Source of the DNA: Bacteroidota bacterium
GTDB taxonomy: Bacteria > Bacteroidota > Bacteroidia > M30B66
Length of the DNA: 64,000 bases
Direction of reading: 5' to 3'
Assembly: GCA_027490225.1 (NCBI GenBank)
Contig: JAIXYK010000062.1
Span: 1 to 64,000, forward strand
The translations under genes and the position numbers were made by a program. Position 1 is the stretch's first letter, and each line of letters begins with the position of its first letter. This document shows positions 1 through 64,000 of this stretch, one piece after another. Below the pieces are notes generated by a model. It saw only the letters and a list, made by a program, of their open reading frames with translations. It made no database searches and was not told where the DNA came from.

Positions 1-91
1 TCAACTTTTAACTTTCAACTTTTAACTTTCAACTTTTAACTTTCAACTTTTAACTTTCAACTTTTAACTTTCAACTTTTAACTTTCAACTT
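1..91. repeat. 14-bp tandem repeat, about 6.5 copies
   Basis: Perfect tandem copies of the unit TCAACTTTTAACTT run from the left edge of the window to about base 91, so the array is probably longer to the left. The array overlaps the last codons and stop of the minus-strand glycosyltransferase gene, whose TGA stop (71-73) is itself part of a repeat unit. It looks like a simple-sequence minisatellite; no function can be read from it. Confidence 0.95.
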
Positions 92-1543
92 CTCTACTTC
101 GACTATCTCCCAAATCCTCGACCTGCTAATCCAATTAAAGAAATTTATTTGCTTTATCAATTTCGGGTAGGCGCAATACAAATGCTTCATTTTATATCCC
201 GGATACGATTCATCTTTCATTATATTTCTATTCAACACCAGCATTTTATGTGCATTTAACTCATGTAAACATTCATTCACGCTATTTTCTTCTGTTGCCA
301 CGAAAACTGATATATTTTCAATTTTATAAAAAATTGCTTCCACGCCTGAAATATCGTAAACACTCTTTTCAGGACAAACTATTACAACCTTTTGATGATT
401 TCCTAATTCATATAAATACCTATAATAACTTACCGCTTCCTGCGCTGGTGTTATTGCTTTAACTAGTAAAATTGGCGTATTTATTACCAAAATAAAAGTT
501 GTAACAATTTTAAATGTTTTACTAAAAGTAAATCTGTTCATTAAACTATCAAAACCATCTACAGCTATACATGTGAAACAAAAAATCATTGGAAATAAGA
601 ACCTAAGTTCTTTATGCCCAACCAAAAAATGAGCAAGCAGAAACGGAATGATTATCCAAACAAAAATGGAACTTGGTTTTGAATATACTCCCCATGCAAA
701 CAAAATCAACAATATGATTGAAAGAGGAGGAATTCCCGATAAAATATATGCATTCAAATAAAACCACCAGGGCATTGTTCCCCATTCAGCAGCTAAATTC
801 AACGATATATTAGCCGTGTAATAATTATAAGGTGTAAACTCGAAACTCCCATATAACCAGTAATCCAGACTCAAACAAAGCAATAAAGCAATTGCTCCGC
901 CTGTAATCATGTATGCTAGGTTTTTCCAAGTTTCCTTTTTTACAATCAATAACCATAGTCCAATTCCTGCAATTGAAAAAGCCATTTGAAACCTAAAGAA
1001 AAACGATAATCCTAAAAGCAATCCTGCTATTAGGTTATAATAAATTTGACTCGTTTTTTGTTCTGGTGATATTAATATAAAATATACTCCGGCAAGCATA
1101 GTAATTGAAGCATAATTTTCTGATGAAAACCGCACACTTAAAAATGGAATAAACCAGATGAAAAAACTTACAAACAGCAATAAGTGCCTTGTTTTTTCAT
1201 TTTTAAAATTCTTAATTAATAGAACAAACAAACGGCTAATTACTAACCAAGAAAGGATTGCCGTGATTATCCTTAAAATTGTAAGCTGTTTAAATGGATC
1301 ATTTAATCCTAAGAAATTGAAAGTTTCTAATAATAAATAGCCAATTGAAACTTGTAATGCTGGTCTTATGCGGGATTCAAATTCCCATGGGAGTTCATTT
1401 AAACTTGTTTTCCCCATTTTATAATTAGCAAATTCAATCAACTGAAAATGCTCATCTGGGTGGAAAAAACCTTCGCTGTAGTAGGCCGTGACCAAAAAGA
1501 GACAAAACGAAAAGATTAGTCCTAATTTAATGTTCTTTGTCAA
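71..1543 (-). CDS. GT22-family (Alg9/PIG-B-like) mannosyltransferase
   Basis: A 490-residue polytopic membrane protein. Residues 28-34 read HPDEHFQ, followed by a WE...RIRP stretch at 53-61. This is the first-loop signature of dolichol/prenyl-phosphate-dependent GT22 glycosyltransferases (Alg9, PIG-B), in which the acidic residues are catalytic. The rest is a series of hydrophobic segments with short loops, as expected for a GT-C fold. It probably transfers a mannose-type sugar from a lipid-linked donor on the periplasmic side; the acceptor is unknown. Its last residues (KLKVKS) and stop codon are encoded inside the 14-bp tandem repeat, so copy-number changes could alter the C-terminus. It stands alone on its strand. 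Confidence 0.75.
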   Translation of the reverse strand: MTKNIKLGLIFSFCLFLVTAYYSEGFFHPDEHFQLIEFANYKMGKTSLNELPWEFESRIRPALQVSIGYLLLETFNFLGLNDPFKQLTILRIITAILSWLVISRLFVLLIKNFKNEKTRHLLLFVSFFIWFIPFLSVRFSSENYASITMLAGVYFILISPEQKTSQIYYNLIAGLLLGLSFFFRFQMAFSIAGIGLWLLIVKKETWKNLAYMITGGAIALLLCLSLDYWLYGSFEFTPYNYYTANISLNLAAEWGTMPWWFYLNAYILSGIPPLSIILLILFAWGVYSKPSSIFVWIIIPFLLAHFLVGHKELRFLFPMIFCFTCIAVDGFDSLMNRFTFSKTFKIVTTFILVINTPILLVKAITPAQEAVSYYRYLYELGNHQKVVIVCPEKSVYDISGVEAIFYKIENISVFVATEENSVNECLHELNAHKMLVLNRNIMKDESYPGYKMKHLYCAYPKLIKQINFFNWISRSRIWEIVEVEKLKVKS

Positions 1544-1699
1544 AATCTAGCCTCTTGTGTATTTTTTGCAAAGCTAGACAATCTAAAAGCTTTTTGATTG
1601 ATAGAAATATGAAAATGATGTTAATCTTTTACTATTAAAAGATGGTAAATTTTGTTGAATACTAATTGTTAATACAAGTATTTAAGATGATTTAATTAT

Positions 1700-2587
1700 T
1701 TAAGTAATAATTGATATTACCCATCCTAAAAAGAACATTGTCAATAACATAATAATTAGGAATAAATACAAACTATCAACATTGCTTATCGTTTCTTCGA
1801 AGCTTTTTTTGTTTCTAGCTTTTGTGGGTGTATTTGTGTTGTATGCTGTATTGATATTTATTTCAAGAACGGAGACAGGTAAAGAAGTCGGAATTGAAAC
1901 TGATGCTGAAACTGGAACAGGATCAGAAATTGAATCTGGTATGGGTGTAGAAACTGGAATTGAAACTGTAACAGGTTCTGAAACTGAAATTGGCTCTGGT
2001 ATTGGTGGAGAAACAGGAATTGAAATTGGATCAGGAGCAATACCAGCATTTGGAATTGAAACTTCGCTTGGAATTTCTATAGAAATAGGAGGAACGTTTA
2101 ATTGTTCTGAAATCATAGAAATAATTTCATCTTCAATTGTTTTTTCGGGCTTTTCAGGTATAGCAGGAACTTCAACAATTGCTGGTTTTTCTGTAATAGG
2201 AATTACTTTGGGGGCAATTTCCATTTGAAGCGCCTCTGTTGCCAATTTAAAAGAAGCCTCTCCTGAATAGTTTGTTTCTACTTCAGAAAATACTTTTGCT
2301 GGCATCTTTTTTACCCCAGTAATTTTCTTTTGATTAGCTCTTAATTCAGCATCAATTTTTAACCAGTCTATTCTTGAGAATCCAATTTGAAGCTGATCTT
2401 CTGCGCGCAGTATACATTCACTCACTCTGACGCCATTCACCAAACTGCCGTATTTCGATTTTAAATCTAATAAGACAAGTTCATCGTTATCATTAATGTA
2501 CAAATGTGCGTGGAATGATTCTACTAATTTGTCATCCAATACCAGGTTGTTGTCAATATCTCGACCTATTTTATATACCTGGTTCAT
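1700..2587 (-). CDS. FHA-domain protein with Pro/Ser/Val/Ile-rich linker and C-terminal anchor
   Basis: A 295-residue protein in three parts. Residues 1-80 form a forkhead-associated phosphothreonine-binding domain (GR at 8-9, Ser24/His28 region, NG at 51-52). Residues about 160-250 are a low-complexity linker of repeated Ser-Ile-Pro-Val/Glu-Pro units, and residues about 272-294 are a hydrophobic tail anchor. The FHA domain should face the cytoplasm. The gene begins 4 bp after the stop of the VWA-FHA gene, so the two are almost certainly co-transcribed. FHA domains read Thr phosphorylation, but no Ser/Thr kinase is present in the window. Function unknown beyond phosphopeptide recognition. Confidence 0.8.
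   Translation of the reverse strand: MNQVYKIGRDIDNNLVLDDKLVESFHAHLYINDNDELVLLDLKSKYGSLVNGVRVSECILRAEDQLQIGFSRIDWLKIDAELRANQKKITGVKKMPAKVFSEVETNYSGEASFKLATEALQMEIAPKVIPITEKPAIVEVPAIPEKPEKTIEDEIISMISEQLNVPPISIEIPSEVSIPNAGIAPDPISIPVSPPIPEPISVSEPVTVSIPVSTPIPDSISDPVPVSASVSIPTSLPVSVLEININTAYNTNTPTKARNKKSFEETISNVDSLYLFLIIMLLTMFFLGWVISIIT
1850..2085. repeat. Imperfect internal repeats encoding the FHA protein linker
   Basis: On the plus strand this stretch repeats variants of GGAATTGAAACTG and GGAGAAACAGG every 15-30 bases. On the coding (minus) strand it gives alternating Ile/Val-Pro-Val-Ser and Glu-Pro-Ile-Ser units. It also opens a long artefactual frame on the plus strand. Confidence 0.7.
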
Positions 2588-2591
2588 TGTG

Positions 2592-4106
2592 TCATTCTTT
2601 CAATGTTAGCTCTACCTGGCCTAGTTTAATTCTGTCGCCATGTTTTAACTCCAATCTACGGATACGTTCTCCATTTACAAAAGTTCCATTGGTGCTGCCT
2701 AAATCTTCAATCTCAATTTTACCCTTATCAATCCTAATTATAGCATGATTTTTTGTTACTGTTTGCTCATTAATAACAATATCATTTGTTTCCAGCCTTC
2801 CAATTTTAGTTTCATTGCCTAATGGGTAAGTATTTGTTCTTCCGCCTAAACTTACCAATACAACAGGGCCAGATGGTTTTACAGGAATAACCGGTGCTGT
2901 TTGAACCTGAACTTTTTCCAAAGGAACTGTTTTGGCAGCAGTCTCCTTAGTTGGTGAAGTTGAAACGTCTTCTTCAATTTCTTCAGTTGAACTAGCTTTT
3001 CCTTTTTTACCAGCCGCATTCACTAAAAGCATTATAATTACTATTGCACCTAAAATACCTATAGAAATCCATAAGTACTTTTTAAAATCTTCAGGAATTA
3101 GCGAACCTGCATTTGGGTCAGAAACTGTAAAAATTTGTCTTGTACCTTTATAATTAACGTCTAATTTAACTGAAGACGATGGTAACTTATCAGTAAAAAC
3201 AGTGAACAACAAGTCATATGCAGCCTCTTGCATACTTTGTGGAATTGGGGAATTTATAAAATCGGTGATAGCGTTTATTATTTCGACCGTAGAGCGACAT
3301 TGTATGTTTTTACCTCCTGTTTTAGAGCAAATCCTGCTTATCATTCCAGAGCTATAAACAGTATCGCTTGCTAAATAAGTAACAGCATAAACTGGAATTC
3401 CCATATCTCGGGCCTTTGCTATACATTCAGCCGATGAAACAGATGAAGTACTATTATTCCTTGCTACCGAAAGCACTATAAAAAGCTTATTGGATGGTAA
3501 ATCTTTTTGATTTTGTAAATACTCTAGTGATTCAAATATACTTTTATACAAATCAGATCTGTATAAACTATCTGCTAAAGGATTTATTTTAGAATTTAAG
3601 CGAGAAGAAAACGAAGATTTATTTTCGGTAAATTTCTCATTTACCATTTGTAAACCTACACTATCAACTGCCATACTTCCAAAATAACCAGCATTCACCA
3701 GATCCTGATCATCTAAATTTTCTAAAGCTGCTTTAACGCCATCTTTTATTACTGAAATGCCTTTTCCATAGGTATTTCCAGATGATTCTATTAAGAAATA
3801 AACAGTTCTTCCTTTTTCAGGTGCTGATCCTGGTGCACTTTCCTGCAAGGTGTATGGTATTTTTCGCTCATCCTGAAAAACATTCAATTCATCTTGTTGG
3901 AATTTTGTTTTTCCCTTATAAATGATACCCATTTTTATATTAGGAAACAAACTCGAATCAACATTAACTACCTGTAATTCTTGCGCTTCACCAGAAATGG
4001 AATTAAGCATGAATGAAAGAATTAACAAACAGAAATTAATTTTATGCTTCACGGGTTTTATTAAATTGGTAAAGAATTTATTAGAAATAAGCACTTGCGC
4101 GTTCAT
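2592..4106 (-). CDS. Membrane protein with extracytoplasmic VWA domain and cytoplasmic FHA domain
   Basis: A 504-residue protein. A hydrophobic N-terminal signal (about 22-42) precedes a von Willebrand A-type domain (about 100-290). One membrane helix follows (about 344-366), then a Glu/Thr-rich linker and a C-terminal FHA domain (about 415-504) with GR at 436-437, NH at 453-454 and STNGTFVNG at 471-479. The MIDAS is degenerate: the usual DxSxS is ESSGN at 107-111, and the usual Thr-Asp-Gly strand end reads LSVARNN. The VWA may therefore not bind metal classically. The predicted topology puts VWA outside and the phosphopeptide reader inside, suggesting signalling across the inner membrane. 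It is the first gene of a two-gene unit with the other FHA protein. Confidence 0.8.
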   Translation of the reverse strand: MNAQVLISNKFFTNLIKPVKHKINFCLLILSFMLNSISGEAQELQVVNVDSSLFPNIKMGIIYKGKTKFQQDELNVFQDERKIPYTLQESAPGSAPEKGRTVYFLIESSGNTYGKGISVIKDGVKAALENLDDQDLVNAGYFGSMAVDSVGLQMVNEKFTENKSSFSSRLNSKINPLADSLYRSDLYKSIFESLEYLQNQKDLPSNKLFIVLSVARNNSTSSVSSAECIAKARDMGIPVYAVTYLASDTVYSSGMISRICSKTGGKNIQCRSTVEIINAITDFINSPIPQSMQEAAYDLLFTVFTDKLPSSSVKLDVNYKGTRQIFTVSDPNAGSLIPEDFKKYLWISIGILGAIVIIMLLVNAAGKKGKASSTEEIEEDVSTSPTKETAAKTVPLEKVQVQTAPVIPVKPSGPVVLVSLGGRTNTYPLGNETKIGRLETNDIVINEQTVTKNHAIIRIDKGKIEIEDLGSTNGTFVNGERIRRLELKHGDRIKLGQVELTLKE

Positions 4107-4191
4107 AGGTACAATTAGCGCTCAAAAATGCAAAAAAACGTCGCACACTAATTAATTTTTTTAGACAGTTATAAACAGTTTTCTTTACAAA

Positions 4192-4944
4192 ATGAATTTT
4201 GAGATGATAAACGCTTCATTTAAACAAAAACTAAAGGCAGAAAAACCAATTATAGCTTTAACTATTGTTGTTTGCATGCTGCTTATTGCGAAAGATTACT
4301 TTGGTAGCGCATTTCAAATATTTCCAATATTAGAATTCATTAATTTCAATACATTACTCAATACCTTCACTTATAGCCCCAATGCACATTTTTATAAGCA
4401 ATTGTATTGGCTATTCGGGTGCTACTTATTCTATCTTATTCTTCCCATGTGCTATGTTACATTGAGCAATAACAAATTATCAGAAGTAGGGTGGAAGCTT
4501 ACTATTCCTAAAAAACACCTTTCTATTTATGTTTGTCTTGGTTTAATTATAGTTCCAGTAATAATAATCGCTGCTACCACTGAAAAATTTCAAAACACAT
4601 ATCCTTTCTTCAAATTCAATCCACTTATTCACTCTTGGCAGCATTTTGCAATTTGGGAAACAGGTTATATGCTTCAATTTGTTGCAGTTGAGTTTTTTTT
4701 TCGTGGATTTCTGCTTTTTGGCTTGGCTCGTTTTATTGGACCATATGCGGTCTACGTTGCAGTAATTCCTTATTGTATGATTCATTTCGGTAAGCCATTA
4801 CCAGAAACAATAGGAGCAATTATTGCCGGAATTGTGTTAGGAAAAATGGCACTCGCATCTAAATCTATTTTTCCAGGTATTCTAATCCATTGTTTAGTAG
4901 GTTGCTTAATGGATTGCTTAAGCACCTATCACAAGTATTACTAA
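4192..4944 (+). CDS. CPBP-family intramembrane metalloprotease-like protein
   Basis: A 250-residue multi-spanning protein with the three motifs of the CAAX protease/bacteriocin-processing (Abi, PF02517) family: motif 1 VEFFFRG at 166-172, motif 2 with His198 in YCMIHF, and motif 3 with His233 in HCLVGCLMD. The first Glu of the usual EExxxR is Val166, so only Glu167 and Arg171 remain, and proteolytic activity is uncertain. The substrate cannot be predicted. The stop overlaps the stop of the convergent reductase gene by 4 bp. Confidence 0.75.
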   Translation: MNFEMINASFKQKLKAEKPIIALTIVVCMLLIAKDYFGSAFQIFPILEFINFNTLLNTFTYSPNAHFYKQLYWLFGCYLFYLILPMCYVTLSNNKLSEVGWKLTIPKKHLSIYVCLGLIIVPVIIIAATTEKFQNTYPFFKFNPLIHSWQHFAIWETGYMLQFVAVEFFFRGFLLFGLARFIGPYAVYVAVIPYCMIHFGKPLPETIGAIIAGIVLGKMALASKSIFPGILIHCLVGCLMDCLSTYHKYY

Positions 4945-5960
4945 AATCTCCTATTGAGTTTTAAGATTGTATTTTCAATAGCACTATCAATTGATCGAAA
5001 GTTATAATTAAGTGCACTCACTATCTTGTCATTTGTATAATAACTTTTGTTTCCAACCATTTTTAATGCAACCTTATTGGGTAAATATTTTTTGCCTGTT
5101 ACAAAATTTCTACATCCATTAATAAACACAATTAATTTCAAAAGCCAAGTTGGGGCAATCTTAAACTCAGCGCTTACATTTAATTTTTTTGCAATCTTTT
5201 CTGCAAAATTTAGAACCGATAAGTTTTCTGCTGAAACAATAAACCTTTCTCCTGCTATTTTCTTTTCTATCAATTGAAAACATATACTAGCTACATCTCT
5301 AACATCTACATAACCTGTAAGTCCTGTTGTAATATATTTCATTCCATTCTTAATTCTGTAAAACAATGCCATGGTTCCGGTTTCTTTTTCAGAAGGTCCA
5401 ATAATTACCGAAGGATTCACAATTACTGCATTCAAACCTTCTTCAATTCCACGCCAAACTTCATTTTCTCCAGCTCTTTTAGAAATCGCATACGCTGAAA
5501 GTAGAGTATCATCTTTTGTAAACAACGTTTCATCTACTTCTCCATCCGCAACTTTGTTAATTGTACTTATTGAACTCACATAAAGTAGTTGCTTAACTTT
5601 TTGAGTAATGCAAGCATTAACAATATTGGCAGTTCCTTCACCATTTACTTTCAACATTTCCCATTTATCCTCATTAAACAACGAAATTAATCCAGCACAA
5701 TGGTAAACTACATCAATATCCAGTAAGCTTTCGTTTATTAAATCAATATCTGTAATTTCTCCTTCAACAAATTTCACAAAATCGCTCAATTCACTGCCTT
5801 CTAAACCATACCATTTCAAAACCGTTTTTAAAACTTCATTTGCTTTTTCAACATTTCTAACCAAAACGATGACAGATTTTTTTTCATTTATCAATTCAAT
5901 TAATAAATGACTTCCTAGCAATCCCGTGGCTCCGGTGAGAAAAATTTTCGGCTTTTCCAT
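4941..5960 (-). CDS. NAD(P)-dependent epimerase/dihydroflavonol-reductase-like SDR
   Basis: A 339-residue extended short-chain dehydrogenase/reductase. The Rossmann glycine motif GATGLLG lies at 10-16, and the catalytic YxxxK is Tyr157/Lys161 (YAISK) with upstream Ser129-Ser130 in VSS. The overall pattern resembles dihydroflavonol 4-reductase, 3-beta-HSD-like and hopanoid-associated sugar epimerases. The exact substrate cannot be told from sequence. It is a single gene, convergent with the CPBP gene. Confidence 0.8.
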   Translation of the reverse strand: MEKPKIFLTGATGLLGSHLLIELINEKKSVIVLVRNVEKANEVLKTVLKWYGLEGSELSDFVKFVEGEITDIDLINESLLDIDVVYHCAGLISLFNEDKWEMLKVNGEGTANIVNACITQKVKQLLYVSSISTINKVADGEVDETLFTKDDTLLSAYAISKRAGENEVWRGIEEGLNAVIVNPSVIIGPSEKETGTMALFYRIKNGMKYITTGLTGYVDVRDVASICFQLIEKKIAGERFIVSAENLSVLNFAEKIAKKLNVSAEFKIAPTWLLKLIVFINGCRNFVTGKKYLPNKVALKMVGNKSYYTNDKIVSALNYNFRSIDSAIENTILKLNRRF

Positions 5961-6027
5961 GCCTGCAAGCTACAAACTAAGAAACCTGAAAATAGGTATT
6001 TGTCAATTTTTTTATTAATATTGTTAT

Positions 6028-6396
6028 GTGAATCTGAAACACATAGTTTTTTTGATTGTAGTTTTTATAGCATTTTCTGGAAAAGCACAGAAAGTTGTAC
6101 TTAAAACTGATACTGGTGTTGCAAGTTATTATGCTGTAAAATTCCATGGAAGAAAAACCGCAAGTGGTGAAATTTTTCACAAAGACAGTTTAACTGCTGC
6201 TCACAAAACACTTCCTTTTGGCACCCGGGTCAGGGTTACAAATCTAAAGAACAATAAATCTGTAATCGTTAAAGTAAACGACCGTGGCATGCAAGGCAAA
6301 AAAAGAATCATAGATTTAAGTCAAGCAGCCGCCAAAGAGCTTAACATGATAGGAAGTGGATTAATAAAAGTAAAGGTTGAAGTGTTAGAAAAATAA
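6028..6396 (+). CDS. rlpA: RlpA-like septal ring lytic transglycosylase domain protein
   Basis: A 122-residue exported protein with a signal peptide (residues 1-20) followed by a double-psi beta-barrel of the RlpA type: ASYY...GRKTASGE, then LPFGTRVRVTNL, then VNDRG with its conserved Asp. RlpA enzymes cleave glycan strands lacking stem peptides. There is no SPOR domain, so this is a minimal RlpA. The start is GTG at 6028: an in-frame stop lies at 6016-6018, and the ATG at 6026 is out of frame. It converges with the MerR gene. Confidence 0.85.
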   Translation: MNLKHIVFLIVVFIAFSGKAQKVVLKTDTGVASYYAVKFHGRKTASGEIFHKDSLTAAHKTLPFGTRVRVTNLKNNKSVIVKVNDRGMQGKKRIIDLSQAAAKELNMIGSGLIKVKVEVLEK

Positions 6397-6398
6397 TA

Positions 6399-6737
6399 CT
6401 AAAGCTCTTGCTTCATCGAAACCAAAAATGCCCTAATCTTCTTTAGTTTCTCTACAATTTCCAATTCAGTATCAATAGCTACTTTATTGTCTTTCAGCAT
6501 TTGTTTAGCCCCTTGCAACGTATAACCCTTTTCCTTTACTAAGAAAAATATCGTTTTAAACATGTTTACATCTTGCTGCGTAAACAAGCGATTGCCTTTT
6601 TTATTCTTACTAGGCTTAATAGCATCAAATTCCTTTTCCCAAAATCTAATTAATGAGGTGTTTACTTCAAACATATCAGCAACTTCACCTATAGAGTAAA
6701 ATAGCTTTTCTGAAATTTCTTTAGAATCATCAGTCAT
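6399..6737 (-). CDS. MerR-family transcriptional regulator
   Basis: A 112-residue protein that is essentially a MerR winged-helix DNA-binding domain: YSIGEVADMFEVNTSLIRFWEKEF at about 14-37, then the wing and a short helical tail. It has no cysteine-rich or other effector domain, the small type common in Bacteroidota. Targets unknown. A TAnnTTTG box on the minus strand (6769-6776) lies about 30 bp upstream of the ATG. Confidence 0.85.
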   Translation of the reverse strand: MTDDSKEISEKLFYSIGEVADMFEVNTSLIRFWEKEFDAIKPSKNKKGNRLFTQQDVNMFKTIFFLVKEKGYTLQGAKQMLKDNKVAIDTELEIVEKLKKIRAFLVSMKQEL

Positions 6738-6768
6738 ATACCTCGTATCTAATCCTTTTTTTATGCGC

Positions 6769-6776
6769 CAAATGTA
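6769..6776 (-). promoter_or_regulatory. Candidate -7 box (TACATTTG) for the MerR gene
   Basis: TACATTTG on the minus strand matches the Bacteroidota -7 consensus TAnnTTTG, 31 bp before the MerR start. No well-spaced -33 TTG was seen; the nearest lies 27 bp away. Confidence 0.5.
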
Positions 6777-6932
6777 GTCTAATTGTTAAAAACTAACTCT
6801 AATCAATCATTGCAAAATGCTTATATTACACATTATCAGATTAATATATATATTCATACAATTGTGAATTACTATTCAGTAAAAAATGAATACTAATACC
6901 TATTGACAATTAAATTAGCAAAAAAACACATT

Positions 6933-8213
6933 ATGAGTTCCACAACTACTTCAGCTATTTCAAAAACAAGACATGAGCAGATTTTAGACACAATAGACGA
7001 AGTAACAAACATATCAGCAAGTCTTGGCATTGCTCAGCTTAAAGTCGAAAATGAAGAAATCAATGGGAGAACAATTAGCATTAAAGGACGAGAAGTAGTT
7101 AACTTTGGTTCTTGTAGTTATCTTGGTTTAGAAAAAAATCCTGAAATAGTTGAGGGTGTTGTTGATGCAGTTAGAAAGTACGGTTCTCAATTTTCGTCCT
7201 CTCGCGCTTATGCTTCAGTTACATTATATACAGAAGCCGAATCCTTATTAGAAGAAATCTTCGAAAGACCAATTCTTTTGGCCCCAACCGTTACATTGGG
7301 CCATTTATCAAATATTCCTGTTTTAGTTGGCGACAGAGATGCCGTTATACTTGACCTTCAGGTACATGCCTGTGTACAAACAGCTGCTCAACTTGTAAAA
7401 GCACGCGGTGTTCATGTGGAACTCATCCGTCACAACAGAGTAGATATTCTAGAAGAACGCATCAATGAATTAAAAGATAAATACGAAAAAATCTGGTACA
7501 TGGCCGATGGCGTTTATTCCATGTATGGCGATTTTCTTCCCATCAACGAATTGTACCGTTTGTTAGATTCCTATCCGCAATTCAATTTGTATGTTGACGA
7601 TGCGCATGGCACCGGATGGATTGGAAACAATGGAGTAGGGTATGTATTAAGTCAAAAACCATTTCACGAACGTTTATTCTTAGTTGCAGGACTTGCCAAA
7701 AGCTTTGCAGCCTGCGGAGGAGTGTTAGTTTTTCCAAATGAAAGAGCTAAAAATAAAGTGCGCAACTGTGGTGGTACTTTCATTTTTTCTGGTCCCATTC
7801 AACCACCTATGCTTGGCGCAATTGTAGCTTCAGCCAAATTGCACCTTAGTAACAATATTAAATTCTACCAAAACGAGTTACAAAAAAGAGTTGATTATTT
7901 TGTAGAAACATGCAAATCATTCAACTTACCTTTAATTGGTGAGTCAAATTCACCCATATTTTTCATTGGAGTTGGCAAGCCAGGCGTTGGTTACAACATG
8001 GTTACTCGTATCATGAACAAAGGTTTTTACATCAACCTGAGTGTTTTTCCAAGTGTACCTTATAAAAACACAGGTTTACGTATTCCTCTTACTGTAAATC
8101 ACACATTCGAAGATATTTACGATTTGTTATCCATCATTGCTGAACAATTGCCATTCGCATTAAAAGATAACGATTCATCAATAGAAGAAATTAAAAAAGC
8201 ATTTAAAATTTAA
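6933..8213 (+). CDS. Alpha-oxoamine synthase family enzyme (serine palmitoyltransferase/KBL/BioF-like)
   Basis: A fold-type I PLP enzyme that condenses an amino acid with an acyl thioester. From the ATG at 6933 it has 426 residues. Landmarks in that numbering are NFGSCSYLGL near the N-terminus, the PLP-stacking His145, DDAHGTG at 222-228 and the Schiff-base lysine Lys256 in GLAKSFAACGG. These fit serine palmitoyltransferase, the sulfonolipid-forming cysteate acyltransferase, or KBL/BioF; sequence alone does not decide. A Bacteroidota chromosome makes sphingolipid or sulfonolipid synthesis plausible. An upstream in-frame TTG at 6903 exists, but the ATG has a better A-rich leader. A strong terminator follows. 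Confidence 0.75.
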   Translation: MSSTTTSAISKTRHEQILDTIDEVTNISASLGIAQLKVENEEINGRTISIKGREVVNFGSCSYLGLEKNPEIVEGVVDAVRKYGSQFSSSRAYASVTLYTEAESLLEEIFERPILLAPTVTLGHLSNIPVLVGDRDAVILDLQVHACVQTAAQLVKARGVHVELIRHNRVDILEERINELKDKYEKIWYMADGVYSMYGDFLPINELYRLLDSYPQFNLYVDDAHGTGWIGNNGVGYVLSQKPFHERLFLVAGLAKSFAACGGVLVFPNERAKNKVRNCGGTFIFSGPIQPPMLGAIVASAKLHLSNNIKFYQNELQKRVDYFVETCKSFNLPLIGESNSPIFFIGVGKPGVGYNMVTRIMNKGFYINLSVFPSVPYKNTGLRIPLTVNHTFEDIYDLLSIIAEQLPFALKDNDSSIEEIKKAFKI

Positions 8214-8231
8214 ATTTGGTTTAATTAGGTT

Positions 8232-8267
8232 AAAAGCAGCTGTTATTTTTTTAGCAGCTGCTTTTTT
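8232..8267 (+). terminator. Rho-independent terminator after the oxoamine synthase
   Basis: Inverted repeat AAAGCAGCTG / CAGCTGCTTT with a T-rich loop and a following run of T, starting 19 bp after the stop codon. Confidence 0.85.
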
Positions 8268-8297
8268 GTTTTCATACAATGCGCAAAATTAAATTTT

Positions 8298-8444
8298 GGG
8301 CGTGCCCCTGCTTCTCACGCTTCAACATATTTTGTAAAAACTAAAATTTTAGAAATTAACAACTAAAGCAGGGTCAGGCTGTCCGTTCCAAGGTTTTATT
8401 TCGCTGCGCTACTTAAAACGCTTTCCACTACCATCCTTCACGCG
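8298..8444 (+). repeat. Dispersed intergenic element, copy 1
   Basis: Begins GGGCGTGCCCCTGC (8298-8311), contains GCAGGGTCAGGCTGTCCG (8368-8385) and ends near CTACCATCCTTCACGC. It shares an ordered series of blocks with the minus-strand element at 50279-50376. CCCTGCTT (about 8305-8312) can pair with AAGCAGGG (about 8366-8373), and the enclosed loop holds the palindrome CTAAAATTTTAG (8341-8352). It sits between a terminator and the 3' end of tamL. It is higher in GC than its surroundings and no ORF is apparent. Confidence 0.6.
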
Positions 8445-8452
8445 GGCAAACA

Positions 8453-10888
8453 TTAAAAAGGATACCCAATACCGAAGTTTAAATTTATTCTTTTAGCGTC
8501 TAATTTACTAAACCTCCATCTTTCATCAATTGGAAAACTTGGGTCTCTCAACGGAATTGCGGCATCCAAACGAACAATAAAAAAATCAAAATTTAACCTC
8601 AATCCTAAACCTGCACCAATAGCAATTTCTTTATAAAATCTATCCATCTTAAATTCACCATTAGGTCTAAACGGATCAGGTTTTCTTAACCAAATATTAC
8701 CAGCATCTACAAAAAAAGCACCTTCAATCAATTTGTAAATTTTTGCCCTGTATTCTGCATTCCATTCCAATTTTATGTCACCAATTTGGTCAAAACGAAT
8801 ACCTGCAGAATCACTATAACTTCCTGGGCCCAAACTTCTCGCTATCCATGCTCTGATTCCGTTCGAACCTCCTCCAAAGAAACTTTTCACAAAAGGCATT
8901 ACTCCACTGTTTCCATATGGAAACCCTACTCCTATAATATTTCTAAATGCTAAAGAACTTGTTTTTCCTGTATAGTAATAATACCTTAAATCGGTATCAA
9001 TTCTCACATATTGAGAAAACGGCACCCCAAAAACTACATAATAGTTATCTGAATTCTGCGCTGGATTTTTAAACAAACGCCTGGAAGCTTTCAAAATATT
9101 ACCTGAGCTTTCTACATTTCCCTGAAAAAATATAAATCCTTTTGCTTTCCCAATTTTCTGATTGTTGTATATGAAACTAAATTTTGTTGCCGTAATAAGC
9201 TGACTTTTAAATGAATTCTTCAAAAACAAATTATTTGATAAATTCAATAAATCTTCAAATGTATTCCCAAGATTTACAGTAATAAAATTCACTTCAAAAG
9301 GATTCAATATATGCGTAACATATTGATTTGGTTTTGCTGTTAAGCTATAAGCAACATTAAAAATTGTACGCTGGTAATCGGGTCTTTGTTGAAAATTATA
9401 GGAAGTAATAAACTTTGTTTTTTGATTGTTCAACCCTAAAAAACGGGTTATTCTTGGAATTTTTGGTAATTGAATCGAGGCTTCAGGTCCAAAAAGAAAA
9501 GTATTAAAAGGTAAGAAGCTATTTATATTACCTACATTATCATCTACATTACTTAAAATTTGCTGAACTTCTACTGCAGCATTCAAGCGAATTTCAAATA
9601 ATTCTAATCCTTTAAAGAAGTTTTTATTTTGATAAATAAAATCACCTGCAATACCTAAGTTTCCACTTGTATTTGTGCCTTGAGCCTGAATTGTATAAGA
9701 TTGACGTTTCATAGGACTTACCTGAATCTCACAATTCAATAAATCTGAAGAATCTACATTTACAGGTTGGAACTGAATGTTTATAAATTTAAAAGCTTTA
9801 AAGTCAGCAATGCGCTGGTAAGTTTTTGCAGCTATTGATTTGTTATACAATTCATGTGGTTGAATTAAAAGTGTCTCTTTTAATACTTTTGGCTTATACG
9901 GAAGTTTTTTTGAAGTTATATAATATATGTTGTCATAAAATAAAGTATCAAAAATAACTGAGGCGTCGGTTCTTATTTGGTAATCACCTTTTATATAAAT
10001 TTCATTTATTTTAAACCTAACATGATTAGTCACAATGTTGCTATCCACAAATCCTTCAATACTTTTTACAGGATTATTGATTTCCATAGCCACGTCAACT
10101 TTACGATTGCCTACAGAAGAATCAGCCGAGTATGAAATAAAATTCTTTTGAAAAAGAAAATAACCATTATTTTTAAGCAATTCTGTTATTCTATCTCGTT
10201 CAGCATTAAACACATCAGAATTGTACTGATTTCCTGTTTTTATTAGACTTTCAGATTTAGAAGCATTAAAAATATCTTGAATAACAGGGTCTTCAATCTC
10301 AAAAATTACCTCTCCAATTGTATATGGAATGCCAACTTGAACATCAAAAAATATCTTGGCAGTTTTAAGTTTCCTTTCTAATTTAACTGAATCTGTAACT
10401 TTTGCATCAAAATACCCATTGTTTTTTAGCAATATTTCTAATTGTTTGGATGATCGGTTAATAATTGAAGTATCAACAATTACAGGAGCTTCTCCAATAT
10501 CAAGTAACCATTTATTAAAAATAAAAGGCGTTTCGTTCCGTAATTTTTTATCTTTTTGCTTTCTTTTTTCGTTCAATAACCTGCGCTTCTCAATCTTTTT
10601 GGCATATTCTTCTTGAAATTTTTCTTGGTCTACTAAATTGTATACCCATAAATGGAACTTAATAAAATTAAAAATCTTTTTATTGGGTTTTTGCTTCAAA
10701 TAGCTCAATAATTGAGCATTTGTAAGTATAGTTTTATCGCCAGTAATTTTATTTTTTTGTAATAAATACTGATTTTCTTTTAATTTTCTGGTTGAAGTAC
10801 ACTGAGAACAAAAAACAATTATGAAGAATATTCCCATAAACTTCCCCAATTTTAGGGTGTTTAATGTGAGACTTATCCTTTTTATCAT
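8453..10888 (-). CDS. tamL: TamL-type lipoprotein Omp85 (TamA-like BamA-family protein)
   Basis: A large outer-membrane protein of about 811 residues from the ATG at 10888. The N-terminus is a lipoprotein signal ending near the cysteine of FCSQCTST. It is followed by the RKLKENQYLLQKNKI-type segment seen in Bacteroidota TamL, then POTRA-like repeats, and a C-terminal beta-barrel (D15/bacterial surface antigen) ending in an aromatic strand (GIGYPF). TamL is the lipidated TamA variant that helps insert outer-membrane proteins with TamB. No tamB is adjacent. A start 30 bp further upstream is possible, but it would sit inside the divergent promoter region. Confidence 0.85.
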   Translation of the reverse strand: MIKRISLTLNTLKLGKFMGIFFIIVFCSQCTSTRKLKENQYLLQKNKITGDKTILTNAQLLSYLKQKPNKKIFNFIKFHLWVYNLVDQEKFQEEYAKKIEKRRLLNEKRKQKDKKLRNETPFIFNKWLLDIGEAPVIVDTSIINRSSKQLEILLKNNGYFDAKVTDSVKLERKLKTAKIFFDVQVGIPYTIGEVIFEIEDPVIQDIFNASKSESLIKTGNQYNSDVFNAERDRITELLKNNGYFLFQKNFISYSADSSVGNRKVDVAMEINNPVKSIEGFVDSNIVTNHVRFKINEIYIKGDYQIRTDASVIFDTLFYDNIYYITSKKLPYKPKVLKETLLIQPHELYNKSIAAKTYQRIADFKAFKFINIQFQPVNVDSSDLLNCEIQVSPMKRQSYTIQAQGTNTSGNLGIAGDFIYQNKNFFKGLELFEIRLNAAVEVQQILSNVDDNVGNINSFLPFNTFLFGPEASIQLPKIPRITRFLGLNNQKTKFITSYNFQQRPDYQRTIFNVAYSLTAKPNQYVTHILNPFEVNFITVNLGNTFEDLLNLSNNLFLKNSFKSQLITATKFSFIYNNQKIGKAKGFIFFQGNVESSGNILKASRRLFKNPAQNSDNYYVVFGVPFSQYVRIDTDLRYYYYTGKTSSLAFRNIIGVGFPYGNSGVMPFVKSFFGGGSNGIRAWIARSLGPGSYSDSAGIRFDQIGDIKLEWNAEYRAKIYKLIEGAFFVDAGNIWLRKPDPFRPNGEFKMDRFYKEIAIGAGLGLRLNFDFFIVRLDAAIPLRDPSFPIDERWRFSKLDAKRINLNFGIGYPF

Positions 10889-10901
10889 TGTTAGAATGTG
10901 G

Positions 10902-10909
10902 TACCTTTG
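10902..10909 (+). promoter_or_regulatory. Candidate -7 box (TACCTTTG) for the SpoU methyltransferase
   Basis: TACCTTTG fits TAnnTTTG, 25 bp upstream of the ATG at 10935, in the short divergent gap with tamL. Confidence 0.5.
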
Positions 10910-10934
10910 AATCTCCAAATTTAAGCGCTTTTAA

Positions 10935-11702
10935 ATGCTAAGCAAAAACAGAATCAAAGAACTTCAATCATTAAGCCAAAAGAAATTTAGAAATGCCAGT
11001 AAAACGTTTCTTGCTGAAGGAGATAAGATTGTAATTGAGTTGTTGAAAAGCGATTTTCCATGTGTCGAAATAATATGCACAGAAAAATGGTTCAACCAAA
11101 AGGGTAGGGGACTTGGCTCCCCAAAAGAGCTATTGATAACTTTAGCAGAGGAATTTCAGCTCGAAAAAATAAGCTCTTTAAGTAATCCTTCAGAAGTTAT
11201 TGCTGTTTGTGCATTTCCAGAACAAAAAAATGAAATTGAATTAAAAAATAATTTCATATTATTTATAGATGCTGTGCGCGACCCTGGTAATTTGGGAACG
11301 CTTATCAGATTGGCCGATTGGTTTGGCATTTCTCAAATAGTAGCTTCAGAAGATACAGTAGAATGGACAAATCCAAAAGTTATACAAAGTTCTATGGGCT
11401 CTTTTATAAGACTTCAACCGCAATATGTAAATCCAGTAGAATTTTTCTCTAAAGCTAAAGGAGAAATTGAAGTATTCGCAGCTGATTTATCAGGATCAAA
11501 TGTGTATGATGCGGAATTGAGTAATAAAGGTATCTTAATTGTTAGCAGCGAATCTCATGGATTAAGCAGTAATCTTGAAGCTTTTGTAAATCAAAAAATT
11601 CATATTCCCAAATTCTCAGAAAATATTTCAGCAGCAGAATCCTTAAATGTAGCTACTGCGACAGCAATATTACTATCTGAATTTAAAAGAAGAAAATTTT
11701 AG
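10935..11702 (+). CDS. TrmH/SpoU-family RNA 2'-O-methyltransferase
   Basis: A 255-residue SPOUT methyltransferase. The N-terminal about 100 residues form the SpoU substrate-binding domain. The C-terminal knotted domain carries motif 1 (DPGNLGTLIRLADW), motif 2 (the SSESHGLS region) and motif 3 (AAESLNVATATAI), which bind S-adenosylmethionine. It methylates rRNA or tRNA ribose; the target base is not predictable. It is divergent from tamL with a 46-bp gap from the chosen tamL start, an arrangement I recall from other Bacteroidota. A decayed copy of its last codons lies at about 12447-12536 because of the neighbouring tandem duplication. Confidence 0.85.
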   Translation: MLSKNRIKELQSLSQKKFRNASKTFLAEGDKIVIELLKSDFPCVEIICTEKWFNQKGRGLGSPKELLITLAEEFQLEKISSLSNPSEVIAVCAFPEQKNEIELKNNFILFIDAVRDPGNLGTLIRLADWFGISQIVASEDTVEWTNPKVIQSSMGSFIRLQPQYVNPVEFFSKAKGEIEVFAADLSGSNVYDAELSNKGILIVSSESHGLSSNLEAFVNQKIHIPKFSENISAAESLNVATATAILLSEFKRRKF

Positions 11703-11734
11703 TAGAAGTAAAAACAATTCTTATTGATATTTCA

Positions 11735-11742
11735 TATTTTCG
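11735..11742 (+). promoter_or_regulatory. Candidate -7 box (TATTTTCG) of EGF lipoprotein copy 1
   Basis: One mismatch to TAnnTTTG, 14 bp before the ATG. The same sequence is kept in front of the duplicate gene, so both copies carry the same promoter-proximal DNA. Confidence 0.35.
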
Positions 11743-11755
11743 CAAAAAATAATTT

Positions 11756-12409
11756 ATGCGATATTTAATTCGAGCAATAATTGTATTATTCTCAGTTTCA
11801 GCCTTAGTTTCTTGCAATAAAAGTGATTGTGGCCCACAAGAATGCCTAAATAATGGTGTATGTGAAAAAGGAATTTGTGAATGTCCTGAAGGATTTGATG
11901 GGTTGTATTGTGAGTTAACTCCCTGCGATAAAATTAAATGTTACAATGGTGCTACTTGCAATAATGGAGCGTGCGAATGCCCTCCAGGATTCGAAGGGGT
12001 GGATTGTAGTATTGCAAATACTCCAGCTACAGTGGCCTTAACAAAAGTTGTTATCACCCAGTTTCCAACAAATAGCAGCGACACTCCAGATATTTTTATT
12101 CAAATAATTAGAGCCGTTTCAGGCTCGCAATTGCTTTTTACAAATGTAAACAGTAAAATTAACAATGCTGATAATTCAATTGATCACACATTTATTGTAA
12201 CACCAAACATTGTAAAAACAAATTTAACCCAATTTGGTGAAGCTCACTTTGTAAAGTTATATGATTACAATGCTCCTGGAGGCAGCTATAATGATTTAAT
12301 AGCGGAAGCATCTTTTGTTTTTTGGGAACAAAACCGAGGTTTACCCGAAAAAATTGATATTTATGGATTTAACTTTATCGCAAGTGTGTATTTTTCATAC
12401 ACTTTTTAA
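11756..12409 (+). CDS. EGF-like domain lipoprotein, copy 1
   Basis: A 217-residue lipoprotein: signal peptide with lipobox ALVSC (Cys20), then two EGF-like modules (about 25-53 and 57-86) whose cysteines follow the C-x-NGxC-x-C-x-C-x8-C pattern. A C-terminal beta-rich domain of about 130 residues follows, which I do not recognise. The first 54 residues are nearly identical to the next gene (A7T and V14I only), whereas the C-terminal domain is strongly diverged. It is probably a surface or periplasmic adhesive or binding protein; the ligand is unknown. Confidence 0.8.
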   Translation: MRYLIRAIIVLFSVSALVSCNKSDCGPQECLNNGVCEKGICECPEGFDGLYCELTPCDKIKCYNGATCNNGACECPPGFEGVDCSIANTPATVALTKVVITQFPTNSSDTPDIFIQIIRAVSGSQLLFTNVNSKINNADNSIDHTFIVTPNIVKTNLTQFGEAHFVKLYDYNAPGGSYNDLIAEASFVFWEQNRGLPEKIDIYGFNFIASVYFSYTF

Positions 12410-12446
12410 TGCTATTCAAAGCATTTATTAGGTTACATTCTTAAAA

Positions 12447-12536
12447 CGTTTATTCTCGGTGAATTCATAATCAGAATCCTTAAATTTAACTATTACTGCA
12501 GCCTTTTACTTTCTGAATTTAAAAGAAGAAAATTAA
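12447..12536 (+). pseudogene. Remnant of the SpoU methyltransferase 3' end
   Basis: The DNA before the second EGF gene aligns with the last codons of the methyltransferase gene (about 11612-11702). Shared blocks include CAGAATCCTTAAAT (11635-11648 and 12473-12486) and CTGAATTTAAAAGAAGAAAA. The copy has indels and substitutions and no long frame. It marks the left part of a tandem duplication that included the tail of the upstream gene. Confidence 0.75.
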
Positions 12537-12590
12537 ATAGAAGTAAAAATAATTCTTATCGATATTTCATATTTTCGCAAAAAATAATTT

Positions 12591-13235
12591 ATGCGATATT
12601 TAATTCGAACAATAATTGTATTATTTTCAATTTCAGCCTTAGTTTCATGTAATAAAAGCGATTGTGGCCCGCAAGAATGCCTAAATAATGGTGTATGTGA
12701 AAAAGGAATTTGTGAATGTCCTGAAGGGTTTGATGGGTTGTATTGTGAATTAGATGCTTGTGCAAGCGCAAATTGCCAAAATGGTGCAACTTGTAATAAT
12801 GGTGTTTGTGATTGTCCTCCTGGTTTTGAAGGAACCAATTGCAACACTGTAATTGTTCCTAATTCCGTTAAGATTACTAAAGTTGTAATTACCAATGTGC
12901 CTGTAAACCCGAGTTCAGATGCCTATGATATTATGATAAATATAAAAAATGAAAATCAATTTAGTGTCTACTCAAGTTCAGAAATAAAAATGAACACAAA
13001 TAATTCTCAGGATTACACTTATGTTTTTTCTCCTGCATTTGTTATTTATGGTACTGATATTTATCAAAATTATAGATTGGAACTTTTTGATTATGATCCT
13101 CCTGTAATTTCTTATAATGATTTTATTACAAGCGTTTATTTTAATGTTTTCAGCAGCGCTGGAGGTTTACCAACTTTTGTTACTGCAACTTATAACGACT
13201 TACAAGCTGAAATTTACTTAGAATATACATTTTAG
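12591..13235 (+). CDS. EGF-like domain lipoprotein, copy 2
   Basis: A 214-residue paralogue of the preceding gene with the same layout: lipobox ALVSC (Cys20), two EGF-like modules and a C-terminal beta-rich domain. Across the first 162 coding bases the two genes differ at only about nine positions, and about 75 bp upstream are also nearly identical. The second EGF module and the C-terminal domain diverge strongly. This suggests duplication followed by diversification of the distal, probably ligand-facing, part, or gene conversion of the 5' ends. Confidence 0.8.
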   Translation: MRYLIRTIIVLFSISALVSCNKSDCGPQECLNNGVCEKGICECPEGFDGLYCELDACASANCQNGATCNNGVCDCPPGFEGTNCNTVIVPNSVKITKVVITNVPVNPSSDAYDIMINIKNENQFSVYSSSEIKMNTNNSQDYTYVFSPAFVIYGTDIYQNYRLELFDYDPPVISYNDFITSVYFNVFSSAGGLPTFVTATYNDLQAEIYLEYTF

Positions 13236-13352
13236 TTATAACGATTGTTTTAACAGATTTTCGTCATTTTAACATTTAATTTACCTTTCGCCTAAGAATA
13301 TGGAGATTTCTGTATTGCTTAGCAATTTGGTTAAATTGTATTGTTATTTTAA

Positions 13353-15497
<2,145 letters not shown>

Positions 15498-15576
15498 ACC
15501 TAAGAATTCGTGTTTTTAACTGAATGATATTAAACTCTATATTTGTTATATAATTAATATTATGTTAAATTGTAAC

Positions 15577-15604
15577 ATCCAAGAAAAGAGGCTACTAACC
15601 TCTT
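15577..15604 (-). terminator. Likely terminator of the gyrA-TPR operon
   Basis: On the minus strand AAGAGG-TTAGTAG-CCTCTT is followed by TTCTT. The hairpin begins 10 bp after the stop of the TPR gene. Confidence 0.55.
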
Positions 15605-15613
15605 AACCTTGTT

Positions 15614-16777
15614 TTATGGTTCTAATCTCTTCTTTACCTCATTATATTTATCAGTCATATTTAGTCGACTGTAAATTTGTTTTAAAGTTTTAAGAAGCGG
15701 CACAACATCTTGACTATCTGCTGGAGCCAATTCTAAAGCCTTTTCTAAATTTGGTAAAGCCAAGTTAAATTCAATTTCTGCAAGTTTATTGATTGCATCA
15801 TACTTTTTCGTGTCTTTTTCAGCATTTGCTTTATCAATTAATGCTTTTCCTGCATTGTTATACAAAGCACCGAGGTTAAAATACGCTTCCCAATAATCAG
15901 TTTTTAATTCAATTGCCTTTTTGTAAGCAGCAATTGCTTGTTCTCTTTTACCTAAGTCTTCGTATACAGTTCCTGCAGCATAAGGAAGCAAGTGATTTTT
16001 AGGGTCTTTTTCAATTGCTAGACCTAATAATTTTTCAGCTTCAGCTGCATTGCCTCGAGACAAATAATAATTAATCTCTTCTGTCAATAGACGCTGGTCG
16101 TTAGGAAAAGCAACTCTTGCTTCTGCCAAAAACTTTATGGCCGCAGTTGTGTCACCTTTTTGTTGGTATACTTTGTACAAGGAAATGTATTTATTGCCAT
16201 CTTTTTCTTTTCCAAAACCAATCAATTTGGTGAGATATTCCTGTGCCTTGTCTAAATTTTTACCTCTAATTGCTGCAATACTTGAATTTTCAATTGCGCT
16301 GGTGTCCACTTTTCCATTTTTAGCTGATAATGCTGTTGTTTCTTCGAACATGCTAAGTGCAGTATTAAAGTCATTCTTGTTGAACGCCTCAATTCCTAAG
16401 TTTCTATAACCAGCAAGCGCATTTGAAAAACAATCCCCTGCAAACTCATATTTAGGGTCCAATTCAAACGCTTTTTTGTAGGATTCAACTGCTACTAGTA
16501 AAGGATTTTGACCACTCTCTGTGAAGATAGAATTTTTACTTAAGTTCATTTCCCAGTAAACATTTCCTTTGTAATACCATGTTTTAGGTTTACCGCTTGT
16601 GCTCTCACTAGCAGAAGCTTCGTCAATAAACTTTTTGGCATTCATTAATACCTCAATATCCGATTTGTCCCTTTTGTACATTTCTAATGAATTGTACGCG
16701 CTAACTACTTTACTTTGTTGTCCTTGCACATTTAAGCTGAGTGCAGCAACAAAAACTACGGTTGCTAATTTATTCAT
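15614..16777 (-). CDS. Exported tetratricopeptide repeat protein
   Basis: A 387-residue protein with a signal peptide (about 1-20) and a series of TPR helix pairs through most of its length. The clearest are around residues 235-310 (AAEAEKLLGLAIEKDPKN, then EQAIAAYKKAIELKTDYWEAYFNLG). TPRs act as protein-protein scaffolds; this one should lie in the periplasm. It begins 12 bp after the gyrA stop and is probably co-transcribed with gyrA. No enzymatic motif was seen. Confidence 0.85.
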   Translation of the reverse strand: MNKLATVVFVAALSLNVQGQQSKVVSAYNSLEMYKRDKSDIEVLMNAKKFIDEASASESTSGKPKTWYYKGNVYWEMNLSKNSIFTESGQNPLLVAVESYKKAFELDPKYEFAGDCFSNALAGYRNLGIEAFNKNDFNTALSMFEETTALSAKNGKVDTSAIENSSIAAIRGKNLDKAQEYLTKLIGFGKEKDGNKYISLYKVYQQKGDTTAAIKFLAEARVAFPNDQRLLTEEINYYLSRGNAAEAEKLLGLAIEKDPKNHLLPYAAGTVYEDLGKREQAIAAYKKAIELKTDYWEAYFNLGALYNNAGKALIDKANAEKDTKKYDAINKLAEIEFNLALPNLEKALELAPADSQDVVPLLKTLKQIYSRLNMTDKYNEVKKRLEP

Positions 16778-16789
16778 GTGTTTCTATTT

Positions 16790-19345
16790 TTAGTCCTGAG
16801 TTGGTTCTGTTGGTTCAGTGGTTTCAGTTGAGTCAGTAATATCAGTTGATTCAGAAGCAGTTCCTTCAATAATTTCGCCAGTGCTTCCCTCCTCTTCCTC
16901 CTCCTCTTCCTTTGTTACTTTTGTAACAGCAGCAATACTTTCAGAGCCTTTTAGGTTGATCAATTTAACTCCTTGTGTATTTCTACCCATTACCCTTAAA
17001 TCTTCTATTGGAGTTCTAATTGCAACACCTGATCTAGTAATAATCATCAAATCCTCATCATCTTTCACTCCTAAAATAGCTATTAAAGCACCTGTTTTCT
17101 CAGTAATGTTAATCGTTTTAACACCTTTTCCACCTCTATTTGTAATGCGGTATTCTTCAATTTCTGAACGTTTTCCAAAACCTTTTTCTGAAACAACTAG
17201 AATCTGCGTATTTAAATCTTCTGCGCATACCATTCCAACCACTTCGTCATTCTCATTCGCCAAAGTCACCCCCCTTACGCCTGCTGCATTTCTTCCCATT
17301 CCTCTTACTTTACTTTCAGGGAAACGAATTGCTCTTCCTGATTTCAACGCCATCATTATTTCGCACTTATCATTTGTAAGTCTAGCTTCCAATAAAGATT
17401 CACCTTCTCTCACAGTAATGGCATTAATTCCATTCACCCTTGGTCTAGAGTACGCTTCTAACAATGTTTTCTTAATGGTACCTTTATTTGTACACATTAT
17501 AATGTAATGATTGTTGATGTATTCTTCATTAGAAAGACTCGTAACATTTACATATGCTACCACTTTATCATCTGGAGGAATATTCACCAAATTTTGAATC
17601 GCTCTACCTTTAGAAGTTTTCGTGCCTTCAGGAACTTCAAAAGCGCGCATCCAGAAACATCTTCCAGCGCGGGTAAAGAACAAGAGATAATTATGGGTTG
17701 TTGCCATAAATAAATGCTCTAAGAAATCTTCATCGCGCGTATTTGAACCCATTGAACCTTTTCCTCCTCTTTTCTGGGTGCGGTATTCATTAAGGTTTGT
17801 TCTTTTGATGTATCCCATATGAGAAACGGTAATCACACAAGGTTCATCTGCAATGATGTCTTCCATGCGCATATCTTCTGCAGAGTAAACAATTACAGAG
17901 CGTCTCTCATCTCCGTATTTATCTCTAATTTCTGCTAATTCCGTTTTTATAATAGACATTCTTAAATCTTCGTTCGCAAGAATTTCTTTTAAGTGTTCGA
18001 TGGTTTTCATCAACTCATCAAATTCCTCACGAATTTTATCTCTTTCTAGTCCAGTTAAACGCTGAAGTGTTAAGTTTAATATGGCTCTTGATTGAATTTC
18101 TGACAATTCAAAAGTTTCCATTAATCCTACACGCGCATCATCTGGTGTTCTAGAAGCCCTTATCAAAGCAATAACTGCATCTAAATGATCTAATGCGATT
18201 AAATATCCTTGTAAAATATGAGCTCTTTTCTCTGCCTGGTCTAAATCAAATTGTGTTCGGCGAATTACTACTTCATGTCGATGTTCAACGTAATAAGCAA
18301 TTAGTTGCTTAATATTTAATAACTCGGGTTTCCCGTGATTAAGGGCAATATTATTAACTGAGAATGAAGACTGTAGTTGTGTATACTTAAATAAATTATT
18401 TAAAACTACATTCGTAATTGCATCGCGTTTTAGTTCATACACGATGCGCATTCCATCGCGATCCGATTCATCACGAATATCGCTGATTCCTTCAATTTTC
18501 TTATCATTAATAAGGTCTGCAGTTTTCTTAATCATTTCTGCCTTGTTTACCATATAAGGTATTTCAGAAACAATAATACGCTCTCTGCCTGTGTCAGCTT
18601 GTTCTACAGAAGTTTTAGCACGCATCACTACGCGGCCTCTTCCTGTTTCAAAAGCTTCTTTTACGCCTTCGTAGCCATATATAATACCTCCAGTTGGAAA
18701 ATCTGGAGCTTTTACATGCTGCATAATTTCAGCAATGCTTATTTCTCTATTATCTATGTATGCAATGGTGGCATTGATTACCTCAGTTAAATTATGAGGA
18801 GGCATATTTGTAGCCATACCAACAGCAATTCCAGAAGCTCCGTTTATTAAAAGGTTTGGAATTCTTGCAGGTAAAACTGTAGGTTCTTCTAATGAATCAT
18901 CGAAATTGAGTCTGAAATCGACAGTATTTTTATCGATATCTGCCAACATTTCTTCAGCTATCCTTTTTAAACGCGCTTCAGTATAACGCATTGCAGCTGG
19001 ACTGTCGCCATCAACTGAACCAAAATTACCTTGACCGTCAACTAAAGTATACCTTAAACTCCACTCTTGCGCCATACGCACCATAGCGTCGTAAACAGAT
19101 GTATCGCCATGTGGATGATACTTTCCCAAAACTTCACCAACAATACGTGCTGATTTCTTATGCGGCCTATTTGCAGCCACACCTAATTCCTGCATTCCAA
19201 AGAGTACTCTTCTATGAACGGGCTTCAATCCATCTCTTACATCTGGTAAAGCACGTGACACAATTACCGACATAGAATAGTCGATATATGCAGTCTTCAT
19301 TTCGTCTTCGATATTAATCGGAATAATTTTTTCTCCTTCTGCCAT
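16790..19345 (-). CDS. gyrA: DNA gyrase subunit A
   Basis: An 851-residue type IIA topoisomerase breakage-reunion subunit. The catalytic tyrosine is Tyr121 (MRYTEARL). The quinolone-determining region reads [17 protein letters not shown], with Thr82 at the E. coli Ser83 position and Asp86 at the Asp87 position. The GyrA box QKRGGKG is present, marking gyrase rather than topo IV, followed by the six-blade C-terminal pinwheel. The last about 40 residues are an acidic Glu-run and Thr/Ser/Glu tail. With GyrB (outside the window) it introduces negative supercoils. The TPR gene follows in the same unit. Confidence 0.97.
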
Positions 19346-19513
19346 AATTTCAGTTAAACACTTAGTGTATGATAGTTGTTATGCTATCGTAAAATTTTAA
19401 AGGTGCGAAGATAAAGAAATGGTTCTTTTAACCTTAATTTTAGATGAACTTGTATTAACATTTTTCTGTTTGTAATTAACAATTTAAAATGAATGTTTGC
19501 ATTACAATGAGAA

Positions 19514-19557
19514 TAAATTTGTAACCACAGTTCAAATAAAGAAGTTTACTATATTTG
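19514..19557 (+). promoter_or_regulatory. Two candidate -7 boxes upstream of clpC
   Basis: TAAATTTG at 19514-19521 and TATATTTG at 19550-19557 both fit TAnnTTTG. They lie 66 and 30 bp before the ATG. No convincing -33 TTG was seen for either. This could indicate two start points. Confidence 0.45.
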
Positions 19558-19587
19558 AAATAACCAATGCAATAACTACCGAAAGCC

Positions 19588-22134
19588 ATGGAAGCCAGAT
19601 TTTCACCAAGAGTTAAAGACGTAATTTCCTACAGTCGCGAAGAAGCCCTGCGATTAGGACATGATTATATGGGCGTAGAACATTTACTGTTAGGCATCAT
19701 TCGAGAAGGTGAAGGCATGGCAATAAAGATTTTAAAGAACCTTCAAGTTGATATTGCAGAATTGCGCAGGCAAATTGAAGCATCTATAAAGGTATCAACA
19801 GGTAAATCAATAAACCTCAATCAGATACCTTTAGTTAAACAAGCAGAAAAAGCACTCAAAGTAACCTATTTAGAGGCGCGTTTATTTAAAACCAATCTCA
19901 TAGGAACTGAGCATCTTTTATTAGCAATTTTAAAGGATGAAGACAATATTGTAACTAAAACACTAGAAAAATTTAACGTGAACTACACTACAGTTAGAGA
20001 TGAGTTGAAAAACTTATTAACAGAAGAGCCACGTGCTCAAGCTTCAGGTAATCCATTAGACGATGATGGTGATGAAGAATCAGGAACTTTTGGAAATTCA
20101 GGATCAAAGAAAGTTTCAGATACAAAATCGAAAACTCCTGTTTTAGATAATTTTGGAAGAGACCTTACCAAAGCAGCCGACGAAGGAAAATTAGATCCAA
20201 TTGTTGGTCGTGAAAAAGAAATTGAAAGGGTTTCTCAAATCTTATCTAGAAGAAAAAAGAACAATCCTATATTAATAGGTGAACCTGGAGTTGGTAAATC
20301 AGCAATTGCTGAAGGTCTTGCATTGCGCATTGTACAAAAGAAAGTATCTCGTGTATTATTCGACAAACGAGTAATTACACTTGATTTAGCTTCTTTGGTT
20401 GCGGGCACAAAATATCGTGGGCAGTTTGAAGAACGTATGAAAGCGGTACTCAATGAACTAGAGAAATCTCCAGATGTAATTTTGTTTATTGATGAAATAC
20501 ATACTATTGTTGGTGCAGGTGGAGCAAGTGGTTCATTAGATGCTTCAAATATGTTTAAACCTGCTTTAGCAAGAGGTGAAATACAATGTATTGGAGCAAC
20601 TACGCTTGATGAATACCGTCAATACATTGAAAAAGATGGAGCTTTAGAGCGCAGATTCCAAAAAGTGATCGTTGACCCTACCTCTGAAGAAGAGACATTC
20701 CAAATTTTGAATAATATCAAAGGAAAATATGAAGATCACCACAATGTGACTTATACACCAGAAGCATTGAAAGCTTGTGTAAGTCTTACTCAGAGATATG
20801 TGAGCGATAGACATTTGCCAGATAAAGCAATTGATGCTTTAGATGAGGCTGGTTCTCGTGTGCACATCACAAATATACATGTACCTCAAAATATATTAGA
20901 CATCGAAAGTAAAATTGAAGATGTAAAAGCTGAGAAAATACAAGTTGTAAAAAGTCAGAAATATGAAGAAGCAGCTCGCCTGCGCGACAAGGAAAAACAG
21001 CTGATTGAACAACTAGATGCTGCCAAAAAAGTATGGGAAGAAGATACCAGAAACAACAGACAAATTGTATCTGAAGACAATGTTGCAGAAGTAGTTGCAA
21101 TGATGACTGGAGTTCCTACTCAACGTATCGCTCAAAATGAAAGTGCGAGGTTGATGAAAATGTTTGAAGAAATAAACGGAAAAGTAATTGGTCAAGAAGC
21201 TGCAATTAAAAAAGTAGTAAAAGCAATTCAAAGAAACCGTGCTGGTTTAAAAGATCCGAATAGACCAATTGGTTCATTCATATTCTTAGGTCCGACTGGT
21301 GTGGGTAAAACCCAATTAGCAAAAATTCTATCTAAGTATTTATTCGACAGCGACGATGCTTTAATACGCATTGACATGAGCGAATACATGGAAAAATTCG
21401 CAGTATCGAGATTAATTGGTGCACCTCCAGGATATGTAGGTTATGAAGAAGGCGGACAATTAACTGAAAAAGTTAGAAGAAAACCATATTCTGTTGTGTT
21501 GTTGGATGAAATAGAAAAAGCACATCCAGATGTATTTAATTTATTACTTCAGGTGCTCGATGACGGTCAATTGACAGATAGCTTGGGAAGAAAAATTGAT
21601 TTCAAGAATGCAATTATCATCATGACATCTAACATTGGATCTCGTCAATTGAAAGATTTTGGACAAGGTGTTGGATTTAGCACTAACGCTAAAGTTTCTT
21701 CTGCCAGCGACCATGACAAAGGTGTAGTTGAAAGTGCATTGAAAAAAGCATTTGCGCCTGAGTTCTTAAATCGTGTGGATGATGTAATCATGTTTAATGG
21801 TTTAACCAAAGAAAATATTAACGAGATTATTGATATTGAACTTTCTCAATTATACAATAGAATTGAGAAAATGGGTTATAAAATCAAATTAGATGAGGCT
21901 GCAAGAGATTTTATTGTAGAAAAAGGATATGACTCTCAATTTGGAGCACGCCCACTAAAAAGAGCCATTCAAAAATATGTAGAAGATCCTTTAGCTGAAC
22001 ATATCATTAATGCGAATCTTCAAGAAGGAGATACTATTAATTTAGGCTTCGACGAAGAAAAGAAAGAAGTTTTCGTGAAGATAGTAAAAGCGAAAAAGAA
22101 GAAAAAATCGGAAGACACTGCCGATAGTGAATAA
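19588..22134 (+). CDS. clpC: ClpC-type Clp protease ATP-binding subunit
   Basis: An 848-residue Hsp100 unfoldase. It has two Clp-N repeats (about 1-145), AAA1 with Walker A GEPGVGKS (231-238), a UVR/coiled middle domain (about 447-490), AAA2 with Walker A GPTGVGKT (568-575) and a C-terminal ClpB-D2-small domain. The short middle domain with UVR distinguishes ClpC from ClpB. It feeds unfolded proteins to ClpP. It is monocistronic, followed by a terminator. CtsR control of the Firmicutes type is not expected, and no such site was seen. Confidence 0.95.
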
Positions 22135-22141
22135 ACTGAAA

Positions 22142-22167
22142 GCCTCGCCTAAAGCGGGGCTTTTTTT
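22142..22167 (+). terminator. Rho-independent terminator after clpC
   Basis: GCCTCGC / GCGGGGC stem (one G-U pair), six-base loop and seven T residues, 8 bp after the clpC stop. Confidence 0.92.
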
Positions 22168-22211
22168 ATACCTAATAGCCCGTATGTACTTTATTGTATA
22201 GATTTGCAGAA

Positions 22212-23549
22212 ATGGGCATATTTCTTTTTATTCTATTTTTAAGTATTTTCAGCATAGCTATAGCTAGATTCCCATTTTTCAGTAAAAGCAATTTAAAAAT
22301 ATCTGTTTTACTTGGAGTATTTTATTTAAAAGTTCTTGCTGGAATTGCAATAACTATCATTTATACTTATTACTACAAAGACAGAAGTACATCAGACATT
22401 TATAAGTATTTTGATGATGCGAAAATTATTTGTTCAGCAATTAAAAAGCAACCTAAAGTTTATCTCGAATTAATTTTTGGTTTAAATGAAAATTCTCCAG
22501 AGCAAGAAAAGTATACTTCCCAAATGCGAAATTGGTCTTCGTTAGATGAAAACTGGTTGAATTATACTAAGACTAAGGACACCAATTTTTTTAATTCCAA
22601 CAGAATTGTAACAAGAATAAATGCTGTTTTAATTCCAATTTCAAACGGGAATATTTTTATTCATGTGCTTTTCTTTAGCTTTCTCTCATTTATTGGTTTG
22701 TTTTATTTATACAAACAAATTAGTAAACATTACAAAGAAAATAGCTTCTTAATTTTCATCATAATTTTTCTGCTCCCTTCCACCCTATTATGGTGCTCAG
22801 GAACATTAAAAGATACGTTGGTTCTGAGTTTTGTGAATATTTTTATTTATCGTTTATTTAAAATTGAAGAGCAACGTATCAACATTATTGACTTATTATT
22901 TTTAACACTTTTGATATATTTAATTGTATTAACTAAGTATTACGTTGCTATAGCATTAATACCTGTTTTGCTCGGATTTACATTCAAGAGAGTTTTTCAA
23001 ACAAGGACATTAAATAGTTATTTATTTGTTGTTTGTGCTCTTTTGATTATTTCTTTCATTTTACCATTAATTTCGCCATCATTTAATGTTTGGCAAGTTC
23101 TAATTGATAAACGCGAAGAAGCTTTAAAAACGGCCATTTGGGCAGAGGCGAATCATCAGATTTTTTACAATACAATTACAAACGACATAGGTGAAATACT
23201 TTACAATATTCCGCTTTCAACATTTAATGCTGTGTTTAGACCATTTATTTGGGAAGCAGGAAATTCTCCATTTATTTTGATTTCAGGAGGTGAAAACGCT
23301 TTAATTGCTTTGTTTTTAATTTATTGCACAGTAAAAATTGATTATAAAAAACTAAATAATGAATTGCTGGTATTTATGCTATTTTTTTCAATTGCTTCTG
23401 CATTCATTATTGGATTTACTACACCAGTAACTGGAGGTTTAGTAAGATATAAAACAATTTTTATCATTTATTTGTTACTCACATCCATTCTATTGAGTAA
23501 CCGAAAATTTGTTATCCCTCAAAGCATATCTGCTATAATATATAAATAG
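22212..23549 (+). CDS. Polytopic membrane protein, unknown (polysaccharide-polymerase-like topology)
   Basis: About 445 residues from the ATG at 22212, with some ten hydrophobic helices and two longer soluble loops (about 70-140 and 290-340). I do not recognise a family. The pattern of helices with a sizeable periplasmic loop (WSSLDENW, FNSNRIVTRINA) recalls O-antigen/exopolysaccharide polymerases of the EpsG or Wzy kind and GT-C enzymes, but no catalytic motif can be named. An earlier in-frame TTG (22194) is possible but lies in promoter-like DNA. It is a single gene, convergent with the LuxR regulator. Confidence 0.6.
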   Translation: MGIFLFILFLSIFSIAIARFPFFSKSNLKISVLLGVFYLKVLAGIAITIIYTYYYKDRSTSDIYKYFDDAKIICSAIKKQPKVYLELIFGLNENSPEQEKYTSQMRNWSSLDENWLNYTKTKDTNFFNSNRIVTRINAVLIPISNGNIFIHVLFFSFLSFIGLFYLYKQISKHYKENSFLIFIIIFLLPSTLLWCSGTLKDTLVLSFVNIFIYRLFKIEEQRINIIDLLFLTLLIYLIVLTKYYVAIALIPVLLGFTFKRVFQTRTLNSYLFVVCALLIISFILPLISPSFNVWQVLIDKREEALKTAIWAEANHQIFYNTITNDIGEILYNIPLSTFNAVFRPFIWEAGNSPFILISGGENALIALFLIYCTVKIDYKKLNNELLVFMLFFSIASAFIIGFTTPVTGGLVRYKTIFIIYLLLTSILLSNRKFVIPQSISAIIYK

Positions 23550-23566
23550 ATAGCGTTTTAATTAAC

Positions 23567-24361
23567 TTATTTTAAGCTATTTTTCTCGTAAATTTTAATT
23601 GCTTCCAAGGTTGAAGAAACATCTAATTTTTTGAGAATGTTCCTTTTGTGTATTTTAATTGTTTGAAAGCTAATTTCCAACATTACAGCAATCTCTTTTG
23701 TTTTATGTCCCTTTGAAGCAAGATTTAAAACTTCTATTTCTCTTTCGCTTAATTCCTTAATCAAATCATGATTTATTTTCTTCTTGTATTTCAATACCCA
23801 TGAGTTTTGATCACTTTTTAAATATCCAATAACTTCACTAAAATTGCTATTATCAGGAACTGGTACGATGAAACCTAAATCAATTGGGAAAAGTAATTCT
23901 GAGTTTACAATGATTTTATTCATCTGCATCACCCAAGAATATCCTCCTTTATTTGTTTTTAGTCTATAATTAATTTTAAATGATGCTGTACTTTTTTCTT
24001 GCTCATCAAGCGATTTTAGAGTCTTTGCTGCTTTAGTAAGGATTTGAAACAAGGAAGTATTATCATCTGGATGCACAAAATTTGCGAATGAATCTATTCC
24101 AAATTCAAAACTATCATTTTTGCTAAAGCCGAGGAGTTGCTTTAAGTATTTACTTAAATAAAGATATTTGCCAGTAGTATAATCAATAACATAAACTCCA
24201 ATCTGCATTTCTTCCATTAATTGAAGTTCTGTGGCGATATCGTCAAAATAATTACCGATATCTTTATTTAGATTCAGTTTCTTAAATTGTTTCAAAGTAT
24301 CTATTGCAATACTTTTCTCTTTATCGGTTAAATCGGTAGTTTTTCTGCTAGGAGCCAACAC
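23567..24361 (-). CDS. PAS-domain LuxR-type transcriptional regulator
   Basis: A 264-residue protein with an N-terminal helical segment and PAS fold (about 40-180, with YVIDYTTGKYLYLS and YSWVMQMNKI) and a C-terminal LuxR/GerE helix-turn-helix (about 198-260, ELSEREIEVLNLASKGHKTKEIA). There is no receiver domain, so it probably senses a ligand or redox state through PAS. A 9-2-9 palindrome lies 45-64 bp upstream of its start and may be its operator. Confidence 0.85.
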   Translation of the reverse strand: MLAPSRKTTDLTDKEKSIAIDTLKQFKKLNLNKDIGNYFDDIATELQLMEEMQIGVYVIDYTTGKYLYLSKYLKQLLGFSKNDSFEFGIDSFANFVHPDDNTSLFQILTKAAKTLKSLDEQEKSTASFKINYRLKTNKGGYSWVMQMNKIIVNSELLFPIDLGFIVPVPDNSNFSEVIGYLKSDQNSWVLKYKKKINHDLIKELSEREIEVLNLASKGHKTKEIAVMLEISFQTIKIHKRNILKKLDVSSTLEAIKIYEKNSLK

Positions 24362-24405
24362 ATTTCATTTGTTGCGCAATTTAAATAAGAAAACAATAAC
24401 TTGTT

Positions 24406-24425
24406 TATACCTATAAATAGGTATA
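24406..24425. promoter_or_regulatory. Perfect 9-2-9 palindrome upstream of the PAS-LuxR gene
   Basis: TATACCTAT-AA-ATAGGTATA is a perfect inverted repeat in the 76-bp gap between the pntB stop and the LuxR-type gene start. The two-base centre is too short for an RNA hairpin loop and no T-run follows. An operator for a dimeric regulator is therefore the better reading. Confidence 0.5.
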
Positions 24426-24437
24426 TTTCAAAAAGAA

Positions 24438-25829
24438 CTAAAGATTCTTTAATTCAGTTGCAAGTGCCGTTAATACTGATTTTGCGTCCCCAAAAAGCAT
24501 ACTGTTTTTAGGATTATAAAACAACTCATTATCAATCCCAGCATATCCAGCATTCATCGATCTTTTGTTTACAATGATATGTTGTGCTGCTTCTACATCT
24601 AAAATTGGCATTCCAAAGATTGGACTGGAAGGGTCATTTTTTGCAGCAGGGTTCACAACATCGTTTGCACCAACTACTAAAACAACGTCAGTAGATGCAA
24701 ACTCTGGATTTATCTCTTCCATTTCTGAAAGCTTGCTGTAATCAACGCTAGATTCTGCCAATAAAACGTTCATATGTCCTGGCATTCTTCCTGCAACAGG
24801 ATGGATAGCATATTTAACCTCTACACCTCTTGATTCTAAAATTAACTCAATCTCATGTATTACGTGTTGCGCTTGTGCGACCGCGAGCCCGTAGCCAGGA
24901 ACGATAATTACTTTTTTAGAATAGTTCATCAAAACTGCAAGATCAGCAACTTGAATATCTTTTATAGTTCCTCCAGATTTTGAGGTAGATTCAAGGCTTG
25001 CTCCTCCTCCACCAAATGCTCCAAAAATTACACTGCTCAGTGAGCGATTCATTGCCTTACACATTACAATTGTGAGCAAAGTTCCAGCTGAACCTACTAA
25101 AATTCCTCCTGTTAGCATTGCTTTATTACCATATAAGAAACCTCCAAAAGCAGCCGCCAAACCGGTAAATGAATTTAACAATGAAATAACAACTGGCATA
25201 TCTGCTCCACCTATAGGAATAACGAATAGAATTCCATATAAAACAGATAATCCCAAAAGTATGTATAGGTTAATATCATTGTTATAATCATCACTTATCA
25301 TCATTAGAGAAATCATTCCAACAATCACAATCATTAATATTGTATTGATAATATTGTAGGATGGAATTCGAATGGCTTTAGAAAGACTTCCGTTTAATTT
25401 AGCGAAAGCAATCATACTTCCAGAAAAAGAAACAGTTCCAATTACTAGTCCTGCAGTTACCGCCAATAATGAACCAGTTTCAGAAGAAAGATGTGGATAT
25501 TCAATTAAAGATATTAAAGCTGCGCAAGCACCGCCCATTCCGTTAAAAAGGGAAACCAATTCTGGCATTTTGGTCATTGCTACTTTACGGGCAGTAATCC
25601 AACCTGCAATGGTTCCAATTCCGATAGCTGCAGCAATTAAAACATAAATAATTGGTTTTACTTCACCATCATGTAACAAAATGGTCGCAAGGATAGCTAT
25701 TCCCATTCCTGCTGCCCCAATTAAGTTTCCATTGCGGGCAGTTTTAGGATTGCCCATCGACTTTAAACCAAATATAAAAGTTACCGATGCAATGAGGTAA
25801 CTAATTTCTAATAATGAAAGTGAAATCAT
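24438..25829 (-). CDS. pntB: NAD(P) transhydrogenase subunit beta
   Basis: About 463 residues: an N-terminal block of membrane helices (domain II) and a C-terminal NADP-binding domain III with GYGLAVAQAQH and VLVVGANDVVNPAA motifs. With PntAA and PntAB it couples proton flow to hydride transfer from NADH to NADP. The start at 25829 lies 5 bp after the pntAB stop; longer upstream starts would overlap pntAB and lack homology. Last gene of the three-gene pnt operon. Confidence 0.95.
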   Translation of the reverse strand: MISLSLLEISYLIASVTFIFGLKSMGNPKTARNGNLIGAAGMGIAILATILLHDGEVKPIIYVLIAAAIGIGTIAGWITARKVAMTKMPELVSLFNGMGGACAALISLIEYPHLSSETGSLLAVTAGLVIGTVSFSGSMIAFAKLNGSLSKAIRIPSYNIINTILMIVIVGMISLMMISDDYNNDINLYILLGLSVLYGILFVIPIGGADMPVVISLLNSFTGLAAAFGGFLYGNKAMLTGGILVGSAGTLLTIVMCKAMNRSLSSVIFGAFGGGGASLESTSKSGGTIKDIQVADLAVLMNYSKKVIIVPGYGLAVAQAQHVIHEIELILESRGVEVKYAIHPVAGRMPGHMNVLLAESSVDYSKLSEMEEINPEFASTDVVLVVGANDVVNPAAKNDPSSPIFGMPILDVEAAQHIIVNKRSMNAGYAGIDNELFYNPKNSMLFGDAKSVLTALATELKNL

Positions 25830-25833
25830 TTGC

Positions 25834-26142
25834 TTACTTTTTCTTTTTAAACATTTCCAACATACGGTCTGTAACCACAAAACCACCAACTACATTTAAA
25901 GTTCCAAGCAAAACCGCTAGAAAACCTAAAGTTAAATCCAAATAAGCATCAGCTTCTAAATTTAGCATTACATAAATGGCGCCGACTATCACCACTCCAT
26001 GAATTGCATTTGCACCCGACATTAAAGGTGTGTGGAGAACTGTTGGTACATGACCAATTATTTCTACACCAACAAAGATTGATAAGACAATGAAATAAAT
26101 CATGTCAATATTCTGTTGAATAAATGTAAGTATCTCTTCCAT
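25834..26142 (-). CDS. pntAB: NAD(P) transhydrogenase subunit alpha, membrane part
   Basis: A 102-residue protein with three to four hydrophobic helices, including IGHVPTVLHTPLMSGANAIHG, the conserved domain II stretch of proton-translocating transhydrogenase. In this operon the alpha subunit is split into a soluble (pntAA) and a membrane (pntAB) polypeptide, as in Rhodospirillum and many Bacteroidota. Confidence 0.93.
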   Translation of the reverse strand: MEEILTFIQQNIDMIYFIVLSIFVGVEIIGHVPTVLHTPLMSGANAIHGVVIVGAIYVMLNLEADAYLDLTLGFLAVLLGTLNVVGGFVVTDRMLEMFKKKK

Positions 26143-26160
26143 GTTAACTATTTGATATTG

Positions 26161-27285
26161 TTATATTTTAGGCAATGCACTTGCATGAACAATTGAACCA
26201 TTGTGAACAATTAATGACCCTTTTGTAATCTCCTCTTCCATTTCCCATTTAAAACCTTGACTATCTGCTAAATGATAAAGAAAGGTACTGATGTTTTTTG
26301 CATAAAGTTGACTGGCATTCATAGGAAGCAAACTTGGTAAATTAGATTCGCCAATAATCGTTACTCCATTTTTAACGACCGTTTTATTTAATTCACTCAG
26401 GGCGCAATTTCCACCTTGTTCTACGGCCATATCAACAATTACACTTCCCATTTTCATTTTTTCTACCATTGAAGCAGGAATTAGCATTGGAGCTTTTTTT
26501 CCTGGTATCAAAGCGGTAGTTATTACTATATCGGCATCAGCAACGTGCTTTTCGAGCAAGGCTTGTTGTTTCATTAAGAAATCATCCGAAACTCCCGTAA
26601 CGTAACCTCCTGCAGTCTGTATACTTTCATCACCCTTCACCTCTATAAAATATGCTCCCAGAGATTGTACTTGCTCTTTCGTTTCTGGTCTAATATCACT
26701 TACTTCAACAATGGCACCTAATCTTTTTGCAGTTGCAATAGCTTGTAAACCAGCTACACCAGCACCCATAATAAGCACTTTTGCTGGTTTTATTGTACCT
26801 GCAGCAGTCATCAACATTGGGAAAATTTTCCCTAAAGCATCAGCTGCAAGAATTACAGTTTTATAACCAGCTAAATTACTTTGAGAACTGAGCGCATCCA
26901 TTTTTTGTGCTCTTGAAATACGAGGAATTGCATCCATAGAAAAGATGGAAATGCCTTGTTTTGAAGCTGCTTCTATAACTTGTGGCACTGTTGCTGCAAA
27001 AACAAAACTAATGAGGATTGCTCCTTTTTTCATTAACTTTATTTCATCAATTTCAGGTATATTCACTTTCAGCACTACATCGGCGCTTTCGTAACCATTG
27101 CTACCATTTTCAAGAATTGTAGCGCCTGCATTAACATACATGTCATCGCTGAAATAGGACGATTGGCCCGCATTTTTTTCCATCACAAGTTTAAAACCTT
27201 TGTTTACTAATTCCTTAGCAACATCTGGCGTGATGGCAACACGGTTTTCTTTAAATTTTGTTTCTTTGGGAACGAATAGGTTCAC
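26161..27285 (-). CDS. pntAA: NAD(P) transhydrogenase subunit alpha, NAD-binding part
   Basis: About 374 residues of the alanine dehydrogenase/PNT superfamily: N-terminal PKET...ENRVAITPD, RISRAQKMDALSSQSNLAGYK (the transhydrogenase signature), and the Rossmann loop GAGVAGLQAIA that binds NADH. I chose a GTG start at 27285 (VNLFVPKET). A well-formed promoter (-33 TTG, 22-bp spacer, -7 TACATTTG) occupies 27304-27336, which excludes the longer ATG reading starting at 27336. First gene of the pnt operon, divergent from the CoA-binding protein. Confidence 0.9.
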   Translation of the reverse strand: MNLFVPKETKFKENRVAITPDVAKELVNKGFKLVMEKNAGQSSYFSDDMYVNAGATILENGSNGYESADVVLKVNIPEIDEIKLMKKGAILISFVFAATVPQVIEAASKQGISIFSMDAIPRISRAQKMDALSSQSNLAGYKTVILAADALGKIFPMLMTAAGTIKPAKVLIMGAGVAGLQAIATAKRLGAIVEVSDIRPETKEQVQSLGAYFIEVKGDESIQTAGGYVTGVSDDFLMKQQALLEKHVADADIVITTALIPGKKAPMLIPASMVEKMKMGSVIVDMAVEQGGNCALSELNKTVVKNGVTIIGESNLPSLLPMNASQLYAKNISTFLYHLADSQGFKWEMEEEITKGSLIVHNGSIVHASALPKI

Positions 27286-27303
27286 GATGTTTGACTTTTT
27301 TGG

Positions 27304-27336
27304 CAAATGTAGCTGATTCCTTATTTTATAAAACAA
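27304..27336 (-). promoter_or_regulatory. Promoter of the pnt operon
   Basis: On the minus strand TTG (27336-27334), a 22-bp spacer and TACATTTG (27311-27304) match the Bacteroidota -33/-7 architecture. The expected start point is near 27297, about 12 bp before the proposed GTG start. Confidence 0.65.
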
Positions 27337-27362
27337 ATACTTTCTAACACTGTTTCTTTTTT

Positions 27363-27737
27363 ATGAAGATAGATAAAAGCAAAGTAACGTTGGTTGTTGG
27401 AGCCAGCGAAAACACTAGCAGGTATTCTAATATTGCAATTAAAAGGTTACTGAGCCATCAATTACCAGTACTTGCTGTAGGGGCAAAAAAAGGAATGGTT
27501 GAAAATGTAACCATAGAAAGCGATTTTTCGAGTTTCAAAAATATAGATACAGTAACCTTGTATGTTGGTCCTCAAAATCAAGAAGCGCTTATTCCTCAAA
27601 TTATTCAATTAAAACCCAGAAGAATAATTTTTAATCCCGGAACTGAAAATCCTGCATTTGTTAAAGTTGCAAATGAAAATGGCATCGAAACAGAAATAGC
27701 CTGCACATTAGTTTTATTATCATTAAATTCTTATTAA
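27363..27737 (+). CDS. CoA-binding domain protein (YccU-like)
   Basis: A 124-residue single-domain protein with a Rossmann-like CoA_binding_2 fold: VVGASENTSRYSN near the N-terminus, VLAVGAKKG, VTLYVGP and RRIIFNPGTENP. Such stand-alone domains are widespread and bind CoA or nucleotides; the physiological role is not established. Divergent from the pnt operon. Confidence 0.8.
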   Translation: MKIDKSKVTLVVGASENTSRYSNIAIKRLLSHQLPVLAVGAKKGMVENVTIESDFSSFKNIDTVTLYVGPQNQEALIPQIIQLKPRRIIFNPGTENPAFVKVANENGIETEIACTLVLLSLNSY

Positions 27738-27778
27738 AATTAGTTTTCAAAGTTTACATTTGCAGTTCTAAAATTAGC

Positions 27779-30151
27779 ATGTTTATTTATTCCGCCCAAA
27801 GGGCAATCTTAATAATAGTTGTATTATTTTCATTTATCAACTTAAAAGGTCAGTCAACTTTTACTGTTAGTGGTTATGTGAAAGATGGAGCAACTGGTGA
27901 ATTTCTGCCAGGGGCAAATGTATTTCTTGGCGAAACAATGCAAGGCACCAATACCAATGCATATGGTTTCTTTTCTTTAACTGCAAAAGCAGGAAAGTAT
28001 ACTTTAAAAAGTTCTTACATTGGTTTTACAGATTTTCAACAAGCAATAGATTTGTCGAAAGACCTTAGAATTAATATTACAATTGCCTCCAAAGCAATAG
28101 AATCGAAGGGTGTTGAAATTATTGAGAAAAAAGTTGAAGGTAACCTAAGCTCTACTGATATGGGAAGAGTTGAAGTTTCAATGGAAACAATTAAAAAACT
28201 TCCAGCATTTTTTGGTGAGGTTGATTTGGTGAAAATTGTGCAATTGCTTCCTGGAGTAAAAAATGCGGGTGAAGGAAATACTGGATTATATGTTAGAGGT
28301 GGTGGTCCTGACCAGAATTTAGTATTGTTGGATGAAGCTGTTGTATATAATGCAGCGCATTTACTTGGTTTCTTTTCTGTTTTTAATTCTGATGCCGTAA
28401 AAACAGTTGATTTACATAAAGGTGGAATGCCAACTAATTATGGTGGAAGATTGGCTTCTGTTTTAGACATTGGAATGAAAGAAGGGAATAATCAACGGTT
28501 CAATGTAAATGGCGGTATTGGCCTTATTTCGTCGAGATTGACTATTCAAGGCCCAATTAAGAAAGATACTTCTTCATTTATCATTTCAGGAAGAAGAACT
28601 TACATTGATGCATTAGCAGCACCTTTTGTAAAAGAATCTTCCCCTACCAAAGGTTCGGGTTATTATTTTTATGACTTAAACACAAAGTTTAACTATAGAA
28701 TTTCTGACAAAGACAGAATTTTTGTTTCGGGATATTTTGGAAGAGATGTATTTACATTTAAAAGCAAAGACAGCGGATTTAACATTCGCATACCATGGGG
28801 AAATGCAACTGCTTCGGCGCGTTGGAACCATTTGTTTTCAAATAAATTATTTTTGAATACCTCATTTATTTTCTCTGATTACAATTTCCAGTCGAATGTG
28901 GAACAAACAGCATTTAAATTCAGTGTTTTTTCTGGAATTAGAGATTATAACTTAAAATCGGATTTTACCTGGTATGCAAAGCCGCAACATCAAGTAAAAT
29001 TTGGATTAAACTACATTTACCATCGCTTTACTCCTAATAATGTTACAGGCGAAATTGGTGGTGAAGCATTCGATTTAGGCCCACCGGAAAGATTGTATGC
29101 CCATGAAGCGGCACTTTATTTGAGCGATGATTATGATATAACAGATAAATTGCGCATTCATGCCGGACTTCGTGCTACTTATTTTCAACATATTGGTCCG
29201 TTTACAAGGTACATTAAAAATGAATTCGGGCAAAAGATAGACTCTACAGTTTATAAAAGAGGTGAAGGAATTAAGGCCTACCCTAATATTGAACCACGAA
29301 TACTCGTAAGGTATACGCTCAATAAAAAGTCCTCATTAAAGGCATCTTTCACGCAAAATTACCAGTATATTCACATTACATCTTTTGCGAATCAAAGTTT
29401 ACCAACAGATTTATGGTTTCCTTCAACATCGCTGGTAAAACCTCAATTTGGAACCCAATATTCTTTAGGTTATTATAGAAATTTCAAGGAAAATGCATGG
29501 GAAACAAGTGTTGAAGCCTATTACAAAACAATGGAAAATCAGATTGAGTACAAAGATGGAACATTGCCTAGTAATGGCGTAAACGACAATCTAGACTATT
29601 ATTTAACTTTTGGCAAAGGAAAAGCTTATGGTATTGAATTTTTCGTGAAGAAAGTTTTTGGAAAAACAAGTGGTTGGATTGGTTACACCTGGTCTAAAAC
29701 ATTGCGCACATTTCCTGAATTAAATGGAGGTAAAGAATTTTTTGCCCGTTACGATAGAAGACACGATTTATCAGTAGTTTTAACCCATGAATTGAACAAA
29801 AAGTGGACTTTCGGAGCAGTTTTCGTTTATGCTTCTGGTAATTTATTATGGTTGCCTACAAGTGTATATTATTTTGAAGGAAAACCAATTATAAATTATG
29901 GTGAAAGAAATAACTTTAGATTACCAGCTTACCACAGATTAGATTTATCGGCAACCTGGACAGGTCGCCAGGATAAGAAATTTAAATCGAGCTGGAACTT
30001 CTCAATTTACAACGTTTACAGCAGGCTAAATCCTTTCTTCATATACATTCAAACTACTGGTTCTCCGCAACAAGGCAATTTGAAAAGTGAGGCGCGTAAA
30101 GTTTCCTTGTTTCCAATTATTCCTTCTGTTACATATAATTTCAATTTCTAA
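27779..30151 (+). CDS. TonB-dependent receptor with CarboxypepD_reg-like N-domain
   Basis: A 790-residue outer-membrane transporter: signal peptide (about 1-24), carboxypeptidase regulatory-like beta-sandwich (about 28-110, VSGYVKDGATGEFLPGANVFL), plug (about 125-235, TGLYVRGGGPDQNLVLLDEA) and a 22-strand barrel ending in an aromatic residue (NFNF). It lacks the long SusC layout and pairs with a DUF4249 lipoprotein, a recurrent Bacteroidota combination of unknown substrate. Its stop codon shares one base with the next gene's ATG. Confidence 0.9.
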   Translation: MFIYSAQRAILIIVVLFSFINLKGQSTFTVSGYVKDGATGEFLPGANVFLGETMQGTNTNAYGFFSLTAKAGKYTLKSSYIGFTDFQQAIDLSKDLRINITIASKAIESKGVEIIEKKVEGNLSSTDMGRVEVSMETIKKLPAFFGEVDLVKIVQLLPGVKNAGEGNTGLYVRGGGPDQNLVLLDEAVVYNAAHLLGFFSVFNSDAVKTVDLHKGGMPTNYGGRLASVLDIGMKEGNNQRFNVNGGIGLISSRLTIQGPIKKDTSSFIISGRRTYIDALAAPFVKESSPTKGSGYYFYDLNTKFNYRISDKDRIFVSGYFGRDVFTFKSKDSGFNIRIPWGNATASARWNHLFSNKLFLNTSFIFSDYNFQSNVEQTAFKFSVFSGIRDYNLKSDFTWYAKPQHQVKFGLNYIYHRFTPNNVTGEIGGEAFDLGPPERLYAHEAALYLSDDYDITDKLRIHAGLRATYFQHIGPFTRYIKNEFGQKIDSTVYKRGEGIKAYPNIEPRILVRYTLNKKSSLKASFTQNYQYIHITSFANQSLPTDLWFPSTSLVKPQFGTQYSLGYYRNFKENAWETSVEAYYKTMENQIEYKDGTLPSNGVNDNLDYYLTFGKGKAYGIEFFVKKVFGKTSGWIGYTWSKTLRTFPELNGGKEFFARYDRRHDLSVVLTHELNKKWTFGAVFVYASGNLLWLPTSVYYFEGKPIINYGERNNFRLPAYHRLDLSATWTGRQDKKFKSSWNFSIYNVYSRLNPFFIYIQTTGSPQQGNLKSEARKVSLFPIIPSVTYNFNF

Positions 30152-31041
30152 TGAAAAAGCTAGTTATTTTCACCACGATATTAGGTTTGGCAGTAGTGTT
30201 AATGTTCTCATCATGTGAACGTGTAATTGATATAGAATTGCCAAATGATGGTGATTTATTGGTTGTTGAAGGAACCATTGAATTAGGCGAGTTTCCAAAG
30301 GTTTTGGTGACTAGAAATCAAGGTTTTTTTGATAATTTCCCCAGCGATTTACAAGGTTTTGTAGATGCTTTTGTGATTAAAGATGCAATTGTTACGGTTA
30401 ATGATGGCACACAGACTTTTAATTTGACTTACACCGAATTACCATTTTACCCTTTTTATTTTTATACATCTACAGAATTTTCAGGGGAACTTGGCAAGAA
30501 TTATACGTTAACTGTGAATGCAGATAGTAAATCTGTTAGTGCGGTAACATCAATTAAACCACCAGTTCCAATTGATTCTTTATATTTTGGACTGAATGTT
30601 TTTGATGTAAACGAAGACAGTTTAGGATTTATTTATATGGATTTTAAAGATCCTGACACCATTGGAAATGCTTATCGCATCTATGCAAAAAAAAGGATGG
30701 AGCCATTTTTCTTTTCCGTTGAAGGAACAACCTTTAGCGACCAATTTATAAATGGAAGAAACTTTAGCATTTTTAGTGGGCAAAGCGATAAACCATTTGG
30801 AGTTCAAGATACTTTTGTGCCCCAATCGTTCTTTTATAAGCTTGGCGACACTGTTGATATTCGTCTTGCTTCTATAGATTACACTACATACGATTTTTTT
30901 AATACACTCGAAGCCGCAGCCGGAGGAAATGGAAATCCTTTCTCTGCCCCTACCATTGTTAAAAGTAACATCAAAGGCGGCCTTGGAGTTTGGGCTGGAC
31001 TTTCTTATACAACACAAACCGTAATTGCCAAACTACCGTAA
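30151..31041 (+). CDS. DUF4249 lipoprotein
   Basis: A 296-residue lipoprotein with lipobox FSSC (Cys22) and the DUF4249 opening (CERVIDIELPNDGDLLVVEGTIELGEFPKVLVTR). The fold is beta-rich. DUF4249 proteins are regularly encoded right behind TonB receptors like the one here and are presumed cell-surface partners in uptake. Expression should be tightly coupled to the receptor because the stop and start overlap by one base. Confidence 0.88.
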   Translation: MKKLVIFTTILGLAVVLMFSSCERVIDIELPNDGDLLVVEGTIELGEFPKVLVTRNQGFFDNFPSDLQGFVDAFVIKDAIVTVNDGTQTFNLTYTELPFYPFYFYTSTEFSGELGKNYTLTVNADSKSVSAVTSIKPPVPIDSLYFGLNVFDVNEDSLGFIYMDFKDPDTIGNAYRIYAKKRMEPFFFSVEGTTFSDQFINGRNFSIFSGQSDKPFGVQDTFVPQSFFYKLGDTVDIRLASIDYTTYDFFNTLEAAAGGNGNPFSAPTIVKSNIKGGLGVWAGLSYTTQTVIAKLP

Positions 31042-31051
31042 ATATTAAACT

Positions 31052-31993
31052 ATGAACACTACAACAGAACAAGTTGATTGCCTTATAATAGGTTCAGGAC
31101 CAGCAGGATACACAGCAGCAATTTATGCAGCAAGAGCAGATTTAAAACCATTACTCTATCAAGGATTACAACCTGGAGGACAATTAACAATAACCACAGA
31201 AGTTGAAAATTATCCAGGTTACCCTAATGGAACACAAGGTCCTGAAATGATGATAGATTTTGAAAACCAAGCCAAACGATTTGGAACAGATATTCGTTTT
31301 GGCTTAGCGACTAAAGTAGACTTCAGCGGCCCGATTCATAAGGTTTGGATTGATGATGAAAAATTGATAGAAGCAAAAACAGTAATTATTTCAACTGGTG
31401 CTGCAGCCAAATGGTTAGGATTAGAATCTGAGCAAAAATACAATGGATTTGGCGTTTCTGCTTGTGCTGTTTGCGATGGCTTTTTCTTTAGAGGTCAGGA
31501 AGTTGCTATTGTTGGCGGTGGAGATACTGCAGCTGAAGAAGCCACCTATCTTGCTAAATTATGCAAGAAAGTTACCATGATTATAAGAAGAGATGAGTTA
31601 AGAGCATCCAAGGCAATGCAGCACAGGGTTTTCAACACGCCCAATATTGAAGTGCTATTTAATACAGAAACTTTAGAAATTACTGGGGAACAAGCAGTTT
31701 CTGGAGCAAGGTTCAAGAATAGACTAACTGGAGAAGAATTTACCAAAGATATCACTGGATTCTTTGTTGCCATTGGTCACGAACCCAATTCTGGAATTTT
31801 TAAAGAATGGTTAGAAAGAGATGAAAATGGCTACATCATTACCGTACCGGGAAGTTCAAGAACAAATGTACCAGGCGTATTTGCAAGTGGAGATGTGCAA
31901 GATCACATTTATCGACAAGCTGTAACAGCCGCTGGTAGTGGATGCATGGCAGCGTTAGATGCTGAAAGATATTTGGCTGCAACTTTTCATTAA
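31052..31993 (+). CDS. trxB: Thioredoxin reductase
   Basis: A 313-residue FAD/NADPH enzyme with FAD loop GSGPAGYTAA, active disulfide C138-A-V-C141 followed by DG, NADPH loop GGGDTAAEEA and C-terminal FASGDVQDHIYRQAVTAAGSG. It reduces thioredoxin. Its stop abuts the stop of the convergent dehydrogenase gene with no gap. Confidence 0.95.
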   Translation: MNTTTEQVDCLIIGSGPAGYTAAIYAARADLKPLLYQGLQPGGQLTITTEVENYPGYPNGTQGPEMMIDFENQAKRFGTDIRFGLATKVDFSGPIHKVWIDDEKLIEAKTVIISTGAAAKWLGLESEQKYNGFGVSACAVCDGFFFRGQEVAIVGGGDTAAEEATYLAKLCKKVTMIIRRDELRASKAMQHRVFNTPNIEVLFNTETLEITGEQAVSGARFKNRLTGEEFTKDITGFFVAIGHEPNSGIFKEWLERDENGYIITVPGSSRTNVPGVFASGDVQDHIYRQAVTAAGSGCMAALDAERYLAATFH

Positions 31994-32980
31994 TCACAAA
32001 TCGTTGCCGGAGCTACCATTTAGCGCCCATTGATTGATATTGCTGAATGTTGTATTTGAAATACCATTTAAAGCCTCATTGGTTAAGAAGGCTTGATGAC
32101 CAGTGATTAGTACGTTTGGATAAGATTTAAGCTTATTATAAACTTCATCTTCAATTTCTTTTCCAATAAGATTTTGAAAGAAAATTGGCTTTTCATTTTC
32201 GTATACATCTAAGCCTGCGGCTGCAACAATTCCAGCATCAAGTGCTTTCATTAAATCTATGGTATTTACCAATCCACCTCTGGCTGTATTTATTAAAATG
32301 CATCCTTTTTTAAGTAAAGAAAAAGATGTGTTGTTAAATAAATATTTGGTGGCTTCATTTAACGGACAACACAACGAAACTATATCAGATTGCTTGCAAA
32401 GTTCTTCGAATGAGGTGTAGTTTATTTTAATGTCTTTTTCCAATTCAACATTTGCAACTACATCGTAAGCTAAGATTTTGCAACCAAATCCATGCATGAT
32501 GCGCGCGAATGCTGCACCAATTTTTCCTGTGCTAACAATTCCAATGGTTTTGCCATGTAAATCGAAGCCAATTAACTGGTCGAGGCGAAAATCACCTTGT
32601 TGCATTAATTGCTGCCCAAGCAGTAATTTTCTGTTTAATGCGAGCAATAATGTAACAGCATGTTCTGCAATGGCGTAAGGCGAATAAGCTGGTACGTTTG
32701 CCACTTTTATTCCAAGTGCTTTTGCTTTTTCTAAATCAACATGGTCGTGCCCTACAGAGCGCAAAGCGATGTACTTCACCCCTATTTTTCCCAGAACCGC
32801 TAACACTTCAGATGAAAGGATATCAGATGTAAAGACAGAAATGGCTTCAAACCCATTGGCCTTTTGCGCTGTAGTAATGTTTAACTGTTCTTCTGAAAAT
32901 GTAACTTGGTGTTGATTAGTGTTTGCATTTTCAGCGAAGCTATAATCGTAGCCATGTGTGCTGTAATAAAGTACTTTCAC
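31994..32980 (-). CDS. ldhA: D-2-hydroxyacid dehydrogenase (D-lactate dehydrogenase-like)
   Basis: A 328-residue NAD-dependent enzyme of the D-isomer-specific 2-hydroxyacid dehydrogenase family. It shows the RSVGHDHVDL segment with substrate-binding Arg, Rossmann loop VSTGKIGAAFARI, INTARGGLVN and the catalytic His in TGHQAFLT. Closest in feel to fermentative LdhA (pyruvate to D-lactate). The gene symbol is by family resemblance. Confidence 0.85.
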   Translation of the reverse strand: MKVLYYSTHGYDYSFAENANTNQHQVTFSEEQLNITTAQKANGFEAISVFTSDILSSEVLAVLGKIGVKYIALRSVGHDHVDLEKAKALGIKVANVPAYSPYAIAEHAVTLLLALNRKLLLGQQLMQQGDFRLDQLIGFDLHGKTIGIVSTGKIGAAFARIMHGFGCKILAYDVVANVELEKDIKINYTSFEELCKQSDIVSLCCPLNEATKYLFNNTSFSLLKKGCILINTARGGLVNTIDLMKALDAGIVAAAGLDVYENEKPIFFQNLIGKEIEDEVYNKLKSYPNVLITGHQAFLTNEALNGISNTTFSNINQWALNGSSGNDL

Positions 32981-33038
32981 AATCTTTTGTTTTAAATGAA
33001 TGCAAGAAGTATTTGATGCACATTTTGTAAATGTACGT

Positions 33039-33281
33039 TTAATTTACTGAGTGCTTTTGTAAAATTTCGAATAACTCATCTTTTAAAAATACACGGCGCA
33101 ACCTATAATCTGTTAGCACTTGGTCGGTTGTGTTTTCTGCACCAGTTTCTATGCGATGCACAGCTTTATTCACCTCATGATATTCATCATACAATTTTTT
33201 GAAATGCGGGTTAGATATTTTTAGCTCGTGAATGGCATCGTGCATTTCTGGGAACTCGTGGTATAAATCGTGTTTTTCCAT
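33039..33281 (-). CDS. DUF465 (YdcH-like) small protein
   Basis: An 80-residue charged, alpha-helical protein with HEFPEMHDAIHELK...NPHFKKLYDEYHEVNKAVHRIE...RRVFLKDELFEIL, the DUF465/YdcH hallmark. Function unknown. A minus-strand TATCTTTG box lies 20 bp upstream. Confidence 0.85.
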   Translation of the reverse strand: MEKHDLYHEFPEMHDAIHELKISNPHFKKLYDEYHEVNKAVHRIETGAENTTDQVLTDYRLRRVFLKDELFEILQKHSVN

Positions 33282-33300
33282 GTTTTTATAATTTATTCAA

Positions 33301-33308
33301 CAAAGATA
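33301..33308 (-). promoter_or_regulatory. Candidate -7 box (TATCTTTG) for the DUF465 gene
   Basis: TATCTTTG on the minus strand, 20 bp upstream of the ATG. The nearest upstream TTG lies 26 bp away, slightly longer than usual. Confidence 0.5.
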
Positions 33309-33413
33309 TTTTTACACTGATTTAAATATGTTGACAATAATCAGTTTTCTAAATAATTCATATCAAATGAAAAGAGAAAGAAATTTATTTAGCCTTCACA
33401 AAAAAACATAATA

Positions 33414-34052
33414 TCAATCTGCAAATTGCTCTTTTGTTTTTGCATTGCTTTCTAAACCTAATCTGGAATCATTCAAATCACCAAATAAAAGGCATTGAGA
33501 CCAGTTTGGCAATTGATTGGTAGCATCTGTTAACAACAACCAAGTTTTTCCGCTGAATTCATCATAATAATGGCCATTTTTATAGACTTTAACCTTTACA
33601 TCATAAATATCTTGAACGAGTTTACCATCTAGATTTTATCCATTCCAAAATACAAATCCACCGTATTGGAAATTTAAAAATTGAGTGTAAATAATTTTGC
33701 CTGCATTAAAAATTGTTACAAACATAGAAAACGTGTCTGGTACAATTGAGGCGATTGCTGGTTGACAAGAAACATTAATCATTAATTCATCATTTATTCC
33801 ATCCCCATTTGGAGTAAAACCAGAAGCAATAAAATATCTTTGTTTGTATTGATCTGGATAAGGGTATAACAAAGAATCTGGAAATTGAAACATTGTATCA
33901 TATGGAGCTTCAAATGGTTTTAGGATATATGTATCTTCGATGCATTCAGGAGCATTTATAAAATCAGGCTCTTTACAGCAGGATGAAAAAACAAGCAAGA
34001 GTAATAAGAGGACTAAAATGAATTTAGTTCCTATAATTGATAATTTCTTCAT
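33414..34052 (-). pseudogene. Lipoprotein with CHU_C-like (T9SS type B) domain, broken by an in-frame stop
   Basis: The frame opens with a lipoprotein signal (VFSSC, Cys25) and contains ASGFTPNGDGINDELMI, the start of the gliding-motility-associated/CHU_C sorting domain, running up to VFWNG. There a TAA (33636-33638, codon 139) interrupts it. The same frame then continues for 73 more sense codons (NLDGKLVQDIYDVKVKVYKNG and on) to a TGA at 33414-33416, exactly as the domain should continue. Restoring one base gives a 212-residue protein. Either a recent nonsense mutation, a sequencing error, or a truncated 138-residue product. Confidence 0.8.
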
Positions 34053-34188
34053 GAATAGCTAAATTATTAGCGTATAAAAATATAATTATTTTGATAGGAT
34101 GTAATCTTTTCAATTTTCAAAGCAGAAATTTTAAAATCTTAATTTATTTAGACAATATTTCGTATTTATGTAATTTGAAAATCTGTCG

Positions 34189-36354
34189 ATGAGATACTTA
34201 TTACTTATAGCATTCTTGCACTGTTTTACCAAAATAAACTTTTCACAAACAACACAAGACGCAAGCATTCAAATAAATGCAATAATAAATACAAGCGATA
34301 ATTCAATAAAATTAATTTGGCCTTTAAATAGTTTCGCTACACAATATTCACTTTATAGAAAAGCCGTTTCTGAAACAAATTGGGGAAATGCAATTGCAAT
34401 TTTAGGAGCAAATGAAAATGCTTATACCGATGCTAATATTTTACAAGGAGAACTTTACGAATATAAAATTTCGGTTGAAGGTTCTACTCCTGCTTTTGGT
34501 TATATATTATCCGGCAGTGAAGTTTCATATGAAGAAGAAAGAGGCAAGTTAATTTTACTGGTAGACAATACCATGACTGAAAGTTTGGTTCAAGAAATCA
34601 AAATTTTAGTTGCTGATTTAGAAGGTGATGGATATGAGGTGATAAGACATGATGTTTCGAGAAATGAATCTGTAGTGAATGTGAAGCAAATAATCTTAAA
34701 TGAATACAATGCTGATCCTACAAATGTAAATTCGGTTTTCTTGTTAGGACATATTCCTGTTCCATACAGCGGTTTTATTGTTCCTGATGGTCATCCTGAA
34801 CATAAAGGTGCATGGCCTGCAGACGTGTATTATGCAGATATGGATGGCGCATGGACCGATAATCAAGTTAATTCAACATCTGCAGCCGACTTAAGAAATA
34901 GGAACATTCCTGGTGACGGTAAATTTGACCAAAGTATAATACCTTCTAATTTGGAACTTGAAATTGGAAGAGTAGATTTTTCAGATATGCCTGCATTTAT
35001 TGCAACAGAAACTGAACTACTAAGAAGCTATTTAGTAAAAAATCACGCGTTTAAACTCAAAGCATATTCCCCCGAAAAGCGCGCACTAATTGATGATAAT
35101 TTTGGATACTTTTCTGGAGAAGCCTTTGCTGCAAGTGCTTGGAGAAGCTTTTCTTCGTTAGTGGGTAATGAAAATATTGTTGAAGGTGAATTTACAAGCG
35201 AGTTAACAAATGGAAACTACTTATGGGCATATGGTTGTGGTTCAGGTAGCTATAATGGTGCTGCAGGAATAGGTACAACGGAACAATTTGCAGGTTCCGA
35301 ATTGAATGTTACATTTTCTATGTTGTTTGGAAGTTATTTTGGAGACTGGGACAACAGCAATAATTTTATGCGTAGCATTTTAGCCCAGGGCAGAACACTT
35401 AGCTGTGCGTGGTCTGGTCGTCCTTTTTGGAATTTTCACCCGATGGCAATTGGTAAAAGTTTAGGATACAGTACAAAACTTACCCAAAATAATTTATCAA
35501 CTTATGATTATGGTTACGGCTCACAATTCGTTCACATTGCTTTAATGGGTGATCCTACTTTAAGAAATGATGTATTGGCTCCCATTTCAGAATTAACTGC
35601 AACTTTAACTTCAAATGTATGTGAATTAAACTGGACAGAGTCAGTTGATACTGTGAGGGGTTACAATGTTTATAAAAAGAAATTACCTAATGGAGTTTTT
35701 GAAAAGTTAACACCCTCATTGATTACAGAAACAAACTTTGTTGATTCCTGTGTCACAGAATCAGGCGAATATGCTTACATGGTGCGTGGTGTTAAATTGA
35801 TTAATACAGCAGCTGGCTCTTATTATAACAGCAGTATTGGTATTTCTGATACAATTTTACAAGAAGAGGATTACAATTTAGTAGCCAATGCAACCTTCGA
35901 GTATAGTGGAAATTCTATTCAATTTATTAATAATTCGAATAATGCGACCTCGTATTTATGGACATTTAGTAACCAGCTTACCAATGAAGAAGTTTCTCCA
36001 ATAATCACTTTTAATGAGTCTTCATTTTCAGCTACATTAATTGCGATTAACGCTTGCATGAAAGATACTTTTTTCATTGAAGGTGAATTTCCAGTTGGAA
36101 TAAGCAATTCAACTCTGCAAAACATTACTGTCTTCCCCAATCCTGCAAAAAATCAATTTAGTGTTGTAAATTCAAATCCAATAAATAACTTTGAAACAAT
36201 AGAAATTTTTGATGTGATGGGAAAACAAGTGAAAAGCATCCAAGTTAATTCCAACAAAACAGATATATTAATTGAAGATTTAACAACGGGAGTTTATTTG
36301 TTAAAATTCATATATTTTGATTCCTCAAACTATTCAAGATTAGTAGTAAATTAG
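34189..36354 (+). CDS. Large T9SS-secreted protein with C25/gingipain-like core
   Basis: 721 residues: signal peptide (1-19), FN3-like domain (about 25-112), a core of about 350 residues, a second FN3-like domain (about 470-555), a PKD-like domain (about 565-640) and a type A T9SS sorting tail (about 645-721; VFPNPAKNQF, then IFDVMGKQV and GVYLLKF). The core has ERGKLILLVD, LLGHIPVPY, ADVYYADMDG, WAYGCGSGSY and HIALMGDPTLR. MGDPTLR and the general order recall peptidase C25 (gingipain-type) domains, but a catalytic His-Cys pair cannot be assigned with certainty. Expected on the cell surface or outside. Confidence 0.75.
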   Translation: MRYLLLIAFLHCFTKINFSQTTQDASIQINAIINTSDNSIKLIWPLNSFATQYSLYRKAVSETNWGNAIAILGANENAYTDANILQGELYEYKISVEGSTPAFGYILSGSEVSYEEERGKLILLVDNTMTESLVQEIKILVADLEGDGYEVIRHDVSRNESVVNVKQIILNEYNADPTNVNSVFLLGHIPVPYSGFIVPDGHPEHKGAWPADVYYADMDGAWTDNQVNSTSAADLRNRNIPGDGKFDQSIIPSNLELEIGRVDFSDMPAFIATETELLRSYLVKNHAFKLKAYSPEKRALIDDNFGYFSGEAFAASAWRSFSSLVGNENIVEGEFTSELTNGNYLWAYGCGSGSYNGAAGIGTTEQFAGSELNVTFSMLFGSYFGDWDNSNNFMRSILAQGRTLSCAWSGRPFWNFHPMAIGKSLGYSTKLTQNNLSTYDYGYGSQFVHIALMGDPTLRNDVLAPISELTATLTSNVCELNWTESVDTVRGYNVYKKKLPNGVFEKLTPSLITETNFVDSCVTESGEYAYMVRGVKLINTAAGSYYNSSIGISDTILQEEDYNLVANATFEYSGNSIQFINNSNNATSYLWTFSNQLTNEEVSPIITFNESSFSATLIAINACMKDTFFIEGEFPVGISNSTLQNITVFPNPAKNQFSVVNSNPINNFETIEIFDVMGKQVKSIQVNSNKTDILIEDLTTGVYLLKFIYFDSSNYSRLVVN

Positions 36355-36372
36355 AAGTCTTTAAAAGATTAA

Positions 36373-37260
36373 ATGAAACGTAACGATTTTTTAAAATTTA
36401 TTCCATTACTTCTTACTTTCCAAGCATTTAAACCATTGAGAAATTTAGAATACCTCACCAATAAAGAGTTTAATTCGGATTTAATGCCTGTTTTATTCTT
36501 AGGACATGGAAGTCCCATGAATGCTATTGAAGAAAATACATTTGTAAAAGGATTTAGAGAAATAGCGAGTACTTTTCCTAAACCCAATGCTATCATTTGT
36601 ATTTCTGCACATTGGTTTACAAAAGGCACTTTTGTTACCGCAATGGATAACCCTAAAACTATACATGATTTTGGTGGATTTCCTGAAGCTTTATTCAATG
36701 TACAATATCCAGCTCCAGGAAGTCCTGAACTGGCAAAAAAAACACAGGAAGTTATCACCCAAACAAATGTTACTGCAGATTTTGATTGGGGCTTAGACCA
36801 CGGTACTTGGAGCGTAGTAAAACATTTGTATCCAAAGGCAGATGTTCCAGTTATTCAATTAAGCATTGATTATACGAAACCTGCGCAATATCATTACGAA
36901 TTGGCAGCCCAACTTAAGGTTCTTCGAAATAAAGGTGTATTGATTATTGGAAGTGGAAACATTATTCATAACCTTGGTTTAGTTGATTTTAGAAACATAA
37001 ATAAGCCTAATTATGGCTTCGATTGGGCCATAGAAGCACATTCAAAAATTAATGGTTATTTAAGAGAAAAGAATTACCAACCTTTAATAGATTATGCGAA
37101 ACAAGGAAAAGCATTCCAATTGGCAATTCCAACTGCAGAACATTATTTACCAATGATTTACACTTTAGGGCTTCAAGTTAAAGGCGATAAAATGATGCTT
37201 TTTAACGATGAATTAATGGCGGGTTCGTTGAGTATGACTTCGATAAAGTTAAGTGAATAA
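36373..37260 (+). CDS. ygiD: YgiD-type 4,5-DOPA extradiol dioxygenase/LigB-like protein
   Basis: 295 residues of the class III extradiol dioxygenase (LigB) superfamily. Metal-ligand histidines match YgiD: His45 in LGHGSPMN, His80 in SAHWF and His199 in GSGNIIHN, plus HDFGGFP. E. coli YgiD opens catecholic rings such as L-DOPA; the native substrate is unknown. The protein starts with an extra about 35 residues (MKRNDFLKFIPLLL) resembling a degenerate twin-arginine signal. Its 3' end overlaps the convergent symporter gene by 12 bp. Confidence 0.85.
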   Translation: MKRNDFLKFIPLLLTFQAFKPLRNLEYLTNKEFNSDLMPVLFLGHGSPMNAIEENTFVKGFREIASTFPKPNAIICISAHWFTKGTFVTAMDNPKTIHDFGGFPEALFNVQYPAPGSPELAKKTQEVITQTNVTADFDWGLDHGTWSVVKHLYPKADVPVIQLSIDYTKPAQYHYELAAQLKVLRNKGVLIIGSGNIIHNLGLVDFRNINKPNYGFDWAIEAHSKINGYLREKNYQPLIDYAKQGKAFQLAIPTAEHYLPMIYTLGLQVKGDKMMLFNDELMAGSLSMTSIKLSE

Positions 37261-38973
37261 TTGATGGCTTTTTTCCTTTTGGAAAGTCGATAATATCAAA
37301 GCAACTAACATTACAGCAAAACATCCAATTACATTGTACCAGAGGAAACTAATTGGTGTAAATGCATACAATAGAAGAACGATAATTTGGCCAAGGAGTG
37401 TAGCTGAAAAAATTGCCTTACCTCCTACTCTTTTCAACCAAAGAGCTGTAATAAAAACTCCTAAAATAGTTCCGTAAAACAAAGAGCCAAGCACATTTAC
37501 CGCTTCAATTAAACTGTTACCAATGTTGTGAGCAAAACAGGCAATAAACACACAAAAAATTCCCCATAACAAAGTATAAAATCTCGACCACCAAAAATTA
37601 GAAGCATCGTTCATTTTTTCTTTTTTGAATGATTGGTGTAAATCAATGATTGATGATGATGCCAATGAGTTAAGTGCAGCTGCTATTGAGCCCCAAGCCG
37701 CTAGAAATATAATGGCAATGAGCAAACCAACAAGGCCAGTTGGCAGAAAATCAATTACAAAACGCAGGAAAATATAATTGCTATCATTTGCATCTCCTTT
37801 AATTGTATCGGAAGAAATCCATGATTTCACTATGCTTCTTTGTTCTTTCGAGCTTTTCTCTAATTCTAACAATTTCCCCGCAATTTGCTTTTTTTCAGCC
37901 TGATTTTCATCTTCAGAAAAAGCAACATATTGGGTAACCAATTCTTTTTTTTGTGTTTGAATTTCAGCATATTTTGCTTCAAGATTCTTCAATGAATCAG
38001 TATAAATTGGAGCATTCCTTAATTCAGTAATTTGGGTTTCATTAAAGAAAACGGGTGCTTTATAAAATTGATAAAATGAAAATACAAGGACACCGATTAG
38101 CAGTATTAAAAACTGCATGGGAATCTTTACCAATCCATTCATCAGCAATCCAGTTCTGCTCTCCTTCATAGATTTGGCTGTTAAATAACGTCCAACCTGA
38201 CTTTGGTCGGTACCGAAATATGAAAGTGAAAGAAAAAAACCACCAATAATTCCGCTGAAAATATTGTACTTATCGCTCCAGTCAAATCCTTTTTCAGTAA
38301 TACCAGTAGTTACGACATTTAATTTCCCCATTTCCCCACTAATTTTTAAAGCGTCAATAAACCCAACATTATCAGGCAAAAGATGCACAACCATATAACC
38401 TGCCAGAAACATTCCAATGAAAATTATTGCGAATTGAATTTGTTGGGTAAATGCTACAGCCTTCGCTCCTCCGGTAACTGTGTAAATTATTAGAAGACCT
38501 CCCATCACCACATTTGTAAAATAGATATTCCAGGAAAATAAGGACGATAAAATAATAGAAGGTGCGTAAATACTTATTCCTGTAGATAATCCGCGCGCAA
38601 CTAAGAATAAAAAAGCAGTAAAAACACGGGTGCGCTTATCGAAACGTTTTTCTAAAAATTCGTAGGCTGTAAATACGTTTAGTTTGTGGTAAACCGGAAC
38701 AAGAAATGCACAAATTACCACCATAGCTATTGGTAATCCAAGGTAATATTGCACGAAGCGCATTCCATCAGAATACGCCTGTCCAGGAGCAGATAAAAAC
38801 GTAATAGCACTTGCTTGTGTGCCCATGATACTTAATAAAATTAAATACCATGGCATGGATTGATTTCCTCGGAAATAACCGTCTAAATCTTTGGTAGCTT
38901 TACTTTTATAAACACCATAAATTATGATAGCGCATAATGTTGCAGCAAGAACAATCCAATCTGCAGTTTTCAT
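37249..38973 (-). CDS. Sodium:solute symporter (SSS family) with large hydrophilic insertion
   Basis: 574 residues with the SSS core of about 13 helices (YRGNQSMPWYLI-like start, YTVTGGAKAVAFTQ, SYFGTDQSQVGRYL). Between two helices a hydrophilic segment of about 90 residues (about 305-395), rich in Glu, Lys and Gln, has coiled-coil character. That makes the protein longer than the typical about 500 residues. Sodium-driven uptake of a sugar, sialic acid, proline-like or other solute; substrate not predictable. Its ATG overlaps the TGA of the 41-codon gene (ATGA), and a PIG-L gene lies upstream. Confidence 0.88.
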   Translation of the reverse strand: MKTADWIVLAATLCAIIIYGVYKSKATKDLDGYFRGNQSMPWYLILLSIMGTQASAITFLSAPGQAYSDGMRFVQYYLGLPIAMVVICAFLVPVYHKLNVFTAYEFLEKRFDKRTRVFTAFLFLVARGLSTGISIYAPSIILSSLFSWNIYFTNVVMGGLLIIYTVTGGAKAVAFTQQIQFAIIFIGMFLAGYMVVHLLPDNVGFIDALKISGEMGKLNVVTTGITEKGFDWSDKYNIFSGIIGGFFLSLSYFGTDQSQVGRYLTAKSMKESRTGLLMNGLVKIPMQFLILLIGVLVFSFYQFYKAPVFFNETQITELRNAPIYTDSLKNLEAKYAEIQTQKKELVTQYVAFSEDENQAEKKQIAGKLLELEKSSKEQRSIVKSWISSDTIKGDANDSNYIFLRFVIDFLPTGLVGLLIAIIFLAAWGSIAAALNSLASSSIIDLHQSFKKEKMNDASNFWWSRFYTLLWGIFCVFIACFAHNIGNSLIEAVNVLGSLFYGTILGVFITALWLKRVGGKAIFSATLLGQIIVLLLYAFTPISFLWYNVIGCFAVMLVALILSTFQKEKSHQLFT

Positions 38974-39095
38974 GAAAAGTAATTAGTAAACCAACCGAAA
39001 AACAAAATCATTCCTATTAGCGCGACCAATAAGGCGGCATAAGCGTACTTCCATTTTTTAAATAATGGAGGATTTTCATCATTGCTTTCCATCAT
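38970..39095 (-). CDS. 41-residue single-pass membrane protein in the PIG-L/symporter operon
   Basis: A small open frame on the minus strand: MMESNDENPPLFKKWKYAYA, then a hydrophobic helix (ALLVALIGMILFFGWF) and a short TNYFS tail. It starts inside the last codons of the PIG-L gene (overlap 17 bp) and ends with the TGA that overlaps the ATG of the symporter (ATGA). Codon composition and the two-sided overlaps argue for a real, translationally coupled gene. I do not recognise a family; a small accessory subunit of the symporter is an inference from context. Confidence 0.65.
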   Translation of the reverse strand: MMESNDENPPLFKKWKYAYAALLVALIGMILFFGWFTNYFS

Positions 39096-41595
39096 ACTTT
39101 CCTAAAGCTATTAAGTTGGCAAGCAATCGGTAAGCACCCGGCACTCCTGCCGGAAGCTGTCGGAAGAACGATAAACCTGTATACACAAATTTCCCTTTTC
39201 CATAATCGGCAACAATTAAGGCACCTGTTTTTACCGGCTCATCATTGTCGTTACAGGCGATTAATGGAATGTACCTTGAGTCTAATTTATCAGGAAAATA
39301 TAAACCACGTTCTTGCACCCAATTGTTGAAATCGGCATCAGTTATCTTGTTTGGGAAAAAGAATGCAGGATTATCTTTTTGCAGAATGGTGATTTTAGCG
39401 CATTCGTTGGTAACCCTGTCTCGGGAAATTTCAAACGGGTAAGGACCTGGTTGTAATTTTACCTCTGAAACCCAATTTTTGGTGTTGTATTGTTCAATTA
39501 ACGTACCTCCATTTTCAACATAATCGAGCAATACTGGCATGTAGTCGGGCATTTTATCGTTAGAATTGAATGCCCTGATGCCAACAACAATTGCATCATA
39601 TTTTGCTATTTGTCCTTTTTTAACGGTATTTTGATTGAGTATTTCTACTTTATAGCCAGCGTTGGTAAGGCAAGCTGCAACTTGGTCGCCAGCGCCATCA
39701 ATATAACCAATAGTTGTAACTGCTCTTTGCAGATTTACATTCACCAATTGAAAAGTAGCAGGATGCGTCCATGTTTGAACGGGAATATGGTCATACTCAA
39801 TTCTGGTAATGGTTTGTAAATTTTCAGGAATGGTTTCTTTTGCAATGTTTCTTAAAAAAACAACATTTATTGCAATTGATGTGTCAGGTTTAACTTCTCT
39901 TGATGCGGTTTGAAAAATCTTGAATTGTAAAGTTTGCTTAGAACTTTTCTTAAACAAATTCAAAGGAAAATATTCGGGAATAGATTTTACAAACGAAGGC
40001 AAATTCAGCTTTACAATTCCTTCTGTTGTATCTATATTGCTGCTAATGGTAACATTAACTTTTGCTGTATCTCTTGCAGTTACAATTGCAGTTAATTGTT
40101 CGATGGATGCAGTTATTTCAGGAATCACTTCTACATTTCTTTTCAACTCACCTTTCACAGGATCTACCCATTTATAAATCAATGGAATACGTCTGTAAAT
40201 AGAAATCCCTTCAACATCCACATTCAATGCTGCAGAAATTTGAGCGGGAGATTCAGGTAATCCTATTAAAAGTTGGTCTTTCACATCAAAAACGCCTTCT
40301 GTATGCGGATTTTTTAACCAATACGGATTAGTAACTTCTTGCTGATTTGCAACAGTTATTTTCTTTTCAAATATTTTGTTGAAAGTGATGTCTGTTTTAT
40401 CTCCTTTTAATTTTGATGGATTCAAAGTAGGTGAATAAAATTGCACATTAACCTTGTTTCTGTATACGAAAGAAAATGTAGCTTCTATCTTCTCGTTGGT
40501 TACTAGGTTGTATTGAGGCGCATAAAATTCAGCATAAATTCCTGCGCATTTCAAGATAATATCTTCCAGCAAACGTATTTTTTCTGTTTTTAAATGACTT
40601 TCAGGTAACTTTTCAAGAATTGTATAACAGTTTTTAAGGGCAGCAATTGATGCTTGTGGTTGTTGCACACTGAAAGTTGAAATCGTTTGTCTTATTAAAA
40701 CATCAAGTTGCTCGGCACCTTTTATATTTTTCCAATTGTCTTGAATATTTTCAAAAATATCGGAAACCGCTTTATCGCCAGCCAATTGCGTAAAATATTC
40801 AATTTGCTCACCTCTGTTTACCTTGGCACCAAATCCTTGGCTTTTGTGCATGCTACGGCTGCGCGAAGCAATTTCTCCCATAGATTCTCCTAAAGCAGCA
40901 TTGTAAGTGCCCACATCGAGCAATATCATGCCTGAAACATCTGTTTTTTCATCTCTTGAAGGCATAAAGTTGTTCCAAAAAAGTCGTTTCGCTTGCCAGA
41001 TTTTAACATGCTGAAGTTGTTCAGGAAATCTCTTGGCATCTGCAGCTGCGGTGAATGCTTCAACAGCTAAAATTGCAGAAGCAGTATGGTGTCCATGTCC
41101 TCCTTCACCAGTTGTTGGAAATCGGGTAATGATAACATCAGGTTGAAACTTTCGGATTGCCCAAACTACATCAGCCAGAATTTGCTCTTTTCCCCAAATG
41201 GAGAAAGTTTCTTCGGGATTTTTAGAATAACCAAAGTCAAAAGCCCTTGAGAAAAATTGTTCGGCCCCATCTACCCTTCTAGCTGCCAGAAGTTCTTGTG
41301 TTCTAATTAAACCAAGTAATTCTTCTTGTTCGGTACCAATTAAATTTTGTCCTCCATCGCCTCTGGTTAATGAAAGATATGCAGTTTGATAATGCCTTTG
41401 GTTGGCTAAATATGATAATAACCTGGTATTTTCATCATCAGGATGAGCTGCAACATATAATACTTTTGCCGTATTGCCCAGCTTTTCGAGGTCTTGAATA
41501 ATTGCACCAGCAGCTGAAGTGCTTTGACTTTTAGCTGTTAGAAAAGTGGAAAGTGAAAAGACGAATAAAAGTAAAGTAGGAAAGTGTTTAAACAT
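39079..41595 (-). CDS. Exported PIG-L family deacetylase with C-terminal GATase1-like domain
   Basis: 838 residues: signal peptide (1-23), then a PIG-L/LmbE Zn-dependent N-acetylglucosaminyl deacetylase domain with AAHPDDE (His51, Asp53, Asp54) and HGHH (His167, His170). A central beta-rich region follows, and a C-terminal domain (about 610-838) with DAIVVGIRAFN, YVENGGTLIEQYNT and GKGKFVYTGLSFFRQ looks like a ThuA/GATase1-type fold. Probably deacetylates an amino sugar in the periplasm or outside; co-transcribed with a small membrane protein and an SSS symporter that may import the product. Confidence 0.85.
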   Translation of the reverse strand: MFKHFPTLLLFVFSLSTFLTAKSQSTSAAGAIIQDLEKLGNTAKVLYVAAHPDDENTRLLSYLANQRHYQTAYLSLTRGDGGQNLIGTEQEELLGLIRTQELLAARRVDGAEQFFSRAFDFGYSKNPEETFSIWGKEQILADVVWAIRKFQPDVIITRFPTTGEGGHGHHTASAILAVEAFTAAADAKRFPEQLQHVKIWQAKRLFWNNFMPSRDEKTDVSGMILLDVGTYNAALGESMGEIASRSRSMHKSQGFGAKVNRGEQIEYFTQLAGDKAVSDIFENIQDNWKNIKGAEQLDVLIRQTISTFSVQQPQASIAALKNCYTILEKLPESHLKTEKIRLLEDIILKCAGIYAEFYAPQYNLVTNEKIEATFSFVYRNKVNVQFYSPTLNPSKLKGDKTDITFNKIFEKKITVANQQEVTNPYWLKNPHTEGVFDVKDQLLIGLPESPAQISAALNVDVEGISIYRRIPLIYKWVDPVKGELKRNVEVIPEITASIEQLTAIVTARDTAKVNVTISSNIDTTEGIVKLNLPSFVKSIPEYFPLNLFKKSSKQTLQFKIFQTASREVKPDTSIAINVVFLRNIAKETIPENLQTITRIEYDHIPVQTWTHPATFQLVNVNLQRAVTTIGYIDGAGDQVAACLTNAGYKVEILNQNTVKKGQIAKYDAIVVGIRAFNSNDKMPDYMPVLLDYVENGGTLIEQYNTKNWVSEVKLQPGPYPFEISRDRVTNECAKITILQKDNPAFFFPNKITDADFNNWVQERGLYFPDKLDSRYIPLIACNDNDEPVKTGALIVADYGKGKFVYTGLSFFRQLPAGVPGAYRLLANLIALGKYDGKQ

Positions 41596-41638
41596 GCGGC
41601 CAATTTACTATTACGGCCGCAAAACATCACTATTAATT

Positions 41639-43270
41639 TTACTTTATAATTCTTTCTAACACAATTATTTTTTCAATTGTAAAAGTTCCTTTGTCAGAAG
41701 ATTTTAGAAAAAAATCGAATGTGTAAGATTTGTACAAAGGATTGTTAATCGTAATTGTATAGTCTTTTTCTCCTTCGAGCGTTGCGAAATAATACCCATT
41801 TTCATCGCTGCTTGCTTGGATTTGTGTGCCAGTTGATTTTTCCGAGATTGTAAAATCTGTTTCAATGGTTTGTCCAGCATCGGAATCAATAATCTTTCCT
41901 GAAATGATTGATAATACTGGCCCTTTGGGAACTTGCACAGCAACTTCCTTAGCAACTGTATCTTTCACTAATTTGCTGAAATCTATTTCCCATAAATCAA
42001 GGTCACCAAATCCTCCATTTCTATTGCTGCTGAACCAAGCTGTTTTAGTATCGGTGCTCAAAGCAAAGAATCTTTCGTCGCCAGTTGTGTTTATAGGAAA
42101 ACCTAAATTCTTGGGTTCAGACCATTTTCCATTTTCAAAAACCGTTGTGAAGATATCATATCCTCCAAGACTTTTGGGGCTGTTGGTTGCGTAGTATAAT
42201 GTTTTACCATCAGGGTGAATAAAAACGCCAATTTGGTCATATTCATCATTCACAACTGAACCCAAATTTTCGGCTTTTCCCCATTCAGTTTTGCTGATGC
42301 GTTTAGCCCGGTAAACATCACCCATTCCGAAACCACCTCTTGGTCTTTCACTTACAAAATAAAGAGTTTTGCCATCTGATGAAACACTTGCAGAACTTTC
42401 AAAATAAGTTGAATTGATATCACCTTCTACTTTCTTTGCTTCGCCCCATTTACCAGTTTTTCCGCGTTTTGAAACCCAAATTTCACCTGAACCATAAGAA
42501 GAGTTGCGATAAACGTAAATCTGTGAACCATCTGGAGAAAGACCCATGTTGGCATCATGACCTTCAGTATTTAACTTACCTTCAACTGGTTTTGGTTCCG
42601 TCCATTTGCCTGTAAGAGAATCTCTTTGAGCCATGTAAATGTCTTCAAATGGTTTTCCGTCTTCAGGATCAGCTTTGTTACCAGTATTTTCTAATCTTCT
42701 GGTTGTGAAAATCAAGGTGTTGCCATCTGCAGAAATTGACGGATTGTATTCTGGACCTTCAGAATTTATCAATTCTCCTAAGTTCTTAATAGAAACATTT
42801 ACTGGGTTTTTGAGCATTTCAATGGCTCTTCTGCACTGATCAAGATATGCAACAGCTTCTTTCTTTCTGTCAGCATCTTTGGTTGGTTTATCCATGAACT
42901 GCTGGTAAGCAGCTGAAGCTTTTTCTAATTCTCCTAACACCTGATAGGTTCTTCCTAGGTAGAAATATTTATCGGGAAATGCAGCTGCATCAATAGAAAT
43001 AGAACGATTTAACCTTTCTAATGCTTCTGGATAATTCTTTAAATGAAAATTACATTCACCGCTTATTGCATATAATTCTGCTGATGTGGTATCTGACTTT
43101 TCTAAATCTCTCAAGGCTCGGTATGCTGCAGCATAATCACCTCCCATCATCATATTTTTCAAACGAATTAATTGTACTTTACTTGTTCCGTTATCAGCTT
43201 GAATCGGGCTGAATTTGAACATAAACAATACAATAAAAGTTAAAAAAGCATTGATTTGTAAACCTTTCAT
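41639..43270 (-). CDS. TPR-PD40 propeller-carboxypeptidase-like protein without OmpA domain
   Basis: About 543 residues: signal peptide, N-terminal TPRs (about 30-150), WD40-like PD40 beta-propeller repeats (about 180-430; ISADGNTLIFTTRR, LSPDGSQIYVYRN, VSSDGKTLYFVSERPRGGFG, FIHPDGKTLYYATNSP) and one carboxypeptidase-regulatory-like sandwich (about 455-530). This is the layout of PorE/OmpA-like T9SS-associated proteins, but it stops where the OmpA peptidoglycan-binding domain normally begins. The start at 43270 gives a clean signal peptide; an upstream ATG at 43300 abuts the mqnA stop. Confidence 0.8.
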   Translation of the reverse strand: MKGLQINAFLTFIVLFMFKFSPIQADNGTSKVQLIRLKNMMMGGDYAAAYRALRDLEKSDTTSAELYAISGECNFHLKNYPEALERLNRSISIDAAAFPDKYFYLGRTYQVLGELEKASAAYQQFMDKPTKDADRKKEAVAYLDQCRRAIEMLKNPVNVSIKNLGELINSEGPEYNPSISADGNTLIFTTRRLENTGNKADPEDGKPFEDIYMAQRDSLTGKWTEPKPVEGKLNTEGHDANMGLSPDGSQIYVYRNSSYGSGEIWVSKRGKTGKWGEAKKVEGDINSTYFESSASVSSDGKTLYFVSERPRGGFGMGDVYRAKRISKTEWGKAENLGSVVNDEYDQIGVFIHPDGKTLYYATNSPKSLGGYDIFTTVFENGKWSEPKNLGFPINTTGDERFFALSTDTKTAWFSSNRNGGFGDLDLWEIDFSKLVKDTVAKEVAVQVPKGPVLSIISGKIIDSDAGQTIETDFTISEKSTGTQIQASSDENGYYFATLEGEKDYTITINNPLYKSYTFDFFLKSSDKGTFTIEKIIVLERIIK

Positions 43271-43300
43271 AAGGGCGTTATTTGAATTCGAAATTAGCAT

Positions 43301-44065
43301 TTATTTTAATTCCTTATTGAATGTACCAAGTAAGGATAAAAAAGTTTCTAAACCTTTCAATTTAGCCTCATCAAGGTTGTAAGAAATTCGTTGGGTAAGG
43401 TAATTTTCTACAGGATAATGTAGAGGATATTTTGGAATCGTTTCTATAATTGTTTCTTTTAAATGATTGATTCCAAATTGCAAAGCATCTTCTAATTGAA
43501 CAATAACTTCATCATTTATTGGGTGAATTGATGTCCAACAAGCAAAAACAAACGGTAGTTTTTTGAAATTGTACCATTCTTCAGCAAGGTCATAAGCATA
43601 TTTGAATTGGCTTTTTACGTCAAAAACCCTGTCACCTATTACGATACCAGCAGTATTGTTGTTGATTTCTGCAATATAGTTTGGAGATGCATTTTCAAAT
43701 TGCGGATTGATTTTCCAATAATTTGCTGCTAAAATTTGGCATAACTTAACAGAGGTACGGGATTGATAATCGAGCAAAATTCTATCAATCTTTTCGATAG
43801 GTACATTGCTTAGCAGCATTACTGAATCTACTTTTCCAACAGCACCAATGCATGTTTTGCCTATTATTGTGTAAGTAGGCAACAGAGGCAAAACCGCAGA
43901 AGGAATTAAGCCAATATCAGCCTCGCCATTTATTAGTTTTTGCGCACATACAGCAGGAATATCTAAGCTAATGTTGAAATCGTTTATATTAATTTTTCCT
44001 GAATGCTTTAAACCGTAAAGAAAAGGTGCGGTATTTAAATAGGAGACTATTGATACATTTACCAT
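43301..44065 (-). CDS. mqnA: Chorismate dehydratase MqnA
   Basis: 254 residues of the periplasmic-binding-protein-like MqnA/MqnD fold: VSYLNTAPFLYGL near the N-terminus, LINGEADIGLIPSAV, and LLDYQSRTSVKLCQIL. It converts chorismate to 3-enolpyruvoyl-benzoate, the first step of the futalosine route to menaquinone. It sits between the ribonuclease D gene (2-bp gap) and the PD40 gene; no other mqn gene is in the window. Confidence 0.9.
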   Translation of the reverse strand: MVNVSIVSYLNTAPFLYGLKHSGKININDFNISLDIPAVCAQKLINGEADIGLIPSAVLPLLPTYTIIGKTCIGAVGKVDSVMLLSNVPIEKIDRILLDYQSRTSVKLCQILAANYWKINPQFENASPNYIAEINNNTAGIVIGDRVFDVKSQFKYAYDLAEEWYNFKKLPFVFACWTSIHPINDEVIVQLEDALQFGINHLKETIIETIPKYPLHYPVENYLTQRISYNLDEAKLKGLETFLSLLGTFNKELK

Positions 44066-44067
44066 CC

Positions 44068-45240
44068 TTAAACTGTTATTCCTTTTTCATTCATAATTGA
44101 CCTGATAAGTTCTGTTCTGTAAGTGAATGGCAATTCATCAATGGTAATTTTCTTTGAGGCTAGCTCTAACATTGTTTTTTCGTTCAGAATATATAATGCT
44201 GTATTTTCGCCATACTTCTCAATAATTTCAAGGTGTACAGGTCTGAATTTTTCATTTACAAGTTCATCCATTAACTTCCTTTGGTTACTCAATTCGATTC
44301 TTTCATCGAGCGATAAAAATGAATTTTCTTTTCTCTTTTTTAAATTTAATGCTTCTGCTTTTTCTTGGGCAGCGTTCAAAGCAAACAGAAATTCATTTTT
44401 CACTGTATCATTCTGCAATGCATGATAAATTCCATGTTGGTGTTTCCAGTTTTTGAATATTTCCTGGTCGAAAATTCCATCGCTTAAAATTTCCTTTGGA
44501 ACCATATAAAAACCTGGTTTGTTGAATTTCATGGCATATTTATCTCTCACTTTTAACAATTCGTTCAATACAAACAATTGAAAAGGTGGAAGTTTTTTTG
44601 CGTCGTCTTTGTTTGTTAACTGCCCCTCACCTTTCTTTTCTACCCGAAAACTATCCCAAAACTTATTTTCTTCTGTTATCCAATTTTCAATTCCCAATTG
44701 TGCAATTTTAGAAAGTAGTACATCTCTTAATTTTGGCAAATAAATTACGTCTTTCGCAGCATATTTCATTTGCTCAGCTTTAATTGGCGCTATGGTCCAA
44801 TTTGTTTTTTGCTGAGACTTATCAATACTTATTTGAAGAAATTCTGCTAGTATGTTAGCCAATGAAAAAGCTTTTACATTAATTAATCTTGCTGCTTTTT
44901 CTGTATCAAAAATATTTACCGGAAAGCAGTTAAGTTCATGCAATAAAGTGAGGTCTTCACTGGGTGAATGCATAATCTTGAGAATGGAAGGATTTTCAAG
45001 TGCGGGGAAAATCACATTGTAATAATTATTTGTTGTGGCATCAATCAAAAGACATTTGTTTTCAAAGTACAATTGAATCAAGCAAATATTTGAGCCATAC
45101 GTATATCTTTCTCTATCAAACTCAAGGTCTACAGAAATCGTTTTTGCATTCGATAAACTATCAAGGTGCTGGTTCAGTTGTGCTGCATTTCTGATATAAT
45201 AAACAGCTATATTTTCTTCAATAGTAAATTCGAAATCCAT
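44068..45240 (-). CDS. rnd: Ribonuclease D-like 3'-5' exonuclease
   Basis: About 390 residues: DEDDy exonuclease domain with SVDLEFDRE (first Asp/Glu pair at about 38 and 40), the HSPSEDLTLLH segment with its Asp, and YAAKDVIYL (Tyr and Asp). HRDC-like helical regions follow (LFVLNELLKVRDKYA, ALNLKKRKE). It trims 3' ends of tRNA or other RNA. Part of the pcm-rnd-mqnA run; the start at 45240 is chosen because 45249 abuts the pcm stop. Confidence 0.85.
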   Translation of the reverse strand: MDFEFTIEENIAVYYIRNAAQLNQHLDSLSNAKTISVDLEFDRERYTYGSNICLIQLYFENKCLLIDATTNNYYNVIFPALENPSILKIMHSPSEDLTLLHELNCFPVNIFDTEKAARLINVKAFSLANILAEFLQISIDKSQQKTNWTIAPIKAEQMKYAAKDVIYLPKLRDVLLSKIAQLGIENWITEENKFWDSFRVEKKGEGQLTNKDDAKKLPPFQLFVLNELLKVRDKYAMKFNKPGFYMVPKEILSDGIFDQEIFKNWKHQHGIYHALQNDTVKNEFLFALNAAQEKAEALNLKKRKENSFLSLDERIELSNQRKLMDELVNEKFRPVHLEIIEKYGENTALYILNEKTMLELASKKITIDELPFTYRTELIRSIMNEKGITV

Positions 45241-45249
45241 AGTTATCAA

Positions 45250-45900
45250 TTAGTTTCTGTCGGCTAGCAAGGGTACAAATTTAAACTCACCATCAATTAC
45301 TATATCAATTTCTCCATTTTCTTTTTTCGTAACAATGTGCATCAGTTGAACACCATTTGTACCAACAGGAATTATCAGTTTACCATTTATTTTAAGTTGT
45401 TCGCAGAGTGCTGGAGGAATAAATGGCGCGCCTGCGGTAACAATTATTTTATCAAATGGAGCGAATGCTGGCCAACCTAAATATCCATCACCAAAAGTTA
45501 GGGTAGCTTTAATTTGCATACTTTCCAGCAATTTTTTGGTTCTAACAAATAGCGCATGTTGTCTTTCAATACTAAATATTTTTGCCCCAACAGCATGTAA
45601 AATTGCAGTTTGATATCCGCTACCGGTTCCTATTTCTAAAACCTTTTCTCCTTTTTGAATTGAAAGCAATTGCGTTTGTAGTCCAACGGTAGAAGGATGT
45701 GAAATTGTTTGGCCTTCTCCAATTTGAAAGGCAATGTCTTCGTAAGCTTTCTGAATAAAAATCTGATCCTGAAAAAATTGATGCCTTGGTACTTTGCGCA
45801 AGGCTTCTAACACTTTTAAATCTGTAATGCCTTTTTTTAATAAATCGTCAACCATTCTATTGCGCAAACCTTTATGGCGGTAAGTATCTTCTATCAACAT
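45250..45900 (-). CDS. pcm: Protein-L-isoaspartate O-methyltransferase
   Basis: About 216 residues from the ATG at 45900. SAM-binding motif VLEIGTGSGYQTAIL, QTISHP and PFDKIIVTAGAP are diagnostic of PCMT. It methylates isoaspartyl residues in damaged proteins. First gene of the long minus-strand cluster that runs down to the symporter. Confidence 0.92.
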   Translation of the reverse strand: MLIEDTYRHKGLRNRMVDDLLKKGITDLKVLEALRKVPRHQFFQDQIFIQKAYEDIAFQIGEGQTISHPSTVGLQTQLLSIQKGEKVLEIGTGSGYQTAILHAVGAKIFSIERQHALFVRTKKLLESMQIKATLTFGDGYLGWPAFAPFDKIIVTAGAPFIPPALCEQLKINGKLIIPVGTNGVQLMHIVTKKENGEIDIVIDGEFKFVPLLADRN

Positions 45901-46048
45901 AGTATTTTGTAACGTTCCGAAATTAAGTATAATCAAAGAAGATTTATAAGATTGAATATGCTTTCATTCACATTGCAATGTTCATTTTTTTAATAAAATA
46001 AATTAATAAAAACATGAAAGCAAATTCATTTTATGGAACAAAAACCAT

Positions 46049-46056
46049 TAGGTTTG
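46049..46056 (+). promoter_or_regulatory. Candidate -7 box (TAGGTTTG) for the oxidoreductase operon
   Basis: TAGGTTTG fits TAnnTTTG, 19 bp before the ATG at 46076; no clear -33 TTG. Confidence 0.45.
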
Positions 46057-46075
46057 TAGCCAAATTTGGAATTAT

Positions 46076-47062
46076 ATGCTGAAAATTGGTGTAGTTGGGG
46101 CTGGACATTTAGGAAAAATACACATAAAATTAATACAAGAGCTGGATGTTTATCATTTAGTGGGTTTCTTTGATGCGGATGTTGAGAATGCGCAAAAAGT
46201 AGCTCAGGACTTAGGAGTTACTGCATTTGAGAGTTTCGAAATACTATTGGAACAATGCGATGTTATAGATATTGTTACGCCAACTTTATCGCATCATTAT
46301 TATGCTACAAGAGCTTTGCGTGCCAGTAAACATGTATTTATAGAAAAACCAATATCTACCACAATTGAGGAAGCACGAGAAATTGTGCAGTTATCGACTG
46401 AAGCTGGTAAATGGGTCCAAATTGGCCATGTAGAAAGATTTAACCCTGCTTTTACTGCAGCGCTGCCATTTTGCAAAAATCCAATGTTCATAGAAACGCA
46501 TCGTTTAGCACAGTTTAATCCAAGAGGAACAGACGTTTCTGTTGTGTTAGATTTAATGATACACGATATTGATATAGTTTTACACAGTGTAAAATCGCCA
46601 GTTAAGAAAATAAGCGCAAGTGGCGTAGCTGTAGTGAGTGATACGCCTGATATTGCTAATGCAAGAATAGAATTTGATAATGGATGCGTTGCTAATTTAA
46701 CGGCTTCAAGGCTTTCGTTAAAGAACATGCGTAAAACAAGATTTTTTCAAAAAGATGCATATATAAGCGTTGATTTTTTAGAAAAAGAAGTTGAAGTAAT
46801 AAGAATGAGTAATGTTGTAGGAGAACCTGACCCTTTAGCAATTACAATAGAATTGGGGCAAGACAAGGGTTTGAAACAAATTTTTATGGAGCATCCAGAT
46901 ATTTTACCAACAAATGCAATAAAAGCTGAATTAGAGAGTTTTTCAAATGCAATTATGCACAACACCCCACCATCAGTTACAGCCGGAGACGGTCTTTTAG
47001 CTTTGGACATTGCATACAGAATTATAGAAAAACTCACGCTTACATCGCATTTGTTAGTTTAA
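46076..47062 (+). CDS. Gfo/Idh/MocA-family oxidoreductase
   Basis: 328 residues: N-terminal Rossmann fold with GVVGAGHLGKIH, the EKPIS motif whose Lys is catalytic, and a C-terminal alpha/beta domain with HDIDIVLH. These enzymes oxidise or reduce sugars or nucleotide sugars with NAD(P). It heads an operon with a lipoprotein (3-bp gap) and a sugar-phosphate transferase, so a role in making an activated sugar for a surface glycan is plausible. Confidence 0.85.
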   Translation: MLKIGVVGAGHLGKIHIKLIQELDVYHLVGFFDADVENAQKVAQDLGVTAFESFEILLEQCDVIDIVTPTLSHHYYATRALRASKHVFIEKPISTTIEEAREIVQLSTEAGKWVQIGHVERFNPAFTAALPFCKNPMFIETHRLAQFNPRGTDVSVVLDLMIHDIDIVLHSVKSPVKKISASGVAVVSDTPDIANARIEFDNGCVANLTASRLSLKNMRKTRFFQKDAYISVDFLEKEVEVIRMSNVVGEPDPLAITIELGQDKGLKQIFMEHPDILPTNAIKAELESFSNAIMHNTPPSVTAGDGLLALDIAYRIIEKLTLTSHLLV

Positions 47063-47065
47063 AGA

Positions 47066-47938
47066 ATGAAGCACTATTACTTATCTTTTCTTTTTATAAT
47101 TAGTGTTTTCTGTTCTTGTAACATCATCAACCCAACAGAAAAAATTCCTGCCTATATTTCAATCGATACTTTTCTGTTGAATACTGATGTTGGTATACAA
47201 GGAAGCAATGCTGCAAAAATTACAGATGCGTGGATTTATGTAAACGACAATCCTATCGGAGTTTTCGAATTACCATGTAAAGTTCCGGCAATTAACGAAG
47301 GAAGTTGTAAAATTTCAATCGGACCGGGTATTAAAACAAATGGAATTTCTGCCACACGCACGATTTATCCTTTTTACAAAAATTATACTACTCAGGTAGA
47401 TTTAATTCCAGAAATGGAAACCAAAATTTCACCTGTAACAGCTTATTTTGATAGTATTAGTTTTCCATTTAAAACAAATTTCGATGATGCTGCAGGAATA
47501 TCTTTTGAAGCAACGAATAAAAGCGATACTGGAGTTTTTATTACAAATACGCCGGGTGAAGTATTCGAAGGAAATGGTTCTCTAAAAGCCGTTTTGGCGC
47601 AAGATACTGGCTATCTTGAATTTAGACAGGTAGATGCAGTACAATTGCCAAAACAAGGAAAATTGGTTTTTGCTGAATTAAATTTTAATTGCAACAAGGT
47701 AGTTACGGTTGTTTTGTATTCTAATTATGTTTCCTCAGCTCCAAAAATTGATAATGTAATTAGCCTAGCACCTACCGATGGAAAATGGAATAAAATATAT
47801 ATTGATTTAACTAGATATGTAAGTACAGAAGTAAACGCCAGTAATTACAGGTTGTATTTTACAGCTTCCAAGGCAGATAAAAAAGGACCTTTGATTTTGT
47901 TAATGGATAACTTGAAAATCGTGGCCCAACAGCAATGA
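47066..47938 (+). CDS. Lipoprotein, unknown function
   Basis: 290 residues with a lipoprotein signal ending at Cys16 or Cys18 (VFCSCN). The rest is beta-rich: an N-terminal domain of about 120 residues and a C-terminal galactose-binding-like sandwich (FDDAAGISFEATNKSDTG, GNGSLKAVL, then KIYIDLTRYVS and LLMDNLKI). I do not recognise a named family. Its stop overlaps the ATG of the sugar transferase by 4 bp, so it is co-expressed with it. Confidence 0.65.
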   Translation: MKHYYLSFLFIISVFCSCNIINPTEKIPAYISIDTFLLNTDVGIQGSNAAKITDAWIYVNDNPIGVFELPCKVPAINEGSCKISIGPGIKTNGISATRTIYPFYKNYTTQVDLIPEMETKISPVTAYFDSISFPFKTNFDDAAGISFEATNKSDTGVFITNTPGEVFEGNGSLKAVLAQDTGYLEFRQVDAVQLPKQGKLVFAELNFNCNKVVTVVLYSNYVSSAPKIDNVISLAPTDGKWNKIYIDLTRYVSTEVNASNYRLYFTASKADKKGPLILLMDNLKIVAQQQ

Positions 47939-49362
47939 GTTCAATTAAACGAGATAGAAAACAGGCTTATTTGCAAGCTTTGCTCGATTTTATTTCGGCA
48001 GCAGCAGCTTGGACACTGTATTTTACTTTCCGCAAAGTTTACTTAGAGCCAATAAGATTTGGGCACAGTATAAATCTTGAATACAACAATACTTTTTATT
48101 TAGGATTGTTGATTGTACCTATTTTCTGGTTAATCATTTACCAAATTAGCGGAACTTATTATGATGTATACAGAAAATCGAGGTTAGGAATTTTAGGAAT
48201 TACCACATTTAATATTGTTACTGGAAGTATCTTGTTATTTTTTGCAGTTTCGTTAGATGATGTGGTTGCCTCATATAGATTTTATTACACTTCTTTTTTA
48301 GCATTGTTTTTCCTCAATTTTATTATTACCAGCATTCAGAGAATGGTGGTGGCAACGATAAATGCCAGAAATGTTCAAAATGGTAAAATATCATTTTCAA
48401 CTGTACTGGTTGGCTCTGGACCTAAAGCCTTCGAAATTTTTCAGATAATTGAGTCTCAATCTGTAAAAAGCGGGAATAAATTTTACGGTTATGTTGCTGT
48501 AAATGGTGCTGTAGAACCAAGGTTAGATTTACATTTAAAAAAATTAGGTCATTTTAAAGATTTGGTTCAAATAATTAATGAGAATGACATTGAAGAAGTA
48601 ATAGTTGCTCCTGAAAATAGCGAGCATTCTTACTTAGGTAAAATATTAACAGAGCTTGAAATTACAAACGCAATCATAAAGGTTATACCTGACATTACAG
48701 ATATTATGCTTGGTTCGGTAAAAATGTCTGCCATTTTTGGAGCGCCAGTTATTGAAATTAACAGAAGTTTAATGCCTCAATGGCAAAAATCATTCAAGCG
48801 TTTGTATGATATTTTTGTTTCCTTGTTTGTGCTTATAGTTTGCAGCCCTGTTTATGTTATAACCGCAGTAATTGTAAAAGCAACTTCTCCAGGACCTACG
48901 TTTTATAGTCACCAGCGATTAGGATTAAATGGCAAGTCATTTAAGATTTATAAATTCAGGTCGATGTTTGCTGATGCAGAAAACCGTGGACCACAGCTTT
49001 CGAGCAAGCACGACCCTCGCATTACTCCATTTGGAAGGTTTATGCGCAAAACCAGGTTAGACGAAATTCCTCAATTTTTTAATGTGTTGATTGGGCAAAT
49101 GTCTATAGTTGGGCCAAGACCCGAAAGGCAATATTATATAGACCAGATAGTTCAAAAAGCGCCACATTACAGAATATTACATAAAGTAAGACCAGGAATA
49201 ACCGGCTGGGGACAAGTGAAATTTGGATATGCTGAGAATGTTGATGAAATGGTAGACAGGCTAAAATATGATATTCTTTACATTGAGAATATGACCTTGG
49301 CGCTCGATTTTAAAATTTTGATTTATACATTTCTAATCGTAATTCAGGGAAGAGGAAAATAA
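47935..49362 (+). CDS. Polyprenyl glycosylphosphotransferase (WcaJ/PssY-like)
   Basis: 475 residues: four N-terminal helices, a CoA-binding-like/Rossmann middle domain (VLVGSGPKAFEIF) and a C-terminal bacterial sugar transferase domain (RLYDIFVSLFVLIVCSP, then KFRSMFADAE, TRLDEIPQFFNVLIGQMSIVG-type core and RPGITGWGQV). It transfers a sugar-1-phosphate onto undecaprenyl phosphate to start exopolysaccharide or O-antigen synthesis. No further capsule genes follow in this window. Confidence 0.9.
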   Translation: MSSIKRDRKQAYLQALLDFISAAAAWTLYFTFRKVYLEPIRFGHSINLEYNNTFYLGLLIVPIFWLIIYQISGTYYDVYRKSRLGILGITTFNIVTGSILLFFAVSLDDVVASYRFYYTSFLALFFLNFIITSIQRMVVATINARNVQNGKISFSTVLVGSGPKAFEIFQIIESQSVKSGNKFYGYVAVNGAVEPRLDLHLKKLGHFKDLVQIINENDIEEVIVAPENSEHSYLGKILTELEITNAIIKVIPDITDIMLGSVKMSAIFGAPVIEINRSLMPQWQKSFKRLYDIFVSLFVLIVCSPVYVITAVIVKATSPGPTFYSHQRLGLNGKSFKIYKFRSMFADAENRGPQLSSKHDPRITPFGRFMRKTRLDEIPQFFNVLIGQMSIVGPRPERQYYIDQIVQKAPHYRILHKVRPGITGWGQVKFGYAENVDEMVDRLKYDILYIENMTLALDFKILIYTFLIVIQGRGK

Positions 49363-49393
49363 AAGCAAGCGTTTTTATTTAATGATTTAATGC

Positions 49394-49401
49394 TACTTTT
49401 G
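49394..49401 (+). promoter_or_regulatory. Candidate -7 box (TACTTTTG) for ndk
   Basis: TACTTTTG fits TAnnTTTG, 25 bp before the ndk ATG; only a T-rich stretch lies at the -33 position. Confidence 0.5.
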
Positions 49402-49426
49402 CGCCCGAATTAAAAACAATAAAACA

Positions 49427-49846
49427 ATGGCTGGTAAATTAACATTTACAATGATTAAACCTGATGCAGTTGAGAACAACCACATCGGAGCAATTTTACA
49501 AAAAATTAACGAAGCAGGTTTTCGCATCAAAGCGATGAAATATACAAGGCTTACAAAAGAAACTGCAGGGCAATTTTACGCTATACACAGCGAAAGAGGT
49601 TTCTTTAACGACTTAGTTACTTTTATGTCTTCAGGACCAATTGTAGCTGCAATTTTAGAAAAAGACAATGCCGTTGCAGATTTCAGAGAATTAATTGGAG
49701 CAACTGACCCAACTAAAGCTGCACCAGGAACTATTCGTGCAATGTTTGCTAAATCTATTGATGCTAATGCAATGCATGGTTCTGATAGCGATGAAAATGC
49801 TGAAATTGAAGGAAATTTCTTCTTTTCCAAATTAGAGCAATTCTAA
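49427..49846 (+). CDS. ndk: Nucleoside diphosphate kinase
   Basis: 139 residues, standard length. Lys11 in [16 protein letters not shown], and the phosphorylated His117 in NAMHGSDS. It exchanges gamma-phosphates among NTPs. Flanked by its own promoter box and a strong terminator, hence probably monocistronic. Confidence 0.97.
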
Positions 49847-49865
49847 AATAAATAATAACATTTTT

Positions 49866-49900
49866 AAAAAGGAACATGAAATACTCGTGTTCCTTTTTTT
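49866..49900 (+). terminator. Terminator after ndk
   Basis: GGAACATG / CGTGTTCC stem with a seven-base loop, flanked by A and T runs, 20 bp after ndk. Confidence 0.9.
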
Positions 49901-49921
49901 ATTTCCATTTACTAATTAACC

Positions 49922-50146
49922 ATGAAACAAACATTTTTCCTTTCTACAGATTACATTGAATTAAATGGACTTTTAAAACGCATGAACCTTGCTGAGACGG
50001 GAGGACATGCCAATACATTAATTGACCAAGGGAAAGTGATGGTTAACAATAAAGTAGAACACCGCCGCAGGAATAAAATTAGGGTTGGAGATATCGTAAA
50101 ATTGGGAAAAGACGAGATTGAAGTGCAGGCTGATTTGGGGGAATAA
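49922..50146 (+). CDS. S4-domain RNA-binding protein (YaaA/RlbA-like)
   Basis: 74 residues forming one S4 domain: IELNGLLKRMNLAETGGHAN, then IDQGKVMVNNKVEHRRRNKIRVGD. Single-domain S4 proteins bind structured RNA and are often linked to ribosome quality control or assembly; the partner is unknown here. Confidence 0.85.
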   Translation: MKQTFFLSTDYIELNGLLKRMNLAETGGHANTLIDQGKVMVNNKVEHRRRNKIRVGDIVKLGKDEIEVQADLGE

Positions 50147-50278
50147 ACGAAATTTTGATATTTGAATCCGCCAATTAATTACGGATTTTACTGTGCTTGG
50201 TGAAATGCACAATAATATTTTGCTTTTAAAGGTTCACAATTTTTGAATTCGAACCATTTTATTTTATGCTGTAAGGCT

Positions 50279-50376
50279 CGCGTTAGGGTTGAAGTGAAAA
50301 TCCTTTTATGAATTCTGATAGCAATCGGAAGAAATAAAAGATTGAAACGGAAAACCCGACCCGCAGGGGAACGCCC
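50279..50376 (-). repeat. Dispersed intergenic element, copy 2
   Basis: Read on the minus strand it begins GGGCGTTCCCCTGC (50376-50363), continues directly with GGGTCGGGTTTTCCG, then TTTTATTTC, and ends near AACCCTAACGCG. The blocks match copy 1 at 8298-8444 in the same order but lack the roughly 55-bp insert. It lies about 26 bp downstream of the ribD stop in the same orientation as ribD. The rest of the gap to 50147 shows nothing recognisable. Confidence 0.6.
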
Positions 50377-50401
50377 AAAAATGTTTTCTAATTTGAGATA
50401 A

Positions 50402-51433
50402 TTAATCATTAAAAAAAATCTCCAAGATATCTTTTCCAATTTTCTGAATTTCTGTTGGTTTTACTGGTAAGCTTGGTGCCGAAAGTCCATCTCTGAGATT
50501 AATTGCTGATTTAATTACACGCGCTTCGTCCCAAAGGTTGGTTTGAATAAACTGTTGAATAGTAAATGCGCCGCCTTCGACCAAAATGCTTTGAATATTT
50601 TCATAGGCTACATATTCTAATATTTTAGGTATTACAGGTTTTGTAAAATCGAGTTGAATGAGTTGTGTGCTGAATATTGCACGTGTTTCAAGGCGATTGA
50701 AGATGAATGTTCTTACAGAATTATCGTAAATATGATGTGTTCGGGGAACTTCCAGATTTGTATCAATGATAATTCTTACAGGATTATTTCCTGCCCAAAG
50801 TCGGGTGTTTAATTTTGGGTTATCGGTGAGTGCTGTATTTTTCCCTACTAAAATTCCTGCTTCTTCGCTTCTCCATTGGTGCAAAGCGATTTGTGCAGCC
50901 TTACCTGAAATTTGAAAAGAGCCCTTCTCCCCTATTTCTCTTTTTTTATCAATGAATCCATCTGCACTTTGGGCCCATTTTAAAATGATATATGGCCGCT
51001 TTTTTTGATGAAAAGTGATGAATCTTCTATTTTGAAACTGAGCTTCTTGCGCTAATATACCGAAAGATACTGCTACTCCATTTTCTTTTAATCTTGCAAC
51101 ACCTTTACCAGAAACAATAGGATTTACATCTAAAGTAGCTATAACAACTTTAGGGATTTTATATTGTAAAATTAAGTCAACGCAAGGTGGCGTTTTACCA
51201 TAATGGTTGCATGGTTCAAGGGTAACATAAAGCGTAGATTCATCCAATAACAGTTTATCTTTTACACTGTTAATGGCATTGACTTCTGCATGTGGTCCTC
51301 CGAATTTTTGATGCCAGCCTTCTCCAATTATCTTTTCATTATGCACAATTACACAACCAACCAAGGGATTTGGTGCTACATTTCCAATTCCGAAAGCGGC
51401 CAATTCTAAAGCTCTTTGTATGTATTTTTGCAT
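50402..51433 (-). CDS. ribD: Bifunctional riboflavin biosynthesis deaminase/reductase RibD
   Basis: 343 residues: N-terminal Zn deaminase (His48-Ala-Glu50, PC75, C84 in TPPC) and C-terminal NADPH reductase (RPYIILKWAQSADGFI, GILVGKNTALTDNP, LVEGGAFTIQQFI). It catalyses the second and third steps of riboflavin synthesis. Divergent from prmC with a 47-bp gap. Confidence 0.95.
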   Translation of the reverse strand: MQKYIQRALELAAFGIGNVAPNPLVGCVIVHNEKIIGEGWHQKFGGPHAEVNAINSVKDKLLLDESTLYVTLEPCNHYGKTPPCVDLILQYKIPKVVIATLDVNPIVSGKGVARLKENGVAVSFGILAQEAQFQNRRFITFHQKKRPYIILKWAQSADGFIDKKREIGEKGSFQISGKAAQIALHQWRSEEAGILVGKNTALTDNPKLNTRLWAGNNPVRIIIDTNLEVPRTHHIYDNSVRTFIFNRLETRAIFSTQLIQLDFTKPVIPKILEYVAYENIQSILVEGGAFTIQQFIQTNLWDEARVIKSAINLRDGLSAPSLPVKPTEIQKIGKDILEIFFND

Positions 51434-51480
51434 TTTGCAAATGTAAATTATAAAGCCTGTAAATACATTAATTTCGCTGC

Positions 51481-52341
51481 ATGAAAATAAAAGGGAATCG
51501 GGTTTCTGATATTAAAACATATTTCGAAAATGAATTGAGTACCATTTACTCTAAAAGCGAAATTCTGGTATTATTTAGAATTGCTGCTGAACATATCAAT
51601 GGATTATCGATGAATCAATTGCATCTTTTTCCTGATACACGCGTGCTGGAAAGTGAGTTATTGAAATATTCCTTTTTCGCAAAAAGATTGAAGAATCATG
51701 AGCCTTATCAGTACATAACAGGTTATACTTGGTTTACCGATTTAAAAATCATGGTAAATGAATCTGTTTTAATTCCAAGACCTGAAACGGAAGAATTGGT
51801 AAATTGTCTTCTAGAAAATAATACACTTGCGAATCCTAAAATATTGGATGTTTGCACTGGTTCAGGTTGCATTGCCCTAGCTTTGAAACATTACATAACA
51901 GCCGCAGAAATGCTTGCCTGCGACATTTCTGCAACTGCATTGGAAACAGCAAAAAATAATGCAGCGTCACTTTCATTGGATGTAGCATTTTATAAAGCTG
52001 ATGCTTTGACTGAACCCTTAGATACATTTGAAAACCTCGATTTCCTGATTACCAATCCACCTTACATTACATTAAAAGAAAAGGCTACACTTGCTAAAAA
52101 TGTAACCGATTTTGAGCCTGGTTTGGCACTGTTTGTTCCAGATGATGATGCCCTTATTTTTTATAAATCTATCAGCAAATGGGGCAAAAAATTACTAAAT
52201 GATTGCGGAATGGTCTTAATGGAATGCAACACAGCCCATGTGGACGAGGTGGCAGAATTGCTGATTGAAGATGGTTATTCTGTTGTAAAACAGCACGCTG
52301 ATTTAAATGGATTGCCACGCTGGGTAACAGGAATAAAATGA
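51481..52341 (+). CDS. prmC: Release factor glutamine methyltransferase
   Basis: 286 residues: N-terminal helical domain, SAM motif LDVCTGSGCIALAL and the catalytic N192-P-P-Y195 of the HemK/PrmC family. It methylates the GGQ glutamine of RF1 and RF2. Divergent from ribD. Confidence 0.92.
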   Translation: MKIKGNRVSDIKTYFENELSTIYSKSEILVLFRIAAEHINGLSMNQLHLFPDTRVLESELLKYSFFAKRLKNHEPYQYITGYTWFTDLKIMVNESVLIPRPETEELVNCLLENNTLANPKILDVCTGSGCIALALKHYITAAEMLACDISATALETAKNNAASLSLDVAFYKADALTEPLDTFENLDFLITNPPYITLKEKATLAKNVTDFEPGLALFVPDDDALIFYKSISKWGKKLLNDCGMVLMECNTAHVDEVAELLIEDGYSVVKQHADLNGLPRWVTGIK

Positions 52342-52440
52342 GTCAAGAACAAAATTGTAATTAATATTACATAGTTTGTTTTTCCTATTGCTATCAAGAG
52401 AAAGGTAATTTGATTATACTTGCAACTTAATTGAAATGCA

Positions 52441-52920
52441 ATGGCTAAAAAAGTAATCGAAACCAAACCTTCAGTAAGTAAACACCCATTCGCCAACCCA
52501 GAAGAAAATGCTGGTTTTTTAATGTGGCAAGTAAGTATGTCGTGGCAACGCAAGTTGAAAAATGGTTTAGATAAAATTGGAATTACGCATGCGCAGTTCA
52601 TGTTATTAGCAGCGCTTCAATATATTGGTACTCAAAAGAACATTGTTTCTCAGCAAGACCTTGCCAAACATTGCAGAATTGACAAAATGATGACCTCTAA
52701 AATCTTAAGGATTTTGCAAAAGAAAGGGTTGTTATCGAGAAAAAGGAATAAAATGGATACACGTTCTAAGACATTGGCTTTGAGCGAAGAAGGTGAAAAC
52801 ATCTTAAACCAGGCATTGAAAATTGTTGACAATGTGGACACAGATTTTACCATTTCTTTGGGTTTAAATGCTCTGTCGTTTAATGATGATTTGAGAAGTT
52901 TATTAAAAGTAAATCCATAA
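52441..52920 (+). CDS. MarR-family transcriptional regulator
   Basis: 159 residues with a winged helix (ISQQDLAKHCRI-like segment, then MMTSKILRILQKKGLLSRKRNKMDTRSK) and flanking dimerisation helices. Effector and targets unknown. A GNAT acetyltransferase gene starts 7 bp downstream, so it may regulate its own operon, but no clear palindrome was seen. Confidence 0.85.
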   Translation: MAKKVIETKPSVSKHPFANPEENAGFLMWQVSMSWQRKLKNGLDKIGITHAQFMLLAALQYIGTQKNIVSQQDLAKHCRIDKMMTSKILRILQKKGLLSRKRNKMDTRSKTLALSEEGENILNQALKIVDNVDTDFTISLGLNALSFNDDLRSLLKVNP

Positions 52921-52927
52921 TTGCTGC

Positions 52928-53407
52928 ATGTTTACAATTGAAGCAGCGTTAGAAAGTGATGTTCCATCCATTCTAGCTTTTATAAAAGAATTGGCGCTTT
53001 ACGAAAGAGCTCCTCTAGAAGTAACCGTAACTGAAGCAATGTTGCTGGAAGATGGTTTTGGGAAAAATAAGATTTATGATTGTTGGGTAGCGAGAGAAAA
53101 TGGAAGTGTATTGGGAATTGCACTTACTTATATAAAATATTCAACCTGGAAAGGGAAATGTCTTTTTTTAGAAGACATTATTGTGAAAGAAAGTGAGCGA
53201 GGACGTGGAATTGGAAAAGAATTATTCAAGAAAATAATTGGCATTTCTAAAGAGCAAAATATGGGTAGAATGGAATGGCAAGTACTCGATTGGAACCAAA
53301 CGGCCATAGATTTTTATAAGAAGTTTGATGCAGTTTTAGATCCAACATGGATTAATTGCAAATTTACATACGAACAATTACAAGCTATTGACTTCAGTAA
53401 AATATGA
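52928..53407 (+). CDS. GNAT acetyltransferase (diamine/spermidine N-acetyltransferase-like)
   Basis: 159 residues with acetyl-CoA motif A (EDIIVKESERGRGIGKELF) and the WQVLDWNQTAIDFYKKFDA ending typical of SAT-type enzymes. Likely acetylates a small amine or thialysine; not decidable from sequence. Its stop overlaps the ATG of lysC by 4 bp. Confidence 0.82.
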   Translation: MFTIEAALESDVPSILAFIKELALYERAPLEVTVTEAMLLEDGFGKNKIYDCWVARENGSVLGIALTYIKYSTWKGKCLFLEDIIVKESERGRGIGKELFKKIIGISKEQNMGRMEWQVLDWNQTAIDFYKKFDAVLDPTWINCKFTYEQLQAIDFSKI

Positions 53408-54669
53408 AGGTATTTAAATTCGGAGGCGCATCGGTAAAAAATGCTGAAGGCATCATAAACGTAGCGAATATTATAAGGAATTTTGAAAATGAGAAGTTAT
53501 TAATTGTAATTTCTGCAATGGGTAAAACCACCAATGCATTGGAAGCAATTTGCAACGCATTTTTCAATAAAACAGGCGAAGCGCAAGCATTATCTGATCA
53601 ATTAAAAGCCCAGCACCTTGAAATTGTTACAGCACTTTTTGAAGATAAAAACGATGCTATTTATAGTGAAATTGAAGATTTATTTGCAGAATTACATTGG
53701 GCAATAGAGGAAGAACAGATTAAATCTTATGATTATGAATATGATCAAATTGTAAGTATTGGAGAATTGTTAAGTACCAAAATAGTTGCGGCATATCTCA
53801 ATAAAGTCGGCATTTCTACACTTTGGATAGATGCCCGAGACGTAATTAAAACCGACAATACTTATAGAGAAGGAACAGTTGATTGGCAAGAAACAGCTGA
53901 AAATTCGAAACATTACATTCAATCAAATTTTGACAATGGAGCCACTTGCGTTTTAACACAAGGTTTTATAGGAGCTACGAGTGAGAATTTCACTACCACT
54001 CTTGGGCGCGAAGGTTCTGACTACTCTGCAGCAATTTTAGCACATTGTTTAAATGCGACTGAAGTAAACATATGGAAAGACGTTCCGGGTGTATTGAATG
54101 CCGATCCAAAAGAATTTTCAAATGCTGTTCTGCTGAACACTTTATCTTATTATGACGCCATTGAATTGGCGTATTATGGCGCAACAGTAATTCACCCAAA
54201 AACTTTAAAGCCATTACAAAATAAAAATATTCCTCTTCGTGTTAAGTCGTTTGTAAATCCTCAGTTACCCGGTACTGTTATTCAGCAAGATGATTTTAAA
54301 CAAGAAATACCAACTTATATTTTCAAAAAAGAGCAAGTACTACTTTCCATTTCTGCGAGAGATTTTTCATTTATCGTAGAAGAAAATATTCGTGACATTT
54401 TTCAGGTATTTGCCAATTGGCGGGTAAAAGCTAATTTGATGCAGCATTCTGCACTTAACTTTTCAGTTTGTATTACAGTTGACCCTTTGAAATTTGCTGA
54501 GTTTATTTCAGAATTAAGTACAAAATTTAAAGTAAAATATAATCATAATTGCACTTTAATTACCATTAGAAATTATTCAGATACCTTGGTAAATCAGCTA
54601 ACACAAGGTAAATCGGTTTTGCTGGAACAGAAAAGTAGAAATGTAATTCAGGTTGTAATAAGCAATTAA
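53404..54669 (+). CDS. lysC: Aspartate kinase (monofunctional)
   Basis: 421 residues: KFGGASV (from Lys5), FIGATSENFTTTLGREGSDYSA nucleotide-binding segment, DVPGVLNADP and two C-terminal ACT domains (about 305-421) that sense lysine or threonine. First step of the aspartate family pathway. Third gene of a marR-GNAT-lysC unit closed by a terminator. Confidence 0.9.
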   Translation: MKVFKFGGASVKNAEGIINVANIIRNFENEKLLIVISAMGKTTNALEAICNAFFNKTGEAQALSDQLKAQHLEIVTALFEDKNDAIYSEIEDLFAELHWAIEEEQIKSYDYEYDQIVSIGELLSTKIVAAYLNKVGISTLWIDARDVIKTDNTYREGTVDWQETAENSKHYIQSNFDNGATCVLTQGFIGATSENFTTTLGREGSDYSAAILAHCLNATEVNIWKDVPGVLNADPKEFSNAVLLNTLSYYDAIELAYYGATVIHPKTLKPLQNKNIPLRVKSFVNPQLPGTVIQQDDFKQEIPTYIFKKEQVLLSISARDFSFIVEENIRDIFQVFANWRVKANLMQHSALNFSVCITVDPLKFAEFISELSTKFKVKYNHNCTLITIRNYSDTLVNQLTQGKSVLLEQKSRNVIQVVISN

Positions 54670-54690
54670 TTACAGCTATTTAAAAAATTA

Positions 54691-54726
54691 AAAAAGCTGC
54701 ATTGGTTAAGAATGCAGCTTTTTACT
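54691..54726 (+). terminator. Terminator after lysC
   Basis: AAAAAGCTGCATT / AATGCAGCTTTTT perfect stem with a GGTTAAG loop, about 20 bp after lysC. The symmetric A and T runs could serve both strands. Confidence 0.92.
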
Positions 54727-54733
54727 AGATTTA

Positions 54734-54767
54734 ATTCCAGTTAACTTATAAATTAAACTGGATTTTT
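54734..54767. terminator. Second terminator-like hairpin
   Basis: TCCAGTT (54736-54742) pairs with AACTGGA (54756-54762), followed by six T. It lies between lysC and the convergent gene. Confidence 0.6.
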
Positions 54768-54814
54768 TAAGTTTAATAAATTTAAGTTTTAAAGTTAAAT
54801 AATGGTGATATAAA

Positions 54815-55405
54815 CTATTTTTCTGCTTTCATTTTTAATTCTTTGTGGTCTTCTTGTGCTTTTTCAATTTCATTATAAACCTCTCCAGCATGCGACATTA
54901 TTTTTGATTGGTCTGGAATTGCTTTTTCAATTTCAGTTTTTAATTCCTTTAAATGGTCTTGGGCTTTCGTTAAATGTTTTTTCATGGACTCGTTTTCTTT
55001 TTTAAAATTTGGAGTCATATCAGAAATTACTGCCATTTGCTTAGAAGCGTCGTTTAAATTTATTTCTAAATCTTTTAAACTATTTTCTTGGTCCATTTTA
55101 TTTACAATGTTTCCACCTTTTAAATGCATAGCTTTTTCCAATATCAAATTCAGTTGTCGTGTAAGCACTGAATGATTTGATGCTTTTTCCATTTGCACCT
55201 GTGCAGTAGTTGAATTGCCCAAAAGCAAGAAAATACTCATTACTAAAGCAGAAATGCCTTTATTTAAATTTACAATTCTACCAAGATTTGTATTTGAAAT
55301 GTTAGTTTTTAAAGTCGATAAAGAAACGAATATGCTTTTAGAGACCTCAATAATTCTACTGTCAAAATTTCTATTTGAGCGAGATAAATTTAATATTTTT
55401 TTCAT
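54815..55405 (-). CDS. Exported helical protein, unknown
   Basis: About 196 residues from the ATG at 55405. A long basic N-terminal stretch precedes a hydrophobic segment (ALVMSIFLLLGNSTTAQ), then a mature part rich in Lys, Glu and amphipathic helices (ENESMKKHLTKAQDHLKELK) with coiled-coil character. I do not recognise a family. The unusually long region before the hydrophobic segment could mean a later true start or a membrane-tethered protein. A TACGTTTG box lies upstream. Confidence 0.55.
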   Translation of the reverse strand: MKKILNLSRSNRNFDSRIIEVSKSIFVSLSTLKTNISNTNLGRIVNLNKGISALVMSIFLLLGNSTTAQVQMEKASNHSVLTRQLNLILEKAMHLKGGNIVNKMDQENSLKDLEINLNDASKQMAVISDMTPNFKKENESMKKHLTKAQDHLKELKTEIEKAIPDQSKIMSHAGEVYNEIEKAQEDHKELKMKAEK

Positions 55406-55432
55406 ATTATTTGTTTTAATTAATTTGTTCTG

Positions 55433-55440
55433 CAAACGTA
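55433..55440 (-). promoter_or_regulatory. Candidate -7 box (TACGTTTG)
   Basis: Minus-strand TACGTTTG, 28 bp upstream of the proposed start at 55405. Between here and 55691 I see only AT-rich DNA with no gene. Confidence 0.5.
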
Positions 55441-55691
55441 CAACTAATGCTATTCTAGGGTTTTATATGATTAACAAGAAATATTACATAATTGCGATAT
55501 TGATATTTTTAATAATTGGATATTGAAGAAATAATAAAACATGAATTTCAAAAATATATTCGAAATGTTTTAAATTAATTTTCTTAAAACTGAAAATTGA
55601 TTTTTATTTTAACCCAAAGTATTGATTTGATTATCTTTAATATTTCCTCCAAAGTCTGACTTCAAGGTGCAAAACAACTGAAAAATCTTTA

Positions 55692-56012
55692 TCAGTTTTC
55701 ATCGAGATTTGAATGGTCATCTCCGCCCAGGCTATAATAATTGTTCTCTTCATCTTCCTCTCCTATTTCTTCCTGCTCATCGTCTAATTCGGTTCCTGGC
55801 ACATCCAATTCCTCAATAGAATTAATAACACCATCACCCCCGTCGCCGTTTTCAGTTTGTATAAAATTCGGATGAATTACCTTATTCTTTCCAATATCTT
55901 CAGGATCAACATCTTCTTCAATTAACATCTTATTATACACATCTTCTTCAGCTGGATAGAGCGGATATGCTGGAAACTCAACTTGAATTTCATCTTTTTC
56001 ATTGACTTTCAT
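55692..56012 (-). CDS. Small acidic protein, conserved in Bacteroidota (unknown)
   Basis: 106 residues, very acidic in its second half (LDVPGTELDDEQEEIGEEDE, then ENNYYSLGGDDHSN). I recall similar LDVPGxELDDE...EDEENNYYSLGGD endings in hypothetical proteins of other Sphingobacteria-like Bacteroidota, so it is probably a real conserved gene. No signal peptide or membrane helix. Function unknown. Confidence 0.65.
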   Translation of the reverse strand: MKVNEKDEIQVEFPAYPLYPAEEDVYNKMLIEEDVDPEDIGKNKVIHPNFIQTENGDGGDGVINSIEELDVPGTELDDEQEEIGEEDEENNYYSLGGDDHSNLDEN

Positions 56013-56186
56013 TATTACTTAGTATTAGCAAGTCAAAGTTGAATGTCAATCTACAATTTGAAATTACATAACTTTATTTATGTGTTGCAAAATTCATAGG
56101 CATTAAGAATTAACAATTTTAAGAATAACGTTCTACGAATTTGCGAAGTTCAAAAATTTACCGCAATAATGCACTTCCGATTAAGA

Positions 56187-57293
56187 CTAGGGTTTATATT
56201 CCGAATAAGTAATAAATGTTTTACCATCGTAAAGGTAGAGACCTGTTTCTCTCGTACCCACCCAAATATTTCCACTTTTATCCTCCAAAATAGTCCAAAT
56301 TCCAAGATTTGGAAGTCCGTCTTTTGTTGAAAAACTAATGAAAGCTTTACCATCATAACGGCAAAGCCCATCACCACCAAACCATAGATTACCGTTTTTG
56401 TCTTCAATAATCTTTGCAACTAAACCATAATTACCTGGCAAACCATCACTTTTTGTAAAACTTGTAAATGTTTTTCCGTCATAACGGTAAGCACCAGCCC
56501 AATTGCTGAACCAGATATTCCCATTTTTGTCCTGTAATTGAGGCCAAGCCCAGCTATGATTAATAATTCTATCCTTTTCGAATCGTGCCGACTCGTTTAT
56601 AATTGTTAGTTCTTTTAGTTCAAAATTGGTGATGGTTTTTCCATCATAACGATACACACCTTTGTTGGTTCTTCCTCCTAACCAAATGTTTCCAGCTTTA
56701 TCTTCAAAAACACGTTCAACCTTATCGTTGCTGCTCAAAAATCCATTTTCGGCCTCAACAATTGGAAACAGATTAAAAGATTTTCCATCGTAGATATAAA
56801 CACCATCTATTGTTGCGAACCAAAGTTTCCCTGAATGATCTTGCATGATATCTTGCACAATATGTGTTTGATAAAACTTATTAGTGTTTGGTGGAAGGTT
56901 TTTGGGAAGCGGAATTTGAATTTCAGTAAACATTTTACCGTTTGCACTGAGCGTTGGAGAAGGGTTGTAAATATTTAGACCATTTTTAGTACCTATCCAA
57001 ATTTTTCCCTCTTTATCTTGTAAGATGTCGTTGATGGAATTACTATTTAATCCATCGGCCTCCAAAAACTGCTGAAACGATTTTCCGTCATATTTATACA
57101 GACCATTTTCTGTGGTTCCGAACCAAAGATTACCAGCATTGTCTTGCAGGCTGCAATAAATATTGCCATACCTTGGGTCACCAATGGTTTTTATAAGTTT
57201 TGGATGTTCTTTTTCTTCTTGTAATTCTTTTTTAACTGGAGGTTTGCAGGCACTAACAAAAAGTAATATAGTTAAGAAAGTAAATATTTGCAT
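56187..57293 (-). CDS. Seven-blade propeller lipoprotein (two-component-regulator propeller type)
   Basis: About 368 residues from the ATG at 57293, with lipobox FVSAC. The body holds seven repeats of the pattern LQDxxGNxWFGTxxGLYxYDGKSF, matching a single seven-blade beta-propeller of the Reg_prop type usually found as the sensor of hybrid two-component proteins. Here the propeller is free-standing and lipid-anchored, without kinase parts. The start at 57293 lies after the stop of the upstream TonB_C gene (57305); longer starts would overlap it. Confidence 0.8.
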   Translation of the reverse strand: MQIFTFLTILLFVSACKPPVKKELQEEKEHPKLIKTIGDPRYGNIYCSLQDNAGNLWFGTTENGLYKYDGKSFQQFLEADGLNSNSINDILQDKEGKIWIGTKNGLNIYNPSPTLSANGKMFTEIQIPLPKNLPPNTNKFYQTHIVQDIMQDHSGKLWFATIDGVYIYDGKSFNLFPIVEAENGFLSSNDKVERVFEDKAGNIWLGGRTNKGVYRYDGKTITNFELKELTIINESARFEKDRIINHSWAWPQLQDKNGNIWFSNWAGAYRYDGKTFTSFTKSDGLPGNYGLVAKIIEDKNGNLWFGGDGLCRYDGKAFISFSTKDGLPNLGIWTILEDKSGNIWVGTRETGLYLYDGKTFITYSEYKP

Positions 57294-57304
57294 ATGTGCT
57301 TTAT

Positions 57305-58090
57305 CTAACATCCTCCGCCAAAAGCAACATAAAAGTCCTGACTTACTCTTGTCCCATTTAAAATCATTGCAGGTTTCCATTTTGGCATCTTTTTAAGAAC
57401 ATCTAAAATTAGCAAATTAATTTTATTGTCTTTTGCTTGATACATTAATTGAACATTAACAATTTGACCAACTTCATTTATGGTGAATTTTGCATTAATT
57501 GCTGCTGCATTTTTAGCTCCAACTGGATTAATAAAATTATTTGTAAGATAGGCTGTTGCTTGTTTATAACCTCCGGGAAACTCAGCTTCTTGGTCAGGAA
57601 TTACAGCTATATTAATTTCTCCAGTTTTAATTTTACTCACAAATTCAGGACTATCGTAAGGTTGTTTTTTAATTTTGAATTTTATCTTTATGTTGATATC
57701 TGAATTTAAATCGGCATTACTCAGTAATAATTTCTGCTGTGGACTTAACAATAAACTTGTATTCTGCATAGAACTTGATTTCTGATTACTTATAACAGTA
57801 ATCTCTGAAGATATAAAATCAATTAAATTAGTGTAATTTTCTTTTTCATAAGTATTGAATCCTGAAGTGTAATCATAAGATTTTCTTTGCCTTAACTCTT
57901 CATTTACTCCCCCAGGCATCATCATATTTTTCCAGAAATCAGGACTTATCTCATGCAGAAATTTTACATCATTCAATTTACCAAATTTAATTGATGGATT
58001 TTTTCCACCTGTAAATTCAAATTTAAATTCCTGAGCTTTTCCAATTATTGAAAAAAGCAATACCATTAATGAAATTTGTAGTTTTTTCAT
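57305..58090 (-). CDS. Exported protein with TonB C-terminal-like domain
   Basis: 261 residues: signal peptide (1-19), an unrecognised middle region, and a C-terminal TonB_C-like domain (about 165-261; EAEFPGGYKQATAYLTNN, AKFTINEVGQIVNVQL, LKKMPKWKPA). Without an N-terminal anchor or Pro-rich stretch it is not a classical TonB. Such periplasmic TonB_C proteins are common in Bacteroidota. It is followed 12 bp later by the propeller lipoprotein and probably co-transcribed. Confidence 0.75.
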   Translation of the reverse strand: MKKLQISLMVLLFSIIGKAQEFKFEFTGGKNPSIKFGKLNDVKFLHEISPDFWKNMMMPGGVNEELRQRKSYDYTSGFNTYEKENYTNLIDFISSEITVISNQKSSSMQNTSLLLSPQQKLLLSNADLNSDINIKIKFKIKKQPYDSPEFVSKIKTGEINIAVIPDQEAEFPGGYKQATAYLTNNFINPVGAKNAAAINAKFTINEVGQIVNVQLMYQAKDNKINLLILDVLKKMPKWKPAMILNGTRVSQDFYVAFGGGC

Positions 58091-58123
58091 TTTAATTAAA
58101 TTTAATAATTGTTAATTGAAAAT

Positions 58124-58522
58124 TTACATTGGTTGCATTGCTTTGATTGACATTACATACTTACTTACTGCATCTTTTTCTGAATCAGTAAGTTTTGCTT
58201 TTTCTGACATGTCTTCCAAAATGTTTGTCCAAGCAGCTGCTGAATATTTATAAATGTTATTGGTATTATGACATTTTGTGCAAGCTCCTTCAGTATATAT
58301 TTTATAACCTGCTGTAAGTTTTTCTAAAGTAACTCCTGGGAACTTTGATTGAATCGCGTTTACTTCTTCTATTCCCGGTGCGTGAGTTCCATTCTTTATA
58401 GCAGGTTTTACTGTAGCAACTGGGGGTGTTTCAACGCTTTTGGCTTGCCTTGTTTTGTTAGCACCACAAGCTGCAAAAACTACAACAGTAAATATTATTA
58501 ATTGGACATTAAATTTTTTCAT
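58124..58522 (-). CDS. Monohaem cytochrome c-like lipoprotein
   Basis: 132 residues: lipobox FAAC (Cys19), a short linker and a haem-binding C81-TKC84-H85 followed by MSEKAKLTDSEKDAVSKYV, where a Met could be the sixth ligand. Likely an electron carrier or haem sensor in the periplasm. It lies 33 bp upstream of the TonB_C gene on the same strand and is divergent from the kinase operon. Confidence 0.8.
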   Translation of the reverse strand: MKKFNVQLIIFTVVVFAACGANKTRQAKSVETPPVATVKPAIKNGTHAPGIEEVNAIQSKFPGVTLEKLTAGYKIYTEGACTKCHNTNNIYKYSAAAWTNILEDMSEKAKLTDSEKDAVSKYVMSIKAMQPM

Positions 58523-58542
58523 AGATTATTATTTAAATGAGT

Positions 58543-58550
58543 CAAATATA
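58543..58550 (-). promoter_or_regulatory. Candidate -7 box (TATATTTG) for the cytochrome gene
   Basis: Minus-strand TATATTTG, 21 bp before the ATG; the nearest upstream TTG is 25 bp away. Confidence 0.5.
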
Positions 58551-58641
58551 ATTAACACTTATTAGAATTAACATGCAAAAATATTACTTAGTTTCATATT
58601 TAATTCTGGACAAAGAAAGCAATCATTTAGAGATTATTTTG

Positions 58642-58680
58642 TTATTGACTAGTTATTGGTTTGTTAATGACTTGTTAATG
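58642..58680 (+). promoter_or_regulatory. Four TTAWTG hexamers with exact 11-bp period
   Basis: TTATTG begins at 58642 and 58653, and TTAATG at 58664 and 58675. OmpR/PhoB-family regulators bind tandem direct repeats with 11-bp periodicity, and the downstream operon encodes such a regulator. The array ends just before the -33 region of the kinase promoter (-7 at 58705), which is activator geometry. Autoregulation is inferred. Confidence 0.6.
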
Positions 58681-58704
58681 TGATAAAGATGACTTGAAAA
58701 AGGA

Positions 58705-58712
58705 TAATTTTG
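58705..58712 (+). promoter_or_regulatory. Candidate -7 box (TAATTTTG) for the kinase/regulator operon
   Basis: Fits TAnnTTTG and ends 8 bp before the ATG at 58721, so the mRNA would be nearly leaderless. Confidence 0.5.
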
Positions 58713-58720
58713 CACTTGAA

Positions 58721-59962
58721 ATGAAGACCAGGCGTATTTATGTATTTATTGTAATTGCTTCCATTGCTTTATTATCTGTGTTAATAATACAAGTAAACTG
58801 GATTTTCGCGACAGCCAAAATAAAGGAAGATTTATTTAATGAAAAGGCAAATATGGTGCTTTCCAGAACAAATGATGCTTTAAGCGCCGATAAGGAAACT
58901 TACAATGAAATTGCAACTTGTGTTCAGAATGATAGTACAACTCAAACAACTACAAGATTAGGAAACAATGAGGTTCGGAAAATTGATTCTTTATTTAATT
59001 ATTATTTGAATTACTACAATTTTAAAATTGATTACAAGTTTGTGGTTGCAAAACCAAATGTTGTAGGTTTTAACAATGGCGGAAGCTTTGAAAAATCTTT
59101 GAAACCAAAAGATTCTAAAAACAAAGCATTTGAATTAAAATTAATTTTCCCTGATAAGAAGAAATTTATAATTGCAGAAATGGGAACCATGTTTATCACT
59201 TCTGTTTTATTGATATTTATTGTATTATTTCTTTTCTGGCTCACAGTTAAATCGCTTATCAGAGAAAAAACCATCGCAGAGCATACAACAGATTTTTTGA
59301 ATAATATGACGCATGAATTTAAAACTCCTTTAACCAACATTTCCTTGGCAGTAAAGATGATTCATAGAGAAGCTAGCGTTAAAAATGAAGAAAAAATGTT
59401 GCATTATTCAAGTATAATTTTCGATGAAAATGAGAAGTTAAAGCACCAGGTAGAGCAAGTTTTGAGCATGACAGCCTTAGAAAAAGGCGAAATTCCATTG
59501 CAACAAGAATTAATTGATTTTCATGATTTAATAAATGATTCAATAAAATATTTAAGCCTGCAAATTGAAAACAAAGAATGCAATATTAATGTACAATTAG
59601 CTGCTGAAAAATCAATTATTTCTGGAGATAAATTACATTTGAGAAATACTATTAGCAACTTAATTGACAATGCAATTAAATATTCTCCTATAAAACCCGA
59701 ATTAAATATTATGACTTCCAATGCAGGAAACAGTTTTATTTTTAAAATTAGTGATAATGGAATTGGAATTAAAAAGGAATTTCAACAAAAAGTATTCGAT
59801 AAATTTTTTAGAGTTCCAACTGGCGATTTGCACAATGTAAAAGGCTTTGGGCTTGGTTTAGCATACATAAAAAATATTGTAGAAATGCATAATGGAGCAA
59901 TACATCTTGAAAGTGAAATAAATGAAGGAACAGCTTTTATAATATCACTTCCAAATGCATAA
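58721..59962 (+). CDS. Sensor histidine kinase
   Basis: About 413 residues from the ATG at 58721: TM1 (about 6-26), a periplasmic sensor of about 125 residues, TM2 (about 158-176), HisKA with phospho-acceptor His198 in NNMTHEFKTPLTN, and a HATPase_c with N box NLIDNAIKYS, G1 DNGIGI and G2 GFGLGLAY. No HAMP domain is evident. It pairs with the downstream response regulator (8-bp overlap). An in-frame TTG at 58694 would place the start inside the promoter. The signal is unknown. Confidence 0.9.
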   Translation: MKTRRIYVFIVIASIALLSVLIIQVNWIFATAKIKEDLFNEKANMVLSRTNDALSADKETYNEIATCVQNDSTTQTTTRLGNNEVRKIDSLFNYYLNYYNFKIDYKFVVAKPNVVGFNNGGSFEKSLKPKDSKNKAFELKLIFPDKKKFIIAEMGTMFITSVLLIFIVLFLFWLTVKSLIREKTIAEHTTDFLNNMTHEFKTPLTNISLAVKMIHREASVKNEEKMLHYSSIIFDENEKLKHQVEQVLSMTALEKGEIPLQQELIDFHDLINDSIKYLSLQIENKECNINVQLAAEKSIISGDKLHLRNTISNLIDNAIKYSPIKPELNIMTSNAGNSFIFKISDNGIGIKKEFQQKVFDKFFRVPTGDLHNVKGFGLGLAYIKNIVEMHNGAIHLESEINEGTAFIISLPNA

Positions 59963-60650
59963 AGAAAAGTATAACATATTATTAGCCGAAGATGATTTGA
60001 ATTTGGGCATCTTATTGGTCGATTTTCTTGAATCGGAAGGTTATAATGTAAAACTTTGCAAAGATGGAGAATTGGCATTAAAAGCAATAGAAATGAAGAC
60101 TTTCGACATTTGCTTGTTAGATGTTATGATGCCAAAAATGGATGGGTTTACCCTTGCAAAAGAAATTAAAAAGAAAGAAAAAAATATTCCAATTATATTT
60201 ATTACCGCTAAATCTTTAAAAGAAGATAAATTAAAAGGTTATGCCATTGGAGCTGACGATTATATTACGAAACCTTTTGATGAAGAAGAATTATTGTGGA
60301 AAATTAAAGCAATCATTAGAAGATTACCCAATAATACAGATGTTGTTGAAACGCTCATTCAAATTGGAGCTTACACCTTCGATTATCACAAGCAATCCTT
60401 AACAATTGAAAATTCAATAAAAAGAATTACTGAAAAAGAATGTGTTATACTTAAATACCTTTATTTAAATAGAAATAAAATAATTAAAAGGGAAGAAATT
60501 CTAAAAGAAATCTGGGGAAACAATGATTATTTTTTCGGACGTAGTTTAGATGTTTTTATCACTAAAATCAGGAAATATCTAAAAGAAGATGCTTCTTTAA
60601 ATATTGAAAATGTATTTGGAGTTGGGTTTATTTTTAATGTGAAAGAATAG
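59955..60650 (+). CDS. OmpR-family response regulator
   Basis: 231 residues: receiver with acidic pair EDD (12-14), phospho-acceptor Asp56 in LLDVMMP, Thr in FITAK and Lys in ITKPF; C-terminal winged helix (about 135-231; FGRSLDVFITKIRKYL). Resembles RprY-type regulators. It overlaps the kinase by 8 bp, so the two are co-translated. The 11-bp-spaced repeats upstream of the operon are its likely binding site. Confidence 0.93.
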   Translation: MHKEKYNILLAEDDLNLGILLVDFLESEGYNVKLCKDGELALKAIEMKTFDICLLDVMMPKMDGFTLAKEIKKKEKNIPIIFITAKSLKEDKLKGYAIGADDYITKPFDEEELLWKIKAIIRRLPNNTDVVETLIQIGAYTFDYHKQSLTIENSIKRITEKECVILKYLYLNRNKIIKREEILKEIWGNNDYFFGRSLDVFITKIRKYLKEDASLNIENVFGVGFIFNVKE

Positions 60651-60724
60651 GTTTAACAAAAACACTCTAATACTTAATTAATCAAGGATTTCTTTCTTTT
60701 AAACTGAGGTTTTTAAATGTTGTT

Positions 60725-60762
60725 CCCCAATGGATTCCTTAAGCTAACTGAATTGATTGGGG
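60725..60762. other. Long imperfect inverted repeat in the 60651-60839 gap
   Basis: CCCCAATGGATTC (60725-60737) pairs with GAATTGATTGGGG (60750-60762) with two internal mismatches and a 12-base loop. No T-run follows directly. It may be a Rho-independent-like structure for either convergent gene or a regulatory hairpin. Confidence 0.5.
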
Positions 60763-60839
60763 CAGTTTCTCCAAAAATTATCAGTCTAAAAAATGTCTTG
60801 GCCGTTGTGATAATTTGATTTTAAATTATTTCGCTTTAA

Positions 60840-61874
60840 TTATTTAAAAGCATTTAATGCTTCTGTTGGTTTTCCTGTATTGTCAAAAGCTCCAAGGGTA
60901 TATCCTTTCCAGTTGTTATAGCTTTGCGGTTCCCAGTAAAAAACTCCCAATCCTTTATTATTTGTTACTGATTTAGTTTTCGAAATAATATCTGTTAAAA
61001 AACTCTTTGAAATGGATGCTTGATCCCAACTCATTCCAACTTCAACTATCATTACTTCTTTGTTATAACGAGCAACCATATCGTTCATATTTACAAGGCA
61101 TTGTGTATTTAATGTGGACCAATTTCCAGGTTCAGGATATAATGACATTCCTATTATATCCCATTGCGCATTGTTATTTTTAAGACCATCGAACATCCAC
61201 CTAAATAAACTATTGTCCCAACCGTTTGAAACATGCACAATGACTTTGGTATTAGGGAAAATCGTTTTTGCAGCCTGATAACCGGTAGATATTAACTCCG
61301 CAAAATTTGACATGTTTGTAGATGCTTTCCCATCAGGCCAAAGCATTCCATTATTGGTTTCATTTCCAATTTGCACCCATTCAGGATTAATTTGTGCATT
61401 TTTCACAGCTTGTAAAACGTTTTCGGTATGCGATTTTAATGAATCTTTCATCACATTAAAATTAAGTCCTTCCCAAGCTGCAGGTTTTGTTTGGTGCGCA
61501 GGATCTGCCCAAGTATCGCTGTAATGAAAATCAAGCAAAATTTTCATGCCCTGAGCTTTGGCTCTTACAGCTTTTGCAATTACATCTGTTGTATTGTTCC
61601 AGCCATTGCTTGGATTTACCCAAATTCTTAATCTAATAGCATTAAATCCTAAATTTTTCAAGAGCAGAAACAAGTCTTGCTCAACTCCGTCTGTATTATA
61701 AAACTTAAAGTCAGCAGCTTCCATTTCACTTATCCAACTTACATCTGCACCTTTAATAAAAGTGGAATTTGCGGTAATTACAGGAGTTGGAACTTCTTCG
61801 GTTTTATTCTTTTTACAGTTTAGTGAAACGACTAAAATTAATAGAATGATAAACCATTTTAATAAAATCTTCAT
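60840..61874 (-). CDS. GH53 endo-beta-1,4-galactanase lipoprotein
   Basis: 344 residues: lipobox VSLNC (Cys20), then a TIM-barrel of family 53 with GADVSWI, RLRIWVNP, LLDFHYSDTWADPAHQ, acid/base Glu172 in GNETNNG and nucleophile Glu278 in IVEVG. It cleaves the galactan of type I arabinogalactan or pectin side chains, probably at the cell surface. No susC/susD pair is next to it. About standard length for the family. Confidence 0.93.
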   Translation of the reverse strand: MKILLKWFIILLILVVSLNCKKNKTEEVPTPVITANSTFIKGADVSWISEMEAADFKFYNTDGVEQDLFLLLKNLGFNAIRLRIWVNPSNGWNNTTDVIAKAVRAKAQGMKILLDFHYSDTWADPAHQTKPAAWEGLNFNVMKDSLKSHTENVLQAVKNAQINPEWVQIGNETNNGMLWPDGKASTNMSNFAELISTGYQAAKTIFPNTKVIVHVSNGWDNSLFRWMFDGLKNNNAQWDIIGMSLYPEPGNWSTLNTQCLVNMNDMVARYNKEVMIVEVGMSWDQASISKSFLTDIISKTKSVTNNKGLGVFYWEPQSYNNWKGYTLGAFDNTGKPTEALNAFK

Positions 61875-61965
61875 TTTGGGGGATTTCGTTGCTAGAAAAA
61901 ATATAGTTAATTAAATGTTTAATCTTTTTATAACGGCAAAAAGTATTTAAGATGATTATGTTTTC

Positions 61966-62268
61966 TCATTTAACGATATCTAACTTTTCTGGATTTTGTC
62001 TACTATCCCAAATCTTCAAAACCAAAATCATTGTTTCAGAAATTTCATAAAACAGAATATAGTCATCAATTATTAAACCTCTTACGTTTTCTATTTTTGT
62101 TTTTATTCCTATTTCGGGATTTTTTTCAGCTGTTTTTAAAACTTTTAAGAAGTTTTTGTAGAGCTTTCTAGAATAATTAACACTTTTATTTCTGTTAATA
62201 AAAAAATCAAGTGTACTTTGCAACTGAATTTCAGCACTAATAGTCCATACTACTTTTCTTTTAGCCAT
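61966..62268 (-). CDS. RelE/ParE-family toxin
   Basis: 100 residues with the RelE/ParE fold features: WTISAEIQLQSTLDFFINRN, KNFLKVLKTAEKNPEIG, VRGLIIDDYILFYEI and LVLKIWDSRQNPEKL. It overlaps the upstream antitoxin by 19 bp. Whether it acts on ribosome-bound mRNA (RelE) or gyrase (ParE) cannot be told; the C-terminal WDSRQNP pattern is frequent in ParE-like members. Confidence 0.85.
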   Translation of the reverse strand: MAKRKVVWTISAEIQLQSTLDFFINRNKSVNYSRKLYKNFLKVLKTAEKNPEIGIKTKIENVRGLIIDDYILFYEISETMILVLKIWDSRQNPEKLDIVK

Positions 62269-62486
62269 TGTTCAACCTTTATATCTAATTCAGCTTGCGA
62301 TATAACTTTACCTTCTTTTCCCTCTAAACTTGCTATTTGTAATTCATTCGCTAGCTTATCAGTTAATTCAATAAATGGTTCAATTTTATTATAATCGAGA
62401 ATTGTTTTTATTGCCTCTAAAAATTTAATATCTTCAATACTAGAAATTCTTTGCATTAGATTATGTTTCAATTGAGTAGTATTCAT
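62250..62486 (-). CDS. Antitoxin of the RelE/ParE pair
   Basis: 78 residues, no recognised DNA-binding motif by eye. Helical, with the pattern LKHNLMQRISSIEDIKFLEAIKTIL seen in short antitoxins that precede Bacteroidota RelE/ParE toxins. First gene of the pair, overlapping the toxin by 19 bp, as usual for type II modules. Confidence 0.75.
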   Translation of the reverse strand: MNTTQLKHNLMQRISSIEDIKFLEAIKTILDYNKIEPFIELTDKLANELQIASLEGKEGKVISQAELDIKVEQWLKEK

Positions 62487-62555
62487 TTTTTTGTAAATAA
62501 AGGTCTTACGAAGTTAGTAAATATTTTCAAAAACATCTAATCTTTTAATGCTCTT

Positions 62556-63755
62556 CTACTCCACATAATCCTTCAAATACTTATACCTTTCTGTTAATTC
62601 CCCATTCTGAGCAATGGTTGCAAAATGTATCATGCGGCTATTTTTTGCATTCAATAAATTGCCCATAACATATTTTATCAGTTGCTCTCCAAACGCAATA
62701 GAAGCATCATAAGGCAATTCGCAAGGTAAATTACTTACTGCCATTACATCTATTGTGTTTTTCAGAAATGGTGCTTCTATCGTTTCAGATAATGGATGAT
62801 AGCCAAAAACAGGGTCTTCAATTGTTGTATCCTTCATGGTTGCTGGAATGGAACCGTTTACATCACAACTAATATCGGCAATTACTTTAATCTTAAAATC
62901 GCGCGCTTTCATGTCTTCCTTTGAGAAAAAACGCGGAATTCTCTCATTCCAGAATATTGCATTGAGCATCACATCACAATGTTGTGTGTATTGCTTAAAA
63001 GTGGAAACATAATTCTCTGGATTGTGATAAAAATCGGCCTTGTCCCACAATTCACCATCTTTGTGCGCATAGAAATCTTCCGTTACCAAATGCACATAAG
63101 TAGGCACATCAAATTGTTCATCCAAAAATTCTTGAGGGGTAACTTCACGAATATGCAATAAATTCAATAATTCCAAGCAACCATGCGCCACACGACCATC
63201 TCCGCATAATGCAATTTTTAATGGCGGCATTTCTATTTTGTCATATTCTGCTTTCATTTCTGCGTAGTTTTCACAGAGGTATGCAGGTTTCAAATGAAAC
63301 AAATTAAACTTCTCACCCCATGTCAAAAATGCGTTGTGAGTTCCTACAACTCCTGCGAAGCGACCAAAACCGAGTACACGACTACCATTTTCCCAGACCA
63401 AGGTTTCGTAATCTACCATTCGGATATTTTTCTGGAGAATTGTACGCAACAATTTTCTGTTGTGAGGTTGTTTCTTAATGGTGTGCGAAAAGAACAAATA
63501 GGTTTTATTGGCAATTAAATCTTCAATTGGAACTTCTTTTATGCCCAATAAAATATCGCAATGATCCAGATTTTCGCTCATTTCAATGCCAGCTTCCAGG
63601 TATTCTGCATCAGAAATACATCTGTGCGGACTAGGTTGCACTACAATTTTAACATCTGTAAAACTGTTCATTACATCTACGCATTGTGCAGGCGAAAGCG
63701 CTACACGCTTATCGTAAGGTTTCTTTGATTCTCTAATTAATCCAATTATTGCCAT
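62556..63755 (-). CDS. Saccharopine/alanine dehydrogenase-like NAD(P)-dependent oxidoreductase
   Basis: 399 residues of the AlaDh/PNT N-terminal superfamily, in the lysine-type branch: GLIRESKKPYDKRVALSPAQ, CDILLGIKEVP, FFSHTIKKQPHN, LGFGRFAGVVG and a Rossmann loop CGDGRVAHG. These are typical of Lys1-type saccharopine dehydrogenase and its bacterial relatives. It would interconvert saccharopine with lysine or another amino acid. Its -7 box TACATTTG sits only 5 bp before the ATG. Confidence 0.78.
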   Translation of the reverse strand: MAIIGLIRESKKPYDKRVALSPAQCVDVMNSFTDVKIVVQPSPHRCISDAEYLEAGIEMSENLDHCDILLGIKEVPIEDLIANKTYLFFSHTIKKQPHNRKLLRTILQKNIRMVDYETLVWENGSRVLGFGRFAGVVGTHNAFLTWGEKFNLFHLKPAYLCENYAEMKAEYDKIEMPPLKIALCGDGRVAHGCLELLNLLHIREVTPQEFLDEQFDVPTYVHLVTEDFYAHKDGELWDKADFYHNPENYVSTFKQYTQHCDVMLNAIFWNERIPRFFSKEDMKARDFKIKVIADISCDVNGSIPATMKDTTIEDPVFGYHPLSETIEAPFLKNTIDVMAVSNLPCELPYDASIAFGEQLIKYVMGNLLNAKNSRMIHFATIAQNGELTERYKYLKDYVE

Positions 63756-63759
63756 GCGG

Positions 63760-63767
63760 CAAATGTA
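63760..63767 (-). promoter_or_regulatory. Candidate -7 box (TACATTTG) of the saccharopine dehydrogenase-like gene
   Basis: Minus-strand TACATTTG, four bases before the ATG, implying a (near-)leaderless transcript. Confidence 0.45.
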
Positions 63768-63782
63768 CAGCGCTTTTTTAAT

Positions 63783-63790
63783 TATCTTTG
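63783..63790 (+). promoter_or_regulatory. Candidate -7 box (TATCTTTG) of the tmRNA gene
   Basis: Fits TAnnTTTG, 41 bp before the mature tmRNA 5' end, leaving room for a short 5' leader cut by RNase P. No -33 TTG at the usual distance. Confidence 0.5.
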
Positions 63791-63830
63791 CAGGCTTCTA
63801 AAAAAGTAGTAGTACGTTCTTTCAAAATAT

Positions 63831-64000
63831 GGGGCCGTCATGGTTTTGACAGCGAGTGCATTGATGTGTAAGCATGCCGGGTGTTGCGAGGTTAACCCGT
63901 TAAAACAATCCGCGCGCCTACAACTGGCGAAAACAATTACGCTTTAGCAGCTTAATCAGAAGATTAAGTTCCTAAATGTCTCCCGGAGAAGTTTTCTCAA
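63831..64000 (+). ncRNA. ssrA: tmRNA (ssrA), 3' end beyond the window
   Basis: The 5' end GGGGCCGTCATGGTTTTGAC is the conserved tmRNA acceptor-arm start. The reading frame GGC GAA AAC AAT TAC GCT TTA GCA GCT TAA at 63926-63955 encodes the degradation tag GENNYALAA, the form typical of Bacteroidota. The hairpin around the stop (AGCTTAATC / GATTAAGTT) is present. The 3' half with the CCA end lies outside. Confidence 0.97.

Follow-up and report, generated by a model that had tools for sequence, protein, structure and literature searches.

The region described here lies in the window, a stretch of 64,000 nucleotides from a Bacteroidota genome, where it separates an operon for a sensor histidine kinase and its response regulator from a divergently oriented exported-protein unit. 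Between the two stands a candidate operator array with promoter-type boxes on either side. The features, numbered from the first base of the window, are:

56187..57380, minus strand: third divergent gene, a two-component-regulator-type propeller protein (Reg_prop)
57305..58090, minus strand: second divergent gene, a TonB_C-like exported protein with a -GGGC end, the window copy falling below Pfam cut-offs
58124..58522, minus strand: first divergent gene, for a small exported lipoprotein that resembles c-type cytochromes and has the haem-type motif CTKCH, below Pfam cut-offs
58543..58550, minus strand: possible alternative leftward -7 box TATATTTG (CAAATATA on the plus strand), about 20 bp upstream of the ATG of the cytochrome c-like gene; a pattern match only
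58576..58583, minus strand: possible alternative leftward -7 box TATTTTTG (CAAAAATA on the plus strand), 65 bp left of the array; a pattern match only
58611..58618, minus strand: eroded leftward -7 box, CAAAGAAA on the plus strand and TTTCTTTG on the minus strand, exactly 30 bp left of the array
58641..58684, plus strand: candidate operator array of four 11-bp direct-repeat units with a period of exactly 11 bp and the core GTTAWYG in orthologs
58641-58651, plus strand: unit 1 of the array in the 11-mer reading, GTTATTGACTA
58652-58662, plus strand: unit 2, likewise read as an 11-mer, GTTATTGGTTT
58663-58673, plus strand: unit 3, likewise, GTTAATGACTT
58674-58684, plus strand: unit 4, likewise, GTTAATGTGAT
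58705..58712, plus strand: -7 box TAATTTTG of the kinase/regulator operon, TAnnTTTG-type, 31 bp past the last GTTA
58721..59962, plus strand: sensor histidine kinase of 413 aa (HisKA and HATPase_c)
59955..60650, plus strand: OmpR/PhoB-type response regulator of 231 aa (Response_reg, 106.8 bits; Trans_reg_C, 58.4 bits), presumed to bind the array

The operon next to the array had been predicted to encode an OmpR/PhoB-type regulator, and its second product has this architecture, combining a receiver with a winged-helix Trans_reg_C domain and being encoded together with a histidine kinase. The labels given to the divergent unit fared less evenly, that of the propeller being upheld by Reg_prop while those of cytochrome c and TonB_C are weak for the window's own copies; TonB_C is detected in the homologs of the second divergent protein at loci L005 and L009. 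A search for viral relatives of the cytochrome-like protein found none, and plasmid homologs were confined to partial matches (67-72%). The kinase/regulator pair is patchy in its distribution: a close kinase occurs in 12 of 295 genomes of the class and in none of nine genomes of the same family, and these nine hold no orthologs of the regulator, giving only RprY-like matches of 45-47%. This spread of 58721-60650 could reflect either loss or horizontal transfer.

The original prediction placed TTATTG at 58642 and 58653 and TTAATG at 58664 and 58675, and all four hexamers are present in the sequence. The repeat is real, but TTAWTG alone does not describe its unit, which is better read as GTTAWYG followed by a semi-conserved spacer, an 11-mer that begins one base earlier. 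Runs of four TTAWTG at 11 bp appeared in 0 of 300 second-order Markov shuffles of the whole 64-kb window, and runs of three at about 0.003 per window. Among pair spacings of TTAWTG up to 40 bp, 11 bp alone stands out (five pairs, as against two or fewer at any other spacing). The genome scan at this period that had been proposed found GTTAWTGN4GTTAWTG three times within the array and once elsewhere (C44) in the 3.77-Mb genome, compared with two matches of the reversed-pattern control, so the single outside match is at chance level. Two GTTA units with TAnnTTTG at the right distance occur at this site alone in the genome, a pattern that is weak by itself because the control pattern yields three. 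A separate repeat, with a 14-bp period, is found at the start of the window (window 1-60), where it extends over some hundred bases.

Promoters of Bacteroidota carry TAnnTTTG and a -33 element instead of the classical boxes. The array had been described as abutting the -33 zone of such a promoter, and its end does lie just upstream of that zone, which places tandem half-sites at about one helical turn next to a -7 box, itself followed after 8 nt by the kinase ATG. In the window promoter, no TTG was found where a -33 element would be expected. A TTG at this place is absent from 12 of the 13 promoters checked, the window's included, with L006 as the sole exception.

Relatives of the regulator were gathered by protein similarity, without regard to the promoter. 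The first set comprised seven close orthologs (L005-L010 and L014) with regulators 68-75% identical, and at all seven there are four GTTA units at exact 11-bp spacing and in the same register. A second set of nine loci was assembled by kinase orthology and fetched after the distance rule had been formed; L163 is the same DNA as L009, leaving eight distinct loci. Each of these eight has four GTTA units at 11 bp and CAAANNTA, a leftward TAnnTTTG, at 30 bp, while the right box lies at 31-33 bp in 7/8 and at 43 bp, one unit further, in L167. Loss of the hexamers in close relatives had been named in advance as the outcome that would speak against an operator; outside the window, the array is instead kept at every one of the 15 distinct orthologous loci, as is the left box CAAANNTA at 29-30 bp (15/15), and the right box falls 31-33 bp past the last unit in 14/15. 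At the array locus L007, CAAATGTA is intact.

This conservation has the shape of a footprint. When eight promoters (the window and the seven close orthologs) were aligned, mean column identity reached 0.866 over the array, 0.891 over the left box and 0.984 over the -7 box. The kinase coding sequence gave 0.80, and the non-coding flanks gave 0.57 (far left), 0.66 (left gap), 0.69 (right spacer) and 0.53 (leader). Among related kinase genes more broadly, 24 of 69 have at least three GTTA units at 10-11 bp upstream, whereas 200 shuffles and the reversed, complement and reverse-complement patterns gave none. The distances are equally constrained: in arrays of at least three units with an exact TAnnTTTG nearby, the interval between the last GTTA and that box's TA peaks sharply at 30-33 bp, and in 13 arrays of at least three units CAAANNTA starts 29-30 bp before the first GTTA.

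Judged from sequence, the array is very probably the operator of the adjacent response regulator, serving positive autoregulation and, in relatives, the divergent unit as well, the latter probably in weakened form here. The kinase would phosphorylate the response regulator, and two regulator dimers could then lie side by side, head to tail on the four half-sites and on one face of the helix, covering 44 bp in the manner of ArcA and PhoB. The bound dimers would substitute for the missing -33 element and aid RNA polymerase at the TAATTTTG box, so that the kinase/regulator operon would be positively autoregulated. Standing between two divergent promoters at fixed distances, the same bound array would also drive the divergent exported-protein unit in relatives.

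The original prediction had the array shared with the divergent unit. This agrees well with the relatives, where the left box never strays from its distance and two-way control is strongly supported as the general state of the clade. The claim is less secure in the window, and less secure there than that of autoregulation, because the left box has kept CAAA and lost TA where relatives read CAAANNTA, and because 118 bp separate the array from the divergent ATG, as against about 45-75 bp in relatives. Divergent control in this genome may have been weakened, moved or lost. There is a considerable, if lesser, chance that the array serves the kinase/regulator operon only and that the divergent genes have moved to a promoter of their own; the eroded box and the lengthened distance both favour this, and so does CAAATATA at 58543, which, like the match at 58576, is closer to the divergent ATG than the eroded box at 58611. 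Such a move sits less well with the retained pairing of the array with cytochrome-like and TonB_C-like genes, and with the survival of both CAAA and the 30-bp spacing.

An exported protein is the divergent partner at nearly every array locus, although its family varies, and the labels that follow come mostly from sequence reading rather than profile search. CxxCH lipoproteins resembling the window's first divergent gene occupy this place at L005, L006, L007 and L161, TonB_C-like proteins at L009 and L167, and a propeller-like protein at L166; small Cys-rich proteins do so at L011-L013, L015, L016, L018, L024, L045, L160, L164 and L165, DUF1573-like proteins at L021 and L047, and a GLPGLI-like protein, read from sequence, at L074. 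The window's divergent unit joins three kinds, cytochrome-like, TonB_C-like and propeller, that are found separately in relatives.

Two further observations concern these proteins. A Gly-Cys-stop end is usual in the exported protein of the divergent unit (the window's 57305-58090 on the minus strand, L005-L010, L160-L162, L166 and L167), and the proteins so tailed belong to unrelated families (TonB_C-like, propeller, 200-aa proteins and 60-71-aa lipoproteins). Among 522 ORFs of at least 120 aa from the loci sampled, nine end in GC and all nine are array-linked; elsewhere in the class, a broad family of TonB_C-like proteins shares the -GC end without arrays. The idea that these tails pair with a conserved cysteine of the kinase's sensor region was considered and rejected, the cysteines varying among orthologs in an alignment that was partial, with two rows unusable. 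At L015 and L016, two genes lie left of the array and divergent to the kinase, the first for a small Cys-rich exported protein and the next for a membrane protein that carries CxxxCP motifs and is possibly a 4Fe-4S protein.

The pho boxes of PhoB and the TTAACA repeats of Bacillus subtilis PhoP are tandem 11-bp direct repeats that replace the -35 element at activated promoters. Activation is favoured over repression in the present analysis because 12 of 13 promoters lack a TTG in the -33 zone and because the array ends just upstream of it, as in PhoB-activated promoters. The sign of regulation is nevertheless the least certain step. Bound at the array, which abuts the polymerase site, the regulator could instead cover the -33 zone and repress its own operon; in the RprXY system of Bacteroides and Porphyromonas, RprY binds its own promoter in gel shifts and the authors proposed the Porphyromonas gingivalis protein to be a repressor (PMC3646045). 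We consider such negative autoregulation unlikely, since the general absence of a -33-zone TTG fits activator-dependent promoters and the fixed distance from array to -7 box on both sides, upstream of each, is an activator-like position. Autoregulation as such would be ordinary for the group, because the PhoP of Riemerella anatipestifer and P. gingivalis RprY both bind their own promoters.

The reach of the proposed activator appears to be short. A search of its own genome for the paired motif with one mismatch allowed gave 32 matches, compared with 60 for the reversed control, and hence no further targets can be claimed there; strict pairs away from kinases in seven close genomes were likewise at control level (eight, against ten for the control). 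With no targets above control in these eight genomes, the data suggest a circuit of local reach and not a large regulon. One candidate second target is a two-unit site in the genome of L006 (L142, positions 1471-1518; GTTAATGAGTTGTTATTG), which precedes a lipoprotein gene and has its left -7 box at a distance of exactly 30 bp.

The promoter pattern was also sought by itself, as the left box with three units, in 395 Bacteroidota genomes. It matched 17 times, against none for the reversed pattern used as control, and seven of the 17 sites lie upstream of histidine kinase genes, five confirmed by Pfam (L122, L123, L132, L133 and L137), one carrying the HEFKTP motif (L134) and one having a kinase-like N-terminus only (L129). 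Left box and array also occur without a kinase at L124-L128, L130 and L131, next to genes that include a LysE-type transporter, an ABC-F-like protein, CorA and a phosphoesterase, and other members of the regulator superfamily may act at these sites.

In a tree of 83 regulators, that of the window falls in an eight-member clade (100/99) in which every member has an array, nested in a mostly array-bearing 30-member clade (97/91) to which 21 of the 24 regulators with at least three units belong. It lies outside the RprY clade, with which the other RprY-like regulator of the same genome (C38) groups, among Bacteroidales RprY. RprY is nevertheless its closest named regulator, scoring 258 bits against a cut-off of 370 with the model NF051850, a strict threshold in that a Porphyromonas protein of the RprY clade scores 359; the ArcA equivalog model gave 110 bits (cut-off 334) and the Bacteroidetes PhoB model NF053854 gave 184.9 (cut-off 270). 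The protein is best called an RprY-like paralog rather than RprY, and, unlike the members of its own clade, those of the RprY clade rarely have arrays at their promoters.

It is improbable that the true ligand is another regulator, whether C38, which as a related protein could bind similar sites, or a global factor. Pairs of GTTA units at 10 bp do occur in some promoters of the RprY clade (L035, L036, L042 and L046), and GTTAA-like repeats are also the ArcA motif and resemble that of R. anatipestifer PhoP. Arrays of at least three units, on the other hand, track the clade of the adjacent regulator: they accompany 24 of the 35 regulators that have a DVF recognition helix and none of the 26 that have the RprY-type DVY helix (Fisher 7e-9, uncorrected for relatedness). 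Another ligand of either kind is further disfavoured by the single-locus occurrence of the array in this genome and by the control-level result for non-kinase sites of close relatives. That the repeat arose by chance or simple-sequence slippage has a negligible probability, for although the window is 66% A+T and the unit AT-rich, the shuffle statistics, the footprint and the out-of-sample conservation at fixed distances all oppose it.

As an operator of the adjacent response regulator, the array would be of a kind already known, namely the direct-repeat OmpR-type operator, with binding here predicted from the sequence. The core of ArcA sites is GTTAA-like. PhoB and B. subtilis PhoP share with the present system the tandem 11-bp direct repeats and the OmpR/PhoB winged-helix regulator, but differ from it in core sequence and promoter type. 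Sites of Escherichia coli ArcA consist of two to five direct repeats with 11-bp centre spacing, and the footprint at astC, which has four repeats, covers 44 bp and is ascribed to two dimers lying next to each other (PMC3798270). The array matches this in spacing, in its four units and in its length of 44 bp; ArcA, however, is a global regulator with many sites, whereas the strict array is confined to one locus and has a fixed four-unit geometry between divergent TAnnTTTG-type boxes.

Within the phylum, R. anatipestifer PhoP of the PhoPR system has an ArcA-like motif, TTTAACA, and its binding site covers 35 nt in front of its own operon, the position predicted for the site of the window's regulator; it differs in having hundreds of peaks genome-wide (PMC9603813). 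For RprY, the accessible part of PMC3646045 reports no repeat motif. In the HbpS-SenS-SenR system of Streptomyces, a two-component system acts together with a secreted protein (PMC4991794), and it is comparable insofar as the divergent exported proteins of the present system may feed back on the kinase. TAACTGA heptamer repeats (PMC4679880) were considered as a match and rejected, since these heptamers are arranged in 7-nt steps near start codons.

No description of a direct-repeat two-way operator with fixed two-sided geometry in Bacteroidota, or of how widely it occurs in the phylum, was found in the literature searched, which lay mostly outside subscription journals. We tentatively raise the possibility, itself rather doubtful, of a novel phylum-wide module in which a two-component system that activates itself is coupled to a single divergent exported-protein unit. 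Its parts would be, in order, a leftward -7 box, a gap of 30 bp, three to six GTTA units spaced at 10-11 bp, a gap of 31-33 bp and a rightward -7 box. In the clade of the window, the exported Gly-Cys-tailed protein may be sensed by the kinase or feed back on it. To our knowledge, few binding motifs have been established for OmpR-type regulators of Bacteroidota, and the array yields both a motif and an exact promoter geometry in the two directions. The rule derived from it, with one -7 box at 29-30 bp and the other at 31-33 bp, picks out additional kinase operons in the phylum, and the reversed pattern gives no matches. For two-component systems that are as yet uncharacterised, this geometry proposes a direct target, the exported protein, and with it a mechanism of activation that can be tested.
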